A program made the translations under genes and the position numbers. The notes under the pieces are model-generated. The model was not told where the DNA came from and searched no databases. It worked only from the letters and a program-made list of their open reading frames with translations. This document shows positions 1 through 57,076 of a stretch of 57,076 nucleotides of DNA, piece by piece. Source of the DNA: Limosilactobacillus sp. Its GTDB lineage: Bacteria; Bacillota; Bacilli; Lactobacillales; Lactobacillaceae. Position 1 is the stretch's first letter. Each line of letters starts with the position of its first letter. The stretch lies in contig JAUMUE010000006.1 in assembly GCA_030530845.1 (NCBI GenBank), forward strand, positions 1 to 57,076, read 5' to 3'.

Positions 1-336
1 AAGCCAGTAGATCCTTCTACCCCAAGTGATCCATCAACTCCTGTAAACCCATCTACTCCAGTTGATCCATCACAACCATCAACTCCATCAAACAACGGTT
101 CAAACTCATCTAACCCTGAAGATGTACCAACTATTGATGAACTTGCTGCTCAAGAAAAGGCTGCTAAGGAATCTGCTGCTAAGACTGCTGCCGTTTCATT
201 CCCAGCTGCTAAGGCTCAAGCACAAAACGCTGAATTGCCACAAACTGGTAACGAAGCTTCTGTTGCTGCTCTTGCATTAGGTAGCTTTGTTGGTATGCTC
301 GGTCTTGCTGTAGCATCAAAGAAGCGCGAATTCTAA
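1..336 (+). CDS. LPxTG cell-wall anchored surface protein, C-terminal fragment
   Basis: Frame 1 is open from the window edge to TAA at 334-336, giving the last 111 residues of a gene that starts outside the window. It begins with a Pro/Ser/Thr/Asp wall-spanning linker (repeated PSTP and PVDP units). An Ala/Lys/Glu-rich stretch follows, then LPQTGNE, a hydrophobic segment ending SFVGMLGLAVA, and a basic tail KKREF. This is the canonical sortase A sorting signal, so the protein is covalently attached to peptidoglycan. The sorting-signal DNA (about 235-320) is closely similar to that of the next gene (about 4564-4650), so the two are paralogues at least at the 3' end. The function of the missing ectodomain cannot be judged. 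Confidence 0.9.
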   Translation, partial: KPVDPSTPSDPSTPVNPSTPVDPSQPSTPSNNGSNSSNPEDVPTIDELAAQEKAAKESAAKTAAVSFPAAKAQAQNAELPQTGNEASVAALALGSFVGMLGLAVASKKREF

Positions 337-399
337 TTCCCGTTTGAAAAGTAACTTTCTCAACCTCACATATTACGTCTAACCAAATATTTATTTTCG

Positions 400-433
400 T
401 AGGCTCTAGTCAGTGACTAGGGCCTATTTTTTT
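400..433 (+). terminator. Rho-independent terminator of the first surface-protein gene
   Basis: A 13-bp inverted repeat (400-412 with 414-426, one T-G wobble) is followed by a run of seven T. It lies 63 bases after the stop codon. The rest of 337-633 is AT-rich and holds only the promoter of the next gene. Confidence 0.85.
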
Positions 434-551
434 GTTGTGAACAAAAGATTATTAAAAGTTTATTAGAATAAATGAAGAACGTTTATCAATATTAAACTAT
501 TAATGTAATCGCATTTATATATTATTTTTTATTATAATCAGTACTAAATTG

Positions 552-579
552 TTGTCATTGCATTAAAAGATGTTAGAAT
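552..579 (+). promoter_or_regulatory. Promoter with extended -10 for the 1343-residue surface protein gene
   Basis: TTGTCA (552-557) and TAGAAT (574-579) are 16 bases apart, and the -10 is preceded by TG one base upstream (extended -10). The ribosome binding site AGGGAGG at 621-627 precedes the ATG at 634. Confidence 0.6.
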
Positions 580-633
580 AAGTTAAGATAATATGAAAAA
601 ACTAGATAGTTTATGTGAATAGGGAGGATAAAT

Positions 634-3600
634 ATGAAAAAACAACCTACATATAAGTTAAGAAAGCTGACAATCGGTGTATGCAGTGTGGCTTTGATGT
701 CCATCTTTGCTACCCAAATGCACGCAACGACTGTTCACGCTGATACTGATACAGAAACAACAGCTACAACAGCCACAACAACAGCGAATAGCGACGACAA
801 TACAGCTACGTTGACTCCATCTGCTACAGATGAACAAAACGCAACTGACGATACTAAGGATGCTGCTGACGCTACTAAGACTGCTCAAGATACAAGTGCA
901 ACTGATCAAGACACAAACGCACAAGCTACCAAGGCTACTGATGCTGAAACTTCAACTCAAGCAACCCCAGCAGCTACTGCAACTGCGCCAACAGTTCCAA
1001 CTACTGTGTTAGCAGAAGAAGCATCAAATGAAGCAACTGATTTTACAGTTGAAGATTTTGATTATGCAGTTAGTTACAATGGTAATGTAGACAATACAGC
1101 CGGAAAAGGGAGTCAAGTTGCAACTGGAGTTAAACCAGAAAGTATTTCTAAGATCACTGGTAAAGTAGTTACTTTAGATGAACGTGTAAAGAATATCACT
1201 CCGGACGCACTTGCTACTTTAGTAAATAATGCCAGTGAACTTTACATTAAGAACCCAGTAACCCTTGTTAATCGGTGGGGTGATAAACGAAACATTGGTA
1301 GATTGTTAGACGGAAATACTAATTTAACTAAGGCAGATTTTTCAGGTCTTGAATTGACTACTGCTCAAGCAACTTATGCATTTTCTGGCGCAACCAACTT
1401 AACCTCAATCGTCTTGCCTAAGTTATACCCAGGCACCACTCAAATCTACAACATGCTTTCAGATGATCCTAAGTTAACTTCTGTAACTATTCCTGAATCA
1501 TGGAAGTCATTTGATATCCAAGACATTAGTGGGTTGTTTAAGAATGATACTGCTTTGACAAGCGTTGACTTAACTAATTTGAACTTAAGTGCTGTTACTA
1601 AAGCTAAGAACGCTTTTGAAGCTTCTGGTTTGACAGGTAAAGTTGTAGTTCCAACATTTGCTCAAGGAGCTGACGTTTCCGGTTTATACCAAAACGCAAA
1701 GGGCATTACTAGTGTAGACGCAACTAGCTTAAACGGCGGTACTACTACAAGTTTCTTGCGTGGTGCAAGTAACGTACAAACAGTTACTTTAGGTGCTAAT
1801 TACACCGATGGCACTGAGGCTCTTAACACTGGTAACCGTGACATGGTAGTAATTGTTCCTGAAGGTTACGATACAACTACATTGACTTCATACACCAAGG
1901 CGCTTTCAAGCAACTATCAAATTCTTGGTATTCGTGGCGATGATGGTATCTTGAGTCACACTTACACTACTATCCAACCAAAGCAAGTATTTACTCAAGC
2001 TGAATACGATGCACTTACTAAAGATTCTGTAAATAATGATATTGATGCTAATGCAATGCTTTCTGATGCTGCAAAGCAAACATTGAAGGACCAAGTTGCA
2101 AAGACTACTGATAAGGTAGAATTAGATCGTCTTGACCAAGTTGCTAAGTACGACAAGACAAAGATCAACAATTTATCCATCAGCACTATTCAGTACAAGG
2201 GTGAAGATGTTCTCGACTTTGTTGCTAACACTGTAATTGATGATCAAACAACTCTTACAATTAAGAAGGCTACATACGTTCCTGGTACTGGCTTTGTTAC
2301 ATACGGTACTGACAGAACTGTTGATGTTACTGTTCCTGGTGGTTTGGTATGGGATGCTACTAGCAATAGTTACAAGCACTCAGATACTTACGATGATGAC
2401 TTTAACACTGCAGCAACAGCATTGGGAATCACACCAACCACTAACTACACGTTTGACGAAACTCAGGTTGAACAACCAAATGTACAAAACAGAGTAACTA
2501 CAACTGCTCCTGCTGTTCAAGACGAATACGATACTCCAACTCTTATTGAATACAGTGAACAAGATCCTGTTGACTTGAAGAACTTTGATACTACATTGTC
2601 AAGCTTCAACGGTATGCAAGAATCTACTATTACTGAGAAGATTCAAGAATTGCAAGCTCAAAATCCAAACGTTACGTTCAACGTTACCGACAACAGTGAT
2701 GGTACAAAGAGTGTTAACTACGTATGGAAGCTTGATGACACTAACACTGTAACTAGTGATGCTATCAAGATCACTCCTGCAAAGCCATTTACTGTGAAGG
2801 GTGATCAAGTACTTACTGAAGATCAAGCTGCTAAGTTGACTGCTGAAGACCTTGTTGATGAAAAGGGTGACTTCGGTAACTTTACTTTCGACTTTGATCC
2901 TGCTAAGACTGGTGAAGAACAAACTGTTACCGTTACTGGTAAGGACTCAAACGATGCTGATGTTCCACTGACTGCTACTGTTAAGGTAACTGTATTGAAG
3001 AACTTCACTGCAGCTGACAAGTCTGTTGCACAAGGTACTACCTTAGACCCAGCAACTGACCTCGTTACTGACAAGGGTGGTTACACTAACTTCACTATCG
3101 AAGGTTACGACGCAACTAAGCCTGGTGTTCAAACTGTTACTGTAAAGGGTGACGATGGTCAAGGACACGAATACAGTACTACTGTTCAAGTTACTGTTAC
3201 TGCTAAGGACTTCACTCTTGTAGATGGCAAGACTGTCAAGCCAGGTACTCAACTTACTGGCGATGACCTTGTTGCAGATGCAGGTGACTACAAGGACTTC
3301 ATTGTATCTGGCTACGATGCAAACAAGCCTGGCCAACAAACTGTAACTGTAACTGGTACTGACAACTCTGGTAACAAGGTTGAAAAGACTGTGACTGTTA
3401 CTGTTGAAGCAAATGAATTCACTGTTGTTCCTACTAAGACTGTTAACCAAGGTACTGACCTCAAGGGTGCGGACTTAGTAGAAAACGCCGGTGACTACAC
3501 TAACTTCACTATCACTGGCTACGACGCTAACAAGCCTGGCCAACAAACTGTAACTGTTACTGGTGAAGACGCAGCCGGAAACAAGGTATCCAAGGATGTT

Positions 3601-4665
3601 ACTGTTACTGTTCACGCCAAGGACTTCACTCTTGTAGATGGCAAGACTGTTGCTCAAGGTACTGAACTTAACCCAACTGACCTTGTTAAGGATGCGGGTG
3701 ACTACAAGGACTTCACTGTATCTGGTTACGATGCAAACAAGCCTGGCACTCAAACAGTTAAGGTTACTGGTACTGACAACTCAGGTTACAAAGTGGCTCA
3801 CGAAGTAACTGTTACTGTTGAAGCTAAGAACTTCACTGTGGTTGATGCTAAGACCGTTACTGAAGGTACTGATTTGACTGCAGATGACCTCCTTACTGAT
3901 AAGGGTGACTACACTAACTTCACTGTATCTGGCTACGACGCTAAGACTCCAGGTGTTCAAACTGTTACTGTTACCGCTACTGACGCAAGTGGCAAGACTG
4001 CTACTAAGACTGTTAAGGTAACTGTACTCAAGGACTTCACTGTTGTTGACGGTTTGACTGTTGCTCAAGGTACTCCAGTTGTTGTTGAAAACCTTGTTAC
4101 TGACAAGGGCGACTACACTAACTTCACTATGGAAGGCTTCAACCCAGCTCAACCAGGTGAACAAGAAGTCACTGTTAAGGGTGATGACGGTCAAGGTCAT
4201 GTTGTAACCAAGACTGTAAAGGTAACTGTACTCAAGGACTTCACTGCTGAAGGCAAGACTGTTACTGAAGACGACGAATTGACTGCAGACGACCTTGTTA
4301 CTGACAAGGGTGACTACACTGAATTCACTCTCCAAGGTTACGACGCTACTAAGACTGGTGAACAACAAGTTACGATCGTTGCAACTGATGGCCAAGGTCA
4401 CACATTGACTAAGACGGTTACTGTAACTGTTGAAGCTAAGGAAGTTCCTGCCCAACCTGTAACTCCAGCACAACCAGCACAACCAGCAGCTCCTGCAGAA
4501 GTAACGGAAGAAGCTGTCAAGGCTGAAACTCCTGCTGCTAAGGCACAACCAGAAGCTAAGAAGTTGCCACAAACTGGTAACGAATCAGCAATTGCTGGCC
4601 TTGCATTAGGTAGCTTCGTTGGTATGCTCGGTCTCGGTTTAGCCGGCAAGAAGCGTAACAACTAA
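634..4665 (+). CDS. LPxTG surface protein with BspA-like leucine-rich region and eight Ig-like repeats
   Basis: A 1343-residue wall-anchored protein, probably an adhesin. Residues 1-37 are a YSIRK-type signal (KLRKLTIGVCSVALMS, cleavage near VHA|DT). Residues 38-135 are Thr/Ala/Asp-rich and likely disordered. About 150-420 resembles BspA-like leucine-rich repeats (units such as NLTKADFSGLEL and LTSVDLTNLNLS). About 450-515 is helical and charged. From residue 719 to 1270 there are eight tandem Ig-like units of 68-72 residues, each starting F-T-x-V and carrying DLVxDxGDYTxF...GYDAxKPGxQTVTV. A Pro/Ala linker follows, then LPQTG at 1311-1315, a membrane segment and the KKRNN tail. The start has a strong ribosome binding site 6 bases upstream. 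Ligand unknown; adhesion is inferred from architecture. Confidence 0.93.
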   Translation: MKKQPTYKLRKLTIGVCSVALMSIFATQMHATTVHADTDTETTATTATTTANSDDNTATLTPSATDEQNATDDTKDAADATKTAQDTSATDQDTNAQATKATDAETSTQATPAATATAPTVPTTVLAEEASNEATDFTVEDFDYAVSYNGNVDNTAGKGSQVATGVKPESISKITGKVVTLDERVKNITPDALATLVNNASELYIKNPVTLVNRWGDKRNIGRLLDGNTNLTKADFSGLELTTAQATYAFSGATNLTSIVLPKLYPGTTQIYNMLSDDPKLTSVTIPESWKSFDIQDISGLFKNDTALTSVDLTNLNLSAVTKAKNAFEASGLTGKVVVPTFAQGADVSGLYQNAKGITSVDATSLNGGTTTSFLRGASNVQTVTLGANYTDGTEALNTGNRDMVVIVPEGYDTTTLTSYTKALSSNYQILGIRGDDGILSHTYTTIQPKQVFTQAEYDALTKDSVNNDIDANAMLSDAAKQTLKDQVAKTTDKVELDRLDQVAKYDKTKINNLSISTIQYKGEDVLDFVANTVIDDQTTLTIKKATYVPGTGFVTYGTDRTVDVTVPGGLVWDATSNSYKHSDTYDDDFNTAATALGITPTTNYTFDETQVEQPNVQNRVTTTAPAVQDEYDTPTLIEYSEQDPVDLKNFDTTLSSFNGMQESTITEKIQELQAQNPNVTFNVTDNSDGTKSVNYVWKLDDTNTVTSDAIKITPAKPFTVKGDQVLTEDQAAKLTAEDLVDEKGDFGNFTFDFDPAKTGEEQTVTVTGKDSNDADVPLTATVKVTVLKNFTAADKSVAQGTTLDPATDLVTDKGGYTNFTIEGYDATKPGVQTVTVKGDDGQGHEYSTTVQVTVTAKDFTLVDGKTVKPGTQLTGDDLVADAGDYKDFIVSGYDANKPGQQTVTVTGTDNSGNKVEKTVTVTVEANEFTVVPTKTVNQGTDLKGADLVENAGDYTNFTITGYDANKPGQQTVTVTGEDAAGNKVSKDVTVTVHAKDFTLVDGKTVAQGTELNPTDLVKDAGDYKDFTVSGYDANKPGTQTVKVTGTDNSGYKVAHEVTVTVEAKNFTVVDAKTVTEGTDLTADDLLTDKGDYTNFTVSGYDAKTPGVQTVTVTATDASGKTATKTVKVTVLKDFTVVDGLTVAQGTPVVVENLVTDKGDYTNFTMEGFNPAQPGEQEVTVKGDDGQGHVVTKTVKVTVLKDFTAEGKTVTEDDELTADDLVTDKGDYTEFTLQGYDATKTGEQQVTIVATDGQGHTLTKTVTVTVEAKEVPAQPVTPAQPAQPAAPAEVTEEAVKAETPAAKAQPEAKKLPQTGNESAIAGLALGSFVGMLGLGLAGKKRNN
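2788..4443 (+). repeat. Eight tandem ~207-bp repeats encoding Ig-like modules
   Basis: The eight units start at the Phe of motif F-T-x-V and vary from 68 to 72 residues. Neighbouring units share long nucleotide identity (for example the segment coding GDYTNFT and GYDANKPG), so copy number may vary by recombination. They act as a stalk holding the N-terminal region away from the wall (inference from comparable LPxTG proteins). Confidence 0.9.
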
Positions 4666-4688
4666 TTTCATATTGTTCTATCCTTAAG

Positions 4689-4724
4689 AGGCGAATCTGG
4701 CGGTAAGTCAGATCCGCCTTTTTT
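4689..4724 (+). terminator. Rho-independent terminator after the Ig-repeat protein gene
   Basis: The arms AGGCGAATCTGGC and TCAGATCCGCCT pair imperfectly and are followed by TTTTTT. Confidence 0.85.
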
Positions 4725-4727
4725 GAT

Positions 4728-4755
4728 TTGTGATTTGCGCAGAATCAGGTAAAAT
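4728..4755 (+). promoter_or_regulatory. Probable promoter of the THUMP methyltransferase gene
   Basis: TTGTGA (4728-4733) and TAAAAT (4750-4755) are spaced 16 bases, directly after the preceding terminator. Confidence 0.45.
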
Positions 4756-4788
4756 AGGAACAGAAGATATACGATAGGAGCTAATATT

Positions 4789-5922
4789 TTGCAAAATTAT
4801 CAGTTGATAGCGACTGCAGCTGCCGGTATTGAAGCGCTGGTTGGTCGTGAACTTCGGGACTTGGGTTATGACACCAAGGTCGAAAATGGCCGGGTACGTT
4901 ACACCGGTGATATGAAAGACATTTTGACGACGAACTTGTGGTTGCGGACTGCGGACCGTGTGAAGATCATTGTTGGCGAATTTGACGCACGGACTTTTGA
5001 CGACTTATTCGAACAAACCAAGGCACTCCCATGGGAAGACCTGCTCCCCGTTGATGCAGAATTTCCAGTGGAGGGGAAGAGTCACAATTCTCAACTCCAC
5101 AACGTCCCAAGTGTCCAAGCAATCGTAAAAAAGGCGATTGTGCAACGCCTCAGTGACGTTTACCACCGCCGGACTCGTTTACCAGAAACAGGCGCACTAT
5201 ATCCATTAGAAGTTGCGATTAACAAGGACCACGTGATGCTGACGCTGGACACGACTGGCGAAAGTCTCTTCAAGCGTGGATACCGTAAGAATAAGGGTGG
5301 GGCACCATTGAAGGAAAACATGGCAGCTGCACTGGTCATGCTGGCTCACTGGTTCCCTGACAACCCATTCGTCGATCCCGTCTGCGGTTCTGGTACTATT
5401 CCAATCGAAGCCGCATTGATCGGACACAACATCGCACCTGGGATCAACCGTGCATTCGCCTGTGAACAATGGACGAACCTGACTCCAGACGGCTTATCCG
5501 ATGACGTCCGCGACGAAGCAGATTCTAAGGCTGATTACGACGTGGAACTCGACATCTGCGGTTACGATATTGACCAAAATATGATTGAAATCGCGCAGGA
5601 AAACTGCCGGGCTGCCGGACTGACTCACGACATCACTTTCAAGCAACTGGCTGCCAAGGATTGGAAGACTGACAAGATCAATGGTGTCATCGTCGCCAAT
5701 CCTCCATACGGTGAACGTTTGAGCGACCACGATGCCGTTCATGAGCTCTACCGTCAAATGGGTGAAATCTACCGCCCAATGACTACCTGGAGCAAGTACA
5801 TTTTGACCGCCGACCTGGAATTCGAAAAGTACTACGGCGCACCAGCTACCAAGAAACGTAAACTCTACAATGGTGCCTTACGTACGGACCTCTTCCAATA
5901 CTGGGGCAAAAAGAAGCGCTAA
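4789..5922 (+). CDS. THUMP-domain class I SAM-dependent RNA methyltransferase (YpsC/RlmL-N family)
   Basis: A 377-residue enzyme predicted to methylate guanine in 23S rRNA. The N-terminal ~160 residues fit a THUMP RNA-binding domain. The C-terminal half is a Rossmann methyltransferase with SAM motif I VDPVCGSGTIPIEAA near residue 195 and the base-flipping motif NPPYGERL at residue 304. The length matches the single-domain Bacillus YpsC type rather than the bifunctional E. coli RlmKL. The start is TTG at 4789, eight bases after ATAGGAG. It is a monocistronic gene between two terminators. The exact target nucleotide is not deducible here. Confidence 0.9.
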   Translation: MQNYQLIATAAAGIEALVGRELRDLGYDTKVENGRVRYTGDMKDILTTNLWLRTADRVKIIVGEFDARTFDDLFEQTKALPWEDLLPVDAEFPVEGKSHNSQLHNVPSVQAIVKKAIVQRLSDVYHRRTRLPETGALYPLEVAINKDHVMLTLDTTGESLFKRGYRKNKGGAPLKENMAAALVMLAHWFPDNPFVDPVCGSGTIPIEAALIGHNIAPGINRAFACEQWTNLTPDGLSDDVRDEADSKADYDVELDICGYDIDQNMIEIAQENCRAAGLTHDITFKQLAAKDWKTDKINGVIVANPPYGERLSDHDAVHELYRQMGEIYRPMTTWSKYILTADLEFEKYYGAPATKKRKLYNGALRTDLFQYWGKKKR

Positions 5923-5924
5923 AT

Positions 5925-5954
5925 AAAAAATCCCGCTGTTCGGCGGGATTTTTC
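5925..5954. terminator. Bidirectional terminator between the methyltransferase and LapA-domain genes
   Basis: The perfect 8-bp stem AATCCCGC / GCGGGATT (5929-5936, 5943-5950) is flanked by an A run and a T run, so it serves both convergent genes. Confidence 0.85.
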
Positions 5955-5958
5955 TGTG

Positions 5959-6327
5959 TTAACCGTTGAATGGATCAGTGCCTTGCTTGATGGCATTTTT
6001 CTTCAGCCGTTCAACTTCGCTAGTTAAAGTAGCATTTTCTTGTAAGAGCTGCTTGTTGCGGGCTTCTAGGCGTTCGATTTGCTTTGAATCCTTCCGCACC
6101 GCGCGCAGTTGGTTCAATTCCTTTTCCATCTTGACGTGGCTGGAAAGGGAATTGATGTAGATGACGATTGCACCAATCAATAGGCACAGCAGCATCAGTA
6201 ATACCAATGGAATACGGAATTTAAATAATAGCAAGTTAACCTTGACCGGAGCGGTATTGCCGACCGTGAAGATCGCAATGAATAATAATAGGATGAATGC
6301 GATGATGATATTTGATTGTTTTCTCAT
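5959..6327 (-). CDS. LapA-domain (DUF1049) membrane protein
   Basis: A 122-residue protein with two N-terminal membrane helices (about 7-23 and 38-58). The conserved NTAPVKVNLLLFKFRIPLVLL stretch between and into them is typical of the LapA/DUF1049 domain. It is followed by a charged coiled coil (about 64-112). The coil probably faces the cytoplasm. The start has AGGAGG seven bases upstream. It lies downstream of rnhA on the same strand. The role in Gram-positives is unknown; the family name comes from LPS assembly in E. coli, which cannot apply here. Confidence 0.8.
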   Translation of the reverse strand: MRKQSNIIIAFILLLFIAIFTVGNTAPVKVNLLLFKFRIPLVLLMLLCLLIGAIVIYINSLSSHVKMEKELNQLRAVRKDSKQIERLEARNKQLLQENATLTSEVERLKKNAIKQGTDPFNG

Positions 6328-6375
6328 AATGTAATTCCTCCTAATTTACGTATTTATTAGTATTGTATGGCAATT

Positions 6376-6420
6376 ATCAAAACAAAACCAGTGCTTTGAG
6401 GCCGTGGCTGGGTTTTGATA
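6376..6420 (-). terminator. Probable terminator of rnhA
   Basis: Read on the minus strand, CAAAACCCAG (6417-6408) pairs with CTGGTTTTG (6391-6383) and is followed by a T-rich tract. It lies between rnhA and the LapA-domain gene. The stem is long-looped, so confidence is moderate. Confidence 0.45.
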
Positions 6421-6433
6421 TAATTAAATAGTG

Positions 6434-6823
6434 TTATTCGATACTTGATAGCGCCTGGTTTGCCAGATGGTGTGCACCGGTATTTTCCTTTTCCGGCACC
6501 CATTGTGTTACGACAGTAGGGAAATGGTCCATTTTGGCGGAAAGGCGTTCAAGTTCGTCTTTATAATGTTTTGCATAATTTTTACCGACCGCATCACTCA
6601 ATAGCCGGCTGTCGGTGTAAAATAAAATTGTTTGTTCATCCGGGTAGTGGGATCGGAGGTAGTCAAAGCCAAATTCGGCAGCCGCAAATTCACCTTGGTG
6701 GTTATCAGCCATCGCGAGTGTATCGGTCAGCTGTATCTGATTTTTATCGGCGAGAATCAATACACCCAGCCCAGTAGGACCCGGATTGCCTTTAGTGGCA
6801 GCATCAGTATAAATTTTAATCAT
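6434..6823 (-). CDS. rnhA: Ribonuclease HI family protein with Asp-to-His change at the last metal ligand
   Basis: A 129-residue RNase H-fold protein. It carries the first catalytic Asp in IYTDAATKGNPGP (D7), the Glu in NHQGEF (E45) and the second Asp in FYTDSRL (D71). The fourth acidic ligand, normally in the NxxxDxLA motif near the C terminus, is replaced: the sequence reads ENTGAHHLANQAL, with His118 at that position. The size fits the short Bacillus YpeP-like group. If active it cleaves the RNA strand of RNA-DNA hybrids. It is divergent from ebsA with only 31 bases between the chosen starts. Confidence 0.82.
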   Translation of the reverse strand: MIKIYTDAATKGNPGPTGLGVLILADKNQIQLTDTLAMADNHQGEFAAAEFGFDYLRSHYPDEQTILFYTDSRLLSDAVGKNYAKHYKDELERLSAKMDHFPTVVTQWVPEKENTGAHHLANQALSSIE

Positions 6824-6854
6824 AAATTCACCTCATATCGAAAGGATGTCTCAC

Positions 6855-7253
6855 ATGGAAGAAGAAACACGGTACTTTTACCAACCAGACCTGACGCGGA
6901 CGCTGATCTGCTGGTCTTGGACCTTTATCGTATTCATCATCGGCCTGGTTGTCTGGCTCGAAATCACGCACTTCCAATGGATCACTGCGACCTTTTTCGT
7001 CATCTTCTTGGCCCTGGTTGTCTTGGAAGTCAAGCGTCGGACAGTGCTGATGACGCCATCCAAGTTAGTTTTCAGCCGTCTTTTGCAAAAGGACTACATG
7101 GTGATTCCGTTGGCAGATATTCGTCAACCCCATTTTACTAAACATACGGTCACAATGACAGTCAACGGCGAAGTTCTCAATTTCACTTTCACGAATAAGG
7201 GAATCCGTCGCCTGCAGACATTGATTGATCTCCAAGGGAAGGTGGCTGAATAG
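6855..7253 (+). CDS. ebsA: EbsA family membrane protein
   Basis: A 132-residue protein with two membrane helices in the N-terminal half (about 19-37 and 43-60) and a soluble PH-like beta-rich tail. It matches the EbsA family found next to rnhA and lspA in lactobacilli. The start MEEETRYFY at 6855 is preferred over the ATG at 6846, because AAAGG (6841-6845) abuts the earlier ATG but is 9 bases from this one. The stop overlaps the lspA start by one base, so the two are translationally coupled. The enterococcal name comes from pheromone-response studies; the molecular role is unclear. Confidence 0.75.
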   Translation: MEEETRYFYQPDLTRTLICWSWTFIVFIIGLVVWLEITHFQWITATFFVIFLALVVLEVKRRTVLMTPSKLVFSRLLQKDYMVIPLADIRQPHFTKHTVTMTVNGEVLNFTFTNKGIRRLQTLIDLQGKVAE

Positions 7254-7699
7254 TGCCAGTTGTCGCATACCTCTTATTAACCGTGGCCCTGATTATCATT
7301 GACCAGGTCGTGAAGCATTGGGTCAGTATTCACATCGCTTTAAATTCCGGTGTGAAGGCGATCCCTGGCCTTTTAGCGATCACGAATTTACACAACGACG
7401 GAGCAGCCTGGAGCATGTTAGAAGGGCAACAAGGGATCTTTACTGCCATCTCGATTGTGGCGATCCTTGTCGTCGGCTACTTCTTCTACCGCTGGCGCAA
7501 GCGACCACTCTTGGTACTTCCAATCGCCATCATCTTAGCCGGCACGATCGGTAATTTTATCGACCGACTGACTAATGGTTACGTGGTAGATATGTTTGAA
7601 GTGCTCTTTATCAACTTCCCAGTCTTCAATGTTGCTGACATTTGTCTGACGGTGGGAGTTCTCTGGCTCGTGATCATGATTCTGAAAGAGGAAGAGTAA
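7253..7699 (+). CDS. lspA: Lipoprotein signal peptidase II
   Basis: A 148-residue membrane aspartyl protease that removes signal peptides from diacylglyceryl-prolipoproteins. Four membrane helices are visible. The catalytic dyad lies in NFIDRL (D104) and NVADICL (D129), and the conserved NxGAAWS-type motif appears as NDGAAWSML. The GTG start overlaps the ebsA stop (TAGTG), and the stop overlaps the rluD start (TAATG), giving a tightly coupled ebsA-lspA-rluD operon. Confidence 0.96.
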   Translation: MPVVAYLLLTVALIIIDQVVKHWVSIHIALNSGVKAIPGLLAITNLHNDGAAWSMLEGQQGIFTAISIVAILVVGYFFYRWRKRPLLVLPIAIILAGTIGNFIDRLTNGYVVDMFEVLFINFPVFNVADICLTVGVLWLVIMILKEEE

Positions 7700-8610
7700 T
7701 GGAAGAAGTCTCATTAACAATTGACCAAGACATGACTGGCCGGATTGACAAGGTGCTCGCACAGCAATTCGACCAATTTTCACGTTCTCACCTGCAAAAG
7801 TGGATCGAAGAAGGTCACGTTCTTGTTAACGGCCAAGCGGTCAAGCCGAAATATAAGCTGGCGGTTGGGGATGAAGTTGTCATCCAGCCGGAAGAACCGC
7901 AAAAGATCGACCTCGAACCGGAAGATATTCCGCTCGACATTGTGTACGAAGATGATGACGTGGTGGTTGTCAATAAGCCACAGGGGATGGTCGTCCACCC
8001 CGCACCAGGTCATCCCGGTCACACGCTGGTCAACGCGCTTCTCTACCACTGTCCGCTTTCGACGATCAATGGAGAATTCCGCCCTGGGATCGTACACCGG
8101 ATCGACAAGGACACGTCTGGGCTCCTGATGGTTGCCAAAAATGACATGGCTCACCAATCACTCGCGGACCAACTCAAAGCCAAGTCCAACAAGCGCGAGT
8201 ATGTTGCCTTGGTCCACGGAGTCATCAATCAGGACTCTGGTACGATCGATGCACCAATCGGACGTTCACGCAAGGACCGCAAGAAGATGGCCGTAGTTGA
8301 AGATGGTCGCCATGCCGTGACTCACTTCAAAGTTCTTAAGCGATACCGCCATTACACACTGGTATCATGCCGCTTAGAGACTGGTCGGACCCACCAAATC
8401 CGTGTACACATGAAGTCAATTGGCCACCCACTAGCTGGTGATCCGCTCTATGGTCCACGCAAGACCTTGCCGGGCAATGGCCAGTATCTGCACGCGCGGG
8501 AATTAGGTTTCACACATCCCCGCACCGGTGAACAGCTTCTGTTCCAGGCACCGCTACCAGATTATTTTCAAAAAATGCTTGAAAAACTTGATAAAACCGA
8601 CTTAAATTAA
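7699..8610 (+). CDS. rluD: RluA/RluD family 23S rRNA pseudouridine synthase
   Basis: A 303-residue enzyme isomerising uridines in rRNA. It has an N-terminal S4 RNA-binding domain (about residues 12-70) followed by the RluA catalytic domain with HRIDKDTSGL; D136 is the catalytic aspartate. The C-terminal motif GRTHQIRVHM is also present. The ATG at 7699 overlaps the lspA stop and aligns with the usual family N terminus; a longer reading frame begins 19 codons upstream but would lie inside lspA. The pairing of lspA and rluD is common in Firmicutes. Confidence 0.95.
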   Translation: MEEVSLTIDQDMTGRIDKVLAQQFDQFSRSHLQKWIEEGHVLVNGQAVKPKYKLAVGDEVVIQPEEPQKIDLEPEDIPLDIVYEDDDVVVVNKPQGMVVHPAPGHPGHTLVNALLYHCPLSTINGEFRPGIVHRIDKDTSGLLMVAKNDMAHQSLADQLKAKSNKREYVALVHGVINQDSGTIDAPIGRSRKDRKKMAVVEDGRHAVTHFKVLKRYRHYTLVSCRLETGRTHQIRVHMKSIGHPLAGDPLYGPRKTLPGNGQYLHARELGFTHPRTGEQLLFQAPLPDYFQKMLEKLDKTDLN

Positions 8611-8652
8611 CGCTATATAGCAATTCGCATAAATGTGAGGGAGGGGATTTCA

Positions 8653-9732
8653 ATGACAGCACGCTATCTTATCTTTGAAGACGGCACAGTATTCGCTGGC
8701 GATGGCTTCGGCGCACCGGCAGTCACTTTTGGTACCGTCGTTTTCAATACCAGCATGTTTGGCTATCAAGAAATCATCACAAACCAAATTTATAACAACC
8801 AGATTCTCGTATTCACTCAGCCAAATATTGGGAGTACCGGGATCCAACGCAATATTTACGAGACCATCGTACCAACGATCAAAGGGGTGGTAGTGCGCTC
8901 CCTCTCAAACATCACTACCAACAACGTTCGCCGCTTGACCCTCGATCAGTATCTCAAGCAGATGAACATCCCCGGCATCACCAACATCGACACCCGTGCG
9001 ATTGTCCACAAGCTCCGAGAAGGTGGCCCAATGAAGGGGAGTATTGTGCCCGTACCTGACGATCACGCATTTGACCAACTGCACGCCACAGTGCTCACGA
9101 GTCAACAGGTCGCCCAGGTCGCTACACCAAAGCCATACCCCAACCCCGGCGTGGGAAAGTCCGTCGTTGTGATCGACTTTGGTCTGAAAAACGGGGTTCT
9201 GCGTCAGCTTAGTCGTCGTAAGTGCAACGTTACCGTCCTGCCATACACAGCCACGACCGATGAAATTCTCCGCCTCGATCCAGATGGGGTGGTCTTATCA
9301 ACCGGCCCAGGTGACCCAAACAAACTGCCAGCATCCGTTCTGACGATGATTCGTGAAATCGAAGAAAAGATTCCGACATTTGGGATTGGCCTTGGCCACG
9401 AACTCTTCGCAATGGCAAACGGCGCTAAATTAACCAAACTGCTAGTCGAACACCACGGCATGAACCACCCAATCCATGAAGTCATCACCGACCACGTGGT
9501 ATACGCGACCCAGGGGGCAGGCTACGCAGTCGATCCCGCAACTATCGACCGCTCCAAGCTCTTCGTCACCTACACCGACATGATTGATGGCAGTATCCAA
9601 GGTCTTCGTCACCGCGAATTTCCGGCATTCTCTGTCCAATTTTTCCCAGACGGTGCGCCAGGTCCCGACGAAACAAACGCCATCTTTGACGAATTCATCG
9701 AGATTATGAACAGAAGGGAGGCACAGCGCTAA
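8653..9732 (+). CDS. carA: Carbamoyl-phosphate synthase small-subunit homologue lacking the glutaminase triad
   Basis: A 359-residue CarA-like protein with full family length and both domains. The N-terminal part keeps FNTSMxGYQEIIT and TRAIVHKLREGG-type motifs. The C-terminal class I glutamine amidotransferase domain has lost its active site. The nucleophile elbow normally reads GICLGHQ but here GIGLGHE, so Gly246 replaces Cys. The VQYHPEA motif reads VQFFPDG, so Phe331 replaces the catalytic His and Asp333 the Glu. The conserved QNHGY is QGAGY. Glutamine hydrolysis is therefore very unlikely. The ATG at 8653 follows GGGAGGGGA. The gap to rluD is 42 bases with no visible PyrR-type attenuator. 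It is immediately followed by carB. Confidence 0.9.
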   Translation: MTARYLIFEDGTVFAGDGFGAPAVTFGTVVFNTSMFGYQEIITNQIYNNQILVFTQPNIGSTGIQRNIYETIVPTIKGVVVRSLSNITTNNVRRLTLDQYLKQMNIPGITNIDTRAIVHKLREGGPMKGSIVPVPDDHAFDQLHATVLTSQQVAQVATPKPYPNPGVGKSVVVIDFGLKNGVLRQLSRRKCNVTVLPYTATTDEILRLDPDGVVLSTGPGDPNKLPASVLTMIREIEEKIPTFGIGLGHELFAMANGAKLTKLLVEHHGMNHPIHEVITDHVVYATQGAGYAVDPATIDRSKLFVTYTDMIDGSIQGLRHREFPAFSVQFFPDGAPGPDETNAIFDEFIEIMNRREAQR

Positions 9733-12243
9733 ATGAAACAATTCAAATCAGTTTTAATCATCGGTGCTGGTGCCAATGACGTTCAACACGGGGATGAAGT
9801 CGACGCTGCCATTTACCAGGTCGCTACGGAATACAAGAAGCTCGGCATCAAGACGATCCTTGTTGACGACAACCCATTTTCCGTCAGCCTGGAAAGTCAC
9901 GACATCATCGACCATGCCGTGATTGCTTCGCTTGATATCGAAAATATCGTCGACGTGATCGATAAGTTTCACCCCCAAGCAATCCTGCCAACGATCGGCA
10001 ATAGTCACGCCTACGAGATGGCACAGAAGCTGATTGAAAAGGGGATTATCCAGAAAAACGAGATCCAACTCCTCGGTGTTCCTGAATCCACGGTCCACCA
10101 GGTCAACAATCCCGTCCTCTTGAACCGGACCCTCCACACGATGGGCGCACCAATGAAATCAATCGTCACCGTCACCAACTACCTGGATGCGGTCAAGGAA
10201 GCCGGCGAGATGGGTTACCCCGTGATTATCCGCTCGGTCTACCCCAAGAGCGCAAGTACCCGGCAGATTGTTCACGATCGTTCTGAAATTGCTCTGGCGG
10301 TGCAGACTTGTCTTAAGCAGTCACGCTCAGGACAGATTTACGTGCAACAGAGTTTAGCTGGATACAAGGAAATCGAAGTCCTGGTACAGCGTGACTCATC
10401 TGGCACGATGATGATGCTGTCGATGATTGAAGACATGGACCCAATCGGTATTCACGCCGGCGACTCGATTGCATTCAATCCACCACAAACGCTCTTGGAC
10501 CGGCAAGTACAAGACATCCGTGACACTGCATTTGCAATTACCCGCAAGCTCCGGATTGTCGGTATCAACCACGTTCAATTTGCCCTCAACCCTAACAGCG
10601 GTAAGTTTTACGTGATCAAGAATAGCCCATTTTTCGACCGGACATCCGCATTCGTGGCCCAATCAACTGGATATCCAATTGCCAAGGTTTGTGCGCACCT
10701 TTACCTCGGTGAGACCCTCCGCGAAATCGACCTCGGGACTGGATACGCCAACCACGCGGCACTGATGGAACCAACCATGGACCACATCGCTGCCCGTGTT
10801 CCAGTTTGGGGATTTGAGCAGGTGCCGGAAGCCAGCCGTCAGCTCTCAACGGAAAAGAAGTCAGTCGGGACGTCGTTTGGAATTGGACGTAACACGATCG
10901 AGGCACTCTTCAAAGCCACCGAAGCGCGTTACACTTCCATGGCAGGCGACAAGCTTCAAGAGATCACTAATCTCTCTGACGATGAATTAGTTGTTAAGCT
11001 TGTCCACCCCGAAGCTGGCCGTCTCTTCGTATTGGTTGAGGCCCTCCGTCGTGGTTATTCAGTCGAAGAAATCAGTGAGATGACCAAGATTGATCCGTTC
11101 TACATTGACCAGATCGACCAAATGCGCCACTTGATCGAAGAAATGCGGAATCATCCGCAAAATGATCCACTCCTGGTCCAGGCCAAGTACCGCGGACTCA
11201 GCAATTGGCTCATTTCCGGTCTCTGGAAGATGACACCGCAACAGGTCTACCAGATGACTGTCGACCACCAGTTGACCACCAAGTTCAAGGAGATTGAACC
11301 ATCTGCGGGTGAATTTACCCAGCATACCAACTCCTTTTACGCAGCGCTAGAAGACGAAAATGAGGGTACCAAGACTTCTCAACCAGTTGCGCTCGTGATT
11401 GGGACCTCAGGACTGCGCTTGGGATTGAGTAATTCCGGCGACTACTTTGTGACAATGATGGTCCGCCAACTCAAGAATGACGGCTTTTCCACCATCGTCG
11501 TTAACTCGAACCCCAGCTCGGTAAACCTGTCATACCCACTCGCCGACAAGCGTTACCTGGAACCAGCTGCACCGGAAAACATCCTGCAGATTATCCAGGT
11601 CGAACAACCAAAATTTGTTTTCGTTCCTGAAAGCCACAAGCTCCTGTGCGAAGTCTTGAAGGCCAAAGAGGACGAACTCAACTGCAAGCTGATTACGATC
11701 AACGACGATAACTTGCCACAGTTCGATGATCACAATACCCACATGGTCTCATTCAACTACCTGTACGACGGCAAGTACGCGTACTCGCTCGGTACCATTA
11801 CCAATCAGGTCACACCAGATCAAGAGGTTTACCAACCAACGGAAATCCGCTTCCCAGCTGACTTATCAACTGAAGCGGCCCAGGCACTTGGTGAAGAAAG
11901 TATTGAAGAGATCATGAAGCTCACCAAGCCGGGACTCTACCAGGTCTTTTACAAGGTGACGACAGACGGACAGTACGAGCAGCTCTTCGTTCACGAGATG
12001 CCACTGCCAGAAGTCGCATTCCTGTCGAAGGCAATTGGGCTCGACCTGGTTGCAATCTACACCCGGATTTTGATTGGGAAAGCCGGTGCTGATGAGATCA
12101 ACGAATTCTTGAAGAATGAAAATACTGCTGACACCGCAATATACAAAGGCTGCTTCCCATTCAAGGCGCTTCACGTCCAGGATGCAGAAGCCAGTGCCAA
12201 CCGGATGATCGGTGCCCACATGAAATTTATCAAGAGATACTAA
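9733..12243 (+). CDS. carB: Truncated, catalytically degenerate carbamoyl-phosphate synthase large-subunit homologue
   Basis: An 836-residue CarB homologue; the family is usually ~1060-1070. The first synthetase half is recognisable (SLAGYKEIE, DPIGIHAGDSI, QSTGYPIAK), but its ATP site is altered. The glycine-rich GGTGGGI loop is replaced by KSASTRQI (172-179). EVNPRVSRSSA reads KNSPFFDRTSA, so the Mg ligands Glu and Asn become Lys296 and Ser298, and Arg becomes Phe300. The oligomerisation domain (about 395-545) is well kept. The second half retains a pre-ATP-grasp domain but a shortened ATP-grasp in which EVNPRSSRTVPFLSK has become HEMPLPEVAFLSK. The allosteric MGS domain is missing. There are no frameshifts or stops. 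It directly abuts carA (TAA then ATG). Confidence 0.9.
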   Translation: MKQFKSVLIIGAGANDVQHGDEVDAAIYQVATEYKKLGIKTILVDDNPFSVSLESHDIIDHAVIASLDIENIVDVIDKFHPQAILPTIGNSHAYEMAQKLIEKGIIQKNEIQLLGVPESTVHQVNNPVLLNRTLHTMGAPMKSIVTVTNYLDAVKEAGEMGYPVIIRSVYPKSASTRQIVHDRSEIALAVQTCLKQSRSGQIYVQQSLAGYKEIEVLVQRDSSGTMMMLSMIEDMDPIGIHAGDSIAFNPPQTLLDRQVQDIRDTAFAITRKLRIVGINHVQFALNPNSGKFYVIKNSPFFDRTSAFVAQSTGYPIAKVCAHLYLGETLREIDLGTGYANHAALMEPTMDHIAARVPVWGFEQVPEASRQLSTEKKSVGTSFGIGRNTIEALFKATEARYTSMAGDKLQEITNLSDDELVVKLVHPEAGRLFVLVEALRRGYSVEEISEMTKIDPFYIDQIDQMRHLIEEMRNHPQNDPLLVQAKYRGLSNWLISGLWKMTPQQVYQMTVDHQLTTKFKEIEPSAGEFTQHTNSFYAALEDENEGTKTSQPVALVIGTSGLRLGLSNSGDYFVTMMVRQLKNDGFSTIVVNSNPSSVNLSYPLADKRYLEPAAPENILQIIQVEQPKFVFVPESHKLLCEVLKAKEDELNCKLITINDDNLPQFDDHNTHMVSFNYLYDGKYAYSLGTITNQVTPDQEVYQPTEIRFPADLSTEAAQALGEESIEEIMKLTKPGLYQVFYKVTTDGQYEQLFVHEMPLPEVAFLSKAIGLDLVAIYTRILIGKAGADEINEFLKNENTADTAIYKGCFPFKALHVQDAEASANRMIGAHMKFIKRY

Positions 12244-12274
12244 AAAAGCTAGGCGTTATACCTAGCTTTTTTTT
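12244..12274. terminator. Bidirectional terminator between carB and rqcH
   Basis: AAAAAGCTAGG and CCTAGCTTTTTTTT form an 11-bp stem with a 7-base loop. Its T run touches the rqcH stop codon, which lies on the opposite strand. Confidence 0.9.
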
Positions 12275-13952
12275 AATGCTTTAATAATTTTGGCGTTACG
12301 CGGATTGTCGTTTGTCCGGTGAAGGTGACAAATCCAGGTTTGGCGCCGTTCGGTTTGTGGAGTTGCTTGACGCGCAGGTAGTCAACAGGGACATTGTCGG
12401 AGTCGCGACCCTTGGAGAAGTAGGCGGCGAGTTGGGCAGCTTCTAAGATCGTATCTTCGCTCGGATCGGTGTCACGGATGATGACGTGGGATCCGGGGAT
12501 GTCCTTGACGTGGAGCCAGATCTCGTTTTTATTGGCGGTCTTGAAACTCAGGCGGTCGTTTTGCAGGTTGTTCTTCCCGACCAGGACGAGGGTGCCGTCA
12601 CTGGTGTGGAATTCTTCTGGCTTCGATACCTGGACCTTACGCTTCTTCTTGCCTTTTTGCTTGTCCTTGATGTAGCCCTCTTGTTTCAGCTCTTCTTTGA
12701 TTTCTTGGATGTCAGAAGGTGAGGCGAGGTCGATCTGGTTTTGGATGTTTTCAAAGTATTCAATCTCAGAATTCGTGATCTCTAATTGTTCATTCACGTA
12801 TGACACGGACGTCTTGAGCTTGTCATACTTGGTGAAATACTTCTGCGCATTCCGTGATGGTGACAGCTCTGGAGATAGTTCAATATCGAGGGGCTGGTTG
12901 TCATCGTAGAAGTTTGGAAGGGTGATCGACTTCATCCCGTTTTTCAGCTTTCCCAGGTAGGTGGTCAAAATCTCACCACGGATCCGGTAGAAGTCAGCAC
13001 GGCTCGCGTCTTCCAGCTGCTGGTTGAGCTTCTTGACCTTGCGCCGATCCTTCTTCAGTTCGTTCTTGATGACCTTGATCACTTGGCCAGCCAATTCCTT
13101 GGAGCGGTCCTGTTGCGCCTTTTGTTGGTAGTAGTTGTCCAGCATCTCAGACAGGGTGCCGAAGTGTTGGAGCTTCTCTTCGTCAGCACTCACTGGTGGA
13201 AATGCCATGAAGGACTTTTTCTTGTCGTCGATAATCACAGCGTCGGGTTGTTCGAATTGCTTGATGAATTGTTGGTAAGTAGTAGGTAGGTGATCGCTAG
13301 CTAGCAGACGATCAGCCAGGTCCTTGGCGGTATCGTGACCGAGTCCTTCATATTGCGCCTGCAGGTTTTTGGCAAGCTCGCTGGCGTCGGTGAACTCACG
13401 TGTCAGGTCGGAGTAGATCTGGTTTGGTAAATACGGGTTGGCCTTATCCTGCTTCGGTGGCATCACGAATGTCGCACCTGGAAGCATCGTCCGTACCCGG
13501 TTTTGGTCTGATCCCACATGCTTAATCGTGTCGATGATCTTGCCAGTCTTGGCGTTGACCAGGGAAATATTAGAGTGGCGGGCCATGATTTCACTGACGA
13601 GGACGAGTTGTTGGCTATCACCGAGTTCGTCGCGGGTATTGAATGTCAGCTTGATAATCCGGTCATTACCGACTTGTTCAACTGAATTTAAGATTGCGCC
13701 GTCCAGGTACTTACGCAAGGTCATGGTGAAATTGCTTGGCACCGCTGGATTGGTGAATGGTACGTCCGTAATCTGAATTCGTGGGTATGTCGGATTAGCG
13801 GAAATCAAAAGGGCGTAGTTGTGTCGCTGAGCCCGGATCGTCATGATTAGTTCAGCCGGGTAGGGTTGGCTGACCTTAGCTACGCGGCCGGTCGAAAGTG
13901 TGGTATTTAGTTCATGCACCATCGCATGAGTGAAAAAACCGTCAAAAGACAT
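12273..13952 (-). CDS. rqcH: Rqc2/RqcH ribosome quality-control factor (NFACT family, FbpA-like)
   Basis: A 559-residue NFACT protein that binds stalled 50S subunits and adds C-terminal alanine tails for degradation. It is often annotated as fibronectin-binding protein. Domains in order: NFACT-N (about 1-170, with the VSEIMARHSNISLV motif), two HhH-like and coiled-coil segments (about 260-420), and the NFACT-R/DUF814 domain (about 445-535, GKNNLQNDRLSFKTA and DIWLHVKD-like NEIWLHVKDIPGSHVII). The AAAGGAG upstream of the ATG supports the start. It is convergent with carB. Confidence 0.93.
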   Translation of the reverse strand: MSFDGFFTHAMVHELNTTLSTGRVAKVSQPYPAELIMTIRAQRHNYALLISANPTYPRIQITDVPFTNPAVPSNFTMTLRKYLDGAILNSVEQVGNDRIIKLTFNTRDELGDSQQLVLVSEIMARHSNISLVNAKTGKIIDTIKHVGSDQNRVRTMLPGATFVMPPKQDKANPYLPNQIYSDLTREFTDASELAKNLQAQYEGLGHDTAKDLADRLLASDHLPTTYQQFIKQFEQPDAVIIDDKKKSFMAFPPVSADEEKLQHFGTLSEMLDNYYQQKAQQDRSKELAGQVIKVIKNELKKDRRKVKKLNQQLEDASRADFYRIRGEILTTYLGKLKNGMKSITLPNFYDDNQPLDIELSPELSPSRNAQKYFTKYDKLKTSVSYVNEQLEITNSEIEYFENIQNQIDLASPSDIQEIKEELKQEGYIKDKQKGKKKRKVQVSKPEEFHTSDGTLVLVGKNNLQNDRLSFKTANKNEIWLHVKDIPGSHVIIRDTDPSEDTILEAAQLAAYFSKGRDSDNVPVDYLRVKQLHKPNGAKPGFVTFTGQTTIRVTPKLLKH

Positions 13953-14061
13953 TTCGAACTCTCCTTTACATCGAATTAAGTGCGAATTCTATTATACCGT
14001 TTTTGCCGGCAAATCGCCAAATAGCAAGCTTTTCTTGAATCTGGTCTGTCAGCGTTATTTA

Positions 14062-14070
14062 TGGTAGAAT
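14062..14070 (+). promoter_or_regulatory. Extended -10 promoter element of degV
   Basis: TGGTAGAAT (14062-14070) is an extended -10. No good -35 is seen at the normal distance; TTGAAT lies 24 bases upstream. Confidence 0.4.
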
Positions 14071-14136
14071 AGGTTGTTATTGAAATTATTTTTTTGCAAT
14101 TATTCTTTTATTTTACTATGCTTGGAGGAATACAAA

Positions 14137-15012
14137 ATGAAGATTGCTGTTGTTACTGACAGCACCGCCAATATCACTCCGGAAGAGGCGGCACAACACG
14201 ACATTCACGTTGTCCCAATTCCATTTACGATTGACGGTCAGACTTTCCGTGAAGGGGTCGACATTTCAACTGAAGAATTCTACGACAAGCTGAAGAATTC
14301 CAGCTCGTTCCCAAGTACTTCACAACCTTCCATCGGCCAAATGATGGAATTATACCAACAACTCGCTGATGATGGCTACGACGCTGCAATTAGCATTTTC
14401 CTGACGAGCTCAATTTCAGGTTTCTTGAGCACCGTCCACGGATTAGTTGATGAGATGAAGGACAAGATCCAAATCATCCCATTCGATTGTCACATCACTT
14501 CTGAACCAATGCACTATGTTGTGTTGGAAGCTGCCAAGTTGGTTAAGCAACACGAAGATCCAGATGAAGTCGTTTCTAAGTTGACGACCTTGTCAGACTC
14601 TATCCGCAGCTTGTTCGTGGTTGATGATCTGCAAAACCTTGTTCGTGGGGGACGCTTATCTAACGCCTCCGCATTCGTGGGTTCAATCTTGAAGATCAAG
14701 CCATTGCTCTCATTTGACAACCCAAGTCACTCCATTGAAGCCTTTGAAAAGGTCCGTTCAATGAAGAAGGCCAAATTGCGCTGTGAAGAGATCTTTGAAG
14801 ACAAGCTCCAAGGCCTCGATTACCCAGTTCGTGCGGTGATTATTCACGCCAACGCCGAAGAAGCAGGTCAGAAGTGGGTCGATAAGTTGTCCGCTGCGCA
14901 CCCAGATGTCGACTTCAAGCTCGGCTACTTCGGCCCAGTCATCGGTACCCACCTTGGTGAAGGCGCACTGGCTTTGACTTGGTTCCGTGACACCGACAAG
15001 AAGCCACTCTAA
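14137..15012 (+). CDS. degV: DegV family fatty-acid-binding protein
   Basis: A 291-residue two-domain DegV protein (FakB type) that binds fatty acids and presents them to a FakA-type kinase. It has the N-terminal motif TDSTANI, the conserved STSQPS segment (residues about 62-67) and the later RGGRLSN motif. The ATG at 14137 follows GGAGGAA by 7 bases; an upstream in-frame start lacks a ribosome binding site. Its stop (15010-15012) precedes the next start by 11 bases, so the two genes form an operon. The fab operon is in the same window but not linked. Confidence 0.9.
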   Translation: MKIAVVTDSTANITPEEAAQHDIHVVPIPFTIDGQTFREGVDISTEEFYDKLKNSSSFPSTSQPSIGQMMELYQQLADDGYDAAISIFLTSSISGFLSTVHGLVDEMKDKIQIIPFDCHITSEPMHYVVLEAAKLVKQHEDPDEVVSKLTTLSDSIRSLFVVDDLQNLVRGGRLSNASAFVGSILKIKPLLSFDNPSHSIEAFEKVRSMKKAKLRCEEIFEDKLQGLDYPVRAVIIHANAEEAGQKWVDKLSAAHPDVDFKLGYFGPVIGTHLGEGALALTWFRDTDKKPL

Positions 15013-15023
15013 TGGAGAAGACA

Positions 15024-15617
15024 ATGATCAAACGGGCAGGGATTGACCTGCTGGCAGTGATTCTGATGACCGTGATCGGGATGTTTGCTTTCCGTACCGT
15101 TGCGCCAAGCGGAGAGTTGATCGCTCCGGTGGCGGGGATGGTTTCGGTAGCCCTGACGATTGCGCTTGGGACGATGGATGGGATTGTTATTTCCATCATC
15201 GCTGGCATTTTGCTGGTCTTTACGCAAAACGCCGACTGGTTCCTGGTCGCCAATTTCATCCTGATGTCATTTGCAATCGGTTGGGCAGTTGGTTGGCGTG
15301 TACCACTGTCACGGCAGATCACTTCCACCGAATTAATCTGGCTGGGAATCGTCGCCGGATTAGGGGAACTCGTACTGACTCAGCTGATTACCGCAGGGAT
15401 CGGTGCAATGCATGACGGCAACTGGCTCGCATTTTTGCGTATCAACCTCGAACCAACGATACTGTGTGCTTTGCTGGATGCGGTCTTCATCGGTCCGCTC
15501 GTCTGGCTCTTCCGCTGGCTTGGGCGTCAACTCCTGCCGGTCGAAGCAGATAATGAACAAATTTCCGGTCCGGTCGAAATCGACTTGACGAATAAGAACA
15601 AGAAGCATAAGAATTAA
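15024..15617 (+). CDS. Six-helix membrane protein of unknown function (possibly ECF-S-like)
   Basis: A 197-residue protein with six hydrophobic segments and a charged tail rich in Lys/Asn. I do not recognise a diagnostic motif. The size and helix count resemble substrate-binding S components of ECF transporters, but that is only a topological resemblance. The ATG at 15024 is preferred to the in-frame ATG at 15012, because GGAG (15014-15017) is 6 bases upstream of it. It is co-transcribed with degV and followed by a terminator. Confidence 0.65.
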   Translation: MIKRAGIDLLAVILMTVIGMFAFRTVAPSGELIAPVAGMVSVALTIALGTMDGIVISIIAGILLVFTQNADWFLVANFILMSFAIGWAVGWRVPLSRQITSTELIWLGIVAGLGELVLTQLITAGIGAMHDGNWLAFLRINLEPTILCALLDAVFIGPLVWLFRWLGRQLLPVEADNEQISGPVEIDLTNKNKKHKN

Positions 15618-15643
15618 GTTGAGGTTCAGACCCCAACTTTTTT
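15616..15643 (+). terminator. Terminator after the six-helix membrane protein gene
   Basis: AAGTTGAGGT pairs with ACCCCAACTT across a short loop and is followed by TTTTTT. It lies 18 bases before the next gene. Confidence 0.8.
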
Positions 15644-15660
15644 GTTAGGAGGAATTTCGG

Positions 15661-16116
15661 ATGCAAAGTTGGCTCTTTTTAGCGCTGGTCCTCGCAATCG
15701 CCTTCGTGGGTAAGAATACCTCGTTGATGATCGCCAGCGTGGTCGTAATGCTACTGAAGTTGTTACCAATCACAGCCAAGTGGATGCCACTGATTCAAAG
15801 TAAGGGGATCAATTGGGGTGTCACAATCATCTCGGTTGCCATTTTAATCCCAATCGCGACGGGTGAGATCACCTTCAACGACCTCTTTGAATCCTTCAAG
15901 CATCCGGCCGGGTGGATCGCGATTGCTGCCGGGATTGCGGTGGCGATTTTGTCCAAGTACGGTGTCCATCAACTGGCGGCGATCCCACAAGTTACGGTGG
16001 CCCTGGTGCTCGGTACGATCATTGGTGTAGTCGTCTTCAAGGGTGTCGCAGCTGGTCCCGTGATTGCCAGTGGTATGACCTACTGCATTGTTACGATGCT
16101 CAATTTACATTTTTAA
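15661..16116 (+). CDS. DUF441 family membrane protein (YeaL/YtwI type)
   Basis: A 151-residue, very hydrophobic protein with four to five predicted helices. Recognisable DUF441 features are the N-terminal GKNxSLMIAS, [20 protein letters not shown], and the C-terminal region with [22 protein letters not shown] sits just before the ATG. The function of the family is unknown. It lies between two terminators and so has its own transcript, or depends on readthrough from degV. Confidence 0.85.
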
Positions 16117-16123
16117 CCAATCA

Positions 16124-16161
16124 AAAAGACCTCGCTGGCATTACGCTAGCGAGGTCTTATT
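16124..16161. terminator. Bidirectional terminator between DUF441 and HD-hydrolase genes
   Basis: AAGACCTCGCT (16126-16136) and AGCGAGGTCTT (16148-16158) form a perfect 11-bp stem between convergent genes. Confidence 0.88.
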
Positions 16162-16818
16162 TTACATTTCAGCGTTCCATTCGTCGTGGAATTCCTTTAA
16201 GAAGTTCTTGATCACTTCTTGCCGGTGTGCTGCAATCTTTTGTCCGGTCGCAGTCTGCATCATATCGGCTAAAGTCAGGATCTTCTCGTAGAAGTGGTTG
16301 ATGATCGTTTCGTTATCCAAGTTCCGGTATTCGTCGTGGCTCATGTTTGTCCGCGGTGCCATACGGGGATCGTAAATCTTCTGGTGGTGAGCACCGCCGT
16401 AGTAGATTGCCCGGATCGTTCCAATCGCGCCGAGAGCATCAAGCCAGTCAGCGTCACGGACGATCTTGCCGACAATTGACAGGTGGATCTTCTGGTCATC
16501 GAGGGTGTGGGCGAATGAAATGTTGGCGATCACGTCCATGATTGTAGCGATATCGTCATCATTAAACTCATTCTCGCTCAAGTAGTTGCGGAGTTCTTCT
16601 TTGGCTTGATCAACATCTGCGACTAGCTTTTCATCGATCGTGTCGTGGAGGTAGGCAGCTACAACTGGGAGGAAGGTGTCGATCCCTTCGCTTTCTGCAA
16701 TCTTCTTGGCCATCTTCACGACCCGGTTGATGTGGTCCATCCCGTGCCCGGACTTATCTTCGCCCAGCTTGTGGAATGTGTACCGCTTGACCGCAGTGAT
16801 TTGCTGTTCTTTTGTCAT
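16162..16818 (-). CDS. HD-domain phosphohydrolase
   Basis: A 218-residue metal-dependent hydrolase. The HD signature is complete: H in GHGMDHINRVV, the HD pair in AAYLHDTID, and the distal Asp in VRDADWLDALG. It resembles the YedJ group, thought to act on nucleotides or other phosphoesters; the substrate is not predictable. The ATG at 16818 lies 9 bases from AAAGGAG. A TTG three codons upstream is directly adjacent to that site and is less likely. It is downstream of the DUF915 gene on the same strand, 35 bases away. Confidence 0.85.
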   Translation of the reverse strand: MTKEQQITAVKRYTFHKLGEDKSGHGMDHINRVVKMAKKIAESEGIDTFLPVVAAYLHDTIDEKLVADVDQAKEELRNYLSENEFNDDDIATIMDVIANISFAHTLDDQKIHLSIVGKIVRDADWLDALGAIGTIRAIYYGGAHHQKIYDPRMAPRTNMSHDEYRNLDNETIINHFYEKILTLADMMQTATGQKIAAHRQEVIKNFLKEFHDEWNAEM

Positions 16819-16853
16819 TGAAAACAACTCCTTTCGAGATATTGATTACAATT

Positions 16854-17732
16854 TTACCCAAATAATCCGTGATGAACAGTCTTATGGTGATGTTTTTGCG
16901 CTGGGAAGAGGAACTTGTTCAGCGCCTTGTTGATCTCCGGATTTTCGTGGAGCTTCTCGTGGCGGGCGAGATCACCGGTTACCTTGTATTCCTTGTAAGA
17001 CTTTGCACGTCCATTGAGTAGGTAGCGCATTGTCTGGCAGGACTTGTTAGTAACCATGGTATCATCGCCTTTGCCGGTAGTGTCACCGTATACATTCATA
17101 ACTTCGATTTGCTTAGGGAATGTCTTGCGCAGTGGCAAAAGTACTTTGAAGCGGTCATTTTCTTCAGATGGTTGACCTGTCTTGGCGTCGACCGTGTAGT
17201 TATCTGGTTCGTTCCAACCCATGGCACCGTTGTAAGTACCGGCGATGGCAAAGAACTTTTGCATCTGTGGCAGCTTCTTGTCTTGCCCATGGTGGAGGAT
17301 GTAGTACATCACCGCCATGTTACCCATTGAGTGGGCGACGATGTTCATCTTATTGATCTTGTAGTCCTTTTGCAGGGTCGTGATCACGTTGAAGACCCAG
17401 GTTGCCTGATCCTCGTAGTTGGAGTCACGGTTGTTGTCAAAATTAACTTCGACAATGTCAGGGGCTGCGGACTTGTCCTTCTTCCGGTCATCGTGAAGTG
17501 TGATCTTGCCGTCAGCGCCGACTTCTGCAGTGATGTCGGTCTTGGCGTGTCCGGACTTGATCAAAGACTGTGCCATACTATCTTCAGCCTTACTAGAGCT
17601 TGAGTAGCCATGGAAAAAGATCGTCGGGGTCGTGTCCGATGTCTGGTGCTTGGCAGCAAATGTCGTTGTCGCAACCATTGTGACCATCAGTGACACAAAG
17701 AGCGCAGTGATTATCTGGCATAATTTTTTCAA
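16854..17732 (-). CDS. Secreted alpha/beta hydrolase, DUF915 family
   Basis: A 292-residue protein with a signal peptide (residues 1-27, cleavage near TFA|AK) and an alpha/beta-hydrolase core. It shows an oxyanion-type HGYSSS near the N terminus, nucleophile elbow AHSMGN, acidic YGDTTGKGDD and His in ARHEKLHENP. This matches DUF915, a family of secreted lipase-like proteins in lactobacilli. It starts with TTG, supported by AGGAAGG eight bases upstream. The C terminus is His-rich (HHHKTVHH). The substrate is unknown. Confidence 0.88.
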   Translation of the reverse strand: MKKLCQIITALFVSLMVTMVATTTFAAKHQTSDTTPTIFFHGYSSSSKAEDSMAQSLIKSGHAKTDITAEVGADGKITLHDDRKKDKSAAPDIVEVNFDNNRDSNYEDQATWVFNVITTLQKDYKINKMNIVAHSMGNMAVMYYILHHGQDKKLPQMQKFFAIAGTYNGAMGWNEPDNYTVDAKTGQPSEENDRFKVLLPLRKTFPKQIEVMNVYGDTTGKGDDTMVTNKSCQTMRYLLNGRAKSYKEYKVTGDLARHEKLHENPEINKALNKFLFPAQKHHHKTVHHGLFG

Positions 17733-17767
17733 TTGTCAAACCTTCCTAAAAACAGTGATATGATACT

Positions 17768-17796
17768 GTTATAAGCTAAATTAGTACGTTTTACAA
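17768..17796 (-). promoter_or_regulatory. Promoter of the DUF915 hydrolase gene
   Basis: On the minus strand TTGTAA (17796-17791) and TATAAC (17773-17768) are spaced 17 bases. AACAGT (17751-17756) and ACTGTT (17765-17770) form a 6-bp inverted repeat that overlaps the -10, a possible operator. Confidence 0.6.
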
Positions 17797-17819
17797 GATA
17801 AATTCGTTTCATTTGGAAA

Positions 17820-17849
17820 TTGTCAGATTATGTGATAATATTTTAAAAT
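17820..17849 (+). promoter_or_regulatory. Promoter of the GNAT gene
   Basis: TTGTCA (17820-17825) and TAAAAT (17844-17849) are spaced 18 bases. Confidence 0.5.
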
Positions 17850-17893
17850 CGGAATTATCTAAAAATACCAAATATAGAAAGGTAGGGACAACA

Positions 17894-18439
17894 ATGAAGT
17901 TAAGAAAAGCCACCATGGAAGATTTTGATCAAATCATGGACATTTTGCGTGATGGACGTAACCAACTCGCAGAACAAGGAATTGACCAATGGCAAGGTGA
18001 TTATCCTAACGCTGATGTCGTAAAAGAAGATATCGAAAACGGATGGGGTGTTCTGGCCCAGTCAGATGACGAACAAACTGTTGGTTACGTGGCTGTTGTA
18101 GACGGCCCAGACACTTCTTACGACACTATGAAGGGTAAGTGGCTGGTTGAGACTGAAAATTATGTTGTACTCCACCGGGTCGCTGTCCACTCAAAGCACA
18201 CTGGTCACGGCTACGCATCTAAGCTCTTCATTGCAGTTATTGACTACATTCACGATCACCGCAAGGACGTTGAGACAATGCGGATCGATACTCACGAAGA
18301 CAACAAGATTATGCAACACCTGATCACTAAGCACGGCTTCGAAAAGGTCGGCGAAGTATACGGTTACTACAGCGAAGACGAAACCATTTACGTTTACGCT
18401 AAGTTGACTGCTACTGGTGAAGAAAAGGTCAACGGCTAA
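17894..18439 (+). CDS. GNAT family N-acetyltransferase
   Basis: A 181-residue acetyltransferase. The N terminus MKLRKATMEDFDQIMDIL and the acetyl-CoA loop region HRVAVHSKHTGHGYASKLF are typical. They are followed by the late GNAT pattern RIDTHEDNKIMQHLITKHGFEKVG. The acceptor substrate is unknown. The start at 17894 has AGGTAGGGA upstream; the open frame extends further without support. It is monocistronic with its own promoter and terminator. Confidence 0.9.
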   Translation: MKLRKATMEDFDQIMDILRDGRNQLAEQGIDQWQGDYPNADVVKEDIENGWGVLAQSDDEQTVGYVAVVDGPDTSYDTMKGKWLVETENYVVLHRVAVHSKHTGHGYASKLFIAVIDYIHDHRKDVETMRIDTHEDNKIMQHLITKHGFEKVGEVYGYYSEDETIYVYAKLTATGEEKVNG

Positions 18440-18443
18440 TTAA

Positions 18444-18474
18444 TAAGGACTATGACATCTGCCATAGTCCTTTT
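18444..18474. terminator. Bidirectional terminator between GNAT and lysR genes
   Basis: AAGGACTATG (18445-18454) and CATAGTCCTT (18463-18472) form a perfect 10-bp stem with flanking A/T runs between convergent genes. Confidence 0.88.
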
Positions 18475-18475
18475 C

Positions 18476-19354
18476 TTATGCTTTCAATTGTGTTTTGACA
18501 AACTCCAAGAAGAGCTTGCTGACGAAATTTTGTGGTTCGTTGCGAAGCCAGATCATCTGGTGACCGGTGAACTTAACCGGTTCGATTGGTACAAATGCCA
18601 AGTCGGGATCATTGAAGAGGGCGATGATGCTCTGGATCGAGAGGGCGTAGTATTTGCCAGTCCGCACGAGCTCGATCATATTACTTGGTAGGTTGGCGGT
18701 TGCCTTGATATTCATCTTCTTCTCGTCGACTTTCATGATATCTGAGACCAGGTTGAAGACGATGTTGCGGTGTGGCACCACCAGTGGCAGGTTATAGAGT
18801 TCGTCGGCCGACAAGCTCTCTAACTTGGCCAGTGGATCGGAGGCTTTCATCAAGATCCCCCATTTGTCAGAAGCGGGCAGGGTGATGCCATTGTACTTCG
18901 CGGTTTCCACCGGTTCAATCAGACAGGCAAAGTCAAGGCGGCGTTCGTCAATCAACCGACGCAGGACGTCACCATCCCCGTCATAGATGCGAAACTTGAC
19001 GCCCGGGTATTGTTCCTGAAATTTACCGACCATCTTCATCATCAGCGGTGATACGGACGAAGCTACACAGCCCAGCGAGATCGTACCGCTGACACCATTT
19101 TCTTCCTTCAGCTCATCCTTAGTCTGGTCGATCATGTTCAAAATTGCGGTCGCACGGGACTGGAAGAGCACACCGGCCTTGGTTAATTTCAGGCGGCGCT
19201 CACTCCGGTCAAATAGCGGGGTCCCAATCTCATCTTCTAGTTCCATGATCTGCCGTGAAAGCGTCGGCTGTGTGATGTGTAGTTGGGTGGCTGCTTGTGT
19301 GATATTATTAGTTCTGGCAACGGTTAAAAAATACTTTAATACTCGAGTATCCAT
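18476..19354 (-). CDS. LysR family transcriptional regulator
   Basis: A 292-residue LTTR. The helix-turn-helix is in residues 1-60 (FLTVARTNNITQAATQLHITQPTLSRQI). The LysR substrate-binding domain follows. The ATG at 19354 follows GGAGGTCAAA; the TTG four codons upstream overlaps that site. It is divergent from the flavodoxin gene with only 31 bases between starts, so each promoter must overlap the other gene's 5' end or the shared gap. That arrangement, and the adjacent flavodoxin/cupin/decarboxylase genes, suggests it controls them. The inducer is unknown. Confidence 0.9.
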   Translation of the reverse strand: MDTRVLKYFLTVARTNNITQAATQLHITQPTLSRQIMELEDEIGTPLFDRSERRLKLTKAGVLFQSRATAILNMIDQTKDELKEENGVSGTISLGCVASSVSPLMMKMVGKFQEQYPGVKFRIYDGDGDVLRRLIDERRLDFACLIEPVETAKYNGITLPASDKWGILMKASDPLAKLESLSADELYNLPLVVPHRNIVFNLVSDIMKVDEKKMNIKATANLPSNMIELVRTGKYYALSIQSIIALFNDPDLAFVPIEPVKFTGHQMIWLRNEPQNFVSKLFLEFVKTQLKA

Positions 19355-19385
19355 TTTGACCTCCAAATACGTTTTAAAGGATGTA

Positions 19386-19853
19386 ATGATGGCAACGAAT
19401 GCGCTAATTATCTATTATTCTCAATACGGTGACACTGCTAAGCTCGCGTCTCAGATCCATAAAGTGACCGGGTGCGATATCTTGCGGATTGACGTCGCTC
19501 CAGATGTCTTTTCCGACGATGTTTTTGAAACCGAAGATATCTATAAGGATCAACTCGCCAGTCACACATTTCCAGAGTTGATCACTGAACTGCCGGATCT
19601 GGGGTTCTATGATGTCATCCTTGTCGGTGGACCAGTCTGGGACGGGGATGTTGCCTCGCCAGTGATCGCCTTGCTTAACCGGCTTCAAGGATATAAAGGG
19701 CTGGTCGTACCATTCTCGACTGCCTCGACTGATAGCCGTGATTATGACCAGAACTTCCGTGACCGCGCCGGTAGCCTGCACGTTGGACCTGGATTTCACA
19801 TTGTCCGCAACTACTCTGACGCCAAGCTCGCATCCTGGCTGAGAAAATTGTAA
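19386..19853 (+). CDS. Flavodoxin family protein
   Basis: A 155-residue flavodoxin-like protein (Flavodoxin_4 type). It has the FMN phosphate-binding loop YYSQYGDTAKLASQI near the N terminus and the GGPVWDGDVASPV loop over the flavin. FSTASTDSRD follows. It probably carries electrons or acts as a small FMN oxidoreductase. Two consecutive ATGs (19386, 19389) both fit AAAGG at 19376-19380; the second has the more usual spacing. It is divergent from the LysR gene and upstream of the cupin gene. Confidence 0.85.
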   Translation: MMATNALIIYYSQYGDTAKLASQIHKVTGCDILRIDVAPDVFSDDVFETEDIYKDQLASHTFPELITELPDLGFYDVILVGGPVWDGDVASPVIALLNRLQGYKGLVVPFSTASTDSRDYDQNFRDRAGSLHVGPGFHIVRNYSDAKLASWLRKL

Positions 19854-19948
19854 TGCGATTTAAGCATACATTTGCATTTACTATAAGTATTTTACATCAG
19901 GTCGATAACGTATTAAAGTAATAACAAAATTACAAGGAGTGTGATTGT

Positions 19949-20365
19949 ATGTCAAATAATGAAGAAGCAGTCAAGAATGACCTGTTTGGATTTGGCGAAA
20001 GCAACGAGGCCTTTAAGAAGTACTTCGTTGGTAAATCCTACTTGAACATGCTGACACAAATCTCAGATGATATCGATTGTGTGGTCGCAAATGTCAGCTT
20101 TGAACCCGGCTGTCGCAACAATTGGCACGTCCACCGCAACGGTTACCAAATTCTGATGGTGACTGCGGGCGAGGGCTGGTACCAAGAAGAAGGCAAGCCT
20201 GCACAACTGCTGAAGCCCGGGGATGTCGTTACTATTCCCGCTGACGTCAAGCACTGGCACGGTGCCACCAAGGACTCCTGGTTCTCCCACGTAGCTATCA
20301 CTAAGGGCACGAGCGATTGGTACGAACCGGTTTCTGATGAAGAGTACGAAAAACTCACAAAATAG
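19949..20365 (+). CDS. Cupin domain protein
   Basis: A 138-residue single cupin. Motif 1 includes NNWHVHRNGYQIL with the metal-binding HxH and later residues. Motif 2 is PGDVVTIPADVKHWHGA with the last His. These cupins commonly sit beside carboxymuconolactone decarboxylase-like proteins and flavodoxins and are often annotated as quercetin- or redox-related; no substrate can be inferred. AAGGAGTG precedes the ATG. The decarboxylase-like pseudogene starts 11 bases after the stop, so the two form a transcription unit. Confidence 0.88.
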   Translation: MSNNEEAVKNDLFGFGESNEAFKKYFVGKSYLNMLTQISDDIDCVVANVSFEPGCRNNWHVHRNGYQILMVTAGEGWYQEEGKPAQLLKPGDVVTIPADVKHWHGATKDSWFSHVAITKGTSDWYEPVSDEEYEKLTK

Positions 20366-20376
20366 GGGGCTTCGAC

Positions 20377-20694
20377 ATGGCAAAGAAACAAACTGCAGGA
20401 CGCGATAACCTCGGTGAATTTGCGCCCAAATTTGCAGAATTAAACGACGACGTATTATTTGGTGAAGTATGGTCACGGGAAAAGGAATTGAGTCCCTGCG
20501 ACCGTAGCATGGTGACCGTCACCGCGCTGATTACCAAGGGTGCATTTGCCTAACTGCCTTACCACATGCAAGCAGCCAAGGACAATGGCATCACAAAAGA
20601 AGAAATTGCTGAAGTAATCACACACCTGGCATTCTATGTTGGCTGGCCAAACGCCTGGTCCGCATTCTCAGTTGCTAAAGAAGTGTGGAAGTAA
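20377..20694 (+). pseudogene. Carboxymuconolactone decarboxylase family gene interrupted by an in-frame stop
   Basis: ATG at 20377 opens a frame of 105 codons that encodes a carboxymuconolactone decarboxylase/AhpD-like protein, except that codon 59 (20551-20553) is TAA. Before it the sequence runs to ALITKGAFA. After it, it resumes as LPYHMQAAKDNGITKEE...HLAFYVGWPNAWSAF and ends at TAA 20692-20694. Family members have Gln at or next to this position (QLPYH), so a single C-to-T change of CAA explains the stop. GGGGG lies upstream. Either a recent inactivation or a sequencing error. The downstream half has no obvious restart codon with a ribosome binding site, apart from an internal ATG at the HM of PYHM. 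Confidence 0.88.
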
Positions 20695-20715
20695 CTTTTC
20701 TTATCCATTAACACA

Positions 20716-20749
20716 CAAAAGGAGCAGTCCATGTGACTGCTCCTTTTTT
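20716..20749. terminator. Bidirectional terminator
   Basis: AAAAGGAGCAGTC (20717-20729) and GACTGCTCCTTTT (20735-20747) form a perfect 13-bp stem between the interrupted decarboxylase gene and the convergent hydrolase gene. Confidence 0.9.
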
Positions 20750-21692
20750 AGTGGAAGTATTTATCGAGAAATTTGCTGATCCGTTTTTGGTAATTAGCTG
20801 GGTCAATCCAGAAACTTTCGGCGTGGCTGGCATTGTCGACGATCCAGATCTTCTTGGGTGCGTTAGTGGCACGGTAGTTTTCGATCGCCATGTAGCTAGG
20901 CACGAATTTATCGTTAGCGCCATGGATGATGAAGATCGGCAGTTTGTTTTTCGCCAACTGTTCAACCGATGAGACGTCACCGAGGTAAAAGCCGAGCCGG
21001 TAGCGGGAAATAGTCGAAACCAGTGGGTAGATTGGATATTCGGGCAGGTGGTATTGGTTCTTCAAGAGGTACGTCATCTCGCCTTTGATGCTGGAGTATC
21101 CACAGTCGGCGATGATGCACTTGACCTGTGGTGGTAGCTCATCACCAGACAGCATTTCCACCGTCGCACCACCCATCGAAACACCGAAGAGCAGGATCTT
21201 GACCTGTTCACCGAGACGGACAATCATCCGTTCCAACCACTTCTGGTAGTCGAGGCGGTCGAGCCACCCAAAGCTGATGTAGCGTCCGGCACTCAGGCCA
21301 TGCGCCCGGTCGTCAGGCAGCAGGACGTTATATCCCATGTCGTGATACATCTTGGCGTATGACGACATTGTTTCGCCGTTGCCTTTGTACCCGTGGGCGA
21401 TCACGACAGCCTTGTCTTTGTTGAAGTCGGCGGCGGGGATGAAGTAAGCTGACATCTCACCATCACCATCATCGGGTGTGAAGGTCCACCGCTCCTTTTC
21501 GACTTGGTGGAACCAGTCGACGTATTCGTAGTACTGCTTGGCGTATTTCTTCTTATCTTCCGAAGTCTCGGGAACATAATTGACGCGCTTGAACGCTAAT
21601 TTGAAGAAGTGCTCACTGACGATAAAACTGGTTGCAGCCGCACCGCTCACTGTCAAAAGACCGGAAAGGAGAAAGTTATGTTTCTTTGCCAT
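20748..21692 (-). CDS. Membrane-anchored alpha/beta hydrolase
   Basis: A 314-residue protein with an N-terminal membrane helix (about 7-24) and a serine-hydrolase fold. HGYKGNG is the oxyanion loop, FGVSMGGATV the nucleophile elbow, HGANDKFVP the acidic residue and NASHAES the His. It resembles the YkfD/YqkD-type lipase-like hydrolases of Firmicutes. The substrate is unknown. AAAGGACG precedes the ATG. It is convergent with the upstream unit and divergent from copY. Confidence 0.88.
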   Translation of the reverse strand: MAKKHNFLLSGLLTVSGAAATSFIVSEHFFKLAFKRVNYVPETSEDKKKYAKQYYEYVDWFHQVEKERWTFTPDDGDGEMSAYFIPAADFNKDKAVVIAHGYKGNGETMSSYAKMYHDMGYNVLLPDDRAHGLSAGRYISFGWLDRLDYQKWLERMIVRLGEQVKILLFGVSMGGATVEMLSGDELPPQVKCIIADCGYSSIKGEMTYLLKNQYHLPEYPIYPLVSTISRYRLGFYLGDVSSVEQLAKNKLPIFIIHGANDKFVPSYMAIENYRATNAPKKIWIVDNASHAESFWIDPANYQKRISKFLDKYFH

Positions 21693-21761
21693 GTTCCCAC
21701 GTCCTTTCGAAATAAAATTTAGTTAATGGTATTATGTATTTCATTATTCGTCAAATCCAAA

Positions 21762-21791
21762 TTGTTGAAAGGACGACAGAGATGGTAAAAT
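21762..21791 (+). promoter_or_regulatory. Promoter of the copY-acpS unit
   Basis: TTGTTG (21762-21767) and the extended -10 TGGTAAAAT (21783-21791) are spaced 18 bases from -35 to the -10 hexamer. Confidence 0.6.
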
Positions 21792-21801
21792 AAATCCTGA
21801 T

Positions 21802-21811
21802 TACAAGTGTA
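21802..21811 (+). promoter_or_regulatory. cop box operator (TACAnnTGTA)
   Basis: TACAAGTGTA is an exact match to the CopY operator TACAnnTGTA. It sits just downstream of the predicted transcription start and 18 bases before the CopY start codon. This is the expected position for autorepression. Confidence 0.8.
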
Positions 21812-21829
21812 AACGTGAGGAGGGAGAAC

Positions 21830-22258
21830 ATGAAAGCTGACCAACAAATTTCATCAGCAGAATGGCAGGTAATGCGGATTATCTGGACGCTCGGGTCTAG
21901 CACCAGTGCCGAGATTACGACACTTTTGCAGAAAAAGGTCGACTGGAAGGCTGCTACGATCAAGACCCTCCTCGGACGCCTCGTCGATAAGGGCGCACTG
22001 TCGACAGAAAAGGAGGGAAGGGGATACCGTTACTTCCCCGAGATCAGCGAGCAAGACGCAATGTTTCAGTCCGCAGATGACCTCTTTGACAGCATCTGTG
22101 AACGCCAGGTGGGACCAGCTCTCCACCACGTGATTCAACACGCGACGCTCAGCAAGGAAAATATAGAAGATTTGCGTCATTTATTAGAAGAAAAAATCAA
22201 AACTGCGCCGGACCAGGTCGACTGTTGCTGTGTACCAGGACGCAAGATGGATTGCTAG
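21830..22258 (+). CDS. copY: CopY/TcrY family copper-responsive repressor
   Basis: A 142-residue BlaI/MecI/CopY-type repressor with a winged helix (residues 8-75, SSAEWQVMRIIWTLGSSTSAEI). The C-terminal cysteine cluster VDCCCVPGRKMDC resembles the CxCxnCxC Cu(I)/Zn(II) site of CopY, but the second CxC pair is reduced to a single Cys. An exact cop box lies upstream. No copper ATPase or chaperone gene is nearby: upstream is a hydrolase and downstream is acpS, starting 10 bases later. The start is ATG at 21830 after GAGGAGGGAG. Confidence 0.9.
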   Translation: MKADQQISSAEWQVMRIIWTLGSSTSAEITTLLQKKVDWKAATIKTLLGRLVDKGALSTEKEGRGYRYFPEISEQDAMFQSADDLFDSICERQVGPALHHVIQHATLSKENIEDLRHLLEEKIKTAPDQVDCCCVPGRKMDC

Positions 22259-22267
22259 GAGGATACC

Positions 22268-22621
22268 ATGATTAAGGGATTAGGAATTGACATCACAGAG
22301 ATTGCCCGCGTCAAGGAAATGGCAGACAAGCACCCCGGATACATCGCTAAGGTCATGACTCCGGGCGAGATCGAGCAGTACGAAAAGTTACGCAACCAAC
22401 GCGCCGCTGAATACCTTGCAGGACGGTGGTCACTGAAGGAATCATACTCCAAGGCCTGGGGAACCGGGATTGGTAAGGAAGTCGGATTTCAGGATATCGA
22501 AATTCTCAATAACGAACTCGGTGCACCAGTCGTCACCAAGTCGCCATTCGACGGGAAAGTCCACGCATCAGTTAGCCACACCGGTGAGTTAGTGATGACC
22601 GAAATTATCCTCGAAAACTAG
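22268..22621 (+). CDS. acpS: Holo-[acyl-carrier-protein] synthase
   Basis: A 117-residue AcpS that transfers 4'-phosphopantetheine from CoA to the Ser of ACP. The motifs GIDITEI (Mg-binding Asp) and RWSLKESYSKAWGTGI are present, and HASVSHT near the C terminus. The ribosome binding site TAGGAGGA overlaps the copY stop, indicating co-transcription with copY and separation from the fab promoter downstream. It activates the ACP encoded 2.2 kb downstream. Confidence 0.95.
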   Translation: MIKGLGIDITEIARVKEMADKHPGYIAKVMTPGEIEQYEKLRNQRAAEYLAGRWSLKESYSKAWGTGIGKEVGFQDIEILNNELGAPVVTKSPFDGKVHASVSHTGELVMTEIILEN

Positions 22622-22663
22622 CCTGATTTTTCCAAAAAAAGGGTAGTTTCACAAAAAAATATC

Positions 22664-22677
22664 TGAAAATATTTTCA
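22664..22677. other. 14-bp perfect palindrome upstream of the fab promoter
   Basis: TGAAAATATTTTCA is a perfect dyad in the AT-rich acpS-fabZ gap (22622-22862), about 100 bases before the fab -35. No factor can be assigned. The gap also contains the fab promoter and FabT-like boxes listed separately. Confidence 0.4.
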
Positions 22678-22772
22678 AATGTAGGTAATTTAGTTAACCC
22701 CCTTTACTAAAGTGTTTAACGGTATTAAATAATTTATAATCCCTTGTATTTCAACGCTTTTCGCGAAAAAAT

Positions 22773-22804
22773 AGTTTGACAATCAAAATATTCACCAATA
22801 TAAT
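22773..22804 (+). promoter_or_regulatory. fab operon promoter (consensus) with overlapping FabT box
   Basis: TTGACA (22776-22781) and TATAAT (22799-22804) are perfect hexamers with the optimal 17-base spacer. The 17-bp dyad AGTTTGACAATCAAAAT (22773-22789) matches the FabT consensus AnTTTGAnnnTCAAAnT exactly and covers the -35. Confidence 0.88.
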
Positions 22805-22834
22805 TTGAACATCGAATACTTTGATGTTCGAAAT
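22802..22834 (+). promoter_or_regulatory. Two further FabT-like half-overlapping boxes within an inverted repeat
   Basis: 22802-22818 (2 mismatches) and 22818-22834 (1 mismatch) follow AnTTTGAnnnTCAAAnT. Together they make an inverted repeat (GAACATC 22807-22813 with GATGTTC 22823-22829) covering the -10 and transcription start. Confidence 0.55.
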
Positions 22835-22862
22835 ACTTTTGAATAGAAAGTTGGTGTGATAT

Positions 22863-23309
22863 TTGGCATTAATGACGGCTCAGGAAGTTATGGATTTAAT
22901 TCCGAATCGCTATCCAATTTGCTACATCGATTACGTTGATGAGATGACTCCAGGTGAGAGCATTGTCGCTACGAAGAATGTGACGATTAATGAATCATTC
23001 TTCCGTGGACATTTCCCTGGAAATCCAGTCATGCCTGGTGTCTTGATTATTGAGACCCTGGCACAAGCTGCTTCTGTACTGATTCTGAAATCACCAGAAT
23101 TTTACAAGAAGACTGCCTACCTCGGAGCGATCAAGAATGCAAAGTTCCGTGGTATGGTTAAGCCAGGAGACGTAATGAAGCTCCATATCAAGATGCTCAA
23201 AGTGCGGAGCCGGATGGGGATTGTCGATGCAGTAGCGACGGTTAACGATAAGAAAGTTTGCAGTGCTCAATTAGTATTCATCGTTGCCGATCGTCAAGCA
23301 AAGATTTAG
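22863..23309 (+). CDS. fabZ: 3-hydroxyacyl-ACP dehydratase, first copy (FabZ/FabN type)
   Basis: A 148-residue hot-dog-fold dehydratase removing water from 3-hydroxyacyl-ACP. The catalytic His is in FFRGHFPGNPVMPGVLIIE and the partner Glu follows. A TTG start at 22863 fits the weak GGTG at 22853-22856; ATG at 22872 is an alternative. It is the first gene of the operon and one of two fabZ copies. In enterococci the copy upstream of the cluster (FabN) also isomerises the product for unsaturated fatty acids; whether this copy does so cannot be read from sequence. Confidence 0.93.
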   Translation: MALMTAQEVMDLIPNRYPICYIDYVDEMTPGESIVATKNVTINESFFRGHFPGNPVMPGVLIIETLAQAASVLILKSPEFYKKTAYLGAIKNAKFRGMVKPGDVMKLHIKMLKVRSRMGIVDAVATVNDKKVCSAQLVFIVADRQAKI

Positions 23310-23384
23310 GACTTGTTTTGGTCTATAATGTATTTTGAGAGTTGAAATATTTGATAATACAAAATAAAAAGGGAGAAATACATT

Positions 23385-23825
23385 ATGGCTGACGATTACC
23401 GGCAAATTAATAACGCGCTTATTAATATTTACAATGGAATTCTTTGGGTTGAAGAAAAAGAGCTTTGTAAGAGTTCATTCTCAGATCTGACCATTAAGGA
23501 ATTGCACGCTATCGATGTTATCTCGATGTACGACCACCAGACAGTATCTGCGGTTGCTAAGGCACTGCATTTGACTCCCGGGACGATGACTTCGATGACT
23601 GATCGACTCATCAAGAAGGGATACGTGGAGAGAAAGCGTGACGAAAAAGACCGGCGAATTATCCGCCTGCATCTTACTAAGAGGGGACGGGTACTTTACC
23701 GTGCTCACCGCGCTTTCCATAACAAGATGGTCGAAGGTTTCTTAAAAGGTATGTCACAAGACGAGTTAAAGACTGTTAACAAGGCTTTGGCCAACCTAGA
23801 AGAATTCTTAAAGGAACATGCTTAA
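23385..23825 (+). CDS. fabT: FabT, MarR family repressor of fatty acid synthesis
   Basis: A 146-residue MarR protein with the winged-helix core SAVAKALHLTPGTMTSMTDRLIKKGYVERKRDEKDRRI. Its position between fabZ and fabH is that of FabT, the acyl-ACP-dependent repressor of lactic acid bacteria and streptococci. AAAGGGAG precedes the ATG. The 75-base gap upstream holds a TATAAT (23324-23329) and an imperfect FabT-like dyad around 23349-23365, so an internal, self-regulated promoter is possible. Confidence 0.93.
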   Translation: MADDYRQINNALINIYNGILWVEEKELCKSSFSDLTIKELHAIDVISMYDHQTVSAVAKALHLTPGTMTSMTDRLIKKGYVERKRDEKDRRIIRLHLTKRGRVLYRAHRAFHNKMVEGFLKGMSQDELKTVNKALANLEEFLKEHA

Positions 23826-23827
23826 TC

Positions 23828-24796
23828 ATGAATAATTGGAAGATTACTGATGTTGCTTCGTATGCTCCACAGCGAGTGGTGACAAATGACGACTTAAGCC
23901 AACTGATGGACACGTCCGATGAATGGATTAAGGAACGGACAGGAATCTCACAACGCCACATTAGTTCTGGGGAAAACACTAGTGACCTCGCGACTAAGGT
24001 GGGTGAGAAACTGCTGGCGCAAAGTGGATGGTCAGCTAATGACGTTGACTTGATCATTGTTGCTACCATGTCTCCTGATTCCTACACGCCTTCGACAGCA
24101 GCGATTGTCCAAGGTCGTTTAGGAGCAGATCATGCAGTAGCTTTTGATCTCTCAGCAGCTTGTTCCGGATTTGTCTACGCGTTGACGGTTGCAGGATCAA
24201 TGCTTCAATCACCACAGTTCAATAAGGCGATGGTGATCGGCAGTGAGGTCTTATCAAAGATTGTTGATTGGAAGGATCGCTCAACAGCTGTTTTATTCGG
24301 CGATGGTGCCGGTGGGGTGCTGTTGACCGCAACCGACGATCAATATTATCTCGGCCAAGATTTGACGACTTTTGGGAAGATGAATGACAAGATTGTGGCT
24401 GGTCAAACCACTGTCTCAAGTGATTTTCCACACGAGATTACTGGATTGACACCATTTAAGATGGACGGTCGCTCAGTTTACAAGTTCTCAACTCATGAAG
24501 TGACCGAATCAATTAAGCGGGCCGTTGAAGATGCACAAATTGACCTCGACCAAGTAGATCATTTTGTTTTGCACCAAGCGAATGCGCGCATCATTACTCA
24601 AGTTGCCAAGCGGCTCAATCAACCGCTTGAAAAGTTCCCGGTCAATATCGACCAATACGGGAACACATCAGCTGCTAGTGAACCAATTTTGCTGGCAGAT
24701 TGTATTGAAAAAGGTGTCATCAAGCGTGGCGACACGTTGGCACTAGCTGGTTTCGGCGGTGGTTTAACCGTTGGAACAATTATCATTAAATATTAA
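23828..24796 (+). CDS. fabH: 3-oxoacyl-ACP synthase III
   Basis: A 322-residue KASIII that condenses acetyl-CoA with malonyl-ACP to start chains. The catalytic triad is visible: Cys in SAACSGF, His in HQANARI and Asn in YGNTSAAS. The C-terminal GFGGGLTVG loop is intact. It starts two bases after the fabT stop; AAGGAA lies inside the fabT 3' end. It is the first committed condensing enzyme and, with FabT, the control point of the operon. Confidence 0.96.
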   Translation: MNNWKITDVASYAPQRVVTNDDLSQLMDTSDEWIKERTGISQRHISSGENTSDLATKVGEKLLAQSGWSANDVDLIIVATMSPDSYTPSTAAIVQGRLGADHAVAFDLSAACSGFVYALTVAGSMLQSPQFNKAMVIGSEVLSKIVDWKDRSTAVLFGDGAGGVLLTATDDQYYLGQDLTTFGKMNDKIVAGQTTVSSDFPHEITGLTPFKMDGRSVYKFSTHEVTESIKRAVEDAQIDLDQVDHFVLHQANARIITQVAKRLNQPLEKFPVNIDQYGNTSAASEPILLADCIEKGVIKRGDTLALAGFGGGLTVGTIIIKY

Positions 24797-24818
24797 ATTT
24801 GAAAGAGGTATTTTAATT

Positions 24819-25064
24819 ATGACTAAGGAAGAAATTTTTAACGAAGTAAAGACTATTGTTGTTGAAGAATTAGACGTTGACGAAGCTAAGGTGACTATGG
24901 ACGCTAAGATCCAAGACGACCTTGAAGCAGATAGTCTTGACGTATTCGAAATCATGAACGAATTAGAAGACAAGTTCGATATCGAATTAGACAGTGACGA
25001 AACCGCTACTACTATTTCAGATGTTGTTGAATTGGTTGCTAAGCAAGTTGAAGCAAAGGACTAA
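24819..25064 (+). CDS. acpP: Acyl carrier protein
   Basis: An 81-residue acidic four-helix protein with the phosphopantetheine site DDLEADSLDVFEI. AAAGAGG lies nine bases before the ATG at 24819; the frame opens earlier, overlapping fabH, without a ribosome binding site. It is modified by AcpS (22268) and carries acyl intermediates for all Fab enzymes here. Confidence 0.95.
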   Translation: MTKEEIFNEVKTIVVEELDVDEAKVTMDAKIQDDLEADSLDVFEIMNELEDKFDIELDSDETATTISDVVELVAKQVEAKD

Positions 25065-25070
25065 TCACAA

Positions 25071-26003
25071 ATGAAATTAGGACTGTTATTTAGCGGTCAA
25101 GGCTCACAAAAGCCAGGAATGGGATTGGATTTTTTATCTGATCCCCTTTTTGAAAGCATCATTTCTGAAGGTTCTGCTGCGACTGGCCTTGATTTGAAGA
25201 AGATCATGGCCTCAGAAAACGGCGAACTTAATGAAACAAAGAACGTGCAACCAGCCTTAGTAGCCGTAAGTTACGGTATCTACAAGATGTTGCAACGTGA
25301 CTTGCCTAATATGCCAATTGCTGCCATGACTGGTTTGTCACTCGGTGAATACGCAGCGCTGATGGCTAGTGAAGCAATTAATGCCGAAGAAGGCCTCAAG
25401 TTGCTCGCCGACCGTGGACAATACATGCAAGAAGATGCTGATGCGACGCCAAGTACGATGGCCGCTATTTTAGACCCGGACATCGCAGTCGTGGAAGCTA
25501 CTTGTGACAAGTATGACCAAGTCTGGATCGCTAATTACAATTCACCTAAGCAATTGGTAATCGGTGGGGTGGCAGAAGATGTCAACCAAGCTGTTGCCGA
25601 CATTAAGGAACAAGAAGCTGCAAAGCGTGCCGTTCTCTTGAATGTCAGTGGTGCATTCCATACGCCACTTTTCAACGGTGCCCGTGCCAAGATGCATGAT
25701 CGTTTAGCAAATCAACCATTCTTCCAACCGGTTGTCCCAGTGATTAGCAACACCACCATTGACCAGTTCAAGGGTGAAGAAATTGCATCCATCATGGAAC
25801 GACAACTCGCGGTACCTACGCACTTTGGTGAAGACGTCGAATACATGGTAGAAAACCAAGGTGTCGATGCAACACTTGAAATCGGACCCGGCAAGACATT
25901 GTCCAAGTTCGCCAAGCAAGTAAATTCTTCACTGTCCCGTGCCAACATCGGTACCATGGCTGAATACGAAGCATATGTAAAGGAGAATCAGCAATGGATT
26001 TAA
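25071..26003 (+). CDS. fabD: Malonyl-CoA:ACP transacylase
   Basis: A 310-residue acyltransferase loading malonyl groups on ACP. It has the N-terminal GQGSQKPGMG, the nucleophile Ser in GLSLGEYAAL, and His in GAFHTPLF. It is six bases after acpP and overlaps fabG by 10 bases. Confidence 0.96.
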   Translation: MKLGLLFSGQGSQKPGMGLDFLSDPLFESIISEGSAATGLDLKKIMASENGELNETKNVQPALVAVSYGIYKMLQRDLPNMPIAAMTGLSLGEYAALMASEAINAEEGLKLLADRGQYMQEDADATPSTMAAILDPDIAVVEATCDKYDQVWIANYNSPKQLVIGGVAEDVNQAVADIKEQEAAKRAVLLNVSGAFHTPLFNGARAKMHDRLANQPFFQPVVPVISNTTIDQFKGEEIASIMERQLAVPTHFGEDVEYMVENQGVDATLEIGPGKTLSKFAKQVNSSLSRANIGTMAEYEAYVKENQQWI

Positions 26004-26725
26004 CAAATAAGGTTGTCTTCGTTACTGGTAGTACTCGTGGGATCGGTGCCGCAACTGCAAAAGCTTTCTTAAAGGCTGGTAGTCGCGTCATCTTAAACGG
26101 TCGTCGCGAACTAACTGATGAACAAAAGAGCGACTTCGATAGTTTTGGTGGCGAATACGTCTACTTACAAGGTGACATGGCCAACCCAGAAGACATCGAA
26201 GAACTTGCCACAAAGGCTTGGGATGCATTTGGCCAAATCGATATTTTGGTTAACAATGCCGGGATTACCCGCGACAAGCTCTTTATCGGTATGAAGCAAG
26301 ATGACTTTGACGACGTGATTGCCGTGAACCTTCGCGGACCATTCATGCTCTCAAAGGCTCTTTTGAAGAAGATGTACAAGAAGCGCACTGGTAGCATTAT
26401 CAACCTTGCTTCAGTTGTCGGCTTGCACGGTAACGCCGGACAAGCTAACTACGCTGCAAGTAAGGGTGGTGTCATCGGTTTGACCAAGACAATTGCTCGA
26501 GAAGGTGCCTTACGTGGTATCCGTTGTAACGCAATTGCACCAGGGATGATCGCTAGTGACATGACTGACAAGCTTTCAGACCGCGTGAAGGAAGAAATTA
26601 GTGGTCAAATCCCACTTCAACGCTTCGGAACCCCTGAAGATGTTGCCTCTGCAGCATTGTTCCTTGCTGAAAATGACTACGTAACAGGACAAGTAATTGT
26701 CGTCGATGGTGGAATGACCATTTAG
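25994..26725 (+). CDS. fabG: 3-oxoacyl-ACP reductase
   Basis: A 243-residue classical SDR using NADPH. The cofactor motif TGSTRGIGAATA is near the N terminus, followed by NNAGITRD and the catalytic Ser-Tyr-Lys (NLASVVGLHG and NYAASKGG). AAAGGAG, inside the fabD 3' end, is the ribosome binding site. Confidence 0.96.
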   Translation: MDLTNKVVFVTGSTRGIGAATAKAFLKAGSRVILNGRRELTDEQKSDFDSFGGEYVYLQGDMANPEDIEELATKAWDAFGQIDILVNNAGITRDKLFIGMKQDDFDDVIAVNLRGPFMLSKALLKKMYKKRTGSIINLASVVGLHGNAGQANYAASKGGVIGLTKTIAREGALRGIRCNAIAPGMIASDMTDKLSDRVKEEISGQIPLQRFGTPEDVASAALFLAENDYVTGQVIVVDGGMTI

Positions 26726-26740
26726 GAGTGAATTAAGAGA

Positions 26741-27973
26741 ATGACTAGAGTTGTAATTACAGGTATGGGTGTTGTTGCCCCAAACGGTAATGGTGTAGAT
26801 GCTTTTGTTAAGAACTCACTTGACGGAAAGATCGGGATTAAGAAGATTTCAAAGTTTGATGCTGAACCAACTGGAATTACAGTTGCCGGTGAAGTGGACG
26901 ACTTCGATCCAACTGCGGTAGTCGGTAAGAAGGCTGCTCGTCGGATGGACCTTTACTCCCAATACGCTGTTCAAACTGCTATTGAAGCAATCGAAATGGC
27001 AGGTATTAACGAAGAAAACACCAAGCCAGAAGACCTCGGTGTGATCTACGGTTCTGGTATCGGTGGTTTGACCACGATCGAAGAACAAATCATCAAGATG
27101 CACGACAAGGGACCAAAGCGGGTTTCACCAATGTTTGTGCCAATGGCAATTGCTAACATGGCCGCTGGTAACATCGCTTTACGCGTCAATGCCCAAAACA
27201 TCTGTACTTCAATCGTGACTGCCTGTGCTACTGGTACTAACAGTATTGGTGAAGCCTACCGTCAAATTAAGGAAGGCCGTGCTAAGGCAATGATCGCTGG
27301 TGGTTCAGAAGCATCAGTTAACGAAATCGGAATTGCTGGTTTCGCATCATTGACTGCTCTTTCTGTAACTGAAGATCCAATGAAGGCCTCAAAGCCATTT
27401 GACCGCGACAGAAATGGTTTTGTGCTTGGTGAAGGTGGGGGTGCCCTCGTACTCGAAAGCCTTGAACACGCACAAGAACGTGGCGCAAAGATCCTTGGTG
27501 AAGTTGTTGGTTACGGAGCTACTTGTGACGCATACCACATCACTTCCCCAGATCCTGAAGGTAAGGGTGCCGCTCGTGCAATGCAACAAGCACTCGATGA
27601 AGCTGGCATCACTGCTGACCAAGTCGACTACATTAACGCCCACGGTACTGCTACCCACGCAAATGATAGTGGTGAATCACTTGCCATTAACAGCGTTTTT
27701 GGTAAGGATAGCGACGTCCGCGTTTCCTCTACTAAGGGTATGACTGGTCACTTGCTCGGTGCAGCCGGTTCAATCGAAGCTGTTATCACTGTTGCTGCAC
27801 TCCAACAAGGCAAGTTGCCAATGAACGTTGGTTGTGAAAACCAAGATGAAGAATGCCAAGTAAACCTTGTAACTAAGGATAACCAAGATGCTCCAAACGC
27901 AGAATACGCCTTGAGCAATTCATTTGGTTTCGGTGGACACAACGCCGTATTGGCATTCCGCAAATGGGGGTAA
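26741..27973 (+). CDS. fabF: 3-oxoacyl-ACP synthase II
   Basis: A 410-residue elongating ketosynthase. The nucleophile is in IVTACATGTNS, and the two catalytic His are in NAHGTATHAND and GMTGHLLGAAG. The glycine-rich SNSFGFGGHNA is at the C terminus. AGGAGTG overlaps the fabG stop. It is the only elongating KAS gene in the operon. Confidence 0.96.
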   Translation: MTRVVITGMGVVAPNGNGVDAFVKNSLDGKIGIKKISKFDAEPTGITVAGEVDDFDPTAVVGKKAARRMDLYSQYAVQTAIEAIEMAGINEENTKPEDLGVIYGSGIGGLTTIEEQIIKMHDKGPKRVSPMFVPMAIANMAAGNIALRVNAQNICTSIVTACATGTNSIGEAYRQIKEGRAKAMIAGGSEASVNEIGIAGFASLTALSVTEDPMKASKPFDRDRNGFVLGEGGGALVLESLEHAQERGAKILGEVVGYGATCDAYHITSPDPEGKGAARAMQQALDEAGITADQVDYINAHGTATHANDSGESLAINSVFGKDSDVRVSSTKGMTGHLLGAAGSIEAVITVAALQQGKLPMNVGCENQDEECQVNLVTKDNQDAPNAEYALSNSFGFGGHNAVLAFRKWG

Positions 27974-27979
27974 TCTCTC

Positions 27980-28420
27980 GTGGAATTTAATGACATTCAA
28001 AAACTGATGGCCGAGTTTGAAAAGTCTTCAACTCGCGAATTAAAGATTGATGACAATGACTTCCATCTCTACCTCAGTAAGAACGAAACATCTGCTGCAC
28101 CGGTAGCACCACAAGCTGCCGCAGCACCATCTGCTCCTGCTGCCAGCGCACCTGCTGAACCTGCAAGCTCAAGCGCCTCTGCATCTTCAATCAAGGCTCC
28201 GCTGGTTGGTACTGTCTACTTACAACCAAAGCCTAACAAGCCTACATTCGTCAAGGTTGGCGACAAGGTACAAAAGGGTGACGTTGTTTGTGTGATCGAA
28301 GCGATGAAGATGTTGACTGAAGTAAAGAGCGACCGCGATGGTGTCATCAAGGAAATCAACGTCGAAAATGGTGACTTGGTAGAATTCGACCAACCACTGT
28401 TCACGCTTACGGAGGGTTAA
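27980..28420 (+). CDS. accB: Biotin carboxyl carrier protein of acetyl-CoA carboxylase
   Basis: A 146-residue BCCP with an N-terminal segment, an Ala/Pro/Ser-rich flexible linker (about residues 38-72) and the biotinyl domain with EAMKM. Its Lys is biotinylated by BirA encoded at the end of the operon. The GTG start at 27980 follows GGGGGT. Confidence 0.95.
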   Translation: MEFNDIQKLMAEFEKSSTRELKIDDNDFHLYLSKNETSAAPVAPQAAAAPSAPAASAPAEPASSSASASSIKAPLVGTVYLQPKPNKPTFVKVGDKVQKGDVVCVIEAMKMLTEVKSDRDGVIKEINVENGDLVEFDQPLFTLTEG

Positions 28421-28424
28421 TTTA

Positions 28425-28859
28425 ATGGCAAAAGTAAACTTAGATTCAACTGAAATTCAAAAGATTATCCCACACCGCTACCCAATGCTTTTGATCGACC
28501 GGGTTGAAGAACTCGAACCAGGTAAGATGGCTGTAGCAAGACGGAACGTGACTGTTAACGAAGAAGTCTTCGAAGGTCACTTCCCACAAAACCCAGTACT
28601 TCCTGGTGCTTTGATCGTGGAATCACTTGCGCAAACTGGTGCGGTGGCATTGTTGTCATCACCTGAATTTGAAGGTAAGACTGCTTACTTCGGTGGTATC
28701 AAGTCCGCTGAATTCCGTAAGGTTGTCCGCCCTGGTGACTCACTCCGCCTCGAAGTTGAACTGAAAAAGGTTCGTGGTCACATCGGCGAAGGTAAGGGTA
28801 TTGCCACCGTTGACGGTGAAAAGGCATGTACTGCTGACTTAACATTTATGATTGGCTAG
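28425..28859 (+). CDS. fabZ: 3-hydroxyacyl-ACP dehydratase, second copy
   Basis: A 144-residue FabZ with IIPHRYPMLLIDRV and the active-site stretch FEGHFPQNPVLPGALIVE. It is closer to classical FabZ in its N-terminal HRYPMLLIDR motif than the first copy (NRYPICYIDY). It lies between accB and accC, four bases after accB. Confidence 0.95.
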   Translation: MAKVNLDSTEIQKIIPHRYPMLLIDRVEELEPGKMAVARRNVTVNEEVFEGHFPQNPVLPGALIVESLAQTGAVALLSSPEFEGKTAYFGGIKSAEFRKVVRPGDSLRLEVELKKVRGHIGEGKGIATVDGEKACTADLTFMIG

Positions 28860-28868
28860 GTGAAAGTA

Positions 28869-30254
28869 ATGTTTTCGAAGGTTTTAGTTGCTAATCGGGG
28901 TGAAATTGCGGTTCGGATCATCCGTTCATTACGTGAATTAGGTATCAAGTCCGTCGCAATTTACTCGACTGCTGACCGGGAAAGTCTCCACGTACAATTG
29001 GCTGACGAAGCTGTGTGCGTTGGTACGGCCCGCCCACAAGACTCATATTTGAATATGCAAAATGTTTTGGCTGCGGCTGTCGGTACCGGTGCACAAGCAA
29101 TCCACCCGGGTTTTGGCTTTCTCTCCGAAAATGCTGAATTTGCTGAAATGTGTACCCAGTGTGGGATCACATTTATCGGCCCCCGCGCGGAAACAATCGA
29201 TATCATGGGTAACAAGGAACACGCCCGCGAACAAATGCGCAACTCTGGTGTTCCGGTTATCCCTGGTAGTGACGGCTACATTCGTGATTACGAATCAGCT
29301 GAACAATGTGCACAAGAAATCGGCTACCCAGTATTGCTCAAGGCCGCTGCCGGTGGTGGTGGTAAGGGTATTCGCCGGGTTAATTCATCCGAAGAAATGG
29401 AACGTTCCTTCAATGAAGCCCAAAGTGAAGCACGTCTGTCATTCAATGATGATCGGATGTACTTAGAAAAGATCATGGAAAACGTCAAGCACATCGAAGT
29501 CCAAGTTTTCCGTGACCAATTCGGCAATGCTGTTTACTTCCCAGAACGTGACTGTTCACTTCAACGCAGTAAGCAAAAGGTGATTGAAGAAAGTCCTTGT
29601 TCAATCATCACTGATGCGCAACGGTCAGAACTCGGGGAAATCGCAGTTAAAGCAGTTAATGCCATTAACTATCTCAACACTGGAACCCTGGAATTCTTGA
29701 TGGATCAAGACCATAACTTCTACTTCATGGAAATGAACACACGGATTCAAGTGGAACACACGGTGACGGAAATGGTTACTGGCATCGACCTCGTAAAGGC
29801 GCAAGTACGAGTGGCAGCTGGTGAAGAATTGCCATTTACCCAAGACGACATCAAGCTCGACGGGGTGGCAATCGAATGTCGGATCAACGCCGAAGATCCA
29901 GCGGAAAACTTCATGCCATCCACGGGTAAGGTTAACTACCTGTACCTGCCAGTTGGTAACCTGGGGATGCGGATCGATACCGCTCTTTACCCAGGTACGA
30001 CCGTGACGCCATTTTACGATTCAATGATTGCCAAGGTGATTGCGCATGGTCACAATCGCGAAGAGGCAATCGAAAAAATCAAGCGGTTACTGAATGAAAT
30101 GGTAATTATGGGAATTCGGACTAACCAGAATTTCCACCTCGCAATCTTAAATGACCCTGAATTCTTGAAGGGTGAATTTACGACGGCTTACCTGGAAAGT
30201 TCATTCCTTCCGCGCTGGAAGAAAGGAGTTCACTCAGACAATGAAGCTGTATGA
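28869..30254 (+). CDS. accC: Acetyl-CoA carboxylase, biotin carboxylase subunit
   Basis: A 461-residue ATP-grasp enzyme that carboxylates biotin on AccB. It has N-terminal KVLVANRGEIAVRI, the ATP loop AAAGGGGKGIR, and the metal-binding EMNTRIQVEHTVTE. The ATG at 28869 lies 6 bases after AGGTG; the GTG at 28860 overlaps that site and the previous stop and is less likely. The intact EMNTRIQVEH contrasts with the lost equivalent motif in the CarB homologue of this window. Confidence 0.95.
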   Translation: MFSKVLVANRGEIAVRIIRSLRELGIKSVAIYSTADRESLHVQLADEAVCVGTARPQDSYLNMQNVLAAAVGTGAQAIHPGFGFLSENAEFAEMCTQCGITFIGPRAETIDIMGNKEHAREQMRNSGVPVIPGSDGYIRDYESAEQCAQEIGYPVLLKAAAGGGGKGIRRVNSSEEMERSFNEAQSEARLSFNDDRMYLEKIMENVKHIEVQVFRDQFGNAVYFPERDCSLQRSKQKVIEESPCSIITDAQRSELGEIAVKAVNAINYLNTGTLEFLMDQDHNFYFMEMNTRIQVEHTVTEMVTGIDLVKAQVRVAAGEELPFTQDDIKLDGVAIECRINAEDPAENFMPSTGKVNYLYLPVGNLGMRIDTALYPGTTVTPFYDSMIAKVIAHGHNREEAIEKIKRLLNEMVIMGIRTNQNFHLAILNDPEFLKGEFTTAYLESSFLPRWKKGVHSDNEAV

Positions 30255-31089
30255 GCAGGATAAAACAATCACGGCTCAACACATCAAGGCCGACAAGTTA
30301 GCTGATGCCAAGGTCCCTGATGGCTTGTGGCATAAGTGTCCTAAGTGTGATGCCGCGATTCTTTCCAAGCAAATCACGGAATACGCTACTTGTCCTAACT
30401 GTCACTACGGTTTTCGGATTAGCGCCCACCAACGTATGAAATGGGCCGTTGATTCATACACCGAAGCGGACACGGACCTGCAAACCAAGGATCCGCTCAA
30501 CTTCCCCGGTTACGTTGACAAGATCAAGGCTAGCCAAGAAAAGACTGGTCTGAACGATTCTGTCATGACCGGTGAAGCGGAGATCAAGGATCAAAAGTTT
30601 GGCTTTGGTGTCATGGACCCAACATTTATCATGGGTTCACTTGGTACCGTGACAGGTGAGAAGATCACCCGGTTATTTGAAAATGCGACAGAAAAGCGGC
30701 TGCCAATTGTACTCTGGACCGCTTCTGGTGGTGCACGGATGCAAGAAGGTATTATGTCATTGATGCAAATGGCTAAGATCTCCAACGCAATCGCCAAGCA
30801 CTCGGAAGCCGGACTGCTCTACATCGTTGTCTTGACTGATCCAACGACCGGTGGGGTGACCGCTAGTTTTGCGATGCAAGGTGACATCACCTTAGCAGAG
30901 CCCCGTGCACTTGTTGGTTTCGCTGGACGGCGGGTGATTGAACAAACCATCCACCAAAAGATTCCAGATGACCTACAAGACGCGGAAAACTTACTCAAGC
31001 ATGGATTTGTTGACCACATCGTCAAACGTGAAGACGAAAAGGATATGATCTACCGCTTGCTGAAGATGGGAGGTGCCCAAAATGGCTAG
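30241..31089 (+). CDS. accD: Acetyl-CoA carboxylase carboxyltransferase beta subunit
   Basis: A 282-residue crotonase-fold subunit with an N-terminal four-Cys zinc finger (CPKC...CPNC) and the conserved SGGARMQEG and TDPTTGGVTASFA. The start overlaps the accC 3' end by 14 bases, with AAGGAG 12 bases upstream, consistent with translational coupling. Confidence 0.95.
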   Translation: MKLYEQDKTITAQHIKADKLADAKVPDGLWHKCPKCDAAILSKQITEYATCPNCHYGFRISAHQRMKWAVDSYTEADTDLQTKDPLNFPGYVDKIKASQEKTGLNDSVMTGEAEIKDQKFGFGVMDPTFIMGSLGTVTGEKITRLFENATEKRLPIVLWTASGGARMQEGIMSLMQMAKISNAIAKHSEAGLLYIVVLTDPTTGGVTASFAMQGDITLAEPRALVGFAGRRVIEQTIHQKIPDDLQDAENLLKHGFVDHIVKREDEKDMIYRLLKMGGAQNG

Positions 31090-31855
31090 TAAAAGCGCTG
31101 CTGAAATTGTTGCTGCAGCTCGGAGTGACGAAAAAATCACCACTTCAGAACTTATTACGCATTTATTCCCAGATTTTATCGAACTTCACGGTGATCACGC
31201 TGGTACTGATGACGCTGCGATTGTCGGTGGATTGGCCACGCTCAACGGTCAGCCAGTAACAGTTGTTGCAACGAACCGCGGTACAACGATTGAAGAACGA
31301 GTGGAAACCCATTTTGGATGCCCAACCCCTGGTGGTTACCGCAAGGCGCTCCGGTTAGCGCAACAGGCTGCTAAGTTTAATCGCCCCGTATTGTTCTTCG
31401 TCAACACACCTGGTGCATATCCGGGTCAGTCAGCTGAAGAAAACGGGCAGGGTTATGCGATTGCGGATAATCTGGTTAAGATCAGCCAACTCAAGACGCC
31501 AATTATTACTGTGATTTTCGGTGAAGGTGGTAGTGGGGGTGCTCTTGCCTTGGCCTGTGGTGATGCGGTGTACATGCTAGAAGACAGCACGTACTCAATT
31601 CTTTCGCCAGAAGGTTTTGCATCGATCCTGTGGAAGGATAGTGCCCGGGCTGATGAAGCAGCTGAAATTATGCAAATCACGCCTCAGGACCTGCTGAAGA
31701 AGCAAATCATCGAAGGGATCATCGACGAACCTGACGATCACGAGCAAATCTGCAAGAACATCGCGGAAGTGCTCACGGAAGAATTAGCTCAGCTGAAGCA
31801 AAAGACAGTTGACACGCTGGTCCAAGAGCGTCAAAATCGATATCGGAAATTTTAA
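31082..31855 (+). CDS. accA: Acetyl-CoA carboxylase carboxyltransferase alpha subunit
   Basis: A 257-residue subunit, shorter than the E. coli protein (319) as is usual in lactic acid bacteria. It shows the motifs NRGTTIEERVETHFGCPTPGGYRKALRL, NTPGAYPG and GEGGSGGALA. The ATG at 31082 follows GGGAGG and overlaps accD by 8 bases. Confidence 0.95.
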   Translation: MASKSAAEIVAAARSDEKITTSELITHLFPDFIELHGDHAGTDDAAIVGGLATLNGQPVTVVATNRGTTIEERVETHFGCPTPGGYRKALRLAQQAAKFNRPVLFFVNTPGAYPGQSAEENGQGYAIADNLVKISQLKTPIITVIFGEGGSGGALALACGDAVYMLEDSTYSILSPEGFASILWKDSARADEAAEIMQITPQDLLKKQIIEGIIDEPDDHEQICKNIAEVLTEELAQLKQKTVDTLVQERQNRYRKF

Positions 31856-31874
31856 TTAGAGGAGACAAAATAAG

Positions 31875-32636
31875 ATGGGAATCTTAGATAATAAAAAGAT
31901 TATTGTGATGGGTGTAGCCAACAAGCGTTCTATCGCCTGGGGTTGTGCCCAAGAAATGACCAAGCAAGGTGCAGAAATTATCTATACCTACCAAAACGAA
32001 CGGATGAAGAAGAGCGTTAGTCGTCTGGTCAACGATGACAGTCGCTTGATCGAATGTGACGTTGCAACCGACGAAAGCATCGACAACGCATTCAATGAAA
32101 TCAAGGAAAAGTTCGGTAAGGTTGACGGTATCGTTCACGCCATCGCCTACGCACGTAAGGAAGAATTGGAAGGTTCAATCCTTAACAGTACGCGTGATGG
32201 TTACGCACTCGCCCAAGACGTGTCCGCTTACTCTCTGCTCGCCGTGGCTAAGAGCGCTCACAAGCTTGACTTGCTCAACAGTCCCGCAAGTATCGTTACT
32301 CTGACTTACTTCGGTTCTGAACGTGCTGTGCCAAGCTACAACGTCATGGGTGTCGCAAAGGCTGCCTTGGAAGCAAACGTCCGCTACTTGGCTCGTGACA
32401 TGGGTCAATTCGGTGTTCGTGTTAATGCCATCTCAGCCGGTGCAATGAAGACCTTGGCCGTTACTGGTATCGGTGGTCACGCTGACCTCTTGAAGGAATC
32501 AGAAGACCGTACTGTCGACCATGAAAGTGTTACCCTTGAAGAAGTTGGAGGCACTTGCGCATTCCTGATGAGTACACTTTCTACTGGTGTTGTTGGGGAT
32601 ACGATCTACGTTGACAAGGGTGTTCACTTAATCTAA
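31875..32636 (+). CDS. fabI: Enoyl-ACP reductase (NADH), FabI type
   Basis: A 253-residue SDR-like reductase completing each elongation cycle. It has GVANKRSIAWGCA at the cofactor site, AYARKEELEG, and the Tyr-x6-Lys catalytic pair in SYNVMGVAKAALE. GAGGAGA precedes the ATG. It is the triclosan-sensitive type rather than FabK. Confidence 0.96.
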   Translation: MGILDNKKIIVMGVANKRSIAWGCAQEMTKQGAEIIYTYQNERMKKSVSRLVNDDSRLIECDVATDESIDNAFNEIKEKFGKVDGIVHAIAYARKEELEGSILNSTRDGYALAQDVSAYSLLAVAKSAHKLDLLNSPASIVTLTYFGSERAVPSYNVMGVAKAALEANVRYLARDMGQFGVRVNAISAGAMKTLAVTGIGGHADLLKESEDRTVDHESVTLEEVGGTCAFLMSTLSTGVVGDTIYVDKGVHLI

Positions 32637-32638
32637 TC

Positions 32639-33427
32639 ATGAATAAATTTGACGCTTCGACAATTGAACAATTCATTGCCGGGCGGTCTGCGGTGCAGGT
32701 GGAGACGGTGGAAGAAACCAGCTCGACCCAGCACTTAGCGAAGGAATATCTGGCTCACCATAGTGATGGTGGGCCAGTTGCCTTTTTCGCAGATCGTCAG
32801 ACAGCAGGATATGGTCAGCACGGTCGCCATTATTACTCGCCTAAGCAGACCGGACTCTACATGAGTATTCTCCTGCCAGCACAGTCAATGATGCAGTTTC
32901 GTAAGAGTGGCCTGATGACGACTGCGACTGCCGTGGTGCTCTGCCAGGTCCTCGAGCGCTTCTTCCCAGACAGTGAGCTTACGGTCAAGTGGGTTAATGA
33001 CGTCTACAAGGACCGGGCCAAGATCGCCGGTATTCTCACTGAGGCCGTCTACCAGCTCGGTAATGACAAGGCGAACCTGATTATGGGTATCGGTATTAAC
33101 CTGACCACCCAGGTTTTCCCTGATGAAATTAAGGGTAAGGCGGGGGCTCTTTCTGCGGATTCACGGGTCGACCGTAACCAACTGGCAGCAGAGCTCCTGG
33201 TCGCACTACTCGAGATGGTGGAAAACTATGAGGGTGGATCATACCTGGACGAGTACCGGCGCCGGTGCTTCTTGTTAGGGCGGTTTGTTTCCGTCCGCAC
33301 GGGTCAAGAGATGATCGAAGGTACGGCCGTTGACATCACCAAGGCCGGTGCACTAGTGGTTGAAGACGGTGAACACCATCGTCACGTCATCCGCTCCGGT
33401 GAAGTTGAAAAAGTGAACTATAAATAA
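32639..33427 (+). CDS. birA: Biotin--[acetyl-CoA-carboxylase] ligase without HTH domain
   Basis: A 262-residue biotin protein ligase. ETSSTQHLAKEY and TAGYGQHGRHYYSP form the biotinyl-AMP loop; this loop is diverged from the usual GRGRRGRxW. KWVNDVY is intact. There is no N-terminal helix-turn-helix, so it is a ligase only, not a repressor. It starts two bases after fabI. Its job here is to biotinylate AccB encoded upstream. Confidence 0.92.
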   Translation: MNKFDASTIEQFIAGRSAVQVETVEETSSTQHLAKEYLAHHSDGGPVAFFADRQTAGYGQHGRHYYSPKQTGLYMSILLPAQSMMQFRKSGLMTTATAVVLCQVLERFFPDSELTVKWVNDVYKDRAKIAGILTEAVYQLGNDKANLIMGIGINLTTQVFPDEIKGKAGALSADSRVDRNQLAAELLVALLEMVENYEGGSYLDEYRRRCFLLGRFVSVRTGQEMIEGTAVDITKAGALVVEDGEHHRHVIRSGEVEKVNYK

Positions 33428-33466
33428 AAGGGATATGAGTTCAATTAGAACTCATATCCCTTATTT
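33427..33466. terminator. Bidirectional terminator ending the fab operon
   Basis: AAGGGATATGAGTTC (33428-33442) and GAACTCATATCCCTT (33448-33462) form a perfect 15-bp stem with a 5-base loop, between convergent birA and the CNNM gene. Confidence 0.92.
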
Positions 33467-33467
33467 G

Positions 33468-34832
33468 TTATTTGTCTTCTTTTGCTTCTTCTTCGCTGTC
33501 ATCAGTGGCCTTTTCAGCAGGCTTCAGGCAGATAACCTTGAACTTGTTGACGTAGGCGTTTTGTAAGTCGAGCGGAATGAAGGAGAAGTTTTCAACCTTG
33601 ATTGGTGTACCAACCTTCAAGTCGTATTGACGTTCGAGGAAGAAACCGGTCAAGGTAGTAACTTCGGAGTTTTCGAATTGGTCGATTTCAGTTTCGAAGT
33701 AGCGTTCGAAGTCATCGAGCGGCATCTTACCGGAAACTTCGTAAGTAGGGTTACCCTTGCTATCAGGGTCTTTCTTTTCGATCATATCTGAGGTAGCGTG
33801 GTCAATTTCTTCACCCACAGTACCGAATAATTCTTCGTAGATATCCTTATCAGTAACGATACCAGAAGTACCACCGTATTCGTCTTGTACGACAACGATT
33901 GGCACTTGCTTCTTCACCATCGTCTTGAGAATGTCAGTGATTTGTTCATTCTCGTAAACGATTGGAATCCGCCGCATGATGGTCCGGATGGATTGTTGCG
34001 GATTAATTTGGTTTTGACGCATGATATCGTAAGCGAAGATGTAACCGAGGATGTGGTCCTTATCGTTGTTAGCAACAACAGGGAAACGGGTAAACTTCTT
34101 TTCAAAGTAAAGCTTAGCAGCGTCTTCGATTGATTCAGTAATGTCGATAACTGACAATTGAGTCCGGTCAATCATGATGTCTTCTGCAACCTTGTCATTC
34201 ATTTCAAATGCCCGGCGCATGAACAAGACGTCTTCCTTGTCCATTTCACCAGCTTCTTGTGATTGTTGTGACAGGGTCATGATTTCCTTTTGTGAGTAGG
34301 TATCTTCTTCTGGTTGGACGTTATATCCAAGCAGCTTTGTGATCCAACCCGCAGTCACCGCAAACAGCCAAACGAATGGGTAGAAGACGGTGTGGAAGAA
34401 TTGGATGGGGTGGACGATTGCCAACAGAATTGACACTGGCTTATCGATCGCCATGTTCTTTGGTACCAAGTCGGTGAAGACCGCGTGGAAGAACGTGAAG
34501 ATCAAAACACCAATCACTGGTGCCAGTGGAGTAAGCACGTCTTTTGGAATGATGTTGACCTTCAAGAGCAAGTCAGTGATAAAGGCGTCACCAATCCACC
34601 CTAAGATCAGAGAAGTCATCGTGACCCCAACTTGAGCGGTTGAGAGGTATTCGTTCAGGTTGTTAACCATGTGAATTGCGCGCTTGACCTTACCAGTCTG
34701 ACGCAATTCGGCTAATTCACTTGGACGAACCTTAACAACAGAGTATTCCAGAAGCGTGAACAGTGCCGCCAGCAACAGAATTAAAACAATAACGATTAAT
34801 TGAAACCAATATGATGACCATAAAGCACCCAT
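33468..34832 (-). CDS. CNNM/CorC-type membrane protein with CBS pair (hemolysin family)
   Basis: A 454-residue protein: four N-terminal helices forming a CNNM (DUF21) domain (about 1-200), a CBS pair (about 215-340), and a CorC/HlyC domain (about 355-440). The acidic tail is rich in Asp, Glu and Lys. The family is implicated in Mg2+ or divalent-cation export. The ATG has AGGTGA nine bases upstream. Confidence 0.92.
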   Translation of the reverse strand: MGALWSSYWFQLIVIVLILLLAALFTLLEYSVVKVRPSELAELRQTGKVKRAIHMVNNLNEYLSTAQVGVTMTSLILGWIGDAFITDLLLKVNIIPKDVLTPLAPVIGVLIFTFFHAVFTDLVPKNMAIDKPVSILLAIVHPIQFFHTVFYPFVWLFAVTAGWITKLLGYNVQPEEDTYSQKEIMTLSQQSQEAGEMDKEDVLFMRRAFEMNDKVAEDIMIDRTQLSVIDITESIEDAAKLYFEKKFTRFPVVANNDKDHILGYIFAYDIMRQNQINPQQSIRTIMRRIPIVYENEQITDILKTMVKKQVPIVVVQDEYGGTSGIVTDKDIYEELFGTVGEEIDHATSDMIEKKDPDSKGNPTYEVSGKMPLDDFERYFETEIDQFENSEVTTLTGFFLERQYDLKVGTPIKVENFSFIPLDLQNAYVNKFKVICLKPAEKATDDSEEEAKEDK

Positions 34833-34873
34833 ATTTTGTATTTCACCTAGTCTTTCATTTGTAGTATATTTAC

Positions 34874-34903
34874 ATTTTATCAGTTAACTTTTGAACTGAC
34901 CAA
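34874..34903 (-). promoter_or_regulatory. Promoter of the CNNM/CBS gene
   Basis: On the minus strand TTGGTC (34903-34898) and TAAAAT (34879-34874) are spaced 18 bases, with an extended TGA before the -10. Confidence 0.45.
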
Positions 34904-34981
34904 CTATTTTAATTAAAAATGCGTTAAAATTATAACTAATACTTACGAGAATTGATAAAAAGTGATAAAGAGGGTGTTACT

Positions 34982-35809
34982 ATGTTAGCTTGGCATGCGA
35001 TGATTCTTACCGCCGCTATCTGGGCATTGACGATCTGGCTTGTCCTATATCGGCAAATCAAGTGCAAAGGTTCAGCGATCTGGTTTAACCTCTTCTGCCT
35101 CTTGCTGATGGTCTCCAATATCTGCTTCGCCTTGCCAGTCCTGTTCTACGTTAGCAAGACGACGATGTGGACGGTGACTGCACATTTGTGGTTATTTGCG
35201 ACGGTGACCGATATTATTTCGACGGCCGGTTTGATCGTCTTCATGTTGATTATGATCGCTTTCCGGATTTTCCAGCCAAAAATCACGCCGGACTATATCC
35301 TGGTACTCGGTGCGGCACTCCATGACGGACAAGTGACACCGATTTTGGCTTACCGTTTGAATCACGCAATGAAGATCTGGCGGCGACACCAGACATCACA
35401 GATCATCGTTAGCGGTGGAATGGTACGCGGTGACCAAATTACCGAGGCAGCTGCGATGAAGGACTACCTGGTCGCTCACGGAGTTCCAGAAGGGCAAATC
35501 ATCGAAGAAGGCCAGGCCAAGAATACCTGGGAGAATATCCGTAATACGATTGCGATTGTGGCGGATAAGTGGGACGGGGATGATGCACCTGAGATCGTCA
35601 TCGTGACCAGCTCATTCCACATCTTGCGGGCACGTAATTACGCATACCGGCTCGGGGCCAACTTCCATTTTGCATCTGCTCCGACGCCATTTCATCATTT
35701 GCCACTGGCGACGGTCCGCGATTACCTTGGTGTGATCCGTGACCACCTCTATATGTCGGTACTCTTATTGATTATTTGGGTAGTGATCGCAGAAATTGTA
35801 TTCTACTAA
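34982..35809 (+). CDS. YdcF/ElyC/SanA family (DUF218) membrane protein
   Basis: A 275-residue protein with three N-terminal helices (about 1-90), a DUF218 domain (about 103-245; VLGAAL, IVSGGM, TWENIRNT, TSSFHILRAR) and a final helix. The family is linked to envelope maintenance; the substrate is unknown. The ATG at 34982 has AGAGGGTG upstream; a TTG ten codons earlier is not supported. Confidence 0.85.
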   Translation: MLAWHAMILTAAIWALTIWLVLYRQIKCKGSAIWFNLFCLLLMVSNICFALPVLFYVSKTTMWTVTAHLWLFATVTDIISTAGLIVFMLIMIAFRIFQPKITPDYILVLGAALHDGQVTPILAYRLNHAMKIWRRHQTSQIIVSGGMVRGDQITEAAAMKDYLVAHGVPEGQIIEEGQAKNTWENIRNTIAIVADKWDGDDAPEIVIVTSSFHILRARNYAYRLGANFHFASAPTPFHHLPLATVRDYLGVIRDHLYMSVLLLIIWVVIAEIVFY

Positions 35810-35845
35810 AAAAACGGATGTAGCAACGAAGCTACATCCGTTATT
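35810..35845. terminator. Bidirectional terminator
   Basis: AACGGATGTAGC (35813-35824) and GCTACATCCGTT (35831-35842) form a perfect 12-bp stem between convergent genes. Confidence 0.9.
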
Positions 35846-36233
35846 TATTTTGGTATACTGCGATTTCCAGCAAGTTCTTGTCGGGATCGGTGATGTACAC
35901 AGAGGTCATTTCACCTTCAGCACCCATCTTCGTAACCGGGCCTTCCACGATATCGACAAAGTAACTCTTGAGGTGGTGTACGATGTCGTCCATCTTGTCG
36001 CCGGCGATCATACAAAAGTCAGCGGTGCCGGGGATGGATTGAGCAGCCTTCAAGGCAGTAGGGCGGTCGGCTTTTTGCAAGCGAATCAGTTGGTGACCGC
36101 AGCGCATGGTGACCACGTGTTCATCTGACTGGTCTTCGATGACTGGCATGTCAAAGACTTCATGGTAGAAGCGCTTAGATGCATCCATGTCTGAGACCGT
36201 CAATACGATGTGGTCGAGTCGTCTCATTTTCAT
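35841..36233 (-). CDS. VOC (glyoxalase/dioxygenase-like) family protein
   Basis: A 130-residue vicinal-oxygen-chelate protein with paired beta-alpha-beta-beta-beta units. The N-terminal RRLDHIVLTVSDMDASKRFY and the final ITDPDKNLLEIAVY are the metal-binding ends (His and Glu). The start at 36233 follows GAGGA by 7 bases. The family includes glyoxalases and antibiotic-resistance enzymes; the specific activity is unknown. Confidence 0.85.
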   Translation of the reverse strand: MKMRRLDHIVLTVSDMDASKRFYHEVFDMPVIEDQSDEHVVTMRCGHQLIRLQKADRPTALKAAQSIPGTADFCMIAGDKMDDIVHHLKSYFVDIVEGPVTKMGAEGEMTSVYITDPDKNLLEIAVYQNK

Positions 36234-36299
36234 TTTGCATTCCTCTTTTCTGACAAATATTATAGCGGTAACTGAAAAAAGGGGCAAATCAAATTGAGA

Positions 36300-37160
36300 T
36301 TACTTTTGGTAGTTTTCCTCCAAGAATTCCTTCATTGTTTGTGGTTCATGACCTGTAATGTGTTGGAAATCATTAGATACATCGTTTAGCAAACCAATTG
36401 AGGCGGCCTTGTACATGGAGGCGAGTTCATCACCATCACCATCTGGACGGTAAATATCAGCAAATTCCTTCAATGTTACTGGAGAATAGCCAATTTCTTC
36501 GCCTGTAACTTCGGACATGATGTTGGATAATTCCACCATATTATAATTTTGCTTCATTGAGAGTAAGTAGTTTTGGCCCTTATCACGCAGGTATTCCTTT
36601 ACAGCTACGTTGGCGATTGCTTCAGCGCTGTTTTCACGACTAATGAATGTCATTGCTTCGTCACCAATTGGGTAAATGACGTTCTTTCGTTCGATCAATT
36701 CTGGCAAGTAAGGTACCAGAGGATCGGCATACAAACTGTTTTTAACTACCGCATACCCAAATTTGCTACTTGCAAGACGGGCAGGGAGGTATGCGTAGAA
36801 ACTCGACATTTGGAATGGATTATTAGCTTGATCAGCGAAGAAACTTACCGCGACAATGTCTTTTACATTCGACTTGTCCATTGCTTCTAGTACGTGTTCG
36901 AATTCAGTGATTCGGTCCAAAACACTGTAGCTCAAACTTGGAATATAGATTACAAGGTCAATTCCTTTAAAAGCATCAACTAGTGTATTCACGTCAGAAT
37001 AATCAATTTTTGCAACTTCAAAACCAGCATTAGTAAAGTCAGTTGCTTTAGATGGTGTGTGTGCACCTAAACGAATATTTCCTTTTGCGACGAACTTGTT
37101 GAGATTAGCGACAACTTTGCGACCTAAGTTACCAGTAGCACCTGTAATAAAGTAATTCAT
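36300..37160 (-). CDS. NAD(P)H-binding SDR oxidoreductase (NmrA / quinone oxidoreductase type)
   Basis: A 286-residue atypical SDR with the cofactor motif TGATGNLGRKV at the N terminus and an extended C-terminal region as in NmrA and QorB proteins. It is downstream of an Rrf2 regulator in the same orientation, 14 bases away, so it is its likely target. It probably reduces quinones or senses NADP. The ATG at 37160 is chosen because AAAGG directly abuts the earlier in-frame ATG. Confidence 0.87.
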   Translation of the reverse strand: MNYFITGATGNLGRKVVANLNKFVAKGNIRLGAHTPSKATDFTNAGFEVAKIDYSDVNTLVDAFKGIDLVIYIPSLSYSVLDRITEFEHVLEAMDKSNVKDIVAVSFFADQANNPFQMSSFYAYLPARLASSKFGYAVVKNSLYADPLVPYLPELIERKNVIYPIGDEAMTFISRENSAEAIANVAVKEYLRDKGQNYLLSMKQNYNMVELSNIMSEVTGEEIGYSPVTLKEFADIYRPDGDGDELASMYKAASIGLLNDVSNDFQHITGHEPQTMKEFLEENYQK

Positions 37161-37174
37161 GATTAACATCCTTT

Positions 37175-37624
37175 CTATTTTGACTGTGCTTCTTTTTGAG
37201 ATTGCTTAACAAGGATAGTATCAATCACATCTTGCAAAGTGTTAGCCCTTAGTTTTGCTTCAGTAGCAATTTGAGCTTGGTTATAGATTGTTTCCAGGGT
37301 TGATTGAATGTTTCCACCCACGATACATTCTGGAGCAGTCTCATAGTCAACATCGAATAAAGCTTGATCGGGGCCTTCAACAGCTAAGTAAATATCATAT
37401 AAATTGATTTGATCGGCAGGACGAGCTAATACCGGATTAGCAGAACCGTGAGTTGTATTTATTAAACCGGCATTTCTCAAAGAACCCATGAGGCGACGAA
37501 CAACTACAGGAGAAGATTGAACGCTGGAGGCAATATTATCACTCGTCAAATCAATCTTCCCATTATATATATTTAGGAAAGCAAGAATATGAATGCTGTC
37601 ACTAAATTTTGTAGACTTTCTCAT
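37175..37624 (-). CDS. Rrf2 family transcriptional regulator
   Basis: A 149-residue Rrf2 protein with a winged helix in residues 10-65 and a single Cys, in APECIVGGNIQSTLE. It lacks the three-Cys Fe-S cluster motif of IscR/NsrR. It belongs with the YwnA/SaiR-like group that senses redox by thiol chemistry (inference). A perfect dyad covers its promoter. It heads a unit with the oxidoreductase and is divergent from the ABC transporter operon. Confidence 0.88.
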   Translation of the reverse strand: MRKSTKFSDSIHILAFLNIYNGKIDLTSDNIASSVQSSPVVVRRLMGSLRNAGLINTTHGSANPVLARPADQINLYDIYLAVEGPDQALFDVDYETAPECIVGGNIQSTLETIYNQAQIATEAKLRANTLQDVIDTILVKQSQKEAQSK

Positions 37625-37651
37625 CAGAGAACACTCCTTTCTACAGTTAAT

Positions 37652-37672
37652 ATGTAACCATAAAAGTTACAT
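37652..37672 (-). promoter_or_regulatory. 21-bp inverted repeat, probable Rrf2 operator
   Basis: ATGTAAC (37652-37658) and GTTACAT (37666-37672) are perfect 7-bp arms separated by 7 bases. On the minus strand TTGACT lies just upstream and a TTACAT with extended TG occupies the -10 position at 17-base spacing. The dyad therefore covers the spacer and -10 of the rrf2 promoter. Confidence 0.7.
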
Positions 37673-37708
37673 CTAGTCAACAAAAAGACGAAAAATATTA
37701 ATTGTTTG

Positions 37709-37737
37709 TTGACAATAAGTAAGTGAGGTATTATTAT
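37709..37737 (+). promoter_or_regulatory. Promoter of the OpuC/YehZYXW-like transporter operon
   Basis: TTGACA (37709-37714) and TATTAT (37732-37737) are spaced 17 bases. It is divergent from the rrf2 promoter, about 37 bases from the dyad. Confidence 0.75.
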
Positions 37738-37787
37738 CGAATAAAACTTAATGCACTGAGTAGAGAAAGAATGCTAATTTAAATTGG

Positions 37788-38693
37788 ATGGTGATTGTTA
37801 TCTTTAAGAAAATGATATATGTAATTATATTAGTTACAACATTAATCTGTTTCGGAATTGTTTTTGCGCACCATTCTAATTCGAATGATAAAACAATCGT
37901 GATCGGATCAAAAAGCTTTTCTGAAAGTAGAACCGTAAGTGAGATCTATGCCTTAGCATTAGAGCACCAGGGATATAAAGTGATCCGCAAGACAAATATT
38001 GCAAATTCGGTTGTCTATAATGTTCTCAAAACGGGTCAGATTGATCTCTACCCTGAATATACGGGGACGATCGTGGAAACTTATTTGAAAAAGAGCGGGA
38101 GCGGTCTTGATTCAAAACAAATGGCACGATTAGCAAGCAACGGCGTGAAAAAAGAAGGGTTAGCAACTCTTCAATATGCACCTGGGATTAATAGTCAGGC
38201 AATCGCTGTTCGGAGCGAAATTGCAAAGAAGTATCATTTGAATAATCTGAGTGATTTGCAAAAAAACGCAACCCATATTCGTTTCGTTTCGCAAGGTGAG
38301 TTTGATAAGCGCCAAGATGGACTATCTGGGTTGAACAAGAAGTATGGTAAATTCAATTTCAAATCTGATGAAATCTTTGATGACAGTCTGAAGTACCTGA
38401 TTTTGTCTGAGAATAAAGGGGACGCAGCTCCGGTTTATTCAACGGATGGACAGTTAGCAACTGGAAAATACAAGGTTTTAGATGATGAAAAAAAACTTTG
38501 GCCACCATACAACTTGGTTCCTTTGGTGAATGCCAAGGCGTTAAGATCTCACCCTAAGATTGCAACGGCTTTAAATCAAGTTGATAAAAAGCTCACAACT
38601 AAGGAACTGATGAAATTAAACAAGCAAGTCGACGTCGAAAAGAAGAATTACCGGATGGTGGCATACAACTGGTACAAGACCAATATGGAATAG
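37788..38693 (+). CDS. Osmoprotectant-type ABC transporter substrate-binding protein
   Basis: A 301-residue OpuAC/OpuCC/YehZ-type binding protein. After an N-terminal hydrophobic segment (residues 8-27) comes TIVIGSKSFSESRTVSEIY, the family's first strand. GQIDLYPEYTGT and QYAPGINSQAIAVR follow. There is a Cys in the signal (TTLIC) but no proper lipobox, so it may be membrane-anchored rather than a lipoprotein. The start is uncertain: no strong ribosome binding site precedes ATG 37788, and ATG 37812 is an alternative. AT-rich codons are more frequent than in neighbouring housekeeping genes. Confidence 0.85.
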   Translation: MVIVIFKKMIYVIILVTTLICFGIVFAHHSNSNDKTIVIGSKSFSESRTVSEIYALALEHQGYKVIRKTNIANSVVYNVLKTGQIDLYPEYTGTIVETYLKKSGSGLDSKQMARLASNGVKKEGLATLQYAPGINSQAIAVRSEIAKKYHLNNLSDLQKNATHIRFVSQGEFDKRQDGLSGLNKKYGKFNFKSDEIFDDSLKYLILSENKGDAAPVYSTDGQLATGKYKVLDDEKKLWPPYNLVPLVNAKALRSHPKIATALNQVDKKLTTKELMKLNKQVDVEKKNYRMVAYNWYKTNME

Positions 38694-38704
38694 GAGGAAT
38701 AATC

Positions 38705-39346
38705 TTGAATTCAATTATTCATTATTTTCAAACAGACGGTAGTCAATACTGGAAGCTGGTCCTCCAACACATTGAAATCAGTCTTGTTTCATTAATTATT
38801 GCGATGGTGATTGCATTACCACTGGGATACTTTGGTTCCAAATTCAAAGCAATCGCAGCCGTTTTTTCTGGTTTTTCCCAAGTCTTACGCATCATACCAA
38901 TCCTCGCGTTACTGTTTTTGATGATTCCTTTTATTGGTACTGGGTATTTGCCTGCTGTGATCGTGTTAGTGATTCTAGCTATACCACCATTATTGATTAA
39001 CTCGATCCTCGGTTTTAGTGAAGTGAGCCCAATTTATAAAGAAGTAGGAATTGCGCTTGGTATGAATTCTCGCCAGTTAAGATGGCAAGTTGAAATTCCA
39101 ATGGCAATGCCGTATATCGTCAACGGAATTCAGTTAGCGCTGGTTGAAATCATTGCGAGTGCCTCATTGGCTGCTTACATTGGAGCTGGTGGATTAGGCA
39201 CCTTGATCTTCACTGGTTTAGGTTTATATAACATGACCTATGTAATCGTTGGTGGTGTTAGCATCGCAATCTTATCGTTAATTTCAATGATTACTTTAGA
39301 TCTAGTCAAAAGGGGGCTTTTAAAAAATGAGCGAAACAATTATTGA
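38705..39346 (+). CDS. Osmoprotectant-type ABC transporter permease, first
   Basis: A 213-residue permease of the OpuC/ProW family with about five helices. The EAA loop region is EVGIALGMNSRQLRWQVEIPMAMP, followed by the ASLAAYIGAGGLG segment. A TTG start follows AGGAGGAA by six bases. It overlaps the ATPase gene by 20 bases. Confidence 0.9.
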   Translation: MNSIIHYFQTDGSQYWKLVLQHIEISLVSLIIAMVIALPLGYFGSKFKAIAAVFSGFSQVLRIIPILALLFLMIPFIGTGYLPAVIVLVILAIPPLLINSILGFSEVSPIYKEVGIALGMNSRQLRWQVEIPMAMPYIVNGIQLALVEIIASASLAAYIGAGGLGTLIFTGLGLYNMTYVIVGGVSIAILSLISMITLDLVKRGLLKNERNNY

Positions 39347-40097
39347 GTTTAAGAACGTAAAAAAGAAGTACGGCGATCGAACGGTTATTCCTGATTTGAA
39401 TTTCTCAATCAAGCAAGGGGAATTGATCACCATTCTAGGTTCATCCGGTTCAGGAAAGACTACGACTCTTCGGATGGTCAATGGCCTTATTAAAGCAGAT
39501 GAAGGAGAGGTAATCGTTGGAGGCCAAAAGCTGGCAGAACAGGACATCGTTGAATTACGCCGTCACATCGGATACGTTGTTCAACAAGTCGGCCTGTTTT
39601 CACACATGACGGTTGCTGAAAACATCGCGGTTGTCCCAAAAATGTTGAAGTGGGACCAAGCAAGGATTGAGAAGCGAGTTAACGAACTGCTGAATTTAGT
39701 TCAACTTGATCCAGAAAAAATTGCTGACCGCTATCCATCACAGTTATCAGGTGGTCAACAACAACGGGTGGGTGTCGCCCGCGCATTGGCTGTTAATCCG
39801 CCATTCGTGTTGTTTGACGAACCGTTTGGCGCATTAGATGCATTGATTCGCGTTGATCTACAACGAGAAATCAAACGAATCCACGAATCACTTGGGAACA
39901 AGACCTTCCTCTTTGTGACTCATGATATTAACGAAGCGCTCTTTTTAGGTCACCGTGTGATGGTCATGAAAGACGGTCAAATTGAGCAATTCGATACTCC
40001 AGAAAATTTGGTTAAAAATCCAGCTTCTAAATTTGTCGCAGACTTACTCGGTACCGTTCAACAAAACAGCGAATTGTGGGGGATGAAAGATGATTAA
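39327..40097 (+). CDS. Osmoprotectant-type ABC transporter ATP-binding protein
   Basis: A 256-residue ATPase. It has Walker A GSSGSGKT, Q-loop VVQQVGLF, signature LSGGQQQRVGVARAL, Walker B FVLFDEPFGALD and the H-loop FVTHDINEA. It lacks the C-terminal CBS pair found in OpuCA, as in YehX-type subunits. That suggests no CBS-based ionic-strength sensing. It overlaps both flanking permease genes. Confidence 0.93.
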   Translation: MSETIIEFKNVKKKYGDRTVIPDLNFSIKQGELITILGSSGSGKTTTLRMVNGLIKADEGEVIVGGQKLAEQDIVELRRHIGYVVQQVGLFSHMTVAENIAVVPKMLKWDQARIEKRVNELLNLVQLDPEKIADRYPSQLSGGQQQRVGVARALAVNPPFVLFDEPFGALDALIRVDLQREIKRIHESLGNKTFLFVTHDINEALFLGHRVMVMKDGQIEQFDTPENLVKNPASKFVADLLGTVQQNSELWGMKDD

Positions 40098-40728
40098 GTA
40101 TTGGCAAGATAATTACCCAGTGATCTTCACTGAGTTAATCCAACATGCTGAAATGGTTTTTATCTCGTTGTTTCTCGCACTGATTATCGCAATTTTAGTA
40201 ATCTTGATTTGCTTAAATCGACGCAACTGGATGAATACACTTATCTATGTTTTTTCACTCCTGTATTCGGTACCTAGCTTTGCACTCTTTGCCCTCCTGC
40301 TTCCTGTCTTCGGACTCGGCATGAACACTGCAATTGTGGTCCTGACAATCTATTGCGAATATATCCTGCTGCGAAATTTCATCACCGGTATCAGAGAAGT
40401 TGACCCGGTCATGATCGACGTGGCTAAGGGGATGGGGATGACTGATGAACAAACATTCTTTCAAGTCCAATTACCTGTGGCGGTACCAGCGATTTTTAGT
40501 GGGATTCAGATTGCGCTCGCTTCATCCATCAGTATTGCCACGATTGCGACGACGATTAACGCTGGTGGGCTAGGTGAATTACTGTTTGAAGGACTGCAGA
40601 CCCAAAGTGTGATTCCAATATTATGGGGAATCATTTTGACAATCGTGCTGACCTTAATTGGTGCAAGTGTACTGAAGTTAATTGAATGGTCACTGGATCA
40701 TCGTTGGCGTCGTGCGCTAAATTCATAA
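40090..40728 (+). CDS. Osmoprotectant-type ABC transporter permease, second
   Basis: A 212-residue permease similar in layout to the first, with EAA loop DVAKGMGMTDEQTFFQVQLPVAVP and the TINAGGLGELLFEG segment. The gene order (binding protein, permease, ATPase, permease) matches E. coli yehZYXW rather than opuCA-CB-CC-CD. It ends the operon. No strong terminator follows; only a weak imperfect hairpin is seen at about 40730-40757. Confidence 0.9.
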   Translation: MIKYWQDNYPVIFTELIQHAEMVFISLFLALIIAILVILICLNRRNWMNTLIYVFSLLYSVPSFALFALLLPVFGLGMNTAIVVLTIYCEYILLRNFITGIREVDPVMIDVAKGMGMTDEQTFFQVQLPVAVPAIFSGIQIALASSISIATIATTINAGGLGELLFEGLQTQSVIPILWGIILTIVLTLIGASVLKLIEWSLDHRWRRALNS

Positions 40729-40806
40729 CGAGAAAGCTTAAAGTATCTTCTTTTTCTAAAAAAATGTATAATTACATACAACAGATTTGGAAAAGGATGA
40801 TAAATA

Positions 40807-41634
40807 ATGCGATTCATTTCATGGAATATCGACTCGATCAACGCTGCTTTGACTGGGACCTCTGAACGTGCTGGAGAAACGCGGGAAGTATTGAAGAAGA
40901 TTCAATCACTCAATCCCGATGTCGTGGCAATTCAAGAAACTAAGCTCTCCAAGACTGGCCCAACCAAGAAGCACCAAGACGCCTTAAGCGAACTCTTCCC
41001 TGGATACAAGGTCGCATGGCGGAGCTCAGTCGAACCTGCGCGCAAGGGGTATGCGGGAACCATGTACCTTTACCTCGAAAAGTACGAACCAGTCGTGTCA
41101 TACCCTGAAATCGGTGCACCAGAGCCAATGGATGCTGAAGGACGGATTATCACGCTAGAATTCCCTGACTTCTACCTGACTGAGGTCTATACGCCAAACT
41201 CTGGTAACGGCCTCAAGCGCTTGGATGAACGTCAATTGTGGGATGACAGCTACCGCAACTACCTCCAAGAATTGGACAAGGACAAGCCTGTGATTGCCAG
41301 CGGCGACTTCAACGTGGCTCACGAAGAAATCGACCTCGCACACCCCGCAAGCAACCACCACTCAGCTGGATTCACTGACGAAGAACGTGAACACTTCACC
41401 AAGCTGCTCGACGCTGGATTCACCGACAGCTTCCGCCACCTTCACCCAGAAGAAAAGGGGGCTTACTCATGGTGGGCACAACGAGTGATCACGTCCAAGC
41501 AAAACAACTCTGGATGGAGAATTGACTACTGGCTCGTCAGTGACCGCATCGCTGACAAGATCCAGGATTCTACCATGATTGACTCCGGTGCACGCCGCGA
41601 TCACACACCAATCATGCTCGATATCGACCTGTAA
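40807..41634 (+). CDS. xth: Exodeoxyribonuclease III / AP endonuclease
   Basis: A 275-residue ExoIII-family enzyme of base-excision repair. It has N-terminal WNIDSINAA, the catalytic Glu in IQETKLS, SGDFNVAHEEIDLAHP and the C-terminal WRIDYWLVS and RRDHTPIMLDI with the active-site His. AAAAGGATG precedes the ATG; TATAAT at 40767-40772 is the likely -10, with no clear -35. The length is typical of the Firmicute ExoA group. Confidence 0.94.
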   Translation: MRFISWNIDSINAALTGTSERAGETREVLKKIQSLNPDVVAIQETKLSKTGPTKKHQDALSELFPGYKVAWRSSVEPARKGYAGTMYLYLEKYEPVVSYPEIGAPEPMDAEGRIITLEFPDFYLTEVYTPNSGNGLKRLDERQLWDDSYRNYLQELDKDKPVIASGDFNVAHEEIDLAHPASNHHSAGFTDEEREHFTKLLDAGFTDSFRHLHPEEKGAYSWWAQRVITSKQNNSGWRIDYWLVSDRIADKIQDSTMIDSGARRDHTPIMLDIDL

Positions 41635-41637
41635 ACA

Positions 41638-41668
41638 CGAAAGACCCGGGAATCATCCCAGGTCTTTT
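41638..41668. terminator. Bidirectional terminator
   Basis: AAAGACCCGGGA and TCCCAGGTCTTT pair with one mismatch and are followed by T7, between convergent xth and the DUF2075 gene. Confidence 0.85.
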
Positions 41669-41669
41669 T

Positions 41670-42908
41670 TTAGTAGTGTAATTTCGCTTGATTAAATAAT
41701 TTGACGAGGCTTTCACGGAGCAGCGGATCGTGAGCGTAAATGTAAGTCCCGTAAACTCCGCGCTTGAAGAGGACGTTGAGTGAATTCATGATCAGCCGTT
41801 CCTTCATCGCTTGAATTTCCGCCGGTTCAGTCAGGTCAAGGCGCTTCTTGAATGCTTCGGTATCAGTATACTTGTCCATGTTGATCTGGAGCTTGTTGGT
41901 ACCAGGAATCTGGCTGATAGGGGGTCCGATGATTATTCCGGTGTAGTTGAGGTCAAACCCTTGGCAAGTGTAGATTGATCCGACCTCGTCAATCGTCTGT
42001 GGCAGCTCAGCCCATGGCGTCACGGTGTAGTTGTACTGGTCCCATGGCATCTTGAAGCGGCCTTCACAGATATAGTGCTTCCCGCCATCGAGTGTCGAAG
42101 GGTATCCAGACGTCGACAGAATTCGTGACAGGCCGACTTCCTTATTCCGCGCCACAATCGCCTTACGCATCTCTTCTGCGTCATCGTAAATCCGGAAGTC
42201 GTAGCCATCACGCGCATTTTCCGGAAGATCAGTCAGTTCGTACTTGCTGGTGAAGTGGTTGAACCAAGCGACCAGGTCATCACTAGCGTTCATCCGGAAC
42301 ATGTGCTGGAGATGGTATTCCTTGTAGGGGTGCTTGTGCGTGATCTTCTGCAGGCGTTCCGGCGTCCAAAGGCTCTTGAAGCGCAGTACCTGGAATTCAT
42401 CAAAGACGATCACGACGACCTTGGATCGCTTGATGATCTCCTCGAGTTGGTTGTCGTGGTAAAAATTATTATAGTGATCAGCCTTGGACAATAGGAGGTG
42501 CGCTTCGTCAATTACAGCGATATCGAAGGTCTTGCCTTGTTTGTCAAGCTGATTAATTAACGAGGTCGGACGTGCAAAGTCTTTCTTAAACAGTTCTTTC
42601 CGCGTTCCGGCAATTTCGCGGTAGACCTTCAAAATTTCTGGGTGATTCACGATAAAATAATTTTCCGTGCCGTAAAACGGAGAAGTCTGATCGCCCCGTG
42701 ATGATTTTTGCAACCGATCAAACAACTGTGACAGGACCACGCTCTTGCCAGTACCCGCATCCCCAAAAATCGTATATGTCGCTGGATAATCATCCTGGAT
42801 GTGGTCGGCGCAAAATCCCAGGATATCATCAACCAGGCGCTCTTGCTCATCAGTCAGATCCTTTAATGGTGACAGCTTCTCAATCGCCGCGTTTTCAAAA
42901 TCAGCCAT
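41670..42908 (-). CDS. DUF2075 family P-loop ATPase/helicase-like protein
   Basis: A 412-residue NTPase with Walker A IFGDAGTGKSVVLS (residues about 47-60), Walker B IAVIDEAHLLLS, FDEFQVLRF and a later superfamily-I-like GSIYTCQGFDL motif. It matches DUF2075, a schlafen- and SF1-helicase-related group common in lactic acid bacteria. The molecular role is not established. The ATG at 42908 has AGAGGA nine bases upstream; the frame opens 11 codons earlier without support. Confidence 0.85.
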   Translation of the reverse strand: MADFENAAIEKLSPLKDLTDEQERLVDDILGFCADHIQDDYPATYTIFGDAGTGKSVVLSQLFDRLQKSSRGDQTSPFYGTENYFIVNHPEILKVYREIAGTRKELFKKDFARPTSLINQLDKQGKTFDIAVIDEAHLLLSKADHYNNFYHDNQLEEIIKRSKVVVIVFDEFQVLRFKSLWTPERLQKITHKHPYKEYHLQHMFRMNASDDLVAWFNHFTSKYELTDLPENARDGYDFRIYDDAEEMRKAIVARNKEVGLSRILSTSGYPSTLDGGKHYICEGRFKMPWDQYNYTVTPWAELPQTIDEVGSIYTCQGFDLNYTGIIIGPPISQIPGTNKLQINMDKYTDTEAFKKRLDLTEPAEIQAMKERLIMNSLNVLFKRGVYGTYIYAHDPLLRESLVKLFNQAKLHY

Positions 42909-43048
42909 GTCAATTTTCCTCTCAAAACTTGATACTACCAATCCTAGCGAAAAGTAGTCGCAACGTCAATTTTACCCTTATCCTTAGCGTGACAGTACAT
43001 TTAGTGGTAAAATAAAGCCATATTGATAGAAAAAAGGGAGTGGCTTAG

Positions 43049-44827
43049 ATGAATCTGCATCCAGATTATCTGCTCAATAAAGTGAACGAACCACAAGATA
43101 TTAAAGAGATGTCTTTGGACGAATTAAAGCAATTAGCTAATGAAATCCGCACGCTGGTCTTGGAACGTGTCTCCAAGATTGGTGGTCACGTGGGTCCAAA
43201 TTTAGGTGTGCTCGAATTAACCGTTGCATACCACTATGTCTTCAATTCACCACATGACAAGATTGTCTGGGACGTTTCACACCAAAGCTACCCACACAAG
43301 ATGCTGACGGGACGCAAGCTGGGGTTCCTTGATCCCGACCATTACGATGACGTCACTGGTTACAGCTCACCAGCTGAAAGCAACCACGACTTCTTTGAAA
43401 TTGGTCACACATCCACATCAATCGCCTTGGCTGTCGGTTTAGCACATGCGCGTGACTTGGTATGCCCAGACTCTAAGGACAATATTGTCGCTGTGATCGG
43501 GGATGGATCTTTAAGCGGTGGTATCGCATTCGAAGGTCTTAACAACGCCGCAATGCTTAAGTCCAACCTGATCATCATCGTCAACGACAACGAAATGTCC
43601 ATTGACGAAAACAAGGGTGGTCTCTACAAGGGCTTGAAGGAATTACGTGACACCCAAGGTACGTCCGAAAACAATATCTTCAAGTTCATGGGCCTCGACT
43701 ACCGCTACGTCGAAAACGGTAATGACCTCCAAAACATGATCAACGTCTTCAAGGAAGTTAAGGACATCGACCACCCAATCGTCCTTCACATCCACACTGA
43801 AAAGGGTAATGGATACGCTCCAGCCGAAGAAAACGAAATGCAGTACCACTGGCGTTCTCCATTCGACCTCAAGACTGGCAAGGACAAGAATGAACACCCT
43901 GATGAAGAAACCTACAGTGATGCGGTCTTAGAAGAATTGGACCGTCAAATCGAAGCTGGTGTTCCAGTTGTTGCAATGAACGCCGCTATTCCTGGTGTCT
44001 TCAACCTGAAGAAGTTCCAAGAAAAACACCCAGAACGCTACTTCGACACTGGTATCGCAGAACAAGAATGTATTTCATCTGCTGTTGCCATGGCTTCTGC
44101 CGGTGCGCGTCCAGTGGTCTTCCAAAACTCCACATTCTTGCAACGTGCATACGACCAATTGATCCACGACATGGCCTTGAACGATGCACCAGTCGTAATG
44201 ATCGTCCGCAACGGTACCATCAGTTCTGGCTCCGCAACTCACCAAGGTTCATTTGATATCTCAATGATCAGTTCTCTGCCAAATATTGAATACTTGGCAC
44301 CAACCAACGTCGAAGAAATGATCTCAATGCTTCGGTGGGCAATTAAGCAGACTGACCAACCAGTTGTAATTCGTGAACCTGAAAAGCCACTTCTGCACGG
44401 TGAAGCAACCCAAGACGATTACAGCAACATCAAGTACAACATCGCTCACCAAGGTAGTGAAGTTGCTATCATGGCTGTAGGTGACTTCTGGAAGCTCGGT
44501 CAAGAAGTCTGCACCGAACTCAAGAAGAAGCTCAACATCGACGCTACGCTGATCAATCCTAAGTCTCTGACCGGAATCGACGCCGATGTCTTGCACCACT
44601 TAGCTGAAAACCATGATGTCGTTGTGACCCTGGAAGATGCCAGTCTCAGTGGTGGCTTTGGTGAAACCATCGACCGTTACTACGGCCCAACTTCAATGAA
44701 GGTCCTCAATTTCGGTGCGCCACGTGAATTCGCAGACAATGTTCCATTGGATGTTCTCTACGAATGGTATCACCTGACGCCATCACAAATCGTTGACGAT
44801 ATTGAAAAGGTTATCCACTCAATCTAA
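43049..44827 (+). CDS. dxs: 1-deoxy-D-xylulose-5-phosphate synthase-like transketolase
   Basis: A 592-residue ThDP enzyme. It shows LERVSKIGGHVGPNLG, HQSYPHKMLTGR, the ThDP-binding GDGSLSGGIAFEGLNNA and DNEMSI, and THQGSFDIS. These are DXS hallmarks, which would make DXP from pyruvate and glyceraldehyde 3-phosphate. It is somewhat shorter than typical DXS (about 620), and the usual GIAEQH motif reads GIAEQE. The catalytic Glu of that motif is kept. Lactobacillaceae normally make isoprenoids by the mevalonate route, so DXP may serve another pathway or the enzyme may be a different transketolase. AAAGGGAG precedes the ATG; TGGTAAAAT at 43005-43013 is an extended -10. Confidence 0.75.
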   Translation: MNLHPDYLLNKVNEPQDIKEMSLDELKQLANEIRTLVLERVSKIGGHVGPNLGVLELTVAYHYVFNSPHDKIVWDVSHQSYPHKMLTGRKLGFLDPDHYDDVTGYSSPAESNHDFFEIGHTSTSIALAVGLAHARDLVCPDSKDNIVAVIGDGSLSGGIAFEGLNNAAMLKSNLIIIVNDNEMSIDENKGGLYKGLKELRDTQGTSENNIFKFMGLDYRYVENGNDLQNMINVFKEVKDIDHPIVLHIHTEKGNGYAPAEENEMQYHWRSPFDLKTGKDKNEHPDEETYSDAVLEELDRQIEAGVPVVAMNAAIPGVFNLKKFQEKHPERYFDTGIAEQECISSAVAMASAGARPVVFQNSTFLQRAYDQLIHDMALNDAPVVMIVRNGTISSGSATHQGSFDISMISSLPNIEYLAPTNVEEMISMLRWAIKQTDQPVVIREPEKPLLHGEATQDDYSNIKYNIAHQGSEVAIMAVGDFWKLGQEVCTELKKKLNIDATLINPKSLTGIDADVLHHLAENHDVVVTLEDASLSGGFGETIDRYYGPTSMKVLNFGAPREFADNVPLDVLYEWYHLTPSQIVDDIEKVIHSI

Positions 44828-44833
44828 TTTCAT

Positions 44834-44866
44834 ACGAGTCCTGTTTTTGCGGGGCTCGTTTTTATT
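44834..44866 (+). terminator. Terminator of the dxs-like gene
   Basis: ACGAGTCCTG and CGGGGCTCGT form a 10-bp stem with two wobbles, followed by TTTTTATTT. Confidence 0.75.
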
Positions 44867-44887
44867 TGGAAAATTTTTCGTGCGAAC

Positions 44888-44938
44888 TTGATTCTCCACC
44901 GTATTTATTAAGTGAACCCAATTTGTAAGGAGAATCAA
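44888..44938 (+). promoter_or_regulatory. Perfect 10-bp inverted repeat sequestering the ribosome binding site
   Basis: TTGATTCTCC (44888-44897) is exactly complementary to GGAGAATCAA (44929-44938), which contains the GGAG ribosome binding site and ends one base before the ATG at 44940. In RNA this stem, with a 31-base loop, would hide the ribosome binding site of the LPQTS protein gene. Confidence 0.65.
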
Positions 44939-44939
44939 A

Positions 44940-46766
44940 ATGAAATTCACACCATTAAAATTAACCCTGACTGCTGCCACGACCATCGCCCTGATGTCTG
45001 TCGGCACGGCCGTATTAGCTGACAACGCCCAACCAAGTGACGTATCACAAAGCCAAGCGCGGCAAACTGACACTGTCACGCGGACAATCACCATCGTCAA
45101 CCCCATCACCAACGAAAAGACCGTGGTGACCCAGGTGGCAAACCGGAAACCCAAGCACAAGGGCGACCTCTCTAACTACTGGCTCGAAGTCTTCCCACCA
45201 ATGATTGAGGGGTATAAGGCTAACTACGTCTATATTGAACCGAAAGTAGTAGATGACAAGACAGAACCAAATGAGATTACCGTAACATATAAGAAGCTTG
45301 CTCAAGCCGGTGACTTTGTCCATAAATCAACTGCTGAAATTAATTTCATCGACGTAACGGGAAAAAAGTATGTTATGGGGCAAGGAGGTCAATTTGCAAG
45401 TGCACAAGTCGATAGGATTGATGGCATTGTTGAACTTCCTCCAGCTCCAGAGGGCTACGAGTATGTAAATAAGAATCTGCCAAAACGATTCCCAATTTAT
45501 TTCTATTCGATTGGTGGCCTTGTGCGTTTACTTTGCCAACCAATCCAAACTGACAGCACCCAGCCAGAAGAAACTCCAGTGATCGATACTCCTGTAATCG
45601 ATACGCCAACTGCCGGGGACGGCCAAACTACTTCTGGTGATAAGCAAGAAGATATTACGTCTCCCGAAGACAGCAAGGATCAAACCGCAGCTGACGAAAA
45701 TGAAACAAAGAAAGATGACGACAAGTCCGCTTCAGAAGATAAGAAGGATGAGGGCAAGGAAGAATCAACCAGTACTGATGAATCGGACACTAAGGATGAA
45801 TCAGTTGGTGATAATGATGCGGCTACTAAGGATGAAACTACAGGTACAGAAGAAAAGGAATCCAAGGATGATGAAGCCCAAACCGAAGAAGAACCCCAGG
45901 ATACAGAAGATAAGTCAACTGGTACTGACGAAACTGAAGTAAAGGATGAAGATATCCAAACTGATCCGACATCCGGGGAAGATAAGAAGGATGAATCAAC
46001 TGCAACTGAAGAAGTAGATACCAAGGACGAAGAAGCCCAGACCGACGAACCATCTAAGGATACCGAAGACGAGTCCACTTCAACTGAAGAACCAGAAACT
46101 AAGGACGAAGATACTCAAAGTGAACCTGAAGCAGGGGAAGACAAGAAGGACGAATCTACTGCTACCGAAGAAGTAGACACCAAGGATGAAACTACTGGTA
46201 CAGAAGACAATGAATCCAAAGACGATGAAGTTCAAACAGAAGAAGAACCCAAGGCTACCGATGACAAGTCAACTTGTACTGCCGAAACCGAGGTAATGGA
46301 TGTAGATACTCAAACCGAACCTGAAGCAGGGGAAGACAAGAAGGACGAATCTACCGCAATCGAAGAAGTAGACACCAAGGATGACACTACACAAACTGAC
46401 GAATTATCTAAGGATACCGAAGACGAGTACACTTCAACTGAAGATCTAGTTAACAAGGACGACCGCACGCAGATAGATGACGACAAGAAGGACGGTTCTA
46501 TTGCCGATACTCAAAAGCAAGGCACGAAGCTAAACGTTGCCGGGGATGCCTCCCAATCTGACTCCGACGACGACTCATTATCAGAGAAGCTTCGTGAACT
46601 CCAAGAGCCACTTCAACACCTCGATGATGATGCCAAAAGTGAGAAAAATGAAAAACTGCCACAAACAAGTAACAAAACCAATTTATTTATGACGCTTGTC
46701 GGTGCAGTAATGGCAACACTTTCAGCCTTTTATGGAAAGCGTGTATATAAAAAAGATCAAAATTAA
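44940..46766 (+). CDS. Surface protein with MucBP-like N terminus, acidic repeats and LPQTS sorting signal
   Basis: A 608-residue secreted protein. Residues 1-27 are a signal peptide (ALMSVGTAVLA|DN). About 45-110 resembles MucBP/Mub modules (TRTITIVNP...NEKTVVTQV and EITVTYKK). About 240-520 is an Asp/Glu/Lys/Thr/Ser low-complexity repeat region with very high negative charge. The C terminus has LPQTS (573-577), a hydrophobic helix and KRVYKKDQN. Ser in place of the Gly of LPxTG is unusual and may weaken sortase anchoring. There is no YSIRK motif. A long hairpin hides the ribosome binding site. Ligand unknown. Confidence 0.85.
   Translation: MKFTPLKLTLTAATTIALMSVGTAVLADNAQPSDVSQSQARQTDTVTRTITIVNPITNEKTVVTQVANRKPKHKGDLSNYWLEVFPPMIEGYKANYVYIEPKVVDDKTEPNEITVTYKKLAQAGDFVHKSTAEINFIDVTGKKYVMGQGGQFASAQVDRIDGIVELPPAPEGYEYVNKNLPKRFPIYFYSIGGLVRLLCQPIQTDSTQPEETPVIDTPVIDTPTAGDGQTTSGDKQEDITSPEDSKDQTAADENETKKDDDKSASEDKKDEGKEESTSTDESDTKDESVGDNDAATKDETTGTEEKESKDDEAQTEEEPQDTEDKSTGTDETEVKDEDIQTDPTSGEDKKDESTATEEVDTKDEEAQTDEPSKDTEDESTSTEEPETKDEDTQSEPEAGEDKKDESTATEEVDTKDETTGTEDNESKDDEVQTEEEPKATDDKSTCTAETEVMDVDTQTEPEAGEDKKDESTAIEEVDTKDDTTQTDELSKDTEDEYTSTEDLVNKDDRTQIDDDKKDGSIADTQKQGTKLNVAGDASQSDSDDDSLSEKLRELQEPLQHLDDDAKSEKNEKLPQTSNKTNLFMTLVGAVMATLSAFYGKRVYKKDQN
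45660..46500 (+). repeat. Acidic DTKDE / STATEE repeats in the LPQTS protein gene
   Basis: Degenerate units containing TKDE(x)TGTEE, EDKKDESTATEEVDTKDE and TEDESTST recur. One stretch of about 37 bases beginning AACCTGAAGCAGGGGAAG occurs at about 46123 and again at about 46317 (194 bases apart), evidence of recent duplication. A few units have drifted (STCTAE, EYTSTED). Confidence 0.8.
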
Positions 46767-46769
46767 TCC

Positions 46770-46798
46770 TTGCATTTCTAAGATTCTCATAGTATTCT
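46770..46798 (+). promoter_or_regulatory. Possible promoter of the leader peptide/permease transcript
   Basis: TTGCAT (46770-46775) and TATTCT (46793-46798) are spaced 17 bases. Both hexamers are imperfect. It is the best candidate between the surface gene stop and the leader peptide. Confidence 0.4.
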
Positions 46799-46829
46799 AA
46801 TCACATACCAAATAAGGAGGACTTACATT

Positions 46830-46892
46830 ATGCAATCTAATAACATTGTTGTACAAGTAAAGAGCACCTCCACCACAACCACAACACCTTAA
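46830..46892 (+). CDS. 20-residue Ser/Thr-rich attenuator leader peptide
   Basis: ATG at 46830 follows a perfect AAGGAGGA (46814-46821) by eight bases and encodes MQSNNIVVQVKSTSTTTTTP, then TAA at 46890-46892. Eight of the last nine residues are Ser or Thr, with six Thr codons (ACC and ACA). The codon run overlaps segment 1 of an attenuator (46876-46883). It is too short for routine gene calling. The peptide itself is not expected to have a function; its translation rate is the signal. Confidence 0.85.
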   Translation: MQSNNIVVQVKSTSTTTTTP

Positions 46893-47010
46893 ATGTGGTT
46901 GGGGATTATTTGACATTCCACTGAATACTGAAACAACAGCTATTCAAAAGCTCAGCCACATCTACTCAAGCTAGGATATAGTGGTTATGGAGTTTTTGGA
47001 TAGCTTTTTT
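46876..47010 (+). promoter_or_regulatory. Transcription attenuator with mutually exclusive 1:2, 2:3 and 3:4 hairpins
   Basis: 1:2 is CAACCACA (46876-46883, in the Thr codons) with TGTGGTTG (46894-46901). 3:4, the terminator, is 46938-46953 with 46990-47005 (16 paired positions, two wobbles), extended by AGCCAC (46954-46959) with GTGGTT (46981-46986), then six T. 2:3, the antiterminator, is ATGTGGTT (46893-46900) with AGCCACAT (46954-46961), plus GGG (46902-46904) with CTC (46951-46953) and TTTGA (46909-46913) with TCAAA (46944-46948). The 2:3 pairing uses most of the terminator left arm. Ribosome stalling at Thr codons would free segment 2 and allow readthrough into the permease gene. Confidence 0.82.
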
Positions 47011-47034
47011 GTTTGAGAAAGTGAGGTTTTACAT

Positions 47035-48423
47035 ATGGGAATGGAAGAGAAAGTTAAGTTGAAACGGACGATGACTCCGGGTCAAATGGAAATGATCGCG
47101 ATTGGTGGTACTATCGGTAGTGGTCTTTTCATGGGGGCTACTTCAACTATTAAGTGGACTGGGCCATCCGTTATTCTGGCCTACGCATTTGTTGGTTTTG
47201 TGCTTTATGGGGTTATGCGTGCCTTAGGGGAAATGGTTTACCTGAACCCTGGTACCGGATCCTTTGCAGATTATGGTGACAAATATATTCACCCATTCGC
47301 CGGTTACCTGACAAAATGGAGTAACGTATTCCAATTCATTATTGTTGGGATTTCAGATATTATTGCAATGAGTCAATATTTAAATTACTGGTGGCCTAAA
47401 TTACCGGACTGGGTGTCTGGTGTCGTTGTAATCGTAATGCTTACGCTGGCCAACTTGGTATCAGCTAAGGCATACGGTCGTTTGGAATTCTGGTTCGCAA
47501 TGATCAAGGTTGTTACTATCATCGCCATGATCATCATTGGTCTGCTTGTTATCGTCGTTGGTTTCGGTAACCACTGGCACCCAGTTGGTATTTCAAACAT
47601 CTGGAAGCACGGCGGATTATTCCCAGGTGGGTTCATGGGCTTCATGTTCTCAATGTCTGTGATCGCAGGTTCTTACCAAGGTATCGAATTGCTTGGTATT
47701 ACTGCTGGTGAAGCTGCTTCTCCACGTCACGCAATCGTTAAGTCAGTTAAGTCAGTTATCTGGCGTATCTTGATCTTCTACGTTGGTGCTATCTTCGTTA
47801 TCGTTTCTATCTACCCATGGAACCAACTCCAAGCTGTTGGATCACCATTCGTTGAAACGTTCACTAAGATCGGTATCACTGGTGCGGCCGGTATCATTAA
47901 CTTTGTTGTTCTTACTGCCGCATTATCTGGTGCAAACTCAGGTATCTACAGTGCCAGCCGGATGTTGTTCAAGCTCTCTGTCGACAAGCAAATCCCAAGT
48001 TTCTTCGGTAAGCTTTCAAAGCGCGTTGTTCCTAGCGTAGCCGTTGTAACTATCTCATTCTGGATCGCTGTTGGTTTCATTATGAACATCATCTTGTCAA
48101 TGGTAAACAAGAACGCAAGCAACATCTTCGTTATCGTTTACAGTTCATCTGTTCTGCCGGGGATGGTTCCTTGGTTCGTGATCTTGCTCGCTGAACTGAA
48201 CTACCGTAAGAACCACCCAGAAGATCTTGTGGATCACCCATTCAAGATGCCAATTTACCCAGCTTACAACTACTTCAGTATCGCTGCTTTAGCTGTCATC
48301 TTGGTATTCATGTTCTTCAACCCAGATACTCGTGTTTCAGTTTCTGTCGGTGTCGCATTCATCGTCATCGTTTGGTTAGCATTCCTGCGCCAAGTAAGAA
48401 AGAACCCAGAAGCTGCTAAGTAA
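47035..48423 (+). CDS. APC superfamily amino-acid permease (AAT family), predicted Thr/Ser transporter
   Basis: A 462-residue permease with about 12 membrane helices. The family signature is MIAIGGTIGSGLFMGA at helix 1; GEMVYLNPGTGSFADY and the substrate-region ELLGITAGEAASPRHAI follow. It belongs to the AAT family (relatives transport serine, threonine, proline, alanine/glycine). The Thr-rich leader peptide immediately upstream points to threonine and/or serine as substrate (inference). The ATG has GTGAGG eight bases upstream. It is monocistronic, ending in a terminator. Confidence 0.9.
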   Translation: MGMEEKVKLKRTMTPGQMEMIAIGGTIGSGLFMGATSTIKWTGPSVILAYAFVGFVLYGVMRALGEMVYLNPGTGSFADYGDKYIHPFAGYLTKWSNVFQFIIVGISDIIAMSQYLNYWWPKLPDWVSGVVVIVMLTLANLVSAKAYGRLEFWFAMIKVVTIIAMIIIGLLVIVVGFGNHWHPVGISNIWKHGGLFPGGFMGFMFSMSVIAGSYQGIELLGITAGEAASPRHAIVKSVKSVIWRILIFYVGAIFVIVSIYPWNQLQAVGSPFVETFTKIGITGAAGIINFVVLTAALSGANSGIYSASRMLFKLSVDKQIPSFFGKLSKRVVPSVAVVTISFWIAVGFIMNIILSMVNKNASNIFVIVYSSSVLPGMVPWFVILLAELNYRKNHPEDLVDHPFKMPIYPAYNYFSIAALAVILVFMFFNPDTRVSVSVGVAFIVIVWLAFLRQVRKNPEAAK

Positions 48424-48425
48424 AT

Positions 48426-48462
48426 TTCAAAGATCGGGAAGATTTCTTCTCGATCTTTTATT
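48426..48462 (+). terminator. Terminator of the permease gene
   Basis: AAAGATCGGGAAGA and TCTTCTCGATCTTT form a near-perfect stem with a short loop, followed by TATTTT. Confidence 0.85.
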
Positions 48463-48528
48463 TTGCACCTAAACATATGTTCTCTTTTGTAGTAAAATAA
48501 ACCTATTCTATTAATGGGAGTCTTGATT

Positions 48529-49362
48529 ATGTTTCGACTAAAGAAGAAGATCTTCAACATCCTGGCAGCGCTTGTGATCTTGGTGGCTTCAGGTCTGTAC
48601 TTCACGCAGTCAAATGTGGGTAATTTCCTGCTTCACAATGACAGCGTACAGTCAGTTCTGGCACGTTACAGACGTTCATACTCTAAGCGTCAGCCACCTT
48701 CGCAGCAGTTAGCTCAATCGGTGTTGACTGATAATGTTAAGGACCAACTACCATCATCAATCGAATGGAATGGGTCAGGGGCCTTTGTCATTAATGACAA
48801 TAAGCCACAGCTCAACGCCAATATTTCCAGCTCACCATACGCGGTCAACTACAAGGATAGCCAAGGTCGCGCCTGGAGAGGGGATGCCTGGCTCAATAAG
48901 ACCAGTCGGCAATACCGCAACCGGAGCGAAACAGGTAATGGTGCGACAAGCTGGCGGCCAGCTGGTTTCCTGCAAGCCTACAACCTGAGTGGGGGATACA
49001 GCCACGCTTACGACCGGGGACACTTGCTTGGTTATGCGCTGGTTGGTAACATCCGCGGGTTCGACGCTTCAGAATCCAACCCCGCAAACATCGCTACCCA
49101 GACTGCCTGGGCTAACGAAGCGCGGAGTTCATACTCAACTGGTCAGAATTACTACGAAGGACTTGTACGGAAAGCCCTCGATCGTGGTAAGCAAGTTCGT
49201 TATCGTGTCACTGATATCTATGACGGTGACAACCTCGTTCCATCTGGTGCACACATCGAAGCTTTGTCTAGCGACGGCAGCTTATCATTTAATGTCTTCG
49301 TTCCAAATGTACAAAGCAATATCATGATCAATTACCTCACCGGGGCAGTTAGCAAACAATAA
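48529..49362 (+). CDS. Membrane-anchored DNA/RNA non-specific endonuclease (EndA-like)
   Basis: A 277-residue nuclease with an N-terminal anchor (residues 9-27) and the beta-beta-alpha-metal active site [10 protein letters not shown] (DRGH motif). The downstream Asn needed for metal binding is present in [14 protein letters not shown]. It resembles the DNA-entry nuclease EndA of streptococci and the lactobacillus homologues. It may process DNA at the surface for uptake or nutrition. The ATG at 48529 is eight bases after GGAG; the earlier ATG (48514) contains that site. Confidence 0.9.
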
Positions 49363-49368
49363 ATAAAT

Positions 49369-49411
49369 TAGGCATAAACCTTGCTAGAGTATAGGTTTAT
49401 GCCTTTTTTCT
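49369..49411 (+). terminator. Terminator of the nuclease gene
   Basis: AGGCATAAACCT (49370-49381) and AGGTTTATGCCT (49393-49404) form a perfect 12-bp stem followed by T6. The remaining gap to 49547 holds only the adhesin promoter. Confidence 0.9.
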
Positions 49412-49486
49412 GTTAAATGACAACCGTCAAACTTTAAGATGCGAACAAAATACGAACGAAATTTGAAGAAACATTTAAAATCATCC

Positions 49487-49524
49487 TAGAAAAGATATAA
49501 TAAAAATTGTATAATTGCAATTTT
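49487..49524 (+). promoter_or_regulatory. Promoter of the giant adhesin gene with a dyad over the -10
   Basis: TAGAAA (49487-49492) and a perfect TATAAT (49510-49515) are spaced 17 bases. AAAATTG (49503-49509) and CAATTTT (49518-49524) are perfect inverted arms that frame the -10. A second TATAAT at 49496-49501 has no good -35. TAGGGAGA precedes the ATG. Confidence 0.5.
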
Positions 49525-49547
49525 ATAACCATTAGGGAGATTTTATT

Positions 49548-52500
49548 ATGTCTATAGAAAAGGTAAATAAAAAAGCATATCAAGTTAAAAAACTAGAAGC
49601 TAATCAACTTCAACGGTTTGGCTTACGTAAGCTGAGTGTCGGAGTAGCTTCTGTTTTACTTAGTACTGCATTCTTCTGGGGAGGACAGGATGCATTGAGT
49701 GTTCACGCTGATACTAGCGCTAATACGAGCAACGAAGCAGAAACAAGTATATCGCAGAATTCCAATGCCCTAAACGGGAATTATGGTCCTTTGTCGAGCT
49801 CTAATGACAGTAGTTCAAACGACAAAAACGCAACTTCTGCAAACAATACTCCTGCGACTACTAACCAAAACAGCACAAATACCAACACTAGCTCAACTAG
49901 CACTAGTGACAAGCAATCAAAGATTAGTTTTGTTGATAGTGATGGATCACTTGTAGATTCTAAAACTGTTTACCCTGACCAAAGTGTGCGTTTAAATTTC
50001 CAAACTAATGATTATGTAGCTGGCGACGAATTTATTATTAAAATTCATCCCGTTCAAACCGATGGAATTGATCTTTCTGGTTATCTAGGCTATCCGGCAT
50101 TTGTTATTTCCCCTGGTAACGATAAGGTAAATGAAGTTGATGTTAGCTCAGTAAGTAGAAATGGAAATGAATTTGAATTCACAGATTCAATGAAGAGTTC
50201 CGGTTCATTTAGACAGATTATTGGATTAGCTACATTTGATTATTATCCTTCAGGGAAATTATTGAAGGATGGTACCTATGATATTGTTATCGATGTTTTG
50301 AAAAAAAGCTCCGATGGAAGTCAAGTTAAAGTTGCTAGCACCAGCTTTAAATACATTATTGAACACTATTCAAGTATTTATTATTACAATGACGGTTTTC
50401 CAGCTCAACACGGAACTGACCCATATCAAAGTGTATACACTTTAGATGGTTTGAAAACCAATGGGACTATTTTATCAAACGTTAATTATGATTGGAGATT
50501 CGTACCCTCTATTACTTGGCAGTTCAATTCTGGCACAACAATAAAAATTCCATTACCCAATCATTTTGTTGTTGATCTTGATAAGACTAATGAATTAAAT
50601 TCTAAATGGATTTCTCAGGCTAAAGTTAGTTTGAAGGTAGAAAATGGGGAAGCGATAATTACCTTTCCTCAGCTTTCACCAGAAGATCTTAAAAGCCTTG
50701 AAATACTTTCTGATGAAATTCTTCACATTGTGGGAAAGATTGATCAACAATTTGAAAAGACGACTACTGTTACAGGTAATGGTGATGTTACTTTACAAGG
50801 AACATCAAATGACGATTCAAAAAATCCTTTGGCAGTTAATGTTGTAGGTTTTAATCAATATCCTGATAAATCACCAATTGGTTCCCTTATAAAAGGAGGC
50901 ATTGGTCCTGATGTAGATAGAACCAATGCCCACGATATTGTTAAAAATCCTGATGCGCCCAAAAAATATACAAGTTTAGAAGATTCTAAGAAGAATGGTT
51001 CACATAACTTATCATATGCTGAATTACAAAATGTTTTTCCAGGTGAACTAAATGACATTGATGCTACAGTTGTTGTACCTGATGGGATGAATATTTCTGG
51101 AATTACTGTATTTAATGACTCAACTGATTTAGCAAGTACTGCTACTTTTAAGTTTGAATATGTTGATGGTACTCAATCTTCAGTACTCAGCAAAGATGAC
51201 TTTGTTTTGAACTATGATGGAGGGAAGCTACTTAAGTCGCCAGATGGAAAACTGATAAAAAAGGTTGACATTCACATTGGTAATGTCGATGCATTTAAAT
51301 ATTTATTTAATATAGGTTTGTATGGTGTTTTATCCACTGAATACCGTGGTGACAATGACAATAGTGTAATAAAAAGTTCTGACAGTACTCAACCTAAAAA
51401 AGGCGATAAATTAGGTAATTATGATTCTTTGCAAACAAAAATAATAGCTAATTTTTCAGATTTTCATGCAAATCCTGCCCATAATGAATCAGGAGTATGG
51501 ACGGCTTCGGAAGTTGCTTTAGTTAATAGCCCTAGTTATGATCTTCGCTTGAATATTACGTATTATGAAGGCAAGCAGACTAATATGCAACCTGGACAAA
51601 CAGGCGGAACGCTTAGATTTATGCTGGATGAATTAAGCAATGAATCTTCAACTTTTGCTTATTATGTCGTTCTCCCAACTAATGCATATCTGGATCCAAA
51701 TAACCCATTAAGTGGTGCTGCAATATCCAGTGCGAAAATCAGTTATCTTAAAATACACGATAGAAATGTCGTTAAAATTGCTTTTAATAATGTTAAGCGT
51801 AATCAAGTTTTAAATTCTGCTTTTGAGTTGCATTTGATTAATATGCCCGTTCTTGATAATAGTGCATTACAAAGCGATTATGCTGTACTGGTTACATCAG
51901 AAGATAACGATAATATGTATTATGGCTCGTTTGGCGGAGGATCAACTACTAAGATGCTCAAAGCTTCAAATCATTTGAACGGGGATAATGGTCTTATTTC
52001 TGAAAAAGTTTTTGCTGAAAATAATCCTAATACTTATGAGTTAGACAAAGGTACCTGGACAATTGTTGGTGATGTTGTTACCACAACTACTACAGAAGCA
52101 CAGGGCGATCAAAACACCTCATTTGTTCCCAATGGATCAACTAGTGACAAGGGATCAGGATCAATGAAGTTTAGTTCTACTGTATACAATTCTGATGATG
52201 ACAATATGAACAACGTCACCACCATTCTTCGTATTCCAAATAAACAAGATGGCGTATCAGAATTTGATTTTCAGGAATCTTCTCCAGTAACAGTTTATGA
52301 TGCAACTGACGACAAGGATGTTACCCAAAATTGCAAAGTCTACTATACAGAGAATGAAGCATACAAATCTAAGAAGATGAGCGATATTGGGCAAGATGAT
52401 TTGCAAAAAGACTTCACGGATAAAATTCCGAGTGACTTTTCTAAGGTTACCGCTGTTGCTGTGGTGATAGACAAGATTCCTTCTGAACACTTGTACCGTG

Positions 52501-55500
52501 TAATAGTCGACGGTAGTGATCCAACTTTTGCTGATGATGCTGGAAAGACAGCCTATGTAGCAAATAAGATTTGGGGCGATAGCTTACCTTCTAAAAACGT
52601 TGAAGCTGGTACTGTTGCCACAGATAAAGACAAGTCTCAATCGGCTTCAATTAAAGTGACTGGACAAGCATCAATTAACGTCCGTGCACATTTCACTGAT
52701 AGTCAAGGAGTAGATCATTATGTTTCTTTGCGGGGTATTACCTTGGAAGACAACAAAGATCAGCTCACTATTGATAAAATCCTTGATTCTGCATTTAATA
52801 TTAATCCTGATAGTTTGAAATCGTATGGACTTTCAATGAATCATATTAATTCGCTTAATGATAATAGTGATTTTAGAAAAATTATTCTTTCTAATTACCC
52901 TGAATTAGCGGATTATTCTATTGATTTTGAACATCCAAGTAATCCAGTTAATTTATCTGGTGGACAGAGTGGATCATTTAATGAGATAGTAAAACCATAT
53001 TTTGATGGGAACACTGTAACGTTTGAATTGTCAAAGTTACAAAAAACACAAGTTAATATTATTTTAAATAGAGAAGTAGAATTTATATCTGCCTTAGATA
53101 GAAAGACTAAAGTAAAACCAGATGATCAACAAAGTAACATGCTTACATCTTTAGTTGATGCTTACTATGATCCTTTAACTAAATCAACTTTCTTTAGTAA
53201 CTTAGATCAAACGACCTTTAATCTCCAAAATTACGCTTATGTAGCACATAATGACCTTCCAAATTATTTACTCTATGATAGAAATTTTGATTATAATAAT
53301 CCAAATTTGACCGAAAGATATTATATGGATGTAGATGGGATAATTAATGCTTTGAATAGTAACGGTCAAAAAATAGCGGATTCGTCTCATGGTTATAGAG
53401 TTGATGTTTTAAATACTGGTAATTTGGGACAAAATTATAATTCATCCATCACCACTGATGATTCAGTTGCGCCTGGCACTGTAAATGTTGTTTATCATAA
53501 TTACGTATATTATGAACCATTAGTCAACGTTTATTATGGTAAGTCAGTAAAGGAAATATCTAATCAAAACGGTCAAGAGATTCAAAAAGATCAAGAAAAG
53601 TTAGGTATTAACCAAGAAAAAAGAATAATTATTTATGACATTTATTCACCTAATGTAACTTACGATGCAAACACGTCTATTTTTACAGATATCAAAAGTT
53701 GGGAGAAAACACTAACATTTACAAATGCCGCTTCTGATATTGATGGTTATACTGTCCAAAGCGGTGACCAGTACCAATCTTCTCCATCAGCATCTGAAGA
53801 TATGAGCAAGTTCTCAAATTTCTTTATCGATCATCTTTTAATAAGTTCTCCCGAAGCGGATAACGTATTTAAACCAAGTAACAAAGTCGGAAAGCGGATT
53901 GATATATATAAAGATGGGGATACGTATACTCAAACAATTACAGACGATTCCTCTCTCCCTCCTTTAGATGTTAATTTCGTCTACCATTTCGTCGTTCACT
54001 ACAACCCCAACTACACGATCAACGTCAGCCGTCAGACGAACTACATCTCTGACAAGACAGGGGACAAGTTGCAAGACAGCACGACTGAAAGTAACTTGGG
54101 GACTGGTACGTTGACGACGACTTATGACCAAAATACGCATGCGTTGACTGGTCACGGGGATGTTCCATCTAACTTGGGATACAGTGATTACCAAACTCCA
54201 TCAGTCAAGGGCTTCAATTTGGACGCAAGTGATCAAACACTGACAGGTCCAACTGGTGCGCAAATTCAACAAATCTTGTCCGATCATTTGTCAGCTCTGT
54301 TAGACAGCAGTCACACACACGGTATGCGGGTCGATGTGACGAAGAGCGGGGATGGATACACTGCAACGTACGCAGAAGACGCGACATTACCACAATTCAC
54401 AATCAATGTGGTTTACCACCAAGACGCACACTACAGCACGGCTGCGGATGTGACTTTTACCCATGACGTGAGGTACGTTTCAGATGCGACTGGGGAAGAA
54501 ATTGCGGAACCAGATACTATGACCGTAACTTCAGACATTGCGACGACATACGACCAAGGCACTCATGCGTTGACTGGCATCGGTACTGTCGGGGATGACA
54601 TGGCTTATGCGGGCCAAACTGCCAAGGAAATTTCAGGCTACAAGGTTAATGACGCTTCGAATTCATTGCCAGGTGTAACTAAGGATCAAATCCAAGGCAT
54701 TCTGAGTCAAAACAAGGATCAATTGTTCAACGCCTCAAACGCTCATGGATTTGACATCATAATCACCAACGACAACGGAACGGTTAACAGCACGATTAAG
54801 CAAAACGACAAACTGGATTCTGGCAAGGTCAACATCGTCCTTCACCAAGTCGCACACTACAACCCAATCGTCACTGTGAACGTAAATCGGACCACTGATT
54901 ACGTCTCTAACCAAAGTGGTGCCAAGGTGCAAACTTCCACCAGCTCCGACAGTCCGAAGAGCGCAACCGTCACGACTGACTATGACGGCAGCACCCAAAC
55001 GATCAAGTCATTCGGCAAGATCTCAACAGACGTCTCAGAAGGTGAAATCGCAACTCCAGAGATCCCTGGGTACACGGTTGACACGAGTGACTCCAAGCTT
55101 CCAGGTATCACGACCGATGAAATTTCTACAGTGATCAAAGACAACCAGGACAAGATCTTCAACAGTCACGAACATGGTGTCACGGTCGAAATTGAAAAGA
55201 CTGCTGACGGCTATAAGGCAACCAAGATCACTGAAGATCCAACTCTGCCAGCCAATACGGTCAACATCACGTACCACGAAACTGCGCACTACAACCAAGA
55301 CTCATCAGTCGTAATCTCTAAGAACACCAAGTACGTATCAAATGCAACTGGCAAGGACATTCAACCGGCCGACTCCACGATAGTAACGACTTCTGACGTG
55401 GACCCAATTTACGATCCAACGACGCATGAAGTGACCGGTGTGACCGACCTGGCAAGTTCTGACACGATTGATGCGACAGAACCTAAGAAGATCGACGGAT

Positions 55501-57008
55501 ACACTGCTAGCGACACGACTCTGCCTGGGTTAACTACTGCTCAAATCCAAGAGATCATTGACCAATACAAGAGCCAACTCTTCAACAAGGACAATGATCA
55601 CGGATACACGATTGACGTAACTGTCGATGGTGATAAGGTCAACTCAAACATCGTGGCTAACGATAAGCTTGATACCGGCAAGTTCAACCTGGTATTGCAT
55701 CAAGTCGTTCACTACGACCCAATTTACACGGTCGAAGAAAGCCGTGAAACCAGCTACGTCGACAATAAGTCCGGTGAAAAGGTCACTGCTGACAAGGTGA
55801 TCTACAACTCTAGATCCGCTAAGGTTGACACAACCTACGACAGCAACAGTCACCAAATCACCAGCTTCACCGACGTACCAGCTGACTTTGGCTACGGTGA
55901 AACCAATGTGTCAGGAATCAACGGATATAAGGTTTCAGAAGGGGACACCAAGCTGGACGGTCCTAGCCAAGCTGAAATTCAAAAGATCTTGACTGAACAC
56001 GAAAGCGACCTCTTCTCAGCATCCCACAAGTCCGGTATGCGGGTCGACCTCACCAAGGACGGCGATCACTACGATGTCCAAGTGAGTGAGGATCCAGCGG
56101 TTGCAGCACGCACAATTTCCTTGGTTTACCACGAAACTGCACACTTCAATCCATTCGACCACATCGAATTCACGCGTGACACTGATTACGTCAGCCCAGA
56201 CGGCACCGCATTGAAGGACTCCACGTTAGAAAAGATCAGCGATGGCGATATCGATACTGTATACGACCAAACTTCGCACACGATTACCTCTGTTGGCGAC
56301 CTTCCTGCAGGCTCTGACTACGGCGAATTCATCGCACCAGAAGTTGATGGATACACTGTGAGCGATTCTGACAAGACGATCCAAGGCCCATCATCCGCAG
56401 AATTGCAAGAAATCATCACAAACCACAAGAGCGAACTCTTCAACGGCGATCACCAACACGGTATGCGCGTCGATCTCACCAAGACTGATGATGGATACGA
56501 CGTGAAGATCACCGAAGACGACACTCTTGCGGCTGGTACGATCTCCGTGGTATTCCACCAAACTGTCCACTATGCTAAGACTGTCGTACCTACTCCAGGC
56601 GACGATGGAAATGGTGGCCAAGGCGGAAATCAAGGCGGATCCTCAACCGACCACAGTGGCGACACTGATGGAAAGGGTGGAAATACTGGTAGCGGCACAG
56701 GTACTGATGCAAATACCAATGAAAATACTGGTGATAGCACTGGTAATGATACCGGCGCTAACAAAGGCGATATCACAGGTGCAGACACTGGTGCAAACAC
56801 CAATACCGGTTCTGAAACTACCGTAGAAACCACTAGCCAAAAAGATAATTATGTCAACATGGGCCAACAAGCATCCAACAAGCAAGCTAAGAAGTTGCCT
56901 CAAACTGGTAACGAATCAACTGAATCCATCCTCGGATTAGCATTGATATCTATGGCTGGTCTTATGGGTCTTGCTGGAACTCGTAAAGGAAAAAAGGACG
57001 AATTATAG
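49548..57008 (+). CDS. Giant LPxTG adhesin with YSIRK-type signal and Mub-like repeats
   Basis: A 2486-residue wall-anchored protein. Residues 1-54 are a long YSIRK-type signal (RFGLRKLSVGVASVLLS, cleavage VHA|DT). Residues 55-125 are Asn/Ser/Thr-rich. About 125-1170 is a large region of beta-rich modules I do not recognise. From about 1170 a repeat series begins: two diverged copies (about 1170-1483), then six regular copies (1484-2340) of 141-144 residues, each with HYNPxxxVxxxRxTxYVS, TTYDxxTHxLT, PGxTxxQIQxIL, HGMRVDxTK and the closing VNIVYHxxAHY. A Gly/Asn/Thr linker leads to LPQTG (2450-2454) and an anchor helix. The 5' part is much more AT-rich than the 3' part (see findings). Confidence 0.93.
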   Translation: MSIEKVNKKAYQVKKLEANQLQRFGLRKLSVGVASVLLSTAFFWGGQDALSVHADTSANTSNEAETSISQNSNALNGNYGPLSSSNDSSSNDKNATSANNTPATTNQNSTNTNTSSTSTSDKQSKISFVDSDGSLVDSKTVYPDQSVRLNFQTNDYVAGDEFIIKIHPVQTDGIDLSGYLGYPAFVISPGNDKVNEVDVSSVSRNGNEFEFTDSMKSSGSFRQIIGLATFDYYPSGKLLKDGTYDIVIDVLKKSSDGSQVKVASTSFKYIIEHYSSIYYYNDGFPAQHGTDPYQSVYTLDGLKTNGTILSNVNYDWRFVPSITWQFNSGTTIKIPLPNHFVVDLDKTNELNSKWISQAKVSLKVENGEAIITFPQLSPEDLKSLEILSDEILHIVGKIDQQFEKTTTVTGNGDVTLQGTSNDDSKNPLAVNVVGFNQYPDKSPIGSLIKGGIGPDVDRTNAHDIVKNPDAPKKYTSLEDSKKNGSHNLSYAELQNVFPGELNDIDATVVVPDGMNISGITVFNDSTDLASTATFKFEYVDGTQSSVLSKDDFVLNYDGGKLLKSPDGKLIKKVDIHIGNVDAFKYLFNIGLYGVLSTEYRGDNDNSVIKSSDSTQPKKGDKLGNYDSLQTKIIANFSDFHANPAHNESGVWTASEVALVNSPSYDLRLNITYYEGKQTNMQPGQTGGTLRFMLDELSNESSTFAYYVVLPTNAYLDPNNPLSGAAISSAKISYLKIHDRNVVKIAFNNVKRNQVLNSAFELHLINMPVLDNSALQSDYAVLVTSEDNDNMYYGSFGGGSTTKMLKASNHLNGDNGLISEKVFAENNPNTYELDKGTWTIVGDVVTTTTTEAQGDQNTSFVPNGSTSDKGSGSMKFSSTVYNSDDDNMNNVTTILRIPNKQDGVSEFDFQESSPVTVYDATDDKDVTQNCKVYYTENEAYKSKKMSDIGQDDLQKDFTDKIPSDFSKVTAVAVVIDKIPSEHLYRVIVDGSDPTFADDAGKTAYVANKIWGDSLPSKNVEAGTVATDKDKSQSASIKVTGQASINVRAHFTDSQGVDHYVSLRGITLEDNKDQLTIDKILDSAFNINPDSLKSYGLSMNHINSLNDNSDFRKIILSNYPELADYSIDFEHPSNPVNLSGGQSGSFNEIVKPYFDGNTVTFELSKLQKTQVNIILNREVEFISALDRKTKVKPDDQQSNMLTSLVDAYYDPLTKSTFFSNLDQTTFNLQNYAYVAHNDLPNYLLYDRNFDYNNPNLTERYYMDVDGIINALNSNGQKIADSSHGYRVDVLNTGNLGQNYNSSITTDDSVAPGTVNVVYHNYVYYEPLVNVYYGKSVKEISNQNGQEIQKDQEKLGINQEKRIIIYDIYSPNVTYDANTSIFTDIKSWEKTLTFTNAASDIDGYTVQSGDQYQSSPSASEDMSKFSNFFIDHLLISSPEADNVFKPSNKVGKRIDIYKDGDTYTQTITDDSSLPPLDVNFVYHFVVHYNPNYTINVSRQTNYISDKTGDKLQDSTTESNLGTGTLTTTYDQNTHALTGHGDVPSNLGYSDYQTPSVKGFNLDASDQTLTGPTGAQIQQILSDHLSALLDSSHTHGMRVDVTKSGDGYTATYAEDATLPQFTINVVYHQDAHYSTAADVTFTHDVRYVSDATGEEIAEPDTMTVTSDIATTYDQGTHALTGIGTVGDDMAYAGQTAKEISGYKVNDASNSLPGVTKDQIQGILSQNKDQLFNASNAHGFDIIITNDNGTVNSTIKQNDKLDSGKVNIVLHQVAHYNPIVTVNVNRTTDYVSNQSGAKVQTSTSSDSPKSATVTTDYDGSTQTIKSFGKISTDVSEGEIATPEIPGYTVDTSDSKLPGITTDEISTVIKDNQDKIFNSHEHGVTVEIEKTADGYKATKITEDPTLPANTVNITYHETAHYNQDSSVVISKNTKYVSNATGKDIQPADSTIVTTSDVDPIYDPTTHEVTGVTDLASSDTIDATEPKKIDGYTASDTTLPGLTTAQIQEIIDQYKSQLFNKDNDHGYTIDVTVDGDKVNSNIVANDKLDTGKFNLVLHQVVHYDPIYTVEESRETSYVDNKSGEKVTADKVIYNSRSAKVDTTYDSNSHQITSFTDVPADFGYGETNVSGINGYKVSEGDTKLDGPSQAEIQKILTEHESDLFSASHKSGMRVDLTKDGDHYDVQVSEDPAVAARTISLVYHETAHFNPFDHIEFTRDTDYVSPDGTALKDSTLEKISDGDIDTVYDQTSHTITSVGDLPAGSDYGEFIAPEVDGYTVSDSDKTIQGPSSAELQEIITNHKSELFNGDHQHGMRVDLTKTDDGYDVKITEDDTLAAGTISVVFHQTVHYAKTVVPTPGDDGNGGQGGNQGGSSTDHSGDTDGKGGNTGSGTGTDANTNENTGDSTGNDTGANKGDITGADTGANTNTGSETTVETTSQKDNYVNMGQQASNKQAKKLPQTGNESTESILGLALISMAGLMGLAGTRKGKKDEL
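53997..56567 (+). repeat. Six tandem ~430-bp repeats of a MucBP/Mub-like module
   Basis: Copies start at the His codons at 53997, 54429, 54855, 55287, 55710 and 56142 and end at 56567; spacing is 144, 142, 144, 144-141 and 142-144 codons. They alternate between two subtypes: those ending GMRVDxTKxxDGY...EDxTL and those ending TIxVxxxxxxVNSxIxxNDKLDxGK. An older, diverged AT-rich copy precedes them from 53508. Confidence 0.88.
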
Positions 57009-57030
57009 AAATATTTATTAATCTATAAAT

Positions 57031-57073
57031 AAGAGGCAGCAAAGCAAATTTACTTTGTCTGCCTCTTTATTTT
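57031..57073 (+). terminator. Terminator of the giant adhesin gene
   Basis: AAGAGGCAGCAAAG (57031-57044) and CTTTGTCTGCCTCTT (57053-57067) pair with one bulge and are followed by a T-rich run to the end of the window. Confidence 0.85.
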
Positions 57074-57076
57074 ATT

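Follow-up and report, generated by a model that had tools for sequence, protein, structure and literature searches.

Attenuators of the enteric thr and his operons consist of a short open reading frame (ORF) with codons for the sensed amino acid, a set of alternative RNA pairings and a terminator before the first gene. T-boxes and lysine riboswitches also act by premature termination ahead of a gene. The mechanism of the his attenuator of enteric type has been described (PMC9413887) and, as far as the accessible text of the sources goes, the same principle occurs in Firmicutes: histidine leader-peptide attenuation is predicted for hisS paralogues and his operons of bacilli and other members of the phylum (PMC2965389, PMC9413887), the ilv-leu operon of S. 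aureus has a leucine-rich attenuator peptide with mutational support, and Leu-type leader peptides are predicted in Lactococcus and Streptococcus (PMC5794164). Upstream ORF motifs that follow the same logic are found elsewhere, for example upstream of cysS in Rhodobacterales (PMC8632094).

We analysed a window of 57,076 nucleotides (the whole stretch of Limosilactobacillus DNA presented above) in which an element of this kind, very probably a ribosome-mediated transcription attenuator, stands ahead of a permease gene. It resembles the enteric thr and his leaders in having a short ORF with sensed codons, alternative pairings and a terminator upstream of the first gene, and differs from them in that the gene is an uptake permease and the host belongs to the Lactobacillaceae. 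Rfam covariance models gave neither a T-box match nor a match to the curated leader families, such as the proteobacterial threonine leader, at gathering level in the window or up to an E-value of 5 on positions 46700-47100. Because there is no Rfam match, sequence kinship to the enteric leaders is not shown. With T-boxes and the lysine riboswitch the element shares premature termination ahead of a gene; those sense tRNA or lysine without a coding sequence, whereas here a coding sequence is present and Rfam finds no match.

Closer to home, the Firmicutes His leaders are alike in that leader-peptide attenuation replaces a T-box, and unlike in amino acid, lineage and targets (hisS paralogues and his operons). 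The S. aureus ilv-leu leader is likewise a Firmicutes leader peptide, but it serves a biosynthetic operon and uses Leu/Ile codons, and in the accessible part of the sources a codon-swapped copy of the kind reported below is not described. Among the open-access papers listed by our literature searches we recognised none describing the threonine leader element. The initial annotation had considered a leader peptide in this position unusual for Firmicutes; the leader-peptide attenuator reading itself is supported, while the claim of rarity has to be softened in view of the His and Leu precedents (PMC2965389, PMC9413887, PMC5794164). As far as these sources go, ribosome-mediated attenuation is already known, Firmicutes His and Leu included, and what is notable here is a codon-swapped pair that would control uptake.

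On the forward strand the region reads, in order, a promoter-like pair of hexamers, AAGGAGG, the ORF, a segment complementary to its threonine codons, a long terminator and six T residues (Table 1). Direct reading bears out the 20-codon ORF with a good Shine-Dalgarno (SD) sequence and six Thr codons that had been proposed, and corrects the statement that it ends in Ser/Thr codons: the final codon is Pro. Upstream lies a large, repetitive ORF at 44940-46766 (stop at 46766) in which acidic residues and Thr abound; it ends, by eye, in an LPXTG-like motif and has no match in NCBIfam. A second large ORF at 49548-57008, also with an LPXTG-like end by eye, lies downstream of the permease region.

Table 1. 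Features of the leader and of the permease gene, in positions of the window.
Feature	Position	Strand	Basis
Putative promoter: TTGCAT 46770-46775, 17-bp spacer, TATTCT 46793-46798	46770..46798	+	sequence and conservation
TTCTCATAGTATTCTAAT, TTCTAAT repeat with 10-bp spacing across the -10	46784..46801	+	own-genome pattern search
Leader Shine-Dalgarno AAGGAGG	46814-46820	+	sequence
Leader ORF MQSNNIVVQVKSTSTTTTTP: ATG 46830, 20 codons, TAA 46890-46892	46830..46892	+	sequence
Segment 1, within the Thr codons, partner of segment 2	46873..46883	+	folding; 3/9 pairs changed on both sides
Segment 2 ATGTGGTTGGGG, partner of segment 1 or segment 3	46893..46904	+	folding, alignment
Terminator 5' arm AGCTATTCAAAAGCTC	46938..46953	+	folding; 8/14 pairs changed on both sides
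Segment 3 CTCAGCCACAT, antiterminator partner of segment 2, overlaps the terminator 5' side	46951..46961	+	folding, alignment
Terminator 3' arm 46990-47005 and T run 47005-47010	46990..47010	+	sequence, folding
APC-superfamily permease, 462 aa, nearest model ThrP (threonine/serine)	47035..48423	+	NCBIfam NF047867

Folding agrees with the three alternative pairings that had been read from the letters. The 1:2 hairpin has a predicted energy of -13.1 kcal/mol, equalled by 5 of 200 shuffles, and the fragment with segments 2 and 3 (46893-46966) folds at -20.3 kcal/mol with no shuffle of 200 as good; the margin over chance shrinks for a longer stretch around 2:3 (46890-46990; z -1.67, 13/200 shuffles). 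The terminator, previously given as a 16-bp stem plus T6, indeed forms 16 pairs including G-U, with a long and branched loop (-29.4 kcal/mol, z -5.19, 0/200 shuffles). For the entire leader (46805-47012) z is -3.87, again with 0/200 shuffles. A consensus scan listed no terminator-like site at the leader because its loop limit is 8. The same scan reported no forward-strand promoter at its thresholds, so the promoter call rests on conservation: TTGC-19-TATTCT occurs upstream of 31 of 41 leaders of the genus, and of 37 under a relaxed pattern.

Those 41 leaders come from a DNA search of 50 Limosilactobacillus genomes including our own, 49 of which matched. We inspected the upstream regions of 50 loci (L002-L051) for an ORF with an SD-like site, at least two Thr codons and a Ser/Thr pair, and found a leader ORF with a Ser/Thr run upstream of the permease in 41 of the 50 genomes. 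In all 41, GGAG or AGGA lies no more than 20 nt from the ATG (an SD-like site being also a search condition). These leaders carry 3-9 Thr and 1-6 Ser codons, with Thr outnumbering Ser in 39. Relative to the start of segment 2, the leader stop codon falls between -6 and +15 nt, a placement at which a ribosome completing the leader would mask that segment. In the alignment the ATG is invariant and much of the run nearly so, while the intervening stretch varies in sequence and length; even so, the distance from ATG to run is a multiple of three in 41/41 rows, a count from which no motif-bearing locus was left out for being out of frame. Codon conservation alone is no proof of sensing, because the DNA of the run is also under base-pairing constraint.

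The nine loci of the genus without a leader were inspected individually. One genome (G006, L039) keeps promoter, SD and stems by eye and has lost the ATG and the Thr run. Two (G026, G047; 72 % identity) have a terminator and no leader, three (G025, G040, G017) gave only a permease at about 65 % identity, one match lies at a contig edge (G041), and G024 has no match to the query DNA. The remaining genome, G035, at first sight a double loss (L119, L160), was rejected: coding sequences are joined end to end at both places read, and because the record is without intergenic DNA there it is no evidence of loss. A record of this type would give false losses in any promoter or RNA-element survey that counts it.

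Alignment of the related leaders, proposed earlier as a check, shows that the short ORF, the Thr codons and the three pairings are kept and that some pairs have changed on both sides. For the 2:3 helix 94.8 % of 366 alignment cells are paired, a level reached by none of 500 shuffles; 3 of its 9 pairs have changed on both sides, a measure that is weak for this helix on its own because 77/500 shuffles reach it. The 1:2 helix is paired in 94.2 % of 365 cells with 3/9 pairs changed on both sides (5/500 shuffles), and the 3:4 helix in 79.8 % of 516 cells with 8/14 (16/500). When the partners are slid by 1-3 columns, pairing falls to 25-57 % for all three helices. If the count is restricted to the 29 closest rows, no 2:3 pair has changed on both sides and two 3:4 pairs have, a number that 359/500 shuffles reach; the covariation signal for these two helices comes from the more distant leaders. 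Taken sequence by sequence, the terminators reach a median z of -5.35. In 39 of 41 leaders no more than 10 of 200 shuffles equal the antiterminator duplex; L035 (94/200) and L043 (32/200) fail. The shuffles overstate independence because the rows are related. The mutually exclusive 1:2, 2:3 and 3:4 pairings are thus kept in relatives, more weakly so in the 29 closest rows.

The permease scores highest, of 20 families, against the threonine/serine transporter model ThrP (NF047867; 551.6 bits, E 1.6e-165), under the curated cut-off of 850 bits, and ThrP is accordingly its nearest relative only. The link between Thr codons and gene thus rests on nearest kinship. The proposal that the substrate is threonine and/or serine fits this kinship. 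Two Pfam searches combined give 15 APC permeases in the genome; a Ser/Thr leader was seen upstream of two of them, and no leader precedes the paralogue of the permease at G000:C6 (L036).

The second of these two leaders was found with R1, a covariance model built from the 41 leaders, which has a second match in its own genome on the reverse strand (G000:C9:5890-6080, L112; E 1.3e-6). One further site at E below 1e-6 is also found in three other genomes of the genus, making four of the seven in the genus draw including our own. This sister leader, MTTVFNTKTQQSSSSVSNNFRD, which was out of sight of the initial annotation, has a serine run, SSSSVS, followed by similar alternative stems, upstream of a second permease. 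For this second permease the best-scoring model is that of L-type transporters (TIGR00911; 183.9 bits, cut-off 701.8); the protein also matches PDB 6f2g (E 2.6e-85), which we take to be BasC, an Ala/Ser/Cys exchanger. Its orthologue is present in 48 of 50 genomes of the genus, and 28 of the 30 loci inspected have a leader with a run of at least three Ser. At L157 (G037) the Ser leader has a one-base frameshift and a changed upstream region; L160, in the G035 record, was discarded as a loss, the genome record being an artefact. On 27 distinct rows the Ser 1:2 helix is paired in 93.4 % of cells with 3/9 pairs changed on both sides, and the 2:3 helix in 92.9 % against at most 50 % when slid, with a covariation score no higher than in shuffles (291/500). 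The Ser terminator was folded for one row.

A second covariance model built from the Ser leaders (R2) matches 6 of 151 genomes of the family at E 0.001. It finds the Thr leader of one genome (G038, E 5.2e-6) and, in another genus, MKYLHCTNLNASSSSSSTSSGT upstream of a permease that looks alike by eye; R1 and R2 thus each match members of the other's set. In four loci (L173-L176) the Ser leader carries GTGGTTG, as does segment 2 of the Thr leader. Judging from these similarities, the simplest reading would be that the Thr and Ser elements share common descent with an exchange of codons.

Every attenuator feature that can be looked for in sequence is present in the Thr element: an ORF with SD, a codon run, the pairings, a terminator with T run and a suitably placed stop. 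From these we infer how it may work. The ribosome would translate the leader while RNA polymerase moves ahead. With Thr-tRNA (and Ser-tRNA) ample, it would reach the stop beside segment 2 and cover that segment, so that the 3:4 terminator forms and the permease stays untranscribed. When threonine (or serine) is scarce, the ribosome would stall over segment 1, within the STSTTTTT run. This would leave segment 2 free to pair with segment 3, blocking the terminator, and the permease would be made and import the missing amino acid. In an untranslated leader, 1:2 would form and 3:4 would terminate transcription.

Alternative terminator and antiterminator folds are also typical of RNA switches of other kinds, whether they respond to a ligand, to uncharged tRNA in the manner of a T-box, or to an RNA-binding protein; in such a switch the ORF would be incidental. 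Other sensors are indeed in use in this genome, since a lysine riboswitch recognised by Rfam (L120:1167-1338) lies upstream of another APC permease and a stretch before a further permease (L122) resembles the T-box motif, which Rfam did not confirm. For the present element we consider such a switch very unlikely: the Rfam searches returned nothing, ATG and run stay in frame in every leader although the part between them varies, and the sister element swaps the Thr codons for Ser. Still a little less probable is that the ORF encodes a functional Thr-rich microprotein and that the terminator only separates transcription units. The ORF does look translated, with its good SD, and its C-terminal half is conserved, but its N-terminal half varies freely in both sequence and length, conservation falls where segment 1 lies, and the pairing of the terminator arm with segment 2 beats nearly all shuffles in 39/41 leaders.

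A different doubt concerns the signal and leaves attenuation standing. Ser codons are mixed into every leader, the nearest permease model is Thr/Ser and the sister leader has a Ser run, all of which would fit serine, or a general slowdown of translation, as the primary signal. We think this unlikely, while giving it distinctly more weight than the two readings above, as Thr exceeds Ser in nearly all leaders of the genus and a single Ser against five or more Thr is common in leaders of other genera. Attenuation in response to threonine (or serine) remains our preferred reading.

Beyond the genus, R1 matched 84 of 151 genomes of the family at E 0.5 or better and 19 at 1e-4 or better, of which 18, from seven genera, have the match upstream of the permease with a leader there. 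The other (G159, E 4.2e-5; L098, L116) was dropped: it overlaps the end of an ORF named by eye as a HAD-like hydrolase, with no permease among the listed ORFs. In an order-wide set of 295 genomes, 19 had matches at E 0.01 or better, and 11 of these genomes lie outside the family (1.9e-5 to 0.0072). The five of these 11 weak matches that were read (L259, L260, L261, L263, L265) showed no leader ORF or convincing leader, and we take these as chance. A phage collection gave no match to 46780-47020.

In a set of named relatives, a permease search kept 80 loci of 185 relatives, and these were scanned without an SD requirement, a stricter scan having missed some leaders. Four of 56 flagged loci (L246, L247, L251, L257) had only a short Ser/Thr tail and were dropped as chance ORFs, leaving a leader in 52 of 80 loci. 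At 75 % identity or more, 32 of 33 loci have one; below that, 20 of 47 do. The leaders belong to Limosilactobacillus, Ligilactobacillus, Weissella, Furfurilactobacillus and Pediococcus. Among the 28 loci without a leader, 21 are at 64-67 % identity.

The two attenuators have more in common than their stems. TTCTAATNNTATTCTAAT lies over the -10 of both promoters and is possibly the operator of some regulator; likewise the repeat at the Thr promoter (Table 1) is possibly an operator or an extended promoter. The pattern TTCTAATRRTATTCTAAT occurs in our genome at three sites with up to two mismatches (one site for the reversed control). Two are the attenuator promoters, with 0 and 1 mismatch; the third, with two mismatches and in opposite orientation, is 72 bp upstream of another APC permease (loci L273 and L275 examined). 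When 56 genomes were searched with at most one mismatch allowed, the pattern turned up in 30 of the 33 that belong to the genus and in 3 of the remaining 23; the control gave four matches in total.

In the most stable fold of the whole leader, the SD (46816-46820) pairs with CCUCC of the codon run (46867-46871), which may occlude the ribosome site of the leader itself. Compared with their synonymous alternatives, the codons at the start of the run rank in the best 5 % for such pairing in 25 of 41 Thr leaders and 9 of 28 Ser leaders. The pairing is only a lead, given the relatedness of the rows and the other roles that these codons have.

A wider hypothesis, to which we give somewhat less than half of our belief, is that a single ancestral RNA scaffold underwent duplication in Lactobacillaceae and acquired a new target through exchange of the sensed codons, Thr for a ThrP-like and Ser for an L-type-like permease. 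This would yield a small Ser/Thr-uptake regulon with a shared promoter repeat, in which the sensed codons (for example ACC TCC or TCC TCC) may double as an anti-SD that closes the leader's ribosome site.

From sequence alone, the elements suggest what two lactobacillus transporters are likely to respond to and to carry. Within the accessible text of the sources, threonine and serine would join histidine and leucine/isoleucine as amino acids with reported or predicted leader-peptide sensing in Firmicutes. The genome in which the start codon and Thr run are lost (G006) provides a natural variant of the leader, and a genome with a locus titled Limosilactobacillus reuteri, the name of a tractable commensal, carries both elements by model match. 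Both codon choices on what appears to be a single scaffold, within one genome, would form a natural experiment on whether an attenuator owes its specificity to codon identity alone.
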